Origin: Apus apus
Taxonomy: Eukaryota; Chordata; Aves; Apodiformes; Apodidae
Reading direction: 5' to 3'
NCBI RefSeq assembly: GCF_020740795.1
Contig: NC_067294.1
Span: 17,737,001 to 17,801,000 of the forward strand
Length of the DNA stretch: 64,000 nt
Shown: in pieces, positions 1 to 64,000 of the stretch
Numbering within the stretch: position 1 is the first letter of the stretch
Layout of the letters: each line of letters begins with the position of its first letter
Notes under the pieces: model-generated
What the model was told of the DNA's origin: nothing
Databases searched by the model: none
What the model saw: the letters and a program-made list of their open reading frames with translations, nothing else
Made by a program: the position numbers and the translations under genes

Positions 1-2065
1 AGGGGAGGGAAGCTGCTTGCTGCAGGGTCAGAGGAGCATTTCTGAGCCACCAGAGACCCCACATGTCCTAACGTGGGGCTCTGCACACAGTGGGGACAGA
101 CAGGGGACCAGGAGGAGCCCTTGCAAGGGGGTCCCACCTCGGGGACCGGGGGGGGGCATCCCCAAATAAAATCCCCTGCTCTAGGAAGGGTTGGAACTGG
201 GCTCAGCAAGTACCCAGCCCCTCTGGGGGCTCTGCAGGCAAGGTGGGGATGCTGGAGCACTCACTGCCCTGGCAAACTGGGCTCGAGGAGGGGATGGGGA
301 AGGGTGTGAGACCCAGTGCCTGGGGAAGAGAAGCTGTTCAGAGGGACCAGCATTTCCCCCCACCCCAGACACCCTCCAGCCCCATTCCCAAACCCATATT
401 CCCCCATTCAGCACCTCCCCCAGCTCTGTGGCTCCCGCTACCCCAGAGGGATCCCTAAACACAAGCTGGGAGGCCATGGAGATGCCCCATGGGGCTGGAG
501 CCCCTGAGGATGGGCTCTCTTGGTTCCTGCAAAGCAGGTCCCTGTCCCATCCCTGCCATGCATGGGAGAAAAACACAGCACCTCCCTGGTGGATGAGAGC
601 TGCTCCAGCCCAGAGCTCAGCTAGAAAAGCCTCTCACACCCCCCAGTGCTGCTGGGATGTGTGGCACTGCTCACATCCCTGTGTCCCTGCCAGCTTGGGC
701 ATGACCCGTGGTAAGAACCTAGAGGTGTGGAGCAGGCTGACCCTGGCACGTGGGTGCTCCTCCTGCCCCAAGGTGGGATGGCATCCTGGTCCATCACCGG
801 GGTGGGAGGGGGTGGCTGGGGGGATCCCATAGCCCAAACTCAACAAGCTTACATCTCCAGACACTTCCCGTGGAAATGTCCTTCCATGAAAACGGGAAGA
901 GAAGGGGCTCTGGAAGAGAGAGCAACTGGGGGGAGCCATTTGTGGTTGCCCCATCCCTGGCAGTGCTGAAGGGCAGGTTGGATGGGGCTTGGAGCAACCT
1001 GGGCTGGTGGGAGGTGTCCCTGCCCGTGCAGGGGGGTTGGAACTAGATGGTCTTTATGGTCCCTTCTCACCCAAACCAGTCTGGGATTCTGGGCTTCTCC
1101 ACCCTCTCCTGGGTTCAGCTCCAGAAGGAAGCCTCCTGGAGCCCACCCTGCGAATCCCACCTTCCCCAAAGCCCCCTGAATGCTGCCACCAGCTTGAGTG
1201 ACGGGGAGCAAGGCTGCAGAGGAGGACGTCACACCCCAAACACAACCACCAGCTCGCTGGTAATTAGCAAACGTTTCAAGAGGAGCGACGAGCCGCGGGT
1301 GACAGGCGGGGGTTGCTATTAAAAGCTGCCACGTGTGATCCTTCTCCAAGCCTGCTGACCCCTCCTTACCTGGCAACACGGGGAAGCAGATGCAAACCTG
1401 ACACTAAAGGCCCCAAAGCAAAATTCGGGGTGAGCTTTAATTGCAGCTGAGGCAGGAGTGGAGGAGCCGGGGGGCTGGGGCAGGATGCTGGGTGTCCTCT
1501 CCTCCCACCGCCCCCGGGGGGAGATGCTGGCTGGTGCCTTTGGGTGCTCACCTCCCCGCCACCCTCCTCCCTGACCTTGGCATCACGAGGCACTGGAGGA
1601 GCCCTCGGCACCCTGCCTGGCTCCGGGAGCACTTGCTGAAATGTTAAGGGCTTGTTTGCATCCGGAGGAAGGGAAGTGGGAGCCGAGCCCCGACCTGCCG
1701 GTTGCTCCTTCCGGAGCTGGGGAAGGGCTCATCCACACAGGGAAGCATCCTCGAGTGATCCCTCAGCCTCCCCCCCCCTCCAAAATGCTTCTTTTCAGCC
1801 TCACGCGGCTCTGTTTGGTTTGTTTTCTGGCTGAAAGGCTTTGCAGAGCATCACCAGCCTTAGAGGAGCTGCAGGGTGTGGCTGGGGCAGCGTTTGGAAG
1901 GTGGGTCCTTGCCTTGGACCTGCCCAACCAAGCCCAGGAGGAGCCAGGACACGTGGTGATGGAGCTGGAGGACCTCAGGGCAGCAGCATCCAAGCAGGGA
2001 CGTGGTGGCCTCCAGCCAGTGACACGGGGACTGCCACAGAGCAGGGGCTGAGAGTGGATCTCAGC
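1..2065. other. No gene recognised left of the gap
   Basis: GC-rich unique sequence with one CR1 3' end (about 935-1095). By mammalian synteny RELL2 should lie divergently on this side of HDAC3, but I see no RELL2 coding exon. The open frames here overlap on both strands without splice or codon support. Confidence 0.6.
935..1095 (+). mobile_element. CR1 LINE, 3' end
   Basis: It has gccccatccctggcagtg, then a subfamily-A 3' end with tcccttctcacccaaaccag and a short tail tctgggattctggg. Truncated at 5'. Confidence 0.9.
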
Positions 2066-2165
2066 NNNNNNNNNNNNNNNNNNNNNNNNNNNNNNNNNNN
2101 NNNNNNNNNNNNNNNNNNNNNNNNNNNNNNNNNNNNNNNNNNNNNNNNNNNNNNNNNNNNNNNNN
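2066..2165. other. Assembly gap (100 N)
   Basis: Exactly 100 N, the usual placeholder for a gap of unknown size. Its right edge lies inside a minus-orientation CR1. It could hide HDAC3 exons 1-2 and the promoter. Confidence 0.99.
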
Positions 2166-2400
2166 CCTCCAGTCCCACCCCCCTGCATGGGCAGGGACAC
2201 CTCCCACCAGCCCAGGCTGCTCCAAGCCCCATCCAACCTGCCCTTCAACACTGCCAGGGATGGGGCAGCCACAGCTTCCCTGGGCAACCTGGGCCAGGCT
2301 CTCACCACCCCCAGAGTAAACTCTTTCTTCCTAAGATCTCATCTCCATCTCCCCTCTTCCAGCTTGAAACCATTATTGTCCTGTCTCTCTGGCTTCTTGT
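2166..2400 (-). mobile_element. CR1 LINE, cut by the gap
   Basis: Minus-orientation subfamily A (ccctgcatgggcagggacac and onward). Its 3' end is lost in the N run. Confidence 0.9.
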
Positions 2401-2634
2401 GGAAAAAAGAGCCTCAAGAGGTTCCTGATTCACTTTAGTGCCTTAAGGGGGGGGGAGGGGGTCAGTAATCCCACCTCATACCTGCTCAGTGATTGTCCAG
2501 CTCCTCAAAGCCTTTGTGACCCAACCAGCTCAGCCCAGCTCAGTGCCCTCCAGTGAAAACCTGATCAAACATGTTCAGCATGTAGAGATAATCGAGACAA
2601 AATGTTAAATGAAAATGTCAAAAGAAATGAACTA

Positions 2635-3250
2635 GTTTGGGGATTGTGAACGTGCCCTGGTGGCCAAGGAGGCCAGTGGGGGCCAGTGGGGGGGGGGGCC
2701 TGAAGAAGAGTGTGGCCAGCAGGTCAGGGAGGTTCTCCTGCCTCTCTGCTCTGCCCTGCTGAGGCCCCATCTGGAGAACTGGGTCCAGTTCTGGGCTGCC
2801 CAGTTCAGGAAGGACAAGGAGCTGCTGGAGAGTCCAGCCCAGGGCCCTGAGATGCTGAGGGGGCTGTGAGGAAAGGCTGGGAGAGCTGGGGCTGTTCAGC
2901 TGGAGAGGAGGAGGCTGAGGGGGGATCTGCTCAGTGCTGGGCAATATCTGCAGGGGGTGTCAGGAGGATGGGGCCAGAGTCTTCTCAGGGGTGTCCAGAG
3001 ACAGGACAAGGGGCAATGGGCACAGACTGGAGCACAGGAGGTTGAACCTGAATAGGAGAAAATACTTCTTTGCTGTGAGGGTGACAGAGCCCTGGGACAG
3101 GCTGCCCAGGGAGGCTGTGGAGTCTCCTTCTCTGGAGACATTCCCAACCCAACTGGATGTTCCTGTGGGATCTGCTGCAGGTGACCCTGCTCTGGCAGGA
3201 GGGTTGGACTGGATGATGTTGTGAGGTCCCTTCCAACCCTAGGACTCTAC
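2635..3250 (+). mobile_element. CR1 LINE with C-terminal ORF2 segment
   Basis: About 600 bp of a subfamily-B element. Translation shows the degenerate CR1 ORF2 end ([50 protein letters not shown]). It ends gtcccttccaaccctaggac. Almost identical to the copy at 7245-7915. Confidence 0.95.
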
Positions 3251-4377
3251 CAGTGTGTGGTGCCCTGGTTTGAAGTGTTTCTTTCCCCTGGTGCAAGCAG
3301 GACTGAGCTCTGCTCCTCTCCCAGGAATCCTTGTTCTCTTCTGTGCCCAGTTTTGCAGCCCAGAGGGAAGGAAAAGCTCTTGGGAGCACAGGGTGAGCAA
3401 CTTTGTGCCTTGTGAGACGAGAGCAAGGCAGGAATGCTAAAATCCTTCAACCATCCTGCCCCTTTGGGGTGGCTTTTGCCACACAGATCATGCCACCTAC
3501 ACCTGCTGGTCCTTGTGGGGCAACTTCTTGTGTCTCCTCTTGGCTTCTCCTCCCTCTCAGAGTGGCAGGATTGGTTTAGAGCTGTTCTGGATCATTGAGT
3601 GGTTTAATTCCTGGGCTGACTGGTGTGGTTCCAGGTCTCCTTATCTGATCCAGAGCCTGGGGTGTAGCTGCTGCCTATTGTCTCCTCAGCCCCTGATCTG
3701 TTTGATGTTCCCTGGGGAACTGCCATGACCAGGAATGTTCTTCTGGAAGCTGCAGGCTCCAGCTCCAGGCACTGCTGGCTGTATGGACTGTGTGTGTGTT
3801 TGTGGTGGCTTCATGGGAGTTGCCTCAGGAAAAGAAGGGCAGAGTCCTTCTGTCACGGTCATCATGGTTCATTGGTAGGAAACAGGGGGGGGAAAGAGGC
3901 ACAAAAGTGTCATTCCTTAGAAGCAGGAGGGGTGTTGGGACCCTCCCCCCTCCCCCCTTTTAGTGCTTGTGTGTTCCTCACCCTGCTGCCCCCGTGTGAC
4001 AGTGTGAGCTGGTCCCTTCCCCTGGGAGCCTGAGGTGGATGGCCCAGAGGTGGCTGGAAGGCCTGTGCCCTCAGAGTGCCTGGAGAACTGGATCATGGAT
4101 TGGTTCTGGCAGTCGTGGATGGTTGCAAGGAACTGGTGATGGGGTCAGGCTGTGGAGAAGGTGTGATGAGCTTGTCTGTGGGCTGTGTGCTCACACCTGC
4201 AGCACACGGGAGGGATAAACCATCAGCTGGTGTGATCATGCAGAGCTGTGAGACAGAAACCTGCACGTCCAGCTCAACCAGGCCCTTCTCCAGACTGTCA
4301 TCAGCTTCCCAGGCTCACTCATCCCCACCACCAGCAAAACTATGACCACCTTTGTGCCCTCAAAGACTTGACTAAAT

Positions 4378-4855
4378 AGGAAGACATGGAGCTCCTGGAG
4401 AGAGTCCAGAGGAGGCCCCGGAGATGATGGGAGGGCTGGAGCAGCTCTGCTCTGGAGCCAGGCTGGGAGAGTTGGGGTGTTCAGCCTGGAGAAGAGAAGG
4501 CTCCAGGGAGACCTGAGAGCACCTTCCAGTGCCTGAAGGGGCTCCAGGAAAGCTGGGGAGGGGCTTGGGACAAGGGCAGGGAGGGAGAGGACAAGGGGGG
4601 ATGGATTAAAACTGGCAGAGGGGAGATTGAGGTGAGACATGAGGAGGAAATTCTTTGGTGTGAGGGTGGTGAGACCCTGGCCCAGGTTGCCCAGGGAAGC
4701 TGTGGCTGCCCCATCCCTGGCAGTGTTGAGGGGCAGGTTGGATGGGGCTTGGAGCAACCTGGGCTGGTGGGAGGTGTCCCTGCCCATGCCTGGGGTGGGA
4801 CTGGGTGATCTTTAAGGTCCCTTCCAACCCAAATCATTCCATGACTTGATGAAAT
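4378..4855 (+). mobile_element. CR1 LINE, subfamily A
   Basis: It starts near ggagctcctggagagagtcc and ends cccttccaacccaaatcattccatgac. Confidence 0.93.
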
Positions 4856-5592
4856 ACTGGGTGTGATGCCCCAAACCCCCTTCAAGGTCACTTCTCAAGC
4901 ACTTGAGAACTGGGCAGTGTTAAAATTCAAATTGTATCCCTGTGAGCACAGGAGAGCAGGATGACACCAGTAGTTTCAATCCTGGTTTGTTTACAGTGTC
5001 TTCTCCACCAGGTGGGCAACGAGAAGGTGCAAGATCCAACCTGCTGGCAATAATCTTCCTGCTTTTTATTTTTTAGGGCAAAATCTTGACCAGCCAAACA
5101 AGTGGGGCAGAGGGAAGAGCTGGATCTCAGCTGCTTTGTAGCTGCCCATGGGTTCTGGGCAGCTTTGTCACCCTCTGCACTGCTCAAGTGCTGGTGTTGG
5201 GCACAGGCTCAGGTTCCAGCTCTCCCAGTGCCACCACATCCCCCTCTGTGGTGAGAAACTTGAGGACTGAGGCAAAGCAAACAGAAGCTCAGCTGCCCCA
5301 AAACTCAAACACAGTGTTTAGTTTTGAAGGCAGGTGCTAACCTGGACCAGTGGGACAGTTTCCTGATGCAATATCTGACATCACTTCAGCGTGTTCAACC
5401 ACCAGAAAATCTTCCCTGGGGAATTAGTGTCATTTCCTGGTGAAATGACATCCAGCTGCCCTGACCTGTTGTGCAGGTGAGCCTGGAGTGTGCTCAGGGC
5501 ACGAGGGGTCTGGGCAGCATTTGGTGTTCAGGTTTGTACTGTAGCTTCCCTGGAGTTGGGCTTTTCCTTGCAGAAAGGGCAAAAAGCAGCAT

Positions 5593-5698
5593 CTGAGCAC
5601 CTGGGCTGGTGAGAGGTGTCCCTGCCCATGCAGCTAGCTTGGAGCTGGATGATCTTGAAGGTCCCTTCCAACCCAAACCATCCCATCATTCTGTGACA
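5593..5698 (+). mobile_element. CR1 LINE, short 3' fragment
   Basis: It begins at gagcacctgggctggtgag and ends cccttccaacccaaaccatc followed by ccatcattctgtgac. Confidence 0.88.
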
Positions 5699-7244
5699 TC
5701 CCTCCTAAATGCCATATCCACATCTGGACCAGGCAGTGGGCAGAGCTTGAAGCTTTGCCACATTTTTTTTGGTCTCAAAACCCTTTTCTTGGGATTGTCA
5801 CTTCTGAGAGACACCAGTGGTGAAGCTGAGAACCACAGAGGAAGCTTCACCTGGAGCAGCCAGTGACCAGCAGAGTTACAACCAAACCAAACTGGGGATG
5901 AGGGTCAGTTGGGACTATGAAAGATCCTGCTGGTGTCGTGGTTCCATCCTTCTCCTCCCAATCAGAGGCCTTTCCCAGCTTGTCCATGGCTCTAGTGCCT
6001 AAGGATGCAGCAGACCAAGGCTTGATGTGGCTGGAAGAGGGAGGCTGGTCCTGCTCCTTGCTTTCCCTGCTCCTCTGCTGCCTCTGGAAGCTGGTGGATC
6101 CCAGGGTGGAGTGGTGCAATAACTCTGGGAAAGGCAGGAGAGTTTTCTGCAGAGCCAGCAGGATGAGGCAACGGGTGGAGGGGCTGAGAGCCAGAGCTTG
6201 GGAAGGAGGGTGGGATTGCTGAGAGCAGGCTGGAAGGGGGCAGGTTTCTCCTGCCAGCAGATGAGTCAGTCTTGAAGCTTTTTGGCCTGTTGTGTTTTTT
6301 TTTTTTTCCTCCCCTTTGTTTTTTGAATCACTTGCCCCTCCTTTTTGTGTCAGAACCTCTTGAGTATCCAGTGAGAGCTGTTTTTTCTCCATGAGGGTCC
6401 TTGAACCTTGGTTCTGGTTGTGTTTGAGGTTGTCAGCTGTCTGGATTCCTGGGAGGTACCCATGCAGAGGGAACAGGTCCTACCTCCACCCTTAGCAGCT
6501 GCACTAAGGGCTCATGTTTGTGAGTTTCCTCCTCCTCACTGGAGTTGTTGGAGGCAGCAGCCCCTGAGAAACACCAAACCCAGGGCATCCATGTGGAAAA
6601 ACCACTGTGTCACATGGAGACCAAGTCAGGAAGGGAGACACCGTGTTTGTCAGGGTGTTTTGTGTCTCTGACAATGAACATGTTTCCCACTTAACCCAAA
6701 AAAAAACCAGGCTCCTTGCTGCAGTTGCCCTTAAAACCTTTCCCTTTGGAGACAAACTCCTGCACCTTCCTGTTTTATTTTCACGTTCCACCTTTTCCAC
6801 CAAGTCTGTGCTTTAAGGAAGAGAAACTGGGAAGCACAAAAAACCATCTCCTGGTTGTGGTGTAACTTGAATTTCCTCTTGCCAGGTGCCTGGAGTTACT
6901 GTTTAACTCCCTGTAAGGCTGAGGTATGTGCATCCTGTGCCAACCTGGCAAGCCTGGATCATCACAAGATCTTGTGTTTCAATCCATCTGGTTCCCTCAC
7001 CATCTTTTGCTGCTTTTCCAAAGGAAACAAAACTTGTGCAACTCTTCCATCTGTCTGGGAGCTGTCTCCAAAATATCCTGAACCTATCAGGCTGGCAAGT
7101 CTGGCAGAAGGACTGAAGCCATCCCAGGATCCAGGGATTAAAGTGATCTGGAAGGGAGTGAGAAGGGAATGGTGCCCTCCAGTGAAGGAGAAGCTGGAGT
7201 TCCAACTCAGCTGGTTTATTTTGCTGGCTTCCCCATGGATCAGT

Positions 7245-7915
7245 ATAGGTTGGGGGTGACCTACTGAAGAGCAGCTCTGGGGAGAAGGACCTGGGGGTCC
7301 TGGTGGACCACAGGCTGACCATGAGCCAGCAATGTGCCCTGGTGGCTGAGAAGGTGACCTGGGGGAAGAGTGTGGCCAGCAGGTCAGGGAGGGTCTCCTG
7401 CCTCTCTGCTCTGCCCTGCTGAGGACCCATCTGGAGAACTGGGTCCAGTTCTGGGCTGCCCAGCTCAGGAAGGACAAGGAGCTGCTGGAGAGTCCAGCCC
7501 AGGGCCCTGAGATGCTGAGGGGGCTGTGAGGAAAGGCTGGGAGAGCTGGGGCTGTTCAGCTGGAGAGGAGGAGGCTGAGGGGGGATCTGCTCAGTGCTGG
7601 GCAATATCTGCAGGGGGTGGCAGGAGGATGGGGCCAGAGTCTTCTCAGGGGTGTCCAGAGACAGGACAAGGGGCAATGGGCACAAACTGGAGCACAGGAG
7701 GTTGAACCTGAATAGGAGAAAATGCTTCTTTGCTGTGAGGGTGACAGAGCCCTGGGACAGGCACCCAGGGAGGCTGTGGAGTCTCCTTCTCTGGAGACAT
7801 TCCCAGCCCACCTGGATGTGTTCCTGTGGGATCTGCTGCAGGTGACCTGCTCTGGCAGGAGGGTTGGACTGGATGATGTTCAGAGGTCCCTTCCAACCCT
7901 TGACCACTCTGTGGC
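7245..7915 (+). mobile_element. CR1 LINE with C-terminal ORF2 segment
   Basis: The longest upstream piece. It covers the region encoding the [11 protein letters not shown]-like segment and ends cccttccaacccttgaccac. Near identity with 2635-3250. Confidence 0.95.
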
Positions 7916-8182
7916 TACCCAAGGTGGGGGTGCATGTGCAGGGGGGAAGGAAGGGACCTGAGGCAAGAGCTGTGGTGATCACAAGAGGCAGGAGGTGGGT
8001 TTGTGGCTGAAGGTGCCAGGTGGGCAGGAAGGCAGGGTCTGAGGAGCAATGAGTGGAACTGCAGTGATCACCAGTGTCAGGAACTCAACAGACTGCAAGG
8101 TTTTCTGACTTACTTCCTGCAGGTCTTTTGTCAGTTAGCTTGAGGTACCTTCCAGCCAAAACCTGAGTGTTATGGGACATGA

Positions 8183-18971
<10,789 letters not shown>

Positions 18972-20085
18972 GGGCTCTGCTGAGGGGCTTTGGACTCTGG
19001 TGGGGGCCCACACTGGACCTTGGTGCAGTTCCCGGGGTGGTGTAGGAGCCAGTTAGCCCTCCCTTCATGTTTGATTGCTTGTGGTGGCAGCAGAGACAGC
19101 ACCACTGCAGGCTTCTGCTCCTGGAGAGGCAGAGAGCAGGGAAATCGGTTCCTGTGTCACGGTTCAAGTTTCACCTCCCTGGGAAATGAAAATTCAAGGA
19201 GAGCTGGAATTGTGCTGTGTACTGGCTGGTGGCTGCCAGCAGGGCCTGACCAGAGTTGGGGCAGTCACTCCTGGAGCTCCCTTGCAGGCTTCTGCCAGCA
19301 GGGTTGGAGCTGGAGCACCCATGCCTACCATCTTTGCCTCTCCTCAGCAGCAACCCTGGACACACCCTGCACCCCCAGCCCTCCACTCAGGTACCCAGTG
19401 GATTGTCCTCTGAACCCTGCACTGAGGGTTGCTTCCTGATGTCTCTTCTAACCATCTGATGCTCCACAGCTCCAGGAAAACCATTTGAGAAGACAAGGCC
19501 AGCTGTGGGATGGGTGTTGGGAGTGGCCTGGGAGCAGCTTGGGGGAGCAGGTTGGAAGAATGTTCCCAGAACAGAATCTTGGTTATTCCCCTTCTACTCA
19601 ATTTTGTGTTCACAAACAAGTACTGCAGCCCTTCCCAAGCTGGACCTAACTTCCCTGTTCCCTTTATTTTTGGAGAGGCTAAAAATCACTGTGGAACAGA
19701 GGTTTGGCTGCCAAGGCCAGTACATAGTGTGTCTTGCCCCTCTTGTAGCTTCCAGCTGTGTTTTCCAAGTTCACACGTGGCCCCCTCTGTCTGTTAGCAA
19801 GAGATCTGGGCTGCTCCCTCCAAGTGGGAACCCTTCTCTCTTGACATGCCCAGGAGACATCTCTGCCTGTGGTGAGGGAAGCTGCTTCCTCCACATCCTG
19901 TCTTGCCCTCACACAGCAGAGATTCCTCTTGGCCATCCCTCAAATCCCAAATTTTGCTGCTCCTTCTGAGTCATCACCTGGTACCTGTTGTGGTTTGGGG
20001 AGGCAGGAGGGGTTGAGCCTCTCTCTGTACTGTTCTGTTTGTTTACTGATGTCTTTAAACATTAAAAGAAGAGGCAGTTATTTTT
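18972..20085 (+). other. HDAC3: HDAC3 3' untranslated region
   Basis: About 1.1 kb between the stop codon and the poly(A) signal at 20061. It is free of CR1 and of simple repeats, unlike the sequence on either side, which is consistent with a retained UTR. The 3' end is inferred. Confidence 0.8.
20061..20066 (+). terminator. HDAC3: HDAC3 poly(A) signal ATTAAA
   Basis: ATTAAA followed about 35 bases later by a GU-rich stretch (tgttgttcgtctgtttcgtg), the usual layout of a cleavage/polyadenylation site. It is the first good signal after the HDAC3 stop. Confidence 0.75.
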
Positions 20086-20464
20086 CTTACCTGACCTGTT
20101 GTTCGTCTGTTTCGTGCTCACACCTCAAGGTGGATTTGTTTTGGGGTTTGGTTTTTGGTGAGGGTTTTGTGGGGGTGTTTTTTGAACTAGCTAGGAACCA
20201 AGTTCAGGCTGTAAAGATTGATTTGATTTCTCTGTCTTCCTTACAGTTGTGCTTTTGCACTGCTGCAGAGCTGTCAAACAGGGAGCACCACCCTTGCTAT
20301 CTGACCTTGCTGGAGCTGTGTTAGACAAATGTATCCCTGGCATCCACCTGGCATGGGTGCCTGGTGCCAGGGTAGGACCAGGGTGAGCTGAAACCCCTTG
20401 CACCCACCCAGGTACCCCCACCAGGCCAGCACACCTGCACTCCTGGCATTTGAGAGCACACAGT

Positions 20465-20640
20465 TAGAATCCAAGAATCATTTTGGTTGGAAAAGACTTT
20501 TAGGCTTGAGTCCAACCACTCCCCCAGCCCTGCCAAGGCCACCACTAACCCATGTTCCTCAGCACCACATCTACAAGGCTTTGAAATCTCACTGGTTCTT
20601 ACCCCCTCTCCTTCCTCCTGGGTCATCAGGTAGATGTTGG
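20465..20640 (-). mobile_element. Older CR1 LINE fragment
   Basis: Reverse orientation: gaatccaagaatcattttgg, gagtccaaccactcccccag. A different, more diverged subfamily. Confidence 0.8.
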
Positions 20641-21607
20641 AGCCCTCACCCCTGGTCTCTCTGCTCTCTTGAACATCTCTCTGTCTGTTAAACATTTATG
20701 GAGCTGTGTCCCCCTTTGCACCCGAGGCAGGAGAGCAGCAGGACCTGGGGAGGGCCAGAGTTCCTGCCCACCCTGCCTGCAGCTCCAGGCCCTGCCCTGG
20801 GGAGGGGACTTGGCCCTGCCCAGAGGACCCAGTTGGGACTGTGTTATGTCCCAGTGCCCTGTGGCTGTGCAGGAGAGAGGCTGGAGGGAAGAGCTTGGGA
20901 GGTGATTCACACAGATATCCTCATGTCCCTTAAAAAGTTGGGAGAAAAGGCTCATGGCTTTGAGCTTGGTCAGGGAAGAGACTGGTTTGGTCATCAGAGA
21001 AACATGGCAGGGCACAGTGAGGGCAGCAGCACAGAGGGTTCCCCAGCAGGTCCCAGCAGGAGATGTTTGTGCTCTGCATGTGACCCTTTTCCTCAGGCCT
21101 GCTCCCTAAATTCTCTCTCCTTCAGCCTTGGGGTGTTTGCTCTGATCTCCAGAAAGCTGTCAGATGGACTCCTGAGCACCACGAGTGCTCTGCAAGGCCT
21201 CAGCTCAGCAGTTCACCTGCTCTGCTCCACATCTGGACACAGGACTAAGGTGGCTGAAGGCCTTGGGAGGCCCAGGGGAGCAGGAGCTTTGGCTGCTGCA
21301 CTTGCAGGCACAGACACAGCCCGGGCTGGGCATCCCCCTGCCAAGCTGGGGTGCAGTGTGGCTGTGGTGGGGTTGTCTTCTCCTAAATCCTGCTGCTGGG
21401 AGTGAACGTCAGTGTTGGAGCAGAGCAGGGGCTGCCCTGGTGGTGGCACCAGCTGCAGGGACAGCAAGATGTCACTTCAAAGGCCAGTTTCTGCTGCTTT
21501 ATTACCAGCAGCTCCTTGCTCTGCTGATGTGTTTTATCCCCAAACGTCAGTCCCAGCAGCTGCTGGTACCTGTGTGTCCCCTCTTGTGCTTTCTAAGTTG
21601 AAGGCTG

Positions 21608-21820
21608 TTTTTCATAAAATCCCAGACTGGTTTGGGTTGGAAGGGACCTTCAAGATCATCTAGGGACACCTCCCACCAGCCCAGGCTGCTCCAAGCCCCA
21701 TCCAACCTGCCCTTCAACACTGCCAGGGATGGGGCAGCCACAGCTTCCCTGGGCAGCCTGTCCCAGGGTCTCCCCACCCTCCTCGTGAAGAATTTCCTCC
21801 TGATGTTTTCTGAGGGTCCC
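21608..21820 (-). mobile_element. CR1 LINE, subfamily A
   Basis: Reverse copy with a small internal deletion (gatcatctagggacacctcc skips the usual dinucleotide-rich block). Confidence 0.92.
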
Positions 21821-23446
21821 ATTTGGTTATTTTTGTACCTCATTTCCAAACTTCATGCTGTCTCCAGGCCTTGGGATTCTGGCAAAGAGTTTCCTGCTGG
21901 GACAGAATTCCCCTGGCTTGAAGGGCAGTCCTGAGGTGTCACCTGCAGGTGGGTGTTGCTGTGCTGTCCCTGCAGGGGTTGGGGACAGGTTGGGGGCCAC
22001 TGGATCTCCCTGCAGAGGGCTGGGGTGCTGCTGGTCCCCAAGGGATGGTGGGGACCTTTGGGCAGGTTCAGCTCTTCCCATCCCAGCCCTTGTGGTCACG
22101 GGGCAAGAGCTGCTGGTGGGCACCAGGTGGCAGCTGGAGCTCGGGGTTCTGCAGGGAGCCTTGCTGTCCTGCTGCTGCTCCAGAGCCTGTCCCAGGGAAG
22201 GGCAGGGCTGGGGGTGGGAGTTTGGGGGAGCAGGGTCCTGGCAGTGCCAAGGGGGGGAGGTGTGGGGGTGCCTGTGCCTTCAGGACTCAGTAGCTGTAGC
22301 TTCTCTTTTCCTCCAGCACCCACGTGGGCTGTGCCAACACTGACTGAGGAGCAGTGACCAGGGCCAGAACCTTCTCTCTTCCTCTGCTGCCCAGGAATAT
22401 TCTTGGGGGGAAAAAAATTGAAGGTCTGGCCTCAAACATGGGAGCTGGTAAATCCTGGATCCCAAATGTCTGCTGAGGAGAATGGATGCAGGAACTCCCC
22501 AGGTGTCCTTCCAGTATCACAGAATGGCTTGAATTCCGAGGATTCTCTGGAGTTCTCAGGTCCTGCTCCAAGCAGGCCTAACCTGAAAGCTGGACACTTC
22601 TCAGGGCCTTTTGGATTCCTTTTTCTTGAGTCTCTTGTAGCACAGGAACTCCCCCAGCTCTCTAGACCTACCTGGGCTCCTTCTCTGGTGCTCAACTGCC
22701 CTCGTGGAAACAATTCTCCTTATACCAAGGCAGGATTTCCCTTGTTGGAGCTGGTGGCTGTGGCTTCTTAACGTTTTCCCTCCTCTTTCTTCCTCATTTC
22801 TCCTGGCATGATGCTTGGGAGGACACACCAACAGCACCAGTGAACTTTGGTGGGACTTTGGGACCAGTTCTGGTGGGAAGCTGGATGTTCTTTTGCTGTT
22901 TGAAGGACACCAACCTGTTTGGAGGGCTTGCTCCCTGGATCTTCTAAGTGTTTCATCCCTCCAGAAGAGGATCCACTCCCTGGATCCTGCCCCATGAGAA
23001 GGTTTTCTACCAGTTCCCTGGGGTTCCTAGAAACCCAAGTCACTCCTCAAGGCCCCTGGGTGTTCTGTGTGCACAGCTCCAGTGGTGGCTGCTCCAGGAG
23101 GGGTTGGTACCTCCCTGCTCTTTCCCATCCCCACGTGTCAAGAGTCTGGAGAGAGGAACCAGGACCAGCTCAGAACCTTTCTGTAGCACAGCTGTCTCTT
23201 TCAGAAGTTGTGTTCCTCTGGCAGCAGGTGGTGGTGGTGCCTGTGCAGCTCAGACTGACCTGTCCTTACCCTTTTGGGCAAGAAGCACTTTTCCTGCCAT
23301 CTTTGTCCTGCCCTTGCAGTGCCCTCCCCAGGGCTCCTGGTGCCCAACTCAGGGGCAGGAGACATCCTGGTGCAGAAGTTTTGAGGTGGAGGTGACGTTT
23401 CTAACAGAGGATTTGTAGAGAAGTCAGTGGGAGTGAGATGGGGCCA

Positions 23447-23964
23447 CCCAGGGTTGTCCCCTTGTGTGTGGGGAGCTGCTGGTGTCCCCTGCTGTGACCC
23501 AGGGTTGTCCCCTTGTGTGTGGGGAGCTGCTGGTGTCCCCTGCTGTGACCCAGGGTTGTCCCCTTGTGTGTGGGGAGCTGCTGGTGTCCCCTGCTGTGAC
23601 CCAGGGTTGTCCCCTTGTGTCTGGGGAGCTGCTGGTGTCTCCTGCTGTGACCCAGGGTTGTCCCCTTGTGTCTGGGGAGCTGCTGGTGTCCCCTGCTGTG
23701 ACCCAGGGTTGTCCCCTTGTGTGTGGGGAGCTGCTGGTGTCCCCTGCTGTGTCCCAGGGTTGTCCCTTTGTGTGTGGGGAGCTGCTGGTGTCCCCTGCTG
23801 TGACCCAGGGTTGTCCCCTTGTGTCTGGGGAGCTGCTGGTGTCCCCTGCTGTGACCCAGGGTTGTCCCCTTGTGTCTGGGGAGCTGCTGGTGTCCCCTGC
23901 TGTGACCCAGGGTTGTCCCCTTGTGTCTGAGGAGCTGCTGGTGTCCCCTGCTGTGACCCAGGGT
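23447..23964. repeat. 51-bp minisatellite, about 10 copies
   Basis: The unit starts ccagggttgtccccttgtgt and includes gtggggagctgctggtgtcc. Point variants are tgtgtgtgg/tgtgtctgg, cccct/ccttt and gtgaccc/gtgtccc. Because 51 is a multiple of 3, frames stay open on both strands. Confidence 0.97.
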
Positions 23965-24239
23965 GACAGGAACCCCCAGCTCTGGGGTGCAGCCCCTGCC
24001 TGTCCCAGGCTGCTGCTGCCACCAGCAGCCCCTGGGCTGTTACTGGTGGACTCCGTGCAGGTGTGCGCTGCTTACTGGGACATACTGGGAGCCGAGCTGT
24101 GCCCGTGGTGCCCTCTGCCCTCACCCACCGACTTCCCCCCCGGGGCCACCAGTGCTGGGCAGCGATTTTCTTTCCAGCTGGAGCTTTGAGAGTTCCCTGG
24201 ATGAGCCCCAGGGTAGTGCCAGGGGTGTCCTAGGAATTG

Positions 24240-24612
24240 CTGCCCCTCACGCGAATGTTGGGGCTTCTCCGGCTTGGAAAACCGGGGGGATTCCTCAGTG
24301 CCCCCCTCCCTGTGCTTGTGAACATCTCGGCTCCCCTTGCAGTGCGATTTTCATCCGCCAGATGTGCGCAGTTGAGCCGGGTTGGCTCCGTTCCCGGCCG
24401 GGAGCTCAGCGGGCCGGGATTGGGAGCCGGGATCAGCTGCTCCGCTGACGGAGGGGCTGACGCAGCCCCCCCCATCCCACCCCCAACCCCCCCCCCGCAT
24501 CCCATCCCGCCCCCGCATCCCTCCGCATCCCCCCCCCCCCTCCCCGTGACCTCCTTTTTCCCAGACAAAGCCGGGAATTGCCGCTGCGCGCGCATCCTGC
24601 CCTGCAGCCCCA
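24240..24612. promoter_or_regulatory. CpG-richer stretch, possible old promoter
   Basis: CpG is locally frequent (for example 24340-24460 and cgctgcgcgcgcatcc near 24583), while the surrounding 20-24 kb is CpG-poor. It is mixed with poly-C runs at 24465-24545. The position upstream of the DIAPH1 remnants would suit a DIAPH1 promoter, but no DIAPH1 first exon is recognisable. Confidence 0.35.
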
Positions 24613-27114
24613 GCAACAACCAACCCCCCCTGTTCTTTTTTCTGCTTCCCCCCCCCCCCCTCTTTGTTTCCTTCCCAACCTGGAAAAACCAGCTCAGCTC
24701 CTATTTCAAGGCTCCTTTGTCCCGCCTGACAGCTTCTTGGGGGTGATTTGTCTCTCTTTTCTTTCTGCCCCTGACAAGAGGATAATTGGGGAGGGGGGGG
24801 GTCTCCATCTGCTCTGCTGGGGGGATTTGGGGGGAGGGGACACGGGGAGGAATCACCTGTCCCGGCACACAAAGGGTTCCCTTGCTCCCCCCCCCCCCTC
24901 CCCAGGACCACCAGCCTTTTGGGTGCTTAGTTTTGAAGGGGTTTGGGAGCAGGGATGAGCAGGGGGTTGTGCTGCTCAGCCAGCTGGGGTCTCCAGGGGG
25001 TTGTGCTCCCCACATCCCCCCGTTGTGGGGCTCCCCACACCTCTCCAGTGCACCCCATTCCTGCCCTCTGCCCTGAGCCACTGCTGCTGGGCTGCTCTAT
25101 TGTTCTTCCCTTCCTGCACCCCCCCAAAACCCCCTTCCCTGCTGATATTCCAGGCCTGGCAGTGCCCCCAGATCCCAGTCCTGGGCTCCCCCCAGCTCTG
25201 CCCCACGGCTCCATCTCACCAGGCTGGGGTCCACCCTGATGGCTCACTTTCCCAGCCCTCCCAGTCTGACTCAGCCAGGCTGTACTGGGAAAACACCCAT
25301 GTTTCCTAGTCCCAGTGCCATTGCCTCCTTCCCCAGCCCCCCATGGTTCCTGGGATGGGTTTTTCTGGCCCTTCATCTTCTGATGCCCCTTCCAAAAATC
25401 CCCACGCCGTGATGCTGGTCCCTCCAGTTCTGAGCTGCTGAGCTCCCTGCCCTCCCAGTGCCAGCCTGGCTTCCCTCCTGCCACCTGGGGGGACACCCCT
25501 GTAGCTTGTGCAGCTGCAGAAATGACAGTCAATACAATCCAAGCCTCCCTGGGTACCCCAAGTGTGCCATGCTCTGCACCCAGGCAGCAGCAGCATCACC
25601 CCAGAGCTCCAGCTCTGGCTCAGCCTCACCCTGCTCCCCCAAAAAGGACTCTTCCCTCCCAGGAAAGGCCCTGAGAGAGGTATTTGAATTCTTATTTTCT
25701 TATCTAGGCAGCAGGGCTTGGTGTGCTTGGTGTGGAAGTGCTGGTACCCCCAGCACAGGCCCTTGCCAGGCTGGGTGGGTGCAGCTCCAGTGCTGAAATG
25801 GGTGCTGAGCACCCTGCTCCTGCCTGAATTGAATCCTTTGGGGTTAGGATTTTACCTGCAGTCACCCCTACATGTGCTTTCTCTCTGTCTCTCTTTTCCT
25901 TTCCTGTTGTTTTATTGAACTCCTTGCTTTTCCTCCTCCTTTTCCTCCGTGTTGAAGTCACTGCAGAGGACCCAGGATCCTGGATCTGTGGGTTTTGCCT
26001 CTGAGCTGAGTGATGATTTTTGCCTCTTTTTTTCAACCAAGACTGGGAAAACTTCTTGCAAGATTCACCTGGGAATTTAAGCCTCTAATTCAGCTGGATT
26101 TGGCCCCACCCTGACCTACTCCTGGCTCCAAAGGGGGATGCTCAGGGAGCAGCTTGCAAGGTACCCTTGTGCTGGGTTTGCATGTACCCTTTGGTCCCTG
26201 GGCCTTCCCTAGGGACACCATCTTGTCCCCTTGATCCAGGTGGGTGCTGGTTCTCCCCCCATGACTATTTTCAGCCCTTTCTCCCATCCCTGGGCTTTGG
26301 GTGTGTTCCCACAGGAGGTGACAAGGGGCTTTGGGCCCTCACCCTGATGTGGACCTTAATACAGATGAAATGTGGTGGTTTTACTCAAACCTGGAAAAAA
26401 GATGTAACCGTGGAGGGCAGCAGCCTTAGGTGTTGGAAGTTGCATGTGTGAAATATGCTGGGTTTAAGACAAAATACTGTCCTTTTCCTCAGGATTGTGA
26501 ATGGAACACAGTGAAGTAAAGCAGAACATAAATGGGGTGGTGGGGAGAGGCAGCCAGGAGAGCTCAGGGGACAACAAGGCTGCTGGAGGGGTTCTTAAGG
26601 AAATGTTTTGCTAGAAGGACAATTTAAACGACCCAGTAAGGGCTGCTTGGGGGTCTCTTTTTCTGCCTGTGGAGCAGGGCTGGAGAGGTGCTTCCCCCCG
26701 TCCCCAGGCAGCTCATCCAGCAGCAGAGGGTGCTCATGCTCTGCTCATCCTCCTCCTCCCTCAGCCATCTTAGGCGAAGTGGTTTCCACCCCTGCAGTCT
26801 CCATTTTATGTTTCTGACGCAGAAAATAAAGATGTTGGCAAAGGGGAGGGAGGGGGGGAGGCAGGATGTGTGGAGGCAGATCCTGGTTGGGGAGGGGTTC
26901 TCATGGCCAGGGCAGGATGTGGGGCTGGGGCAGGGGGGGGGCAGTGAACCCCAGGTTGTACCCAAGGGGATGGAGAGTGAGGGGCTCTCAGGGCAGGGGG
27001 GGGAGAAGCCAGGATTGGGGAGGGGTGGTCTGCAGAGAGAGGTGGTGTTTCAGATGAAATACTGCTTGGAGAAACACCTCCAGCCCCTGCCAGCCCCCAG
27101 GGCTGGATGGTGCC
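24613..27114. other. Intergenic DNA with poly-C/poly-G tracts
   Basis: No gene recognised. Short homopolymer C and G runs (24650-24660, 24790-24800, 24888-24900) and otherwise unique sequence. Confidence 0.55.
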
Positions 27115-27697
27115 CTCCCTGCATCCCTCCATCCCTCCATCCCTGCATCCCTCTATCCCTCCATCCCTCCATCCCTGCATCCCTCCATCCCTGCATCCCT
27201 GCATCCCTCCATCCCTGCATCCCTCCATCCCTGCATCCCTCCATCCCTGCATCCCTCCATCCCTCCATCCCTGCATCCCTCCATCCCTCCATCCCTGCAT
27301 CCCTGCATCCCTCCATCCCTGCATCCCTCCATCCCTGCATCCCTCCATCCCTGCATCCCTCCATCCCTCCATCCCTGCATCCCTCCATACCTGCATCCCT
27401 CCATCACTCCATCCCTCCATCCCTGCACCCCTCCATCCCTCCATCCCTCCATCCCTCCATCCCTCCATCCCTCCATCCCTGCATCCCTGCATCCCTCCAT
27501 CCCTGCATCCCTCCATCCCTGCATCCCTCCATCCCTGCACCCCTCCATCCCTCCATCCCTCCATCCCTGCATCCCTCCATCCCTGCATCCCTGCATCCCT
27601 CCATCCTTCCATCCCTCCATCCCTCCATCCCTGCATCCCTCCATCCCTCCATCCCTGCATCCCTCCATCCCTGCATCCCTCCATCCCTGCATCCCTC
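27115..27697. repeat. CATCCCTS octamer minisatellite (about 73 units)
   Basis: Nearly perfect 8-bp units, catccctc or catccctg, over 583 bp. Only a handful of other changes occur (catacctg, catcactc, catccttc, caccccctc-type). Confidence 0.97.
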
Positions 27698-27929
27698 GTG
27701 GCAGAGGAGGCTCTAGCTGCAAGATTGCGGTTTTTTTAACCCGAATTTCCATGGGAAGCTGAGCAGACCCCACCAGGGGGAGGAAGTGAGATGGAGCTCA
27801 GGTTTCATTGCAGAGCAGCTCTTTCTTATCCAGGCTGCCCAAACCAGAGGGACTTTCCTGTTTTCATTGTTCCGGACACTCAGATCTATTCTTGCTCCTT
27901 TTTTCCTTCCTGCCAGTGTAGGCTGGAGC

Positions 27930-27946
27930 GGGGGGGGGGGGGGGGG
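27930..27946. repeat. G17 homopolymer
   Basis: Seventeen consecutive G after ggctggagc. Confidence 0.9.
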
Positions 27947-29284
27947 CGTGTTGTTGTTGCCCCAGGTTTGTGAACCAGCATATCCCGGCAGCAGCAGCAC
28001 CTTTCCCAGCTGTGTGGGGAGCCCCAGGAGAGCTGTCACCACGGGATATTGAGCAACTTATTGTTCAGTGTCTCTGTTTGTAGTAACCATTCCTGTGTCA
28101 CTCGTCCCTGCATCCTAGTGTGGTGCAGTGGGGCTCCCAGGGGCCAGCAGGCATTTCCCAACCCAGGATAGGAGGGAAGCCAGGAATCCACACTGCTGGA
28201 GGCTTCTCCAAGAGTGAGTTTCACTCAACCAAACCAACAAGGAAGAGCTGCACTCACACCTTTGGGACCCACTCTCTGTTGCTGCCTCTTTGCAGGCTCT
28301 TGCTCTGCCGTGAAGGCAGCTCGTCCCTCCCTGCCCTCAGGGAGCAGCTTTAGGAACCTCTGTAGAGCTCCTGGGTTGGTTTGGGCTGGTTTTGGAGAGG
28401 AAGGAGTTCAGTTTCAGGGCTTGCTTTTGTGGGATCTGCTCTTTCAGCACCTGAGAACCCAATGGCAGGGTCCTCACCCTCCCAGATCCGTGCCCAGGGG
28501 CAGCAGCTGCTGGAAATGCACCCAGTGAACTTGTCACCAGCTGAAGCTGCCAGCTCCAAAACTTGGCAGCTCAGTCCAAGGCCATCAACCAACTGGAACA
28601 GGAATCCCTGGGAAACCTGACTTGTTTAAAGTCTGTTCAGATGAGCCTGCACAAGCAGCTCACCCATCAGTGACAGGGGGTGGGGGATATCCCAGAGGGA
28701 CTGCTCAGTCCCCTCTTTGTTAGAGTCATTTATTCCTTCCATGTAGGTGAGTCCTGGTTCCTTATCAAGTCCCAGGCCCAGTTGCTTCTCAAGTTCTCAC
28801 ATCCCCTTTTGTTCCCTCCCTAGAAATGTGCTTTTGCAGCTTCATGGAGCTTTTTGTTTTACTTCTACCCAACTGCTCCCTGCTTTTTATCTTATTTTTT
28901 TCTTACCCTTGTCCCTTTTCCTTCCCACAGCCACAAACAAAGATGCTTCCCAGGAAAAGAATCCACATCACAAGAGCCACTGTGGTTTCTGGGGGCAGTC
29001 AGCTGAGTCTCTTTGCCTTTAAATACCCTAAACCAAAGCTCCCTTTGTTTGTGATCTTGTGCATATATGAAAATAGGTCAGGGATTGTGTGTTGGCAGCA
29101 GCCAGGCTGGCTGCCCGGGGGGGGTCAGCCTGGCTGTGGGGGGAGGCACAGCCATGGGGCTGGGGGGGATGCTCAGCCTCCCCCTCCTTGTTTCCAGGCA
29201 GAACTCTGCTCCAGGGACTGGGAGCAGGGGGGGTGTGTGTGTGGGGGGGGGTGTCCCAAACTAGGGGAGGTGGCAGATGAGTGG

Positions 29285-29560
29285 GTCTGGGAATGGGCTG
29301 AAGGTTAAAGAGGGGAGATGCAGGTTGGACATTGGGAAAAAGTTCTTGGCTGTGAGGGTGGTGAGACCCTGGCCCAGGTTGCCCAGGGAAGCTGTGGCTG
29401 CCCCATCCCTGGCAGTGTTGAAGGGCAGGTTGGATGGGGCTTGGAGCAACCTGGGCTGGTGGGAGGTGTCCCTGCCCATGCAGGGGGTTGGAACTAGATG
29501 ATCTTTCAGGTCCCTTCCAACCCAAACTAGCCAGGGATTCTATAATTCTATATATTTATT
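29285..29560 (+). mobile_element. CR1 LINE, subfamily A, with AT-rich tail
   Basis: It ends cccttccaacccaaactagc, then ggattctataattctat and an AT-rich tract to about 29695. Confidence 0.93.
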
Positions 29561-29696
29561 TCTATATTATTCTTGTATTTATATATGTTTATTGTATATT
29601 TATTTATATTTATATGGTTTATTTATTTATACTGTCTATTTACTGTATATTTATGATACATTTATGTATGTTTATTGTGTTTATATGTATTTGAAA
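29560..29696. repeat. AT-rich tract (TATTTAT-like) at a CR1 tail
   Basis: Imperfect repeats of tatttat/tgtttat directly after the CR1 tail and before another CR1 fragment. Confidence 0.85.
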
Positions 29697-29950
29697 GCCA
29701 ACTGTGTCCTGGGCTGCAGCCCCAGCAGTGTGACCAGCAGGGCCAGGAAGGGGATTGTCCCCCTTTATTCAGCTCTCGTGAGACCCCACCTGGAGAACTG
29801 TGTCCAGCTCTGGTGCCCCCAACATAAGAAGGACGTGGAACTCCTGGAGAGAGCCCAGAGGAGGCCCCGGAGATGATGGGAGGGCTGGAGCAGCTCTGCT
29901 CTGGAGCCAGGCTGGGAGAGTTGGGGTGTTCAGCCTGGAGAAGAGAATCT
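29697..29950 (+). mobile_element. CR1 LINE internal fragment lacking its 3' end
   Basis: Translation [20 protein letters not shown], then [19 protein letters not shown]. It stops at cagcctggagaagagaa, so this is a 3'-truncated or rearranged piece next to an intact 3' end. Confidence 0.9.
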
Positions 29951-30584
29951 TTCCACTCCAGAGCAGGGGCTGTAAAACTGAGAGACAGAGCAGCTGAACT
30001 CCAAGGGGAAACTGAGGCAGGCAGAGTGAGATGGAGAGTCCTGCTGTCCCCAGGGTGCTGAAGGGTGAGCAGAGCTGCTCAGGGTTTGGTGTCTGTGCTG
30101 CCTCCCCCTCTCCTGGGGGCTGGGGTAGAGCAGGAAGGGGTGTCTTCGGTTTCAGGGTCCTCCTGGGATGGGTGCAGACCCCCTGCTTGTCCCAGCCTGT
30201 GGTGAAGCAGTGAGTGTATAGGCATCCAAGCAGTGGGGTGCCTCAGTGGTCCCTCTCGTGGTGTGGAGCTGGCAGAGGGCACAGGACAGTACAAGCCTCA
30301 GGAGTGTGGGTGGGACTGTCCATGCTCCTGAAGAAGGAGTTTGACTCTGGTGCAGCACAGAAGACAGGGGCCTTAAAGGGGTGAGAGAGTCTGGGTGCTG
30401 GGCTGGTGCTGGGCATCTTCAGGTGACTCTTCCAGCAGCAAAGCTGCAAAGATGGCTCCTGAAACAGTTCTCCTGCCTCTCCACAACTCCTCTGGTGTTC
30501 AGTGCCTTGTGCTGAGGTCTGATGTGCTGGTGGGTGCTGTGGATGTTGCCAGGCCTGAAGGATCTGCATTGATTTAAGGTGGGG

Positions 30585-30820
30585 GAGGTTGAGGTGGGAT
30601 CTTGGGAACAGTTTCTTCCTGGGAAGGGTTGTCAGGCCCTGGCCCAGGCTGCCCAGGGCAGGGGGGGAGTCCCCATCCCTGGAGGGGTTTCCAAGCCCTG
30701 GAGATGGTGCTGAGGGACATGGGGCAGGGGTGACCTTGGTAGGGCTGGGGAAATGGCTGGACTGGATGGTCTGAAAGGTCTTTCCCAACCCAAACCCATC
30801 CATGATTCCACTAGCTGACT
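30585..30820 (+). mobile_element. CR1 LINE, subfamily C
   Basis: It has ggtgctgagggacatggggc, ends tttcccaacccaaacccatc and has the tail catgattcc. Related copies lie at 50095 (+) and 53055 (-). Confidence 0.88.
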
Positions 30821-33024
30821 GTGGTGAGGTATTGTCACTCTTTGGGGGACTTCCCTGTGTCCACATCTGTGAGCAGCAGGGAGGGCCACGTTCTGGCCTC
30901 TCCCTACCCCTTTGTAAAGAAATCTGTGGTGCAGGTGAGTTCCTGTGCCTGCCCTTTTGTGCAGGGATGGCAGAGCTGGGTGGTGAGGGAGCTCTGGAGC
31001 TTCTCCCTGATGCTGGTCCAGGCAGTTCTGTCCCACTGTGAGATTCTCCTGCAGAACTTGCTCCAGCTGCTGGGGAAGCTCAGCAAAATGCAGGGTTGGC
31101 AGAGCATGAGCAGTCTGGGGTTCTGCTAAGTGACTTTTCCTCTAGTCAGGCAAACAGAGATCCCATCAGCATCTTTTCCTCGTAGAAAAAGTGCTTTGGT
31201 CACAGTCCTGTTCCTGGTCTGATGCCCAAATTCCACCTCCCACTTCATGCTCCCAGCATCTCTGTGTTTCCCTGGGGTTGCACAGCAGATGAGGAGCCAA
31301 CCCACAGGCAGGTTTAGTCTCAGGATCTGGTGCTAGGGGCAAACATCAACCACAGCTGTAAAAAAAGTTCCTTTTTAGGGTTTGGGGAGGGGGAAGAAAT
31401 GGGATCAGGTGCAGCTGGTGCAGCACTAAGAGCCCCTTCAGCTTCGTGCTGCCCCTCCTTGGTGTTCAGTGCTGGTGCTCATGACCCTGGTCCCCTCTTG
31501 TCCCTGGCAGGAGGTTACAGATCAGAGCACAAAGGGCAGGAAAAGGAAGATCAGCCCTCCCATCACTGGTAATGAACTATTCTATGCTAATTGCTTCCCA
31601 CTGCTGTGCACAGCAGAGCAGGGCTGTAAGTGAAAAGACCATTTAGAGGAGAGGGAGATGAGGAAGAGGCTTCAGAGTTAGATGGTGACACTGGGCTCAG
31701 GGTGAGGCTCAGCTCTAGGTCTGGTTTGTAGACCCTTCCACTCCCTCCAGGTAAAGAACTCTGGAAAGTCTCTCTGGTCAGGTCTGCCTGCCCCACACCC
31801 TCCCTCACTGCAGGGACTTTGTTTCTCTAGTCTCCTTCCTCATCCTGCTTCCTGAGAATGGATTTGAGCATCTTTAGGACCAAGGAGTGATGAATTGAAA
31901 TCCCATGTTTCATTCATCGAAAACAAAAGGCTCTGGGTGTCCTCAACCTGCTTGGACAGCCCTAAATCTCTTAGGCCAGCAGGCATTCTCTTTGGGCTGC
32001 TTAATACCAGCTTTATTACCCAAGTTGCCAAACACCCAAACTCAGTTCCTGTAGGGAAGGCAACTTTACCACCTCCCTTCGATTTGGGGAGAGTCTGCAG
32101 GATTCAGTTTTGGACCTGATGGATTTTTTTTAAGATCCAAACCATCCCTGTCCTCTGTGTTCTAGAAAGTCTGGGCTCCCTGTGCTCAAGCTTTTATGAA
32201 ATGTGTGCTGCCTTGGCTTCACACCCTGCCTTTTGGGTTTTTTTTAAGGTAATTTATAACATGAAGAGCTGAGAGCTCCCTGTTTGTGCTCCCCAAACAC
32301 TTTGAGGTCTCAGCTTTTCTATTTTTGAGCCAACCAGCTCTGGGTTCTCCACACAGGAAAAACTGGATGTTGGAAATGCAAAAGCACCTGGTGAAGCTCC
32401 AACAGACTAAGTCATTTTCTCCTGCCACTTTCAATTCCAAGAAAACAAAAATGGGGCTGTGAAATGCCAGGAGAAAACTCCCAGCAGGATTTCCCCCCCT
32501 CCTCCCTTTTCTTCAGTATCTTCATAGTGTCAGAACTGCCTCCTATAGCAGAACCATTGAGTTTTCACAGTCCCCTGTAGCCTTTGGCTGCAGGAGAGCC
32601 TTGGTGGGGTGGGGAAAAGGAAGAGCAGGAGCCCAGGTCTGATGGATCCTGCACTGAGGGGGACAAGCTCTCTTGGAGTTACCACCTGGAGCTCAAATGG
32701 CTGCAGTGCTGCCACTTGTCAGACACAGGAGAGTGGAAAACACGTCTGATCTTGTTCTCAGCAAAGTACAGGAAGGATGAAATGCCTCAGAAATGCCTAT
32801 TCCTGTAAATGTTATTGATCAGAGAACTATTTTTACAGCTAAGATGCTTGGCAGGGCCCTCTCCATGAAGGGTGATGATTCTGCCATCGCTTGCTGATGC
32901 TCCTTCTGGAAGCATCTCCTCCTGTGTCACCTGCCAGTGCCTGAGCTGAGGCTCCTTCCTTCTCCTCAGCTCCTGGAACCCTGTAAGTTCATTCCTGGCC
33001 ATGATAAAAGTACACATGGTCTGA

Positions 33025-33270
33025 GATCTTCTAAAGAGGGGGGATTGAAATGAGACATGAGGAAGAAACTCTTTGCTGTGAGGGTGGTGAGAGCCTGGCC
33101 CAGGTTGACCAGGGAAGCTGTGGCTGCCCCATCCCTGGCAGTGTTGAAGGGCAGGTTGGATGGGGCTTGGAGCAGCCTGGGCTGGTGGGAGGTGTCCCTG
33201 CCCATGCAGGGAGGTTGGGACTAGATGATCTTTAAGTCCCTCCCAACCCAAACCAGTCTGGGATTTCATG
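33025..33270 (+). mobile_element. CR1 LINE, subfamily A
   Basis: From aaagaggggggattgaaatg to ccctcccaacccaaaccagt and ctgggatttcatgg. Confidence 0.93.
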
Positions 33271-33642
33271 GTTGTCCTTCCCAAGAGCTTGCCCAAGGGT
33301 GGGATCTGAACACAAAACTGCTCTGGAGGCAGAACCTGCCTGTTCAGGGAACTGTTCTGGTTGCTGCAGCAGGCTGGGAAGCAGCACATGTCACCAGCAG
33401 CTGCTTTTCAATAACTGGCTGTATTCAGTCCTGTGGGAGTCCAAGAAGCAGAAGGTCCTGCCTAGGAAGAGGCTTCAGAGCCAACCCCGTGGTGCTGCAG
33501 GGCCCTGTGTCATGGACATGGTGATGGTCCCTTGAGACTCCTCCCAGGGAGCATCCCTACATTGTTCTGCCTCTTCCTCCTGCTGGTTGCTGTGCTTGTC
33601 ACTGACGGACTCTGGCTCAGGTCAGCAGGAAATAAGTGCTTG

Positions 33643-33862
33643 ATAGAATCCCAGGCTGGTTTGGGTTGGAAGAGACCTCAAAGATCATCCAACCCCCTGC
33701 ATGGGCAGGGACACCTCCCACCAGCCCAGGCTGCTCCAAGCCCCATCCAACCTGCCCTTCAACACTGCCAGGGATGGGGCAGCCACAGCTTCCCTGGGCA
33801 ACCTGGGCCAGGCTCTCCCCACCCTCACAGCCCAGAATTCCCTCCTCATGTCTAATCTAATA
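33643..33862 (-). mobile_element. CR1 LINE, subfamily A
   Basis: Reverse, starting agaatcccaggctggtttgg. Confidence 0.93.
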
Positions 33863-33984
33863 GGTTTGAGGTCTGTGGGACCAGAGACACCACTTCGGTG
33901 GTTGCTGCAGTTGATCTCACAAGCAGGAGCTGGTGATGGCAAAGAAGAATCTTGCTTCCTGGCAGCCCTGGTGCCTGCACGTGT

Positions 33985-34040
33985 GCTGCCCCTGCCCCCT
34001 TCCCTGCTGCCCCTGCCCCCTTCCCTGCTGCCCCTGCCAC
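33985..34040. repeat. 21-bp tandem repeat, 2.6 copies
   Basis: Unit gctgcccctgcccccttccct. Confidence 0.9.
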
Positions 34041-34214
34041 CAACACTTAATCAGCTTTCCTTGCTTAGAAGAGTGGTCCTGAGCATGGCACGGGTGGTGG
34101 GCTCCATCTCCAGGTACAAGCAGGACCTAACTGGGGGGGTCTCCAAGAAGATATTGTTCTGGGAAACCCTGGGACCTGTGGAGTGGGTCTGTACCCTGTC
34201 CCTGGTAACAAAAG

Positions 34215-34470
34215 GGGTGATGGGTTCAAACTGAGAGGGAGGAGAGAACTAAGGAAGAAATTGTTTGCAATGAGGGGGGGAGACACTGGCCCAGGTTGCC
34301 CAGAGAGGAGGTAGATGTTCCCATGCCTGGAAACATTCCAGGTCAGGTTGGACTGGGCTCTGAGCAGCCCTATCTAGTTGCAGATGTCCCAGCTCGCTGC
34401 AGGGGAGTGGGACTAGCTGGCCTTTAAAAGTCCCTTCCCACCCAAACCAGGCTGTGATTCTGGGTACAGA
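34215..34470 (+). mobile_element. CR1 LINE, diverged
   Basis: It has gatgggttcaaactgagagg and ends cccttcccacccaaaccagg. Its internal body differs from subfamily A. Confidence 0.87.
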
Positions 34471-35241
34471 ACCAGAGAAACCAGCGCTCTGCAAGGTGAG
34501 GACTTTCCCATGGGCATCTTGGTCCCTTCTGGATTTATTTCCCAGCCATTTGCATGTGGCTGGCTGGGAAATAACATCCAGAGGATTTCCAGCACCTGCA
34601 CTCCCTGCTGGCTGAGCTCCCAACACCTTCTGTACCTCCTGCTTCTCTGAGCAGCTTTTCCCACGAGCAGCTCCGAGGCACAAAGTTCTTGGATCAGAAC
34701 TGGTCCCAACAAAGGTGAGATCCTTGCTGTGGCTTTGGGGATGGGGGTTTGGGTCTTGGCTCTTTCCAACTCAGGCAGCTTGGGCTCCTTCCTGTGGCTC
34801 CATCCCCCAGATTTGTGGGGATGTTTTTATTTCTCACGGCTGCACTGCCCGGGGTGGTGGAGGAAAGAGCCATGGCTGGAAGGTGCTGATGTGATGCCTG
34901 GCAGGAAGGACAGGGATTGTTGTGTCCTGGTGGTGCTGAGTCAGTGTCCTTGGAGGAAGGAAAGCAGAGGCAGGAGCAGGATGTGGGCTGCAGATGTATC
35001 CGTCCCTTGCACAGAGGATGAAGGCTCTGGCTGCTGCTCCCCTGTGCTCTGCTCTTTGCCCCACCTTGGCCAACATTTACCTTCCTCTGACATCCAGTGC
35101 CACCTCCAGGATGACTCCATTCCACCCAGGGCTGAGCCAGCCCTGCTGTGCTCCAGGTCACTCCAGGTGCCTTTGCCCCCTGCTCAGTCTTTAAACAGCT
35201 TGAAATGATGGGTCCAAACTCAGCTTTTTCTCTCCTTTTAG

Positions 35242-35310
35242 AGGCTGGAGCTGGTTGGATCCTTCCTGTCCTGCTCCATCCCTTACCAAGATACTGCAAG
35301 AATAATCATA
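35242..35310 (+). pseudogene. Possible further DIAPH1 FH2 exon relic (weak)
   Basis: After a cttttag acceptor one frame reads LVGSFLSCSIPYQDTARIII, which resembles the DIAPH1 segment IFLGSFRMPYQEIKNVILE with a 3-residue insertion. It lies in the right order upstream of the clear relics. The match is short and could be chance. Confidence 0.3.
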
Positions 35311-35407
35311 ATTTAAAAAAAAGGAAATAGAGGGTAATGCTTGGGGGGTGTTTATACCCAGACCTCTGACATCAGCCCATGTGAGGGTGGGGGTGAGCAA
35401 GGTTCAT

Positions 35408-35702
35408 AGGATCATGGGATGGTTTGAGTGGGAAAGACCTTGAAGATCATCTAGATCCACCCCCCTGCATGGGCAGGGACACCTCCCACCAGCCCAGGCT
35501 GCTCCAAGCCCCATCCAACCTGCCCTTCAACACTGCCAGGGATGGGGCAGCCACAGCTTCCCTGGGCAACCTGGGCCAGGCTCTCACCACCCTCACAGCA
35601 AAGAATTTCCTCCTCATGTCTCACCTCAATCTCCCTCTTCCAGTTTTGATCCATCCCCCCTTGTCCTCTCACTCCCTCCCTTGTCCCAAGTCCTTCCCCA
35701 AG
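35408..35702 (-). mobile_element. CR1 LINE, subfamily A
   Basis: Reverse, starting ataggatcatgggatggttt. Lies about 270 bp upstream of the DIAPH1 relic exons. Confidence 0.93.
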
Positions 35703-35974
35703 CTTTGCCCTTGGTCTGAGCACACAGACCATCCAGGAGCAGAAAGGACCATATTTCCTGGGAGATCTTCAGCTGAGGGAGCACTGAGATGTGCCTGAAG
35801 TGACTTCCCTGGATCTGAGCAGGGAGGATCCACACTGCTGGCATCTTCAGAGGAGGGATGTCTGGAGTTCTGGTGACAGTTGCAGGGTAGAAACTCTGCT
35901 CCTGCTTAAAGCAAATATTTTAGGAATGTCCTTCTGTCTTTTTATGTTTTGTTGTGTGGTTTTTTTCTCTTTTA

Positions 35975-36972
35975 GTGTCTGCTGAGAACTCCAAGAAAAG
36001 CTGGAGCAGGACAGAAGTGCAGCTGGGGAATGTGCAGTGTAGGATTCAGGACTCTCCAGCCAACACAGAGGAGAGTGACAAATCTGTGGGCAAAAAAAAA
36101 AGGACAATGTCCTTTTGCTTTTAGGAAGAAACACGTTTCAAAGTGGAAGGTGAGCTGTGGCTGAAGGGATTCATGGGTGGCAGCAAAGTGTGGAGAGGGA
36201 GGGAAAGGGTCCCTGATGTGGGAAAAGGCTTTTTGGTTGTGGTGTGGACCGTGGAGGACTCCTCTGCAACTGGGAGGGATCCTGCAGAGCTTTTTGCTGT
36301 CGTCAGGGGATCTCTGACATTCTGAGCCTTCTTGACAGATGCACATTCCTTCTTTTGGCCTTTGGGGCAGGAGGTGTGAGGCCCAAACCCTGAGCCAGGG
36401 AGGCTGGATTCACCTCAGCCTGGTGATGGTGGTGCCTTGGAGCAGAGAGGAACCACAGACAGAGCTGGATGTTGCCATGCTTGGTGGTCTGATGCTCACT
36501 CTGATGTTTTCACATGATGGTTGTTTATGGTCCTTGATTTCTGGGGTTTGCACCTTTCTTAGGGATGCCAAGTTACAAGGAACAAGGAACCTCTGGATGG
36601 AATGGAGCCAGGACCTTCTGTTTGACCCCCAGGAAATGGCTGCTGGCACCTTCTTCCTGGGACTGAGCAACTTCAGAAATAAGTTCCTGGTGAGCAAGAT
36701 GTCCTTTCCTCTTCTTATTCTTAACTGTTTCCTTCACTGCTCAGACTGCCATGCTTCTTACCCCCCCTCTTCCACAGAGGGATGTTAATTGTGTGGTTTT
36801 CCCCCCACCCCCTCCATCCTGCAGCCCCTCAGCAGTTGTTTCTCCTGTTCTCCAGGAAGCTGTCAAGGAGAATCAGAAGCAGCACGAAGCAGGTGATACA
36901 TGGTGCACAGCTGGCAAAGGAGGAGACAGGAGCAGAGAGAGCAGCTGAGACATGAGTGCAGGTATGAGGTGC
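35975..36972 (+). pseudogene. DIAPH1: DIAPH1 (diaphanous formin 1) remnant: three FH2/C-terminal exons, frameshifted
   Basis: DIAPH1 is a Rho-activated formin that nucleates actin. Three collinear exon relics match its end. (a) 35975-36105: VSAEN, then LQEKLEQ after an apparent 1-base loss near 35990, then QLGNVQCRIQDSPANTEESD-KSVG back in the first frame; no donor is left. (b) 36552-36689: FLRDA, then LLFDPQEMAAGTFFLGLSNF-RNKFL, about 9 residues shorter than the mammalian exon, without an AG acceptor at the expected place but with a perfect gtgagc donor. (c) 36856-36972: a good acceptor (tctccag), EAVKENQKQHEA, then AQLAKEE in frame +1 (36905), REQL in frame +2 (36936) and DMSA back in frame 0 (36949). 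Two exons therefore use several frames, and a TGA closes the AQLAKEE frame. The strand and position between HDAC3 and PCDHG match mammalian DIAPH1. Seen: motifs and shifts. Inferred: loss of function. Assembly error is a less likely alternative. The terminal exon and most upstream exons are not recognisable. Confidence 0.82.
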
Positions 36973-37007
36973 AACTGGGTGCTTGGGAGAGCTGGAGTTT
37001 TGGACTG

Positions 37008-37440
37008 AATCTTTGAGTGGTTTGGGGTGGAAGGGACCTTAAAGATCATCCAGTTCCAAACACCAGGCAGGGACACCTCCCACCAGCCCAGGTTGCTCCA
37101 AGCCCCATCCAACCTGCCCTTCAACACTGCCAGGGATGGGGCAGCCACAGCTTCCCTGGGCAACCTGGGCCAGGCTCTCACCACCCTCACAGCAAAGAAT
37201 TTCCTCCTCATGTCTCACCCAAATCTCCCTCTTCCAGTTTTAATCCATCCCCCTCATCCCAGCCCTCCCTGCCCTTGTCCCCAGTCCCTCCCCAGCTTTC
37301 CTGGAGCCCCTTCAGGCACTGGAAGCTGCTCTAAGGTCTCCCTGGAGCCTTCTCTTCTCCAGGCTGAACACCCCAACTCTCCCAGCCTGGCTCCAGAGCA
37401 GAGCTGCTCCAGCCCTGGGATCATCTCCGTGGCCTGAAGT
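37008..37440 (-). mobile_element. CR1 LINE, subfamily A
   Basis: Reverse, starting tttgagtggtttggggtgga, directly after the last DIAPH1 relic. Confidence 0.93.
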
Positions 37441-37979
37441 GCCTGCACAGCCCTGCTCATACCTTGTGTGGAGAGCTAGAGGCAAAGAGAGGGATTCTGT
37501 GGAGCTGCATCCCCAGGGCTGCAGGCTGGGGCCAGCATGGGCAGCTCTGCTCTGCTGAGAGGGTGAGTCCTGAGAGCAGCAATCTGCAGATTTCCCTGCA
37601 GAGCTTTACACTGGGCTGTTGTAACCAGACCCACCTGGACCAATAAACCCATCTTCAGTGATGTGCAAAGCTACTGAGAGGCTGGGAACCTTGCCAGGCC
37701 TGAGGGCCACCTCGAGAGGGCTTGTGCCTGTATGAAATGCAGCAGGTTGCATGTCCCACCAGAAGCCTGTGCTGCCTGGCACTGCTGTGGCCCTGCTCTC
37801 CATCTCCTCCCTTGTTTTCTTGGGAGGCCTGGTGGGTATGAGCCACAGAGCTCTTCTGCTCCCTTCCCAAAAAGCAGCCCAGCTCTGTTGGTGCAGCAGT
37901 CTGGTATTGGGCTCCTCTCTGCCAACCACACATGTTTCCAATTTATTTGTAAACACGTTGTAAAAGGGGGAGGGAGATG

Positions 37980-38228
37980 GTCCATGGATTAAAACTGAAA
38001 GAGGGGTGATTTAGATGAGGCATTAGGAGGAAATCCTTTGCTGTGAGGGTGGTGAGAGCCTGGCCCAGGTTGCCCAGGGAAGCTGTGGCTGCCCCATCCC
38101 TGGCAGTGTTGAAGGGCAGGTTGGATGGGGCTTGGAGCAGCCTGGGCTGGTGGGAGGTGTCCCTGCCTGGTGTTTGGAACTGGATGATCTTTAAGGTCCC
38201 TCCAACCCAAACTGTTCTGTGATATAAA
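37980..38228 (+). mobile_element. CR1 LINE, subfamily A
   Basis: From ccatggattaaaactgaaag to tccctccaacccaaactgtt and ctgtgatat. It lacks the 'catg' of catgcaggg in the 3' end (cctgcctggtgtttggaact), a variant shared with 37050-37070. Confidence 0.92.
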
Positions 38229-40885
38229 CAGTCTGATGACCTTTCCCAGCGCTGTACCCTGAACCTGGGAGCACCAAAACCAGTGGGACAACCTCTGTGG
38301 GGTCACCTTGAGATGGTTGTGATGCCCCAGGTTCCTCAGGCTGTGCCCTTACCCCTGAGTGAATCCTACAACAGCAGTGAAGGATTTGGGGAGCAGAAGG
38401 GGCCTGACACCCCTCCCTTGGCCAGATGAATGGCAAAGCCACCTTCTCATGTCACTGCTGTCCCCTTTCCAACACGGGTGTAGATCCAACCATCTCCCTT
38501 TGTAACAAAACTGCCATTTCCTTCACCTTTTTCCCCCATTCCATTAGGACTTTGATGACTTTAAGGCAGGAATTCTCCTGACCTGCTGCTACTGCAGGCG
38601 CAGCCCCTGCTGCCCCCAGCAGTGACAAGTGACCCCTCTCAGCAGTGGGGTTTGAATTCAACCTTCTGCTTGGCCCAGGAGGTTAATGTGGCTCTGAGAA
38701 CACCCTGTGCTGTCCCCACAGCGTGGCCTTTCTCCCTCAGGCTGCTCCCTGCTGCCAGACACATTCTTCACTTCCAACATATGGACTCAATTACTGTCCC
38801 TCTCCCATCATTTCCTGCCTCTTTGCCTTTCCTGCAACACATCCCCTCCTCCTGGCAGCTTGAACTCCCGTGGTGAGATGCTCTGCAAGGCTCTCACATT
38901 CCTCCCTGCCTCCCTCCCACTGCTTTGCTGCCTCTGACGGGGTGATCCTGATCCAGAGAAGGCTGCAGACCCCCCCACTGTCCCTAGAGCAGAGCTCAGG
39001 AACCTCCAGGGCTTGGCTTCCCACAGCAAAACTAGCCAGCCCCCTGAGTGCAGGTCCCAGCTCCCCCGGGTGGAGATCCCCACCCTGCCCCAGCATCGTT
39101 CCTACATCACCCTGTAGTTCTCAGCCAAGGCTTTAGGCTTTTTTTTTCCCTCTTCCCTTTTGAGGCTGGTGCCTTTCTGAGCCTCCATGCTTGGAAAGGA
39201 GCATCCAGCCACTCTGGGTTTCTCCTGTTGGCTTCTTTCCTGGGCATCATGTCCTGCAGAAAAGCCCCATGGCCCACAGCTTCTGCCTTCTCCATCAGTG
39301 CTCCTCTCCAGCCCTGCTCTGGGGGAGCCCTGGGTCCCTGTTGCTTTGGGGTGCTGGGAGTTTCACAGCAATCTGGGCTGATTGGAGGGGCAGGGGGAGA
39401 TGGAAACAGTTAAATCACACAAAGGAACCAGCTAATGATTCCCAGCCCCTCGCTGGCAGGTCTCAGCTTTCGGAAGGGGGTCTGGCCAGCAGCTGTGCCA
39501 GCAATTGTAGCTCCAAAAGCATGTTTTCTTTCTGTGTCAGCTTTCATCCCTGGCCCCTCTGGATTCCCCTGGCTCCCACGGATGCCAGAGTTTCCAGGGC
39601 TCCTGCTGCTACGAGGCCCTGTGACTGTTTTCCTCCAACGATGGAGTTAGATCATGGAGGGGATGAGGAAGGCACTGTTCCCTCCCTGCCTGCTTCCTGC
39701 CCCATCCTTCCCCAAGGATCCAAGAGATGCAGCAGCTCTTGCAAATGGAAAGAAAAGCTGCAGCTTCTGCACCTTTGGACCCTGGAGCAGCTTGGGGTGA
39801 AGCTCGGGGCAAGATCCAACAAGTATCTGTGGCTGAGCAGCTTCACCTGCAGGAGCCTGGTGGTGTCATAAGACTGACATGGTTAAATAGATGTGGCCTT
39901 TATATATAGTATAATCATAATAATCCATGTTATAATAAGCCTGGCTGCTCTGTGTCCAGGTTCTGGCATCTAAGGTCACCGAGCCCCAGCAACAGCCACA
40001 TGAGAACTGGTTTTCCCTGTGGCTGTGGTTTGTGGGCTGGTGTTCAGTTCTTTCCCAGCCCACTGCCCCCCCAAGGAGCAGGAATTCCTGGGGACCTCCG
40101 GAGTGCCAGGGCCCTGCTGCCCAGTTCCCAGGGAGCCCCTTGCGTGACCCCAGACTAACTCGGCGCTGCTTTTCCTGCCCACAGCAGGAGCACGTCGGGG
40201 GGAGCTCTGCCCTCAGGAGCATCACCTGGAACATGTAGCACCTCCCTCCCTTCTTCCTCCTCTTCTCCTGATGCCTTTTCCTATCGCAGGCAGTGGTGGC
40301 AGCACCGAGAGGGAAAGCCTGAACTTCCCAGATCAGGTAAAGTATAAAGGAAAAGAACAAACCCAGAGGCAGTGAAAGCAGAGGTGAGGCAGGGACCCCA
40401 ACTTCAGTGTCCTGGCATCCTTCCTCAGCCTTCCAGTCCCCTTGTCTGCCTCGGGCTGGGGTCAATCTGAAGTCCCCATTGGGCCACCACCCTGTCTCTT
40501 CCTTGGAGACCCTTCCCAGCAGCTCAGACACCCTCCCTGGCCTTGGCACCAGTGGGTGGGTAAGTGGAAGAAATCAGAGAGTCCTGCTGGAGCCTGTGAC
40601 TTGCTGCTGCCGTTCAGACAAGCCCCCAAAGCTCCCAGAGCCCCCACGGGTGAATCTGGACTGGTTTGCTCCCAGAGGAGCACCTCAGCCAGCCAGAGTC
40701 ACGGTGATGGGTGTCAACTCCCCTCCATGGAGCCCCCCTCTGACCTGTGGGGCTGTCTGCCCCCCCCTCCATCCTCACGGGCTCCTTTCACTACCCAAAA
40801 GCTGGGTCTGGTAGCCAGGCTTCCTCCCCCAGGCTGCCCTTCCCCAGCCTGCTGGTGCTGTCCCTGCCCTCTCAGCCATGTTCCA

Positions 40886-41505
40886 AGGGTGCTGGGTGCC
40901 CAGGGGTGCTGGGTGTTCAGGGGTGCTGGGTGTTCCACGTGTGCGGGGTGTTCCAGGAGTGCTGGGTTTTCAGGGGTGCTGGGTGCTCAGGGGTGCTGGG
41001 TGTTCCAGGGGCCCTGGGTGCCCAGGGGTGCTGGGTGTTCCAGGGGTGCTGGGTGCCCAGGGGTGCTGGGTGTTCAGGGGTGCTGGGTGTTCCACGTGTG
41101 CTGGCTGCCCAGGGGTGCTGGGTGTTCCAGGGGCACTGGATGTTCCACGTGTGCTGGGTGCCCAGGGGCGCTGGATGTTCCAGGGGTGCTGGGTGCTCAG
41201 GAATGCTGGGTGTTCCAGGGGTGCTGGGTGCCCAGGGATGCTGGGTGTCCAGGGGTGCTGGGTGTCCAGGGGTGCTGGGTGCCCAGGGGTGCTGGGTGTC
41301 CAAGGGTGCTGGGTGTTCAGGGGTGCTGGATGTTCCAGGGATGCTGGGTGTTCCAGGGGCTCTGGATGTCCAGGGGTGCTGGCTGCCCAGGGGCACTGGG
41401 TGTTCAGGGGTGCTGGGTGCCCAGGGGTGCTGGGTGTCCAGGGGTGCTGGGTGTCCAAGGGTGCTGGGTGTTCAGGGGTGCTGGGCGCCCAGGGGTGCCG
41501 GCAGG
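40886..41505. repeat. Variable 16-19-bp minisatellite (GGTGCTGGGTG core)
   Basis: About 36 units sharing ggtgctgggtg followed by one of ttcagg, ttccagg, tccagg, cccagg or ctcagg. The unit length varies, so no single frame is kept. Confidence 0.95.
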
Positions 41506-41946
41506 TGGCAGCGCGCGCAGGCAGCACGGGCGGGCAGGAAAGGCTCTCGCAGATGTTTAACGGGATTTTACAGCTCTGGGTTTCATCAGGAGCTTCTGTC
41601 AGGGAAACCGGCTCTGCCGACATCCCGGCCTTAACCCCCTGGGTGCCGGCAGAGGCTGCGAGCCCCGGGGAGCTCCAGTTCCAGGCTGGTGGGAGGGACC
41701 TGTGTCTGGAGCTGACAACCTCTGCCTGGCTTGGCAGGCCCGAACGGGCTGGGTTCTTTAGCTGTGGGGTTTTGGGGACCTTTGGGAACCTGCTCCTGTG
41801 CTGTTGGAGCACAAGGCTGTGGCCCCGGGGGTGTGTGTGTGGGGGTTTCCATCTTCCAGCTGAGTGTCCTGTGCTCCTGTTCCAGCTTGGAAGGCTCCAC
41901 ACAAAGAGGGATCAGCAGGCAAGGATGGGTGCAAGTCTCCCGGGTT

Positions 41947-42060
41947 CCCAGCCAGGGGGAGAAGATGTCCTGCACACCCCTGCTCCCAGCCAGGGGGAGA
42001 AGATGTCCTGCACACCCCTGCTCCCAGCCAGGGGGAGAAGATGTCCTGCACACCCCTGCT
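41947..42060. repeat. 38-bp perfect tandem triplication
   Basis: Three identical units beginning cccagccagggggagaagat and ending ccctgct. Confidence 0.97.
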
Positions 42061-43212
42061 CCCAGCACGTCTCGTCCTAAGCTGCGGCAGCACCTCCCTT
42101 GGGGCTGAGGCTGGACAGGAGAGGCCAGGGGAGCTGCACTGCCCCTGGGGGGTGGCAGCAGGTGGGTCAGCCCTGCACATGGCTCCCCCGGGGGTGACAT
42201 CCCCTTGTTGCTAGGCAGGGCGAGCAGCTGAGCCCGGGCTAATCTGCTTAGCGGCCTGAGCAGCATCAGGAGAGTGAAAGGGAGATTAGAGAGCAGGGCG
42301 GTGGCAGCAACCCGGGCTGCTCATTGGAGGGGAGCAAGGAGACAAATGGGCCAAGCAGAGAGGGGAGAAGAGCCTGGGGGAGATCAGCAGAGGAGCCAGC
42401 CAGGTCTCCGTCGGCAGCAGAGAGCCCAACAGCTGGGATCTCTGGGGAAGTGAAAGGCATTCGACAACATGCCCAAAAATCCCGGCAGAGCAGCCCCCAC
42501 CCCCTCCTCCTCCTCGGGAGGAAGATGTTGCCAGGCAGTTTGGGTCCTAATCCGTTCCCTCCCGTCCAGAGGGGGGGAGGTGGGTGCCTCCCCACCCCCT
42601 GTCATACCCGTGGGGCATGGAAACGTTCCCTCAAAGCATCTAGACTGGAAAACGCTGGGTTTACCCTGAGAGAAACGGAGGAGCAGGATATGGAATATTT
42701 ATTGTCCCCTTTCCATGAGACAAGATGCTGGTTTCTGCAGCAGAGCAGGGGGTGAGGCTGGTGCTCACAAAGCCTCCGTGAAGGAGTCCAGGTCCTGGGC
42801 TTTGTTCCCAGTTCCTGTTTCACAAGGTCTTGTGGTTTCTTTTGCAGGTGACAGACAGGACCAGAGTGATGGATGTTTTACAGGAAGCCTCCTGGGAGCA
42901 GGGGAGGGTGACAGGGTGGGTGCTGCTCACCAGGCTTTGCCACCTCTGCATTTCCTCCTGCAGGGCTGGAAAAAATAAATGGTGCCTGCTATTGCTACTT
43001 GGTGTTTGTTCCCTCCTCTCAGCTGTCAAGGAAACCATGGCATGGTTCACATACCCAGCTGGTATTGCTGCACTTGCTGACGTGTTCCATCCTTTTCATC
43101 TACATCCAAAATAGCTTCTCCAGCCCTCTCTGCTGGCTCACACAGCTCCTTTCACTGTGCTCTCCCCCCTCTTCTTCTGCCCGGTGATGGGGACTGGGAC
43201 ACCAGACTTTCC

Positions 43213-43462
43213 CAGAATCATAAAAATCACAGAACAGTTTGGGTTGGAAGGGACTCCTTGTCAAACCTGACACCTCCAGGGAGGCATTCCTGCTCTCTGA
43301 GCAACCTGTTCTGGTGTTTCACCCCCCTGATCGTAAACATTTCTTCCTTATTTTTCATCCAGATCTCCCCTCTTCTGGTTTAGAGCCATCACCCCTCGTC
43401 CTGTCACTGCAGACCCTGCAAAAAAGTCTTCACTCAGGCTCAGGAGGCAGAATTGTGCCTTT
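43213..43462 (-). mobile_element. CR1 LINE, another subfamily
   Basis: Reverse: agaatcataaaaatcacaga, then gtttgggttggaagggactc. The body (acctccagggaggcattcct) differs from subfamilies A to C. Confidence 0.85.
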
Positions 43463-45494
43463 TAAGTGTCATCAAAACTGGACTGGATACACTTCTCCAG
43501 AAAGACTCACAGGGATGGGACAAGCTGAGGTGGTAGTGGGATCTACAGGGATACCCCCAGCTACAGGAAAAGAGAGAGATGGGGCTTGTACCATGGTAGG
43601 GGTGGAAGGGAGAGAGATCAGGAAGGTCTGGAAAAGGAGGCAGCTTGGAAGTAGGTTCAGAGATGATGTGGTTTGAGGAGATAAGAGTGTGAAGGAGATC
43701 TTAGAGCAGCTTATGTGCTGCTGGAAGGCCCTGAATGGGAGACTCTGGGTACAGGAGATGTGATGGGCTCAGGGTGGAAAAGAAAACAGAGGAAAACAAG
43801 ACCCAAAGTGGGATGGAGGACACGTGGTGCTGAATCAGAGGTGGCTGCAAGCCAGTGACCAGATGAGAAGAGTGGGGCAGGAAGTTCAGCCAAGCATTTG
43901 GAAAAAGAAAACCCGTGTAAAGATGTAAAAAAGACGAAGCTACAACTTTTTTTGTTTCAAATACAGGAGGAGCTGGGTCAGGAGAAGCATGGAGAGAAGC
44001 CTCCAACTCAGGTTCAGCAGCCTGGGGTGGCACTGGGGTGTTGGCTCATCTTGTACCTGCAGGAAGGGGCAGGGATTGGGAGGAACAGCCTGCTCTGCCC
44101 CTTGGTCTCAGCAGGGTCCAAGGCTGAGGTGTGGTTAGTACAGCTCTGCAGCCCCACAAGCCCCTGGTGCCCACCTGGGAATGTGTCTGGGGGCTGTTGG
44201 ACTTGCAGGATGTCTGTGTTCCCCCACGAGTGACAGGACCACAGCCATGAGCAGCTCCACGGGTGCTCCTAGGCCACCTCAGCTGCTGGTGACATGCCCT
44301 GTGTCCCCTTGACATCTCCCTGACTTGGCTTCACCCTTCAGGCCCTTCCCTTAGGTCTGCTCTGGTGGCAGGAAGCTCTGCTGCCGTGACCCAAACCCGG
44401 GGGGCACTCACAGCCACCTCAGACCCAGCTGCCCAGGCAGGGGGGGTTTCCCTGCCCACAGCTACAAAAACAAGAGGCCCTGACTCTCTGCCTGCAGGGC
44501 CCAAGGGCTGGGGGGGGGGTCTCTGACCCCTTTTTTCCTAGAAGGTGGTTTCTGTTCAGTGTGGCATCCATGTGGTCCTGTTGTGGTTTCACCTTGGGGA
44601 AGGGGGGGGCAGCTAAACACCCCCAGCCACGAAGCAGCTGAACAGATGGGAAGTGGGGAATGAATTCCTCCCTTTCCTTTGCTTGCAGGCTCAGCTGCTG
44701 CTTCCCCTCTTCCACTGCCTTTATCTCAACCCTTCTGACCTGAGGGGAGGTGGAGCTGCCCACCAGGGTCCTCAGCAGGTCCCAAAGCCTGTGCTGGTTT
44801 CACCATGGCCACACTCTGCTCTGCCAGCCTGGATTTGCAGAGGACCCTGCTGGATCCAACGTTTTTCCAAACCCTTGTCCCCGGGAGCCTCCTGCCTGCT
44901 GCTGTGCAGTCCCCGGGAGCTTTTCCCAGCGGGATGTGTGGTGCTTCTCCAGCTGTCAGGACATTTCTCCATCCCCTGTCACGGCTGCCGAGGAGCAGGG
45001 GTGGGAGCTCAGCCTGAGCCTTGTCAGCTCTGATCTCCAGCTCCCCTCCTGCCCAGGCAGCTGGTGGCAATTCAGCCACGAGCAGCTCTATTCATGCAGT
45101 CTCAAGGAATGGGAAAAACCACCAGGCTTCTGCTTAACAGCTTAAAAGGGGGGGGGGCAAGGTCAGTGAAAGGGGAGCAGAGTGAGAAAGGCATGGGGAA
45201 CTCAGCAGGGCACACAGACACACACAAGAGCTCAAAGTCCTTCTCCAGCCCGGCCCAGCACTTGTCCTACCCCCAGAGCTTCAGCCAGAGGGTTCCAAAT
45301 TGGTTTGTGGTTGGAGTGACTCAACCAGTGTCCTTTTCTGTCACCCCGACGTCACCCGTGTGCCGTCTGCTCCCGGCCAGGCAGCAGGGTGCCAGCAGGA
45401 AATCCATTGGGAACCCATCCCTCCCTCCCCGAGCTCCCTGAGGCCCCGAGATTCCAAAGGGAAGAGCGAGGGTTGAGCCAGGCTGGGTGCAAGG

Positions 45495-45866
45495 GGTTGC
45501 TCAGCCTGGAGAAGAGAAGGCTCCAGGGAGACCTGAGAGCACCTGCCAGTGCCTGAAGGGGCTCCAGGAAAGCTGGGGAGGGGCTTGGGACAGGGAGGGA
45601 GAGGACAAGGGGCAATGGTTTCAAGCTGGAAGAGGGGAGATTTAGGGGAGATAAGGAAGAAATTCTTGAGTGTGAGGGTGGTGAGAGCCTGGCCCAGGTT
45701 GCCCAGGGAAGCTGTGGCTGCCCCATCCCTGGCAGTGTTGAAGGGCAGGTTGGATGGGGCTTGGAGCAGCCTGGGCTGGTGGGAGGTGTCCCTGCCCATG
45801 CAGGGGGTTGGATCCTGATGATCTTTTAGGTCCCTTCCAAGCTGAACCAGTCTGTGATTCTTCTTC
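45495..45866 (+). mobile_element. CR1 LINE, subfamily A
   Basis: From ggttgctcagcctggagaag to cccttccaagctgaaccagt. Confidence 0.93.
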
Positions 45867-46904
45867 CTCACACAGGATGAAGCAGGGATGCACAGAGCAG
45901 AGACATCTTCCCCATTGTCCCATTGCTCAGGCTGCTCCTGGTTTGTGGGGGATGATGATGATGGTCACCTAACCCCCAGCCTAGGCCAGGCTGCAGCCTT
46001 TGCCACTGGGTGCAGTCATCACACCAGGCAAAAACCTGCATGTCCCAGGTAGGAGGCAGCAATTTCTGAGCCTTCCTGGAATGTTTTTGCCAGTTCCCCA
46101 TAAAGCCACTGCAATCCCAGGTCAGGTCTGCTGGGGATGACCAAAAACTGGCATCTTTGGGCATGGGTCTCTAGCCTTGGTCAAGCCATAACTACTCATT
46201 GCTCAAAATACTCTTAATGTTTGGTAGCTCCAGAGTTTTCCTTTTCCCTGCTGCTGATGGCATGAGATGGCAGTTGATAAAACCCACCTGGATTTCCAAA
46301 GAGGTCTCCTAAAGGAGCTAAGAGGCCATGGGAGGAGTGGGGAGGTTCCTGCCTGCCTGCCAACCCCTCCTCTAACAGGCTGAAAAGGCAGAGAGCAAAA
46401 TACATCAGGAGGAGAGCGAAGAGCAGGAATATTCCTGACAATATTTCAGTAGGAAAAAAACCAAAGGCCGTGGAGAGCTGGAGAAAGAGCTCACCTGGTG
46501 CTTGGTGGTTTGCAGCACCTCGGAGGGGTTGTCTTTGCTTCTGTGTCTTTCCCTTTTACCTCCAGGAGCTGGAGGATGCTCCCAGCTCATCACAAACCCC
46601 AACATTTCCATCCAATGTCTAGGAATCTCTGGGAAAGGAAGGAAAAGCAACCCTACCCATGGCTTTTATATTTCATTTCATTTCATTTTCTGTGCTGAGC
46701 TGCCTGCAGCTGGGGCTCCCCTGCCTGCAGAGGGACATGACAAGCTGGGAAAGGTGCAGAGGGAGGCAGCAGGGATGGTTGGTTTGACCCGGGGCTGCTT
46801 AAACCCCAGAAAAGGGGGGTGAAATGACAAGCTGGAGATGTTTGTGTCTCTTCCACAAGAAGAGGGGAGGGATTTCAGCTTCACAGCTCTTCCCTGCACA
46901 GGGT

Positions 46905-46934
46905 GTTGGGGGGGGGGGAGGGGGGGGGGAGTTG
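46905..46934. repeat. G-rich tract
   Basis: Two runs of at least ten G separated by a single A. Confidence 0.85.
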
Positions 46935-47075
46935 ACAGGGGTTGAAAGAAAGCAACGGGATGTGTTTATAGGAGGAACAGGTGGGAGGATGTGAGAAGAT
47001 TCACTGGTTGAGGAAGATGAGAGTGTTGGCGGGGGTGAGAGGGAATATTTGGGATCTGTGAGGAGTGGAGGGAGG

Positions 47076-47297
47076 AAGGGAGGGAAGGAAGGAAGGAAGG
47101 AAGGAAGGAAGGAAGGAAGGAAGGAAGGAAGGAAGGAAGGAAGGAAGGAAGGAAGGAAGGAAGGAAGGAAGGAAGGAAGGAAGGAAGGAAGGAAGGAAGG
47201 AAGGAAGGAAGGAAGGAAGGAAGGAAGGAAGGAAGGAAGGAAGGAAGGAAGGAAGGAAGGAAGGAAGGAAGGAAGGAAGGAAGGAAGGAAGGAAGGA
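47076..47297. repeat. (GGAA)n tetranucleotide array, about 220 bp
   Basis: Uninterrupted aagg units after a short ggaggaagggaggg lead. All-purine on the + strand. Confidence 0.98.
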
Positions 47298-47837
47298 GGC
47301 TGCTGGGGTGGTGCTGGGTGCTGAGAAGAGGTTCAGCCGGGAGGAGGAGCAGGATGGCTCTGCCCGGGGGAAGGGAGAAGCTGGTGCTGCGGGTTGGGGC
47401 TCAGGAGAGGGGGACGCGGGAGAGCCCTGGGGGGCTGCGGGGTCAGCGGGGGTGGCAGAGGAAGGAGGACAAGAGGTGCATTGAGCCCGGGCTCCTGCTC
47501 TCAGCCCTGTAGCTGCGCTCCGGTCCAGCTGGCGGGAGGGAGGGGACATCGCTCTGCTTTCTGCGGGAGCCCCGAGGGGATCAGAGCGCAGAGCCCGGCA
47601 GCTCTGAATGCTGCCTGTGTTGGCTGCACAAACCCAACGCTTCTTCATCCCCGAAATGCTTCGTCCCCACAGGCTGCCAGACCACAAACGGGGGGGGGGG
47701 GGGACCCGAGACCATCCGGAGGGGCTGAGCCAGCAACAGCAGCACCCACGCAGGCTGCACACACCAGGGTCCTGCAACCACAAACACCCACCCTGCCCAG
47801 GGGACATCTTGCTAGCAGAGCTGGAAGGGGACAGGAA

Positions 47838-48368
47838 TCACAGAATCACAGAATCTTGGGGGTTGGAAGGGACCTGGAAAGATCATCCAGCCCAGCCCCC
47901 CTGCCAGAGCAGGGGCACCCAGAGCACAGCACACAGGAACGTGTCCAGGGGGGTGGAATGTCTGCAGAGAAGGAGACTCCACAGCCTCTCTGGGCAGCCT
48001 GGCCCAGGGCTCTGTCACCCTCACAGGAAAGAAATTCTTCCTGATATTCCCATGGAACCTCCTGTGCTCCAGTTTGCACCCACTGCCCCTTGTCCTGTCA
48101 CTGGACATCACTGAACAAAGCCTGGCTCTGTCCTCCTGACACTGCCCTTTACACATCTGTAACCATGGGTGAGGTCTCCCCTCAGCCTCCTCTTCTCCAA
48201 GCTCAAGAGCCCCAGCTCCCTCAGCCTTTCCTCAGCAGGGAGGTGTTCCACTCCCTCCAGCATCTCTGTGGCTCTGCCCTGGCCTCTTTCCAGCAGTTCC
48301 CTGTCCTGCTGGAACTGAGGGGCCCAGAACTGGACACCATATTCCAGATGTGGCCTCACCAGGGCAGA
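47838..48368 (-). mobile_element. CR1 LINE, subfamily B
   Basis: Reverse, starting with three cacagaatca tail repeats and ending cctcaccagggcaga. Very similar to 10470-11205. Confidence 0.95.
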
Positions 48369-50094
48369 TGGTTGGTGTCTGGATTTGGAGGCTGTGGGTC
48401 CCTTCCCAGCCAGGTTCTGCTTGTGATCTGAGTCAGCTGTGCAGAGGGGCTGTCCTGTCCTTCACCTCTGCACAGCTCACGTTTCTCTTGCTCTTCTGGT
48501 TTGGACATGAGGGACAGACACATAAATGATGGCTCCTGCCCACTGTGCTGCTGGTGAAAGAGGCTTTGCATGGAGCAGGGAGAGGCAGCAGGGAGAGGTG
48601 AAGGGCATTTTCAGGGCACAGAAAGGGTGAGAGGGGTGCTGGGTTTGCCATAGGTATTTAGCAGAGTCCCCAAAATGCTTTTAAATCCTGCTCAGGAACC
48701 TTTAGTTGGTCTCTGCACCCTTTCACATGCCTGCTCCTTGGTATTTCAGGAGCCTGAGCTGACAGCAGGAAAGATTTTCAGTCCTGAAAGAGTTAATTCC
48801 TCCTGCCTGCAGCGTCTGGGCAGTAATTCAGCTGCTGCTTTATATTCCTGAGCCCTTTACACTCCCTCCCTTCTGCCCTCCCCTCCCAGTCACGAGAAGA
48901 AATGCATCTTCCCAGGCTCTGAGGCAGGAGCTGGTGAGACAGCAGCAGTCCCTGCCCCAGCAGGTCCCTGCCTGTGCCCTTCTCCTCCCAGGGCCCTGGT
49001 GGTGTCTGCTCTAATTCGGGGCTTTCAGCTTGAGCTGGATGAGCTCAGCCCTTAAGCTATAAAGGTTTCTTAAGGGCAGGCACTGCCTGGGCCTCCATAC
49101 TGGGACACCAGCACCAGCCCTGGCTGGAAGGCAACACCAGGCTTAGATGGATAAGGCCAAAGCTGGGAGCCCTGGGCGGGGGGCTCTGAGGGGCTGGAAT
49201 CCCCTGCCAGCACAGCCCCACAAGAGCCTGGTGGGCAGTAGCTTCCTTGCACTCTTGCTGTCCTCTCCCATGGGGGGCACAGGGGCCTCTAGGGGAGGTG
49301 ATGTCCCCTGGGTGGAAGGTGGGGAGTCCCATTTGGGTCCAGGTGCTGCCCATAGGGGAGCTGGGCCTGCTCTCTGGGCTTGGGGGGGAATGCAAACAGA
49401 GGTTTGAAGCCTTAATGTGGTGGGTTTTGCAGCCCTGAACCTTGTGGTGGGAACTCCTTGGTTCCCCCATGTCCTACTCCATGGTTCCCCAGTGTTTCGA
49501 GGTCAGAGAGCTCCTCCAGCCCAGCTGGCCTCTGTCCCCAAGGAAGATGGTCTGTACCAGAGCTGGCCTGGGGTGCCTCTCCCCCTTGTTTTTAACAGCA
49601 CCTTGTTCTCAGAACCAGGCAAGACCAGCAAAGCTGAGGAGATCAAGGCATCCTTGAGGAGACCACAGAGATCATCAGCTGCTTGAGCTGGATGTTACCC
49701 CTGGACAAAGGCAGAAAACTGCTGGACCTGTGGGGGCTTCAGTGAGTAAAACACAATTCCCCTCTGGGGTCTGGACATGGTTATGAAGGGCAATTTAATT
49801 CCCTTCTTGCTCTTGGGACCATTTGTGCCAGTTTGGTGGTGTTTCAGCTCTCTTGTCCATCTTCTGGCCTGTCCTTGTAGACAACTGAAGAGTCAAAGGT
49901 TTGAGCCAAGGTGGAGGGGACATCATCTGGAGCAGATGGCAGGAAGGCAGGGGCAGAGGGTGGAGCCACAGCCCCGTGGCCCTGGGAAGGCTGAGGGAGT
50001 CAAAAAAGGGCGTGTAGGACACTTCAGGCATGTGTTCCTCTGCCTTCTCCATGCCTGGGGCATCACCAGGCTCCTCACAGAGCTGAGAGCTGGG

Positions 50095-50292
50095 TTCCCC
50101 TCACACCAGACCCTGGTCCAGGCTGGCCAGGGCAGGGGGGGAGTCCCCATCCCTGGAGGGGTTTCCAAGCCCTGGAGATGGTGCTGAGGGACGTGGGGCA
50201 GGGGTGGCCTTGGCAGGGCTGGGGGAAGGGTTGGACTTGATGGTCTGAAAGTTCTTTTCCAACCAAAAGTGGTTCCATGAGTCTGTGACCAG
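50095..50292 (+). mobile_element. CR1 LINE, subfamily C
   Basis: It has gtgctgagggacgtggggca and ends ttttccaaccaaaagtggtt with tail catgagtctgtga. Confidence 0.87.
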
Positions 50293-53054
50293 GGTGGGCT
50301 CTGCCAGGCTGAGGGCTGGGAGCACAGAGAGGAGCTGCCTCTGCAGCCAAGTGCCCAGGGCTGTGCTCAGCAGCCCCAGGAAGCTGCAAAATGAAAGAGA
50401 AATGGGGACATGAGCTGCACCTGGGCCAGCCTGGAGCTTTGCCCAAGAGTTTTGCTTCTCCTCTAACAGTTCCCTTAACAAAAATCCTTTTTTTCTTGGC
50501 TTTGCAGCTGTGGGCAAGTGATGTTCTGGTGGCCCCAAGTTGCCATGGCAGTTTGGATGTACAAGAGATGGGAAAACAAACGTTATTTTTGGTGCAAAAG
50601 AGAAAAATAAAATAAAAATAAAATGCAATCTTGACTTTCTTTGCTTCCATAATGGAACTTCAGTGGTGCAAAGATGAACCTGGAGCCTGGTGGCCACTGA
50701 GCAGGGACCTGGGCTGGGCTGGGGAGCTGGAGCAGCCTTGTCCTGCTGGTGGGCTGGGCCCTGCCACCATATCCCAGGAGGAGGCTGCAAGTCCTGTCCC
50801 CTGCACAGAAGATCCACCTTGGCAAACCTGGTCTGGTTTGGAGTGGGCTCTGAGTGGTGGAGCTGTCACCCCTGCCCAAATGTCACCCTGGGGGTGGGAA
50901 GCTGGTGGGGGCAGGAGCCACCTTCAGTGTCCAGACACTTGCCATGATGGATGCTCCCCAGTAAGCAGAGCCCAGGTCACACTGCTCCAGCCGTTCTTGT
51001 CCCCAGGGGTGTCCATGCCCATGTGGCAGCTCTGTGCCAGCAGTGTCCCTCCTGGTGACACCAGGGGTCCTCCTGCCCTTGCTCTCATGTGAGCAGCACC
51101 AGCCTGGCCAAGTTTAGAGGTCGATCCAGCCAGAAGTGGGCAGGGCTGCAGATCCCTGCTGGCTGCTGGGATGAAGGTCTGGTGCTCCCAGATGGCCACG
51201 TTGGAGGGACAAATGCTTTGTCACATGCTGGTGGCCCTGGCTTGGTGACACGGGTGGAGTTTGTCCTTCAGACTGGTTCTGTGGCTTGGGCTGGAGCTGG
51301 GGGTGGAAGGCTGCATCCTTCACGTGTGGACAACCCAGCTGGGGTTGCTCCTCATCCTGGGGCCAAATGCAGACTGGAGCAGCCCTTCTGCTGCTGAGGT
51401 CGTGCTGGCATCTCATGGTAGGTTCCCCACTGAGCACCTGAATGCTCCCTGTGGCCAAACCCCACCCCCACCTGCCACCACGGGTTTGGAAAAAGGGTGA
51501 TGGGACATCACCAGGGGGTCCTTGGTGTCCCTTGGAGCTGGTCCAGCCCTTCTAGCTGCAGCCACCTCCCACCAGCACCTCCTCCTCACCCTCAGCCCTC
51601 TCCCATGCCTTTCCCTTCCCCCACAGGCCCACTCGTGTGGGGGGGACACGTCCACCAGCCAGGCCTGCGCCCCAAAATCCCCCTGTCTTTCCCAACCCCC
51701 TTTCCCTCTTCCAGGTGCCCCCGTTGCTGCAGCAGGTGTGGGATGGGGACAGCTGATGGCGCTGGCTCCACGGGGCTTTTGGGAGCTGGTCCCCATGGAC
51801 ACGGACACAGAGGGAGCTGCTGGGATATTTGCAGAACGAGGACAGGGACCTGATTATTGCCCTAGTTTGTGTCAAACCTCAGCTCTTTTTTATTATTTAA
51901 TTTGTTAATTTTTTTTAGCAGCCTTTTGATGAGCTCGGCAATGACAAGTTGCTAATTGGGGAGTGGGAGGCCCCAAACTGGGGGAGCGGGGCAGGGAGTG
52001 GGGGCTCCTGGGGTGCCCCACGGCTCAATCCACCCGTGTTGTCCTGGGAAAAATGGGGGAGGAAGAAAGAGCTGGGATAAAATAATGCTCTGAACCTGGC
52101 ACTGGGCCTGACCAGAGGGACCAGGGAAGGGAGCCCAGCTGGGCTGGGGTGGCCTCTCTGGGATCAGCCAGGGGGTGGGGACACCCCAAAGCTCAGCAAA
52201 AGGGCCAGCAGGGACCTTGTGGGGTTCCTCAGGGAGAGGTGCCCCAGCACCCAGGGCTGGGGGAGGACACCTGGATCCCACCACCCTGGGACACCCACCA
52301 GCAGGGCAGCAGGCTCCACGGGTTTTTTTTTTTCCTTCCAAACCCCCTGATGTTCTTATTGATGGAGAAATTCCCTGCAGGTCCTGCCGGGCTCACACCT
52401 GCTCTGCCGAGCACGGACTGAACCAGAATTTGAAAAAGGATGGGGTAGGGGTGGAAAATCCCTGGGTTTAAAGTCTTCTCTTGCTTTATTAACAGTACAA
52501 AAATTGTTGTCTTCCCACATCCCAGGGGCTGCCTCCTGCACCCCCACTTTGGGGCCCATGTGGGCAGAGGGAGCCAGCCCAGCCCCCCCCCCCCCCCATC
52601 TGACACCCCTTCCCCACACACCCCCTTTCCCAACCCCCCTCCCCAGACTCTGCCCTTCACAAAGCAGCTTTGTCTGCCTCTTCCTCTTCCTCTCCTCCCA
52701 TCTGGCTGCTCTCCCTTCCCTGGCACCCATTCCATCTCCCTCTGCAGCACAAGGACCCTCCTGCTCTGTTTCCCTCCGGAGAGGGGGGGGTCCAAGCCCC
52801 CCTGTTGCCCCATTGCAGCTTGTGGGGACACCCCTGGCCCTGCTCCAGAGATGATGGGGATGATGGCAGAGTCCCCACGTCACCAGCCCTGGCACCCATC
52901 TACATTCTGGGGACTGGTCGTGCAGCTGCCACCAGGGTGAGGGGTGGGTGCTGCCTCCTGAACCCCTCTGGAGCTGGAATGGCATGGGGAGGGGGGGAGA
53001 CTTTCCCTCTGGCACAGCTTCACCAGCTGCTTTCTGTTCCATGAGCTCTGTCAT

Positions 53055-53295
53055 AGAAACAGACAATCCCAGACTTGTTCTGGTTGGAAAAGACCTTTCA
53101 GACCATCAAGTCTTACCGTTCCCCCAGCCCTGCCCAGGCCACCCCTGCCCCATGTCCCTCAGCACCATCTCCAGGGCTTGGAAACCCCTCCAGGGATGGA
53201 GACTGCCCCCCTGCCCTGGGCAGCCTGGGCCAGGGCCTGACAACCCTTCCATGAAGATCTTGTTCCCAATATCCAATCTCAACCTCCCCTGAGCA
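53055..53295 (-). mobile_element. CR1 LINE, subfamily C
   Basis: Reverse: acaatcccagacttgttctg, ggttggaaaagacctttcag. Confidence 0.87.
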
Positions 53296-54937
53296 ACTTG
53301 AGGCTGTTTCCTCTTGTTCTGCTGCTTGTTCCTTGGGAAAAGAGACTGACACCAAGAGGTGTCTGCCAAAACCCCACATGTTGTGAGCCCTGTAAGAGAA
53401 GAGGGGAGGTCCCTGGGACGTTTCTGTGCTCCCCCATCCAAAACAGGCAGCACCTTCCAAACCTTGGCAGCAGGATGTCCATGTCACTGGGCCACCCACA
53501 TCCCTGCACAGGGAACATGCCCCATCAAGGCCACCTTCACTCCCCTTCCTGCTCCCAGCCACCCCATTGAGGCCCTGGGTGGTACAGCTCAGCATCCCTG
53601 CTCGCTGGAGTGGAGAGGGTCCCAAAACCTCCTCCCCACCCTGAGCACATCCCCTTTTGGCAGCCCCTTCCCGCTGCCACGTGTGCTGCCAGGGGGACAC
53701 GATGGCCACGAGGGGCTTGTCTGGACTGGTTTTGTTTGCCTGAGGGTTTCCCAAAGTGCTGCCTCTGCCCAAAACCCTTGGGGGCTGACGGGGGGTCCAT
53801 CCCCAAGGGAATCAGCCCTGCCTGGCTCTGTGTCCCCAGACACCCCCTGGGGGCAGGTCTGGGGGTCCAGCCCTGGGCTCCAGGGGGTACAGAGGGTGTC
53901 CCTGCCTGCAGAGGCAGCGTCAGACCCAGGGACCCAGCGTGTGGGCTGGTTCCTCCCCCCTGGGGACAGTGGCCCTGCCAGGTGCCACCCACAGCATCTC
54001 AGGGGCCACCACAAGTTCCAGTGGAGCGTGTGGGCTCCAGGGGTGGGGAGGACTGCAGTGTCCCCTTGGAGCTGAGCCCCTCCAGCCACACGGTGGCCTG
54101 GTGGCAGTGCCCACAGCACCTCCCTGGCTTGCCTCCATCCTGCCTGGCCTCCCCATCCTCCCCCCTGTCCAGTTCCATGACTTCAGGTCTTGGCTGCAGT
54201 TGCTGTTGGGTCCCCAGGGCCAGGCCAAGCTCCTCCATCACCAGCACAGCTGAGGAGAGAGCTCTGCCCCGTGGGGGAGGAGGGACAGACAGACAGACAG
54301 CAGGCCCCAAGCAGCTCATGCCACTGCCTGGCAGAGACCACCACAGGGTCACCAAAAGGTGAAATCCCACCCCACCCTATTTTGCCTGGTCTCCTGCAGC
54401 TGAGGGCTGGCCTGGCTCCTCAGAGTGATGGAGGAGCTCTTGGCAGCCACCAAGTGCCCTCCCACCACCTTTGCCTTCGCTGCAGTCACAAGAGTTCAGC
54501 CAGTTTTAGTCTGTTCCTGCACATCGGGCTGAAGCTGTTTGGAAAAGCAATCAATCCAATAAATCCAAGTGGATTTATGGAGCAGGAAGGATGGTGAAAT
54601 ACCTCTCGTTCCACCCTGGGAATGTCAGGCTGGGAGAGCAGCAAGCTGCTTCCAGGGAAATCGAGTCCCAGGGGATCTTGTGGTGAGGGGCTGGTGGGGA
54701 ACTGGGTGGCCATGGCTGGGGGAAGGACTCCCCCCCAATCCCACTCTGGGATGGACCTCCCACTCCTCTCCCATTTGCACCCACTGCCCCGACGAGGCCC
54801 TTTTTGACCTTTCCTATCCCGAGCACCAGGATTTTGAAGAGCTTTTTGTTGGGATTGGCTGCCCCTCTCTCCCCGATGTGTTTATTGGAGAAGCCTCCCC
54901 AGTGCTGCCAGCTCCCAGGGGTTCCTTTTGCTCCAGG

Positions 54938-55001
54938 CAGGCTCACAATCCTGCTGCAGGCTCAGAATCCAGCTGCAGGCTCAGAATCCTGCTGCAGGCT
55001 C
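54938..55001. repeat. 19-bp tandem repeat, 3.3 copies
   Basis: Unit caggctcagaatcctgctg with one or two substitutions per copy. Confidence 0.92.
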
Positions 55002-55356
55002 TTGGCACTGCACCAGGTCCTGCCTAGCCCTGCAGCTCCCAGTGTCAGACCCAGGGTGACCTCCCAGCTCCCTTCAGGAACCCCGAAGGAGAGGGCAAGA
55101 GGGAGTTGGGTGAAAATTCAGCTTTTGGGGTGTTTTTTTCCACATTCCCCCCCCCCCCCCCCACTTCAACTCATTGCTGGGTGAGGTCATGGCTGGAGGA
55201 GCTGCCTGGTGGGACTCAGGCCATGACCACAGCCCATGCCAAGGAGCACGTCAGCGAGCAGGGTGCCAGCCCCACCCAGCCCTCCCCAGGGCCCAGCCAC
55301 CCCGAGCCAGCTCAGAGCTCACACATCTAATGGAAAAACTGGGTTGGCTCAATCCC

Positions 55357-55384
55357 ATTTTGTTGTTGTTGTTGTTGATGATGT
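55357..55384. repeat. (GTT)n microsatellite
   Basis: ttttgttgttgttgttgttg followed by atgatg. Confidence 0.9.
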
Positions 55385-56687
55385 TTTGCTTGGGTTTTCA
55401 AGGTCAACCGGCCCCCCAAAAAGTGACTGCTGCTCACAAGGACCCTCGAGCTGGTGACACAGGGTCACCACAGCATCCACAGCATCCGCAGGCTCCAGCC
55501 CTGCCAGGAGCTGGCAGTGAGGTGGGACAGTTCCTGGGGGAACAGGCTGCAGACCTGGTGTGACTGGTCCCTGCACCACCAAGGTCTTCCAGTTGAGCTG
55601 CCTACAGAGGAGCCCAGGGCTGCCCTGGTCCCATGGATGTACCTGGGAGGGTGACAAGGGACAGCAGGAAGGGGGGACGAGGAACTGAGTCCCCCCTCAA
55701 GGAGGGGGGAGGAAGGAGATGGAGAATCAGGGGGAAGCAGCAGCAGGAGAGGACCAGGGTGGAGAAGGTTATGAGCCCCTTCTGGCTGTTGAGGAATGTT
55801 CAGAGCACCTCAGCACAGCCCCTTGCCTGCTTCATACCCTGGCCCAGCCCTCTCTGCTGGGCTGGACCACCTCAAAGTTTGCTGGTGAATACAGGTGCAG
55901 ACCCCCCCCACACACCCCTGGGTTGGGGGAGAGGGGGAACACAGCCCCTCAGGCCCCACCAGGCACACGGGCTGCAGCCCACAGAGCCCCTCAGTCCCCC
56001 CTACAGCTGGAGCTGGAAACCCCCCTGACCTGCTCACTCGCTCCCATCCCCCATCCAGGATCATCCCCTCCTTTCCAAGGTGAAGTTTCCCCTCCTGGGA
56101 GCGATGCCTCCAACCCCCCCAGGGTGTCTCAGCCCGAGGGGCTGCTGGGGGCTCCATCTTGTCACCCTCTTTGCATCCCTCCCGGCAGGGCTGTGACTCA
56201 GCCCCTCCTCCTGCAGCTTCTCCATCGGCTCACCGTGCTGCCACCAGCATCTTCCCACTCCCCGGTGTCCCTGCTAATCAGCACGGCTGACCGAGTTCCC
56301 TTCCTCAAGCGCTTAACTGGGCAGGTCTGCAGCTCCGCGCCTTTCCCTTCCCGCTCCTCGCGGTGCCCTGGGGAGATGTCCGTGCACCAGAGAGAGGGGA
56401 TGCAAGGAAAGGAAAAGCGCATCCTCCTCCTGGCGCTGACACCAGCAGATGGGGACACGGGGACACCGCGGGCCGCAGGGCTCCCGAAGCTCCACAAAGC
56501 CTCTTTGCTCCCTACCCCTGGTGGGGCTTGACCATCCCCATCTCCTCCCTCCCGCAGCCCCCAGCGCCCGGCTGGCATCACTGGCAGGGTGGGCAGCAGT
56601 GCCCAGTGCCCTGAGACCATCTCACCCTGGCTAGGGGGGGGTTGCTGGGGACGGCCCCCCGGGTGGCACCTGGATGGGAGTCCAGGG

Positions 56688-57135
56688 CAGAGCCACAGAG
56701 ATGCTGGAGGGAGTGGAACATCTCCCTGCTGAGGAAAGGCTGAGGGAGCTGGGGCTCTTGAGCTTGGAGAAGAGGAGGCTGAGGGGAGACCTCACCCATG
56801 GTTACAGATGTGTAAAGGGCAGTGTCAGGAGGACAGAGCCAGGCTTTGTTCAGTGATGTCCAGTGACAGGACAAGGGGCAGTGGGTGCAAACTGGAGCAC
56901 AGGAGGTTCCATGGGAACATCAGGAAGAACTTCTTTCCTGTGAGGGTGGCAGAGCCCTGGGACAGGCTGCCCAGAGAGGCTGTGGAGTCTCCTTCTCTGC
57001 AGACATTCCACCCCCCCTGGACACGTTCCTGTGTGATGTGCTCTGGGTGCCCCTGCTCTGGCAGGGGGGTTGGACTGGATGATCTTTCCAGGTCCCTTCC
57101 AACCCCTGTGATTCTGCGATTCTATGATTCTGCTC
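56688..57135 (+). mobile_element. CR1 LINE, subfamily B
   Basis: Plus orientation with [18 protein letters not shown] and [17 protein letters not shown] in translation. It ends cccttccaacccctgtgatt with three gattctgcgattctatgatt-type tail units. Confidence 0.95.
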
Positions 57136-57342
57136 CTCACCGGTGCCGGGTCGATGTGGTTGATCCCCATCATTGTCCCTCTGGAGCTGCCCCTCCAGGT
57201 GTCCCAGCACAGGAGGAACGGTGGCCCCGGGGCTGGGGACAGAGGGCACAGCGTGACAGGGGCCACACAGCACCAGGACCCTGCCTTGTCACCGCCCGGA
57301 CCAAACCACCTCCCCCCCCGTGCTCTGGTCGGCAGCCCCTCC

Positions 57343-57402
57343 CGTGTGTGCATGTGTGTGTGTCTGCACACGTGTGCGTGCACATGGACACACGTGTGTG
57401 TG
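57343..57402. repeat. Alternating purine-pyrimidine (TG/CA) tract
   Basis: Runs of gtgtgtg and cacacgtgtgcgtgcaca; mostly alternating over 60 bp. Confidence 0.88.
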
Positions 57403-58094
57403 AGCAGGGCTGGCCCCATGGGGGGGGGGGGCAGAGGGTTGGGTCTCAGGGCTACAGGGGATTTTTTTGGGGGGGAGGGAGGGTGGATTTCCAGGGGTCT
57501 CTGGGGGAGTGCAGCAGGACTGGGGGGAGGTGCCTCTTTGTGGGGTGCAGGAAGATTTGGGTCTGTTGGTCTGTAAAGGGGTTCGGGGGGTGGTCTCTGG
57601 GTGTGAGGGAAGTCTCTGGGGGGTTTGGGGGGGCAGGGAGGGGCGGGGTGGGGGGTGTCGGAGGCCGTGTAGCTGCAGCCCAGACGGAGGCACCGGAGGG
57701 GGGGCAGGAGATGAGGGAGAGGGTCCGTGCCTTGGGCTCCTGGAGCTCCTGCCAGCTGCTAACACGGGGAGCAGACACCCCCGCACCTCCCCAGCCCCCT
57801 CCCCGGGCTGTGTGTGGATCTTTCTGTCTGTCTGTTCCTCTCTTGAGGCTGCTCCGCTCCCGCTCCCCCCTCCACATCCCCCCCCCCCCGCACACACACA
57901 CACATCTGGGCAACAGCCGCTTATTTTTCCCTCCGCGGTTGCGACACTTCGAGTCACGGGACGTTCCCCCCCGGAGTGTCACAACCCCCTGAAGGGACAG
58001 GGCGGGGGCTCAGGAACAACCCATGTCCACCCCCCAAGCACAGAGAGGGGAGCCCGGGCACCCCCAAAAGCAAATCGCACCGGGGCTGCTGGTG

Positions 58095-58212
58095 ATGGGT
58101 GAGCAGATTCCCCTAGAACTGGGGGAGGGTGGTTGGATCCCCCCGGGGCTGGGAAAGGGCTTCTGGATCCCCCAGGGATTGAGGAAGGGTGATCAGATCC
58201 CCTCGGGATTCA
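58095..58212. repeat. 30-bp minisatellite, left part
   Basis: About four degenerate units of the type gggtgatcagatcccctcgg followed by gattgaggaa. Continues at 58545 after the CR1. Confidence 0.85.
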
Positions 58213-58512
58213 CAGAATCACAGAATCCCCAAGGCCGGAAAAGACCTCTCAGATCATCAAGTCCAGCCCATGACCAACACCACCACATCTCCAGACCATG
58301 GCACTAAGTGTCACATCCAGCCTTTCCTGGGATGGTGCCTCCACCTCTGCCCTGGGCAGTCCATCCCAATGTCTGATCACCCTCTCCATGAGGAAGTGCT
58401 TCCTGATATCCAACCTAACCCTCCCCTGGAGCAGCTTCAGGCCAGGCCCTCTTGTCCTGTCACAAGGTGCCTGGGAGAAGAGTCCAACCCCACCTGAGCA
58501 CAACCTCCCTTC
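58212..58512 (-). mobile_element. CR1 LINE, subfamily D, inside a 30-bp minisatellite
   Basis: Reverse: cacagaatcacagaatcccc, aaggccggaaaagacctctc. Copies of a 30-bp unit flank it on both sides. Confidence 0.9.
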
Positions 58513-58544
58513 AGGTAGTAGATTGATAAAGGGAGGACTTGCTA

Positions 58545-58640
58545 ATGATGAGAAGGATGATTAGATCCCCTAGGGACTGAGGAAGGGTGACAGGATCTCT
58601 CCAGGATTGAGGAAGGGCAATCAGATCCCCTCGGGGGCTG
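58545..58640. repeat. 30-bp minisatellite, right part
   Basis: Three more units (ggatgattagatccccta; gggtgacaggatctctcc; gggcaatcagatcccctc) in the same phase and orientation as the left part. Confidence 0.85.
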
Positions 58641-58902
58641 TAGCCACGGATACTTGTTCTCTTTGGTGGGATGTGCCAGGACCTGCCCTGCCCTTCCCCA
58701 GAAACACCAGCCAGGAGCACACCAGTGCCACCCATGTCACCCATGGCCATGTCACCCTGTGCCCAAAGGCCTGGGGGACCCGAGGACAGGGATGCCCCAA
58801 GAAGGGGCTCCTGCTGCCAGAGCCACCTCCCCACCAGCAGCCTCACCACAGCAGCAGCATCGGGATGGACAAGCCCCCCTCCTCCCCCCCTCTTCCCATC
58901 AC

Positions 58903-58908
58903 AATAAA
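58903..58908 (+). terminator. AATAAA on the + strand facing the PCDHG 3' end
   Basis: A canonical + strand signal 31 bases from the minus-strand one. No + strand gene reaches it in this window. It might be a relic of a convergent transcript (DIAPH1 converges with PCDHG in mammals), or a by-product of the palindrome. Confidence 0.4.
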
Positions 58909-58914
58909 ACACCA

Positions 58915-61241
58915 TTTCTTCAGAAGAAACCGTTTTATTATTTTTTTTTTTTCCCAAAGAAAAAAAAGCAATATAAATATTAGAGTATAAAACTTGCGTG
59001 TAACACATCGACGTTGGTCTATATGGGTATAAGAAGGATATAAGCATATATATAATATATAAGTATAATTCAATATTAGACACATTGAAAGGGCAAACGT
59101 GGTTTCATTTCACGTACACTCGGAGCACAGACCACATGGAAAAGAAGATAGAGAGGAAATGGAAAATACTGGTGTCCACGAGTTAGTTACCAAAGATTAA
59201 AAATAACACGCCACTAAATGCACGACACTCAACTAGGCTACCTCAGATTGCAGGTTAAAAAGAAATATAAAGACTACGATTCAGCTACGGCATTTCTAGA
59301 GGGGTGGGAGGGGGGCAGGTGGCAGCTGCAGGGGACAGGGGACAGGGTGGGAACCCTCCCAGCGCAGCCAGTGCAGAAGGTGACTGGATCCAGGATGAAA
59401 ACAAGGTGGCTGCTCCTGCTGCCCTGGGTTTGGGGAGTTGGGGGGGTCGTGGGGGGGGGGGCTGCTGCCATGGCCCAGAGGGCTGGATCTTGGGTGAGTT
59501 ACGTGTTAGTGATTAAAAAGGGGAATAAAACAACACACAACCCCTGGGAAAGCTGGCGTGGTCCCTTCCTGGCCACCCTGCAGCTCCCCACTACTCCCCC
59601 CTGGCTACACGACCTGCTCCCCCCCCACACACACACCTCCCTGGGGAGGACATGGAACTGCTTTTGATGAAGCTGATCTGGTGCAAGGGTGATGGGCACC
59701 TGGAGAAACTCCATTCCTCATCCTTCGATTCCCTCTGTGCAGAAGAAAGCCCAAAGCCAGTGGGAAGGAGCAATCACCTCCTCCGGGCTGGCCCGGTGTG
59801 GTCCCACACAATGTCCCCCCCCTTGTCACCCCATCCCACTGGCTTTGCAGCTTCACCCTGTACTCATTTCCAGCTCTCGGGTCCCTCCTGCAGGCTCGGT
59901 CCCCAAGTGCCACCAAACCAACTGTCACTTCCTCAGTCACCAACTCTGCACCAAATCCACGTGCTGGCAGCTCCATGGATCTCAGCCCGTTGGCTGAGAC
60001 CCCCGAACAACCCCCATTTCCTGGGGTCCAGACCCCAACTAAGAAGCCACGAGTCTCCCAATCCCGTCGTGACCCATCCCACCCTACTTTTCCCCCCCCA
60101 CCCCACCCCCCCAACCCTGGGCAGCCCCAGCTGGGCTGCACTCACCCCACACTGCGTGGGCATGTGGGGGCTGCTCGTGGGGCTCAACTGTGCGAGTGCA
60201 GGGGTGGGGGTGAAGGCTGAACATGCAGACACGGTGTGCAGGGCAGGGACACACTGTCCCCTCTGCCCCTCGTAGGGGGACTGGGCCAGATGGCCACCTG
60301 GCCGCAGGGGAACGAGACTCTCTTAGCTTGAATTCCAGAAGAACAAGGACTGTACATATAAATATTTACTGCAAGGGAGGGATGAGATGTGTCTGCTCTT
60401 CGGAGACCCCTAGAACCCCCCGGGCAGCCGCCGTGCACCTCGGCAGGCTTCTCATTGCATTCCTTACCCCTCAAACATCACAAGGGTTGTTTTTCTTTTC
60501 TCTCTCTTATTTCAGGCCATCAGTGGTTGTACTTTAAAGAAGACAAAAAAAACAATGTTTAGGGTGCAGCTTTGCCATATTCCCTTTGACTCATGCAAAA
60601 CAAACACTATATTTTTTCTGGGGAACAGGTAAGCAGGAACTGAAGCACTCCCTACCAACTTCTCAGCAACAAAACCATCACTATAATCAACTGGGGAAGT
60701 GGGTTTTACCAACGGGAAGTTTCAGAGCAAAGATCTGGGCTCTAAGCTAGGAACTGCCTTTCCCTTTCCAAAAAGAAATCAAAAGAATGATTGAAGGTCT
60801 ATAAATTAAAAGATCCACATTAAAACTATTTACACTGGGCAAAACTGAGCACAAGCCTTGTGCCTTCCTCAGACCATCTGGAAGCAAATCAGATCCAAAG
60901 AGGTGGCAGAAAACCTTCTGCCCTTGCATATTCTAATACCCGAGGGATCGTATAAAACATGAGCAAGTATTCACAGGGCACTTGTTTGCTTTCAGTTCAG
61001 CTCCCAGGTTGGTTTGCATCACGAGATCTAACAGCAGCAGGACCCCTGCTCCTAGCTCTGATGATGACAAGATACATTCGCAGGTTTCCTACTTTTTGCG
61101 TCACCGAAATTAACACTAATAATTCAAAACAACCCAACAAACAATCAATTGACATTCGTCCTCCGGCCTGGGCTGTGGTTTTGGGGGAGGGGGGTGGGGA
61201 GTGCTGGAGCCGGCTGCCCTGTAGTTCTAAGGTCTCCTTCT
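58915..61241 (-). other. PCDHG: PCDHG 3' untranslated region
   Basis: About 2.3 kb from the stop codon to the minus-strand AATAAA at 58934-58939. It is free of CR1 in a window where CR1 is dense, and it has several AT-rich tracts (58940-59100, 60500-60900) typical of long neuronal 3'UTRs. The absence of insertions suggests constraint. The extent is inferred from the poly(A) signal. Confidence 0.75.
58934..58939 (-). terminator. PCDHG: PCDHG poly(A) signal AATAAA (minus strand)
   Basis: TTTATT on the + strand is AATAAA on the minus strand, 2.3 kb after the PCDHG stop. It is half of a near-palindrome whose other half is a + strand AATAAA at 58903-58908. Confidence 0.7.
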
Positions 61242-61468
61242 CTACTTCTTCTCCTTCTTCCCGGATTTCTTCTTGTTGCCCCCGGAGGGGTTGGTGGCCT
61301 TGGCGTCGCGTTTGCCGGCGGCGTTGGTGAGGGTGGCGGTGCTGCCCGGGATGTAAACGTTCTGCCGGTAATCGGGGACGTGCTGCAGGGTGAACTGGGG
61401 GCCGTAGCGGGCGCTCAGCCCCATGGTGCCCGTCCCGCCGCCCAGGGTCGAGTTGGCATCAGCAGCTT
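61242..61468 (-). CDS. PCDHG: Gamma-protocadherin cluster, shared constant exon 3 (C-terminus)
   Basis: This is the last of the three constant exons spliced to every gamma-protocadherin variable exon; it encodes the end of the common cytoplasmic tail of these neuronal cell-adhesion receptors. On the minus strand an acceptor ctcccacag (61469 and upward) precedes a split codon and [20 protein letters not shown], then [40 protein letters not shown] and [15 protein letters not shown], with TAG at 61242-61244. The mammalian tail has the same blocks, with differences in the linker before the lysine-rich end (KRDGKAPAGGNG in mammals, [12 protein letters not shown] here). Constant exons 1 and 2 and all variable exons are not in the window and must lie beyond 64000. 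The frame is intact, so the exon is expected to be functional. Confidence 0.97.
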
Positions 61469-61587
61469 CTGTGGGAGGGGAAGGGGGAAGAGAAGCTGTT
61501 GGTGGCGGTCAGAGCTCCCCCCACGAAAAGCCCCGACGGCACCAAAAGGTGCTCACCAGCCCAGGGTGTCAAACCTGGACCTTGGTG

Positions 61588-61937
61588 TCACAGAATCACA
61601 GAACAGTTTGGGTTGGAAGGGACCTTAAAGATCATCCAGTTCCAACCCCCTGCATGGGCAGGGACACCTCCCACCAGCCCAGGTTGCTCCAAGCCCCATC
61701 CAACCTGCCCTTCAACACTGCCAGGGATGGGGCAGCCACAGCTTCCCTGGGCAACCTGGGCCAGGCTCTCACCACCCTCACAGCCAAGAATTTCCTCCTC
61801 ATGTCACCTCAATCTCCCTCTTCCAGTTTTAATCCCTTCCCCCTTGTCCTCTCCCTCCCTGCCCTTGTCCCACGTCCCTCCCCAGCTTTCCTGGAGCCCC
61901 TTCAGGCACTAGAAGGTGCTCTCAGGTCTCCCTGATC
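61588..61937 (-). mobile_element. CR1 LINE, subfamily A, in PCDHG intron
   Basis: On the + strand it reads as the reverse complement (gtcacagaatcacagaacag onward), in the same sense as PCDHG transcription. Confidence 0.93.
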
Positions 61938-62259
61938 ACCAACCTTCACCCCCACCCCTCACTGCCCTCCGGTGCCATCACTCCACAGATCAGCTCTAAC
62001 TCGTGTGCAGGGGAACACGGCTCCGAAACCCCTTCTTTCCATCTCACACCATCGGATTGGGGGCTGGAAGCTGCCCAGGGCAGGAGGGCAACCTCTGCCC
62101 AGCCCCGGGCAGCGATGGGGCTGCGTGTCCCTCCCGGCGCCTTCTGCTCTGCCCCGCACAAAAACATCCCCCCCCGTCCCCCCCTTTTCTAGAGCCACCC
62201 ATGACAAACATTCTGCTGAGCCACGACCATTAACAACGCATTCGGGGACATCCAATATG

Positions 62260-62275
62260 ATTCTTCTTCTTCTTC

Positions 62276-62328
<53 letters not shown>

Positions 62329-62608
62329 GTAATATTAATATTATATAATATAGTATATATTATATAATATATTATATATTATATATAATATATTATATTA
62401 ATATATAATATAATATATAATATATTATGTATTATATAATATATATTTTATATATAATATATATATTATTTATAATTATATAATATTTAATTATATAGTA
62501 TATATAATTATATAATAATCATTAGTAATAATTATTATATAATTATTATATATTATAATTATTATATATACTATATACATTATATACATACATATATATG
62601 TATATATG

Positions 62609-62640
<32 letters not shown>

Positions 62641-62798
62641 CATATATATACATTATATATACTATATACTATATAATATATAATTATATAATAATTATTA
62701 TTAATAATAATTATTATATATATTAATATTATATATACTATATAATATATTATATAAGATATAATATATACTATATAATATATAATATCAATAATATC

Positions 62799-62873
<75 letters not shown>
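62260..62873. repeat. AT-rich inverted repeat: (ATT)n ... (AAT)n
   Basis: (TTC)n to 62276, then (ATT)n at 62277-62329. About 470 bp of TATA-type palindromic sequence follows, then (AAT)n at 62799-62873, the reverse complement of the left arm. Confidence 0.95.
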
Positions 62874-64000
62874 TTTCCTCCCCATTTCAAACCCTGCCCC
62901 CCGTGCCTCCCCAGCCGGGTTCATTCAGGGAGCAAAGCACACGAGATGAGGCAGAAAAAAAAAAATCCCCTCCCCTGCAATACCCCAAAATGGCTCTAGG
63001 AAGCCGAGCACGAAGGAAATCGATGCTAAATCTGATGCTCCGGATCCGCGAGCAGGGGGGAGGGGAAGGAAAATTCATCCCTGCCGCGCTGCAAAGCTCC
63101 AGCACCGAGAGAGCAAGCGTGGAGGTGGGGAAGGGAGCCGGGCCCACCCCCCCCCTTATCCTCCATCCCCCATCCCCCCCCGGGTTGCTGGAGGGTAGAG
63201 ACCAGATGGAGACAGGATGGATGGAGAAAGGAGGAGAAATGAGCACCGGGGGGAGGAGGGGGTTGGAGAGCAGGGCAGGAGCGGTGCTGCTGCCGTGAGC
63301 TGCTGCCTGATCTGCCCCGGTGCGACCACCCGTGCACGGCTCAGGGGGGTGTCCTTGCCCAGCCCTGCTCAGGAATGGTTTGCCAAAGCCCTGCCTCTGC
63401 CCTGGGTGCTGCGGATCCCATCTCAGCCTTTGCACTGCTCGGCGTGTGTGGCTGCGGAGGGTGAAGAGACCCAGCAAGGGCACCCGGAGGGCCCGAGGGA
63501 GAGTCCAGGGCTGCTCCTCCCTCCTTCCTCACGCTGGGAGACTGAGGGAACACAGGAAAACCAGCAGCAGAAAACCTGGGCTGGTCCCCTCGTGTTCCTC
63601 CTCGCTCCAGACCAAAATCCGTGCACACCTCCCTGTTGCCTCAGCCTCCCCCCCGAGCAGAGGGGGCTCAGCCAGTCAGAAAGCTCCACAAAAAGCTGGG
63701 CCCCATCCCACCAACCCCCTGAAATGTCACTGCGTGCACATCCCCTGGCAGAGGGCGGAAGGATGAAGCAGCTGCACGTTGAAAAGCTCCAGCTGCTGCT
63801 GGACAGGCAGAGGAAAACACACAGCACAGGCAGGATATTGTGCACCAAGGTCCAGGGACACACAGGGCGGTGTCCAAACCCGGGGTGGGAAATACCATTT
63901 GGCTTTTCTGCTATGGAAGCATCCACCAGCAGGAGGATTGTTCTATAGTCCCTATTAAATAAGTCCCAGACCTGGTGGAGCTTTGAGGACCTTGCTCTGG

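Follow-up and report, generated by a model that had tools for sequence, protein, structure and literature searches.

Does the DNA between HDAC3 and the protocadherin-gamma (PCDHG) cluster of the swift Apus apus hold the remains of the formin gene DIAPH1, and, if it does, did the gene die there or leave for another site? A sequence-only reading of this locus had proposed that it is either a unitary pseudogene or a relic left behind after DIAPH1 moved. DIAPH1 is a Rho-activated actin nucleator of broad use, with roles in mammalian hearing, proplatelet formation and brain size according to the cited part of PMC8533766. The question was addressed in a 64-kb stretch of contig C14 (C14:17737001-17801000, the window below) and in the complete assembly to which it belongs (1.10 Gb, 110 contigs).

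Results

The window is flanked upstream by HDAC3, for which 11 of 12 tblastn pieces are 82-100% identical and the remaining piece reads across an intron, and downstream by the protocadherin-gamma constant exon (Table 1). Further downstream, C14 carries many protocadherin exons between 17.82 and 18.41 Mb. As the relevant passages of PMC2764143 describe, the protocadherin cluster of human and anole has Diaph1 and Hdac3 as its nearest two neighbours on the 3′ side, both of them on the minus strand; since the same flanks are found here, DIAPH1 is expected in the interval from 19 to 61 kb of the window. That order bears out the place and orientation which the sequence-only reading had given for DIAPH1 in mammals, and the remnants described below indeed lie between HDAC3 and the PCDHG cluster, on the strand of HDAC3. 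The sole gap in the window, 100 N at 2066-2165, is outside the interval.

Table 1. Features of the window, in window coordinates, with the evidence for each.
Feature	Position	Strand	Evidence or remark
HDAC3 exons coding for residue ~47 through the C-terminus	8207..18968	+	upstream flank; tblastn, 12 pieces
Possible exon A, FH2 exon preceding relic exon B	35242..35333	+	protein score 39, 11/300 shuffles as good
Relic exon B (VSAEN...DKSVGK)	35976..36106	+	tblastn, 0/300 shuffles, exon phase
Putative decayed U12-type 5′ splice site, ATGTCCTTTT	36107..36116	+	ATATCCTTT there in DIAPH2 and DIAPH3
Putative U12-type branch-point-like site, TCCTTGAT	36531..36538	+	place matches CCTTAAC of the paralogs
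Relic exon C (...LLFDPQEMAAGTFFLGLSNFRNKFL)	36552..36689	+	phmmer, tblastn, 0/300 shuffles
Intron, intact GT..AG, phase as in DIAPH2/3	36690..36855	+	exon map of paralogs
Relic exon D (EAVKENQK...AQLAKEE...DMSA)	36856..36961	+	tblastn, 0/300 shuffles, exon phase
Protocadherin-gamma constant exon	61245..61472	-	downstream flank; tblastn 86% identity, E=3e-40

Three collinear exon remnants of a diaphanous formin, termed B, C and D, lie near 36 kb of the window, in gene order on the + strand (35976-36961, within 1 kb). The window was searched by tblastn with a DIAPH1 query from which the proline-rich FH1 part had been cut out, so that positions in the tblastn, scan and shuffle results follow query numbering, not true mouse numbering. 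Matches were obtained at 35975-36094 (E=3.7e-4) and 36537-36689 (E=8.3e-4), along with two short pieces in differing frames at 36856-36888 and 36875-36940 (E=1.3 each). Frameshift-tolerant local scores for the three exons were 81, 75 and 51 against shuffle maxima of 36, 40 and 45, with not one of 300 shuffles per exon as good as the actual sequence. Eight targeted shuffle tests, of which the one labelled '560-640 post-FH1' covered query residues 604-670, gave these three exons as clear, a possible exon A as suggestive and four segments at chance level (FH2 core, DAD and two segments from FH1 to the FH2 core, 300 shuffles each). For the DAD segment the reverse strand gave the better score (41 vs 30), and the upstream FH2 core exon was equalled by 141 of 300 shuffles; with no FH2 match on C14, a complete FH2 domain is absent.

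A scan of the 19-61 kb interval with 51 overlapping DIAPH1 segments (both strands, six shuffles, best 14 of the 51 listed) placed two segments far above their shuffles under frameshift-tolerant scoring, at 71 vs 39 and 64 vs 34. No general excess of the + strand was seen among the 51 segments, + being higher in 24 and - in 22. Smaller excesses, all out of gene order, were set aside as chance: the largest for a DID segment at 36268, inside the former intron (43 vs 34), and others at 55179 (45 vs 40), 31150 (41 vs 36), 58962 (37 vs 34), 42719 (40 vs 38) and 43821 (33 vs 32). When the middle exon alone was compared with PDB sequences by phmmer, six chains were returned at E<=10 and all six were DIAPH1 (one as a fusion), the best at E=0.012. 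Pfam recognised no family in four open frames; in ten long open frames selected from the interval it found none in nine and a weak low-complexity match below cut-off in one. The four formin motifs quoted in the sequence-only reading are all present where it had put them, and its three-exon formin relic is confirmed as a real observation by the ordered tblastn matches and the shuffle tests.

Repeats are frequent in and around the interval. Five copies of a repeat that we take to be CR1-like surround the relics in both orientations (33033-33202, 33704-33891, 35472-35659, 37066-37253 and 37998-38167). They are 84-98% identical in the pairs listed, and the 95-98% reached by some pairs points to recent activity of the family. 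Minisatellites with units of 17, 51 and 16 bases (40882-41498, 23446-23964 and 27116-27697, respectively) lie within the former gene interval and yield long open frames, in some of which Pfam matched no family, and an AGGA microsatellite of about 57 units (47069-47297) looks like a Lys/Glu-rich stretch when the DNA is searched in translation. An AT-rich repeat island (62276-62874) lies past the protocadherin-gamma constant exon, in a window that is otherwise GC-rich.

The exon map used as reference was that of the intact DIAPH2 and DIAPH3 of this bird, and the boundaries and phases of the relic exons equal theirs. Exon B has kept its acceptor AG (35974-35975) and its split codon, with a poly-A run about 6 bases longer as judged by eye. 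At the DNA level, compared for exons A and B, none of 500 shuffles aligned as well as exon B with the bird's own DIAPH2 exon or with its DIAPH3 exon. Compensating 1-base changes, said to be needed to read this exon, are one possible reading: of three frameshift penalties the lowest yields them, while the other two give an ungapped alignment. Exon C, whose start was placed by eye, has lost about 9 codons and kept its donor GT at 36690. The intron that follows keeps both GT and AG, as claimed, and together with the exon phases it marks the relic as a gene with its introns rather than a retrocopy. Exon D begins after the intact AG, is frameshifted and, by eye, falls about 30 bases short of the DIAPH2 exon; it ends in GACATGAGTGCAG followed by GT (36962-36963), where DIAPH2 has GATATGAACAAAG followed by GT. 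Two of the three frames ascribed to this last exon are clear and the third is arguable. The gene is disabled by the frameshifts of exon D, with FH2 core and DAD undetected. The statement that the other splice sites were lost went too far, for the AG before exon B and the GT after exon D survive, as do an AG and a GT at the edges of exon A if that exon is real.

Exon A is suggestive only as a fourth relic. It is bordered by AG (35240-35241) and GT (35334-35335), its matching frame contains a stop at 35328-35330, and its protein alignment has 7 identities in 14 positions. Its DNA did not match the DIAPH2 and DIAPH3 exons significantly, 487 and 282 of 500 shuffles, respectively, being as good.

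The junction between exons B and C was compared with the same place in the FH2 tail of DIAPH2 and DIAPH3. Both paralogs, each intact, carry there what, by the general consensus, is a U12-type AT-AC intron, with ATATCCTTT at its 5′ end and CCTTAAC near its 3′ end. The relic has ATGTCCTTTT and TCCTTGAT at the corresponding places (Table 1), so that the junction has the look of a U12-type intron in decay, more than of an ordinary GT-AG intron that lost its sites. ATGTCCTTTT is one of three near-matches on the + strand of the 64 kb and TCCTTGAT is the only + strand match in the window (both strands hold 4 matches against 9.2 expected); as such motifs show no excess over the whole window, it is their place and not their count that serves as evidence. 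Exon phases and the putative U12 intron agree with the DIAPH family as represented by the two intact paralogs of this bird.

Of 107 comparable residues, the relic has 52 in common with mouse DIAPH1, compared with 42 for bird DIAPH2, 38 for bird DIAPH3, 39 for human DIAPH2 and 33 for human DIAPH3. In a tree the relic joins DIAPH1 with support of 96/97, and the two alternative placements tested are each rejected by the AU test (p 0.029), with p 0.054 in the KH and SH tests. At 22 columns distinctive of DIAPH1 the relic agrees with DIAPH1 in 7 and with some DIAPH2/3 row in 5. Its branch is 0.88 substitutions per site long, that of mouse DIAPH1 near zero. Taken on its own, the sequence offers moderate evidence for DIAPH1 over DIAPH2/3; joined with the syntenic place, it makes the evidence for DIAPH1 strong. 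With DIAPH1 (mDia1) of human and anole the relic has in common its place and orientation relative to both HDAC3 and the protocadherins, and it shares DIAPH-family exon phases and residues such as NFRN and AVKENQK. It differs in consisting of FH2-tail exons only, one of them frameshifted, DID, FH1, FH2 core and DAD being undetected.

An intact DIAPH1 was sought across the 1.1 Gb, at thresholds too strict to show exons as decayed as those of the relic. There were 38 matches for FH2, 17 for Drf_FH3, 27 for the C-terminal half of DIAPH1 and 20 for its N-terminal half, none of them on C14. DIAPH3 and DIAPH2 loci accounted for 20 of the 27 C-terminal and 16 of the 20 N-terminal matches, and other formin loci for the remaining 7 and 4. 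Two intact DIAPH loci are present, DIAPH3 on C1 at ~35.6-35.75 Mb and DIAPH2 on C13 at ~14.66-14.80 Mb. Across five exons, identity to human DIAPH3 at the C1 locus (60-95%) and to human DIAPH2 at the C13 locus (65-86%) exceeds that of either locus to mouse DIAPH1 (46-73%). In the FH2 exon 733-814, C1 is 95% identical to human DIAPH3 but 72% to mouse DIAPH1, and C13 is 82% identical to human DIAPH2 but 70% to mouse DIAPH1; in the exon after it the values for C1 and C13, in this order, are 70% and 86%, against 58% and 70% to mouse DIAPH1. Exons 855-895, 896-952 and 953-996 rank as exon 733-814 does, with smaller gaps, and the DAD exon does not discriminate among DIAPH paralogs. The assembly search called for by the sequence-only reading therefore returned DIAPH2 and DIAPH3 and no third intact DIAPH locus by FH2, Drf_FH3 or either half of DIAPH1, and in a DNA-level search the relic is single-copy. 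Within the limits of the assembly, there is no intact copy beside the pseudogene.

The depth of decay was estimated by dividing the identity of 52/107 by an assumed bird-mammal baseline of 0.6-0.9, which leaves a retained fraction of 0.54-0.81 and corresponds to roughly 0.1-0.3 substitutions per site. At an avian neutral rate of about 2e-9 per site per year the relic would, very roughly, be 50-150 million years old, a depth that would fit an old loss.

A gene called DIAPH1 has been placed in chicken on GGA4. Its distance from a SNP at 6.28 Mb is 286.3 kb, and a SNP internal to PCDH19 lies at 5.26 Mb (cited passages of PMC3630158), positions that put the gene 0.73-1.30 Mb from PCDH19. In the present assembly PCDH19 lies on C13 at 13.935 Mb and the DIAPH2 exons are 0.72-0.86 Mb away. 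Because its position is that of DIAPH2 near PCDH19, the chicken gene of PMC3630158, as positioned in those passages, is probably DIAPH2 under a naming error in the annotation. DIAPH1 is named in two more chicken papers, without a place in the text cited (PMC6855842, PMC7528462). This hints that chicken, too, may have no true DIAPH1, and the loss may be old and common to many birds. We put forward, tentatively and with slightly less than even confidence, that DIAPH1 was lost before fowl separated from other modern birds, that living birds use DIAPH2 and DIAPH3, and that the GGA4 gene is a misnamed DIAPH2. Among the titles, abstract openings and passages of the matches listed, there was no report of DIAPH1 loss in birds.

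Discussion

The relic is, with high probability, a unitary pseudogene of DIAPH1, unprocessed and in its original place, a reading supported by its place, strand, exon phases, position in the tree and the finding of no third intact DIAPH locus. As in human and anole, DIAPH1 would once have had HDAC3 on one side and the protocadherin-gamma cluster on the other, and would have been inactivated in the ancestry of this bird. The N-terminus, DID, FH1, conserved FH2 core and DAD exon would since have been deleted or have decayed past recognition, leaving three, perhaps four, FH2-tail exons as a frameshifted fossil that presumably evolves neutrally and would encode no formin and no actin nucleator. 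The diaphanous functions presumably fall to DIAPH2 and DIAPH3. Observations that count against this reading include the survival of several splice dinucleotides and the lack of a stop in exons B and C as read (with 0.2 substitutions per site and 139 codons, P ~0.05, for stretches picked by similarity, which favours a lack of stops).

It is unlikely that DIAPH1 was instead duplicated or moved, for example to a poorly assembled small GC-rich chromosome, with the relic as the abandoned copy. Avian genes hidden by high GC are documented in the cited parts of PMC4539667 and PMC12954441, and this assembly may lack small GC-rich chromosomes. An additional event would be required, however, and within 1.1 Gb neither a third DIAPH locus nor a second copy of the relic DNA was found to speak for the move that the sequence-only reading had allowed; what room is left for it lies in unassembled sequence. 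That some sequence is missing may be hinted at by FMNL3, for which no locus was placed among the FH2 matches. The original site itself is not on a dot chromosome, since C14 extends past 18.4 Mb.

Less probable still, and very unlikely, is that the exons are transcribed and spliced today as a noncoding RNA or a short diverged protein under some constraint. Exons B and C with their frames still open, and up to six surviving splice dinucleotides (of which two belong to the doubtful exon A), are what such a transcript would have, but it is opposed by the frameshifts of exon D, the stop of exon A, an identity to DIAPH1 of only 52/107 and a branch of 0.88 where that of mouse DIAPH1 is near zero. Chance similarity or assembly error is highly improbable, for although single motifs are short and Pfam recognises none of the four frames, the exons are collinear, correctly phased and each beyond 300 shuffles, and their divergence is far over sequencing error with no gap nearby.

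An in-place DIAPH1 pseudogene is an ordinary type of event; the gene affected is what is interesting. The fragments of the PHCF formin in the human genome are likewise homologous blocks at the syntenic site of a formin lost from a clade, and differ in formin subtype and clade (Pruyne 2016, cited part of PMC5047451). The 'missing genes' of birds are also conserved vertebrate genes absent from a bird, reported in the cited parts as syntenic clusters or dot-chromosome cases (Lovell 2014, PMC4290089; PMC12954441). PMC12954441, in its cited part, met no pseudogenes of lost genes, whereas DIAPH1 here is a fossil on a larger chromosome. The term DIAPH1 is absent from the main texts of both papers.

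The sequence-only reading had called DIAPH1 dosage-sensitive, a point that calls for caution. Dominant human deafness is ascribed to gain of function. The hearing of mDia1 knock-out mice equals that of controls, and these mice have no microcephaly, with a dilated ventricle in some; recessive loss in man, by contrast, leads to microcephaly (all from the cited part of PMC8533766). Loss of DIAPH1 is thus tolerated in at least one mammal. A vertebrate lineage without DIAPH1 would be a knock-out made by nature, in which the reach of DIAPH2 and DIAPH3 can be seen. Birds have nucleated thrombocytes and regenerating hair cells. Should the loss extend to all birds, the label DIAPH1 in avian papers would have to be reconsidered, and birds would be a test of which DIAPH1 roles are truly essential.
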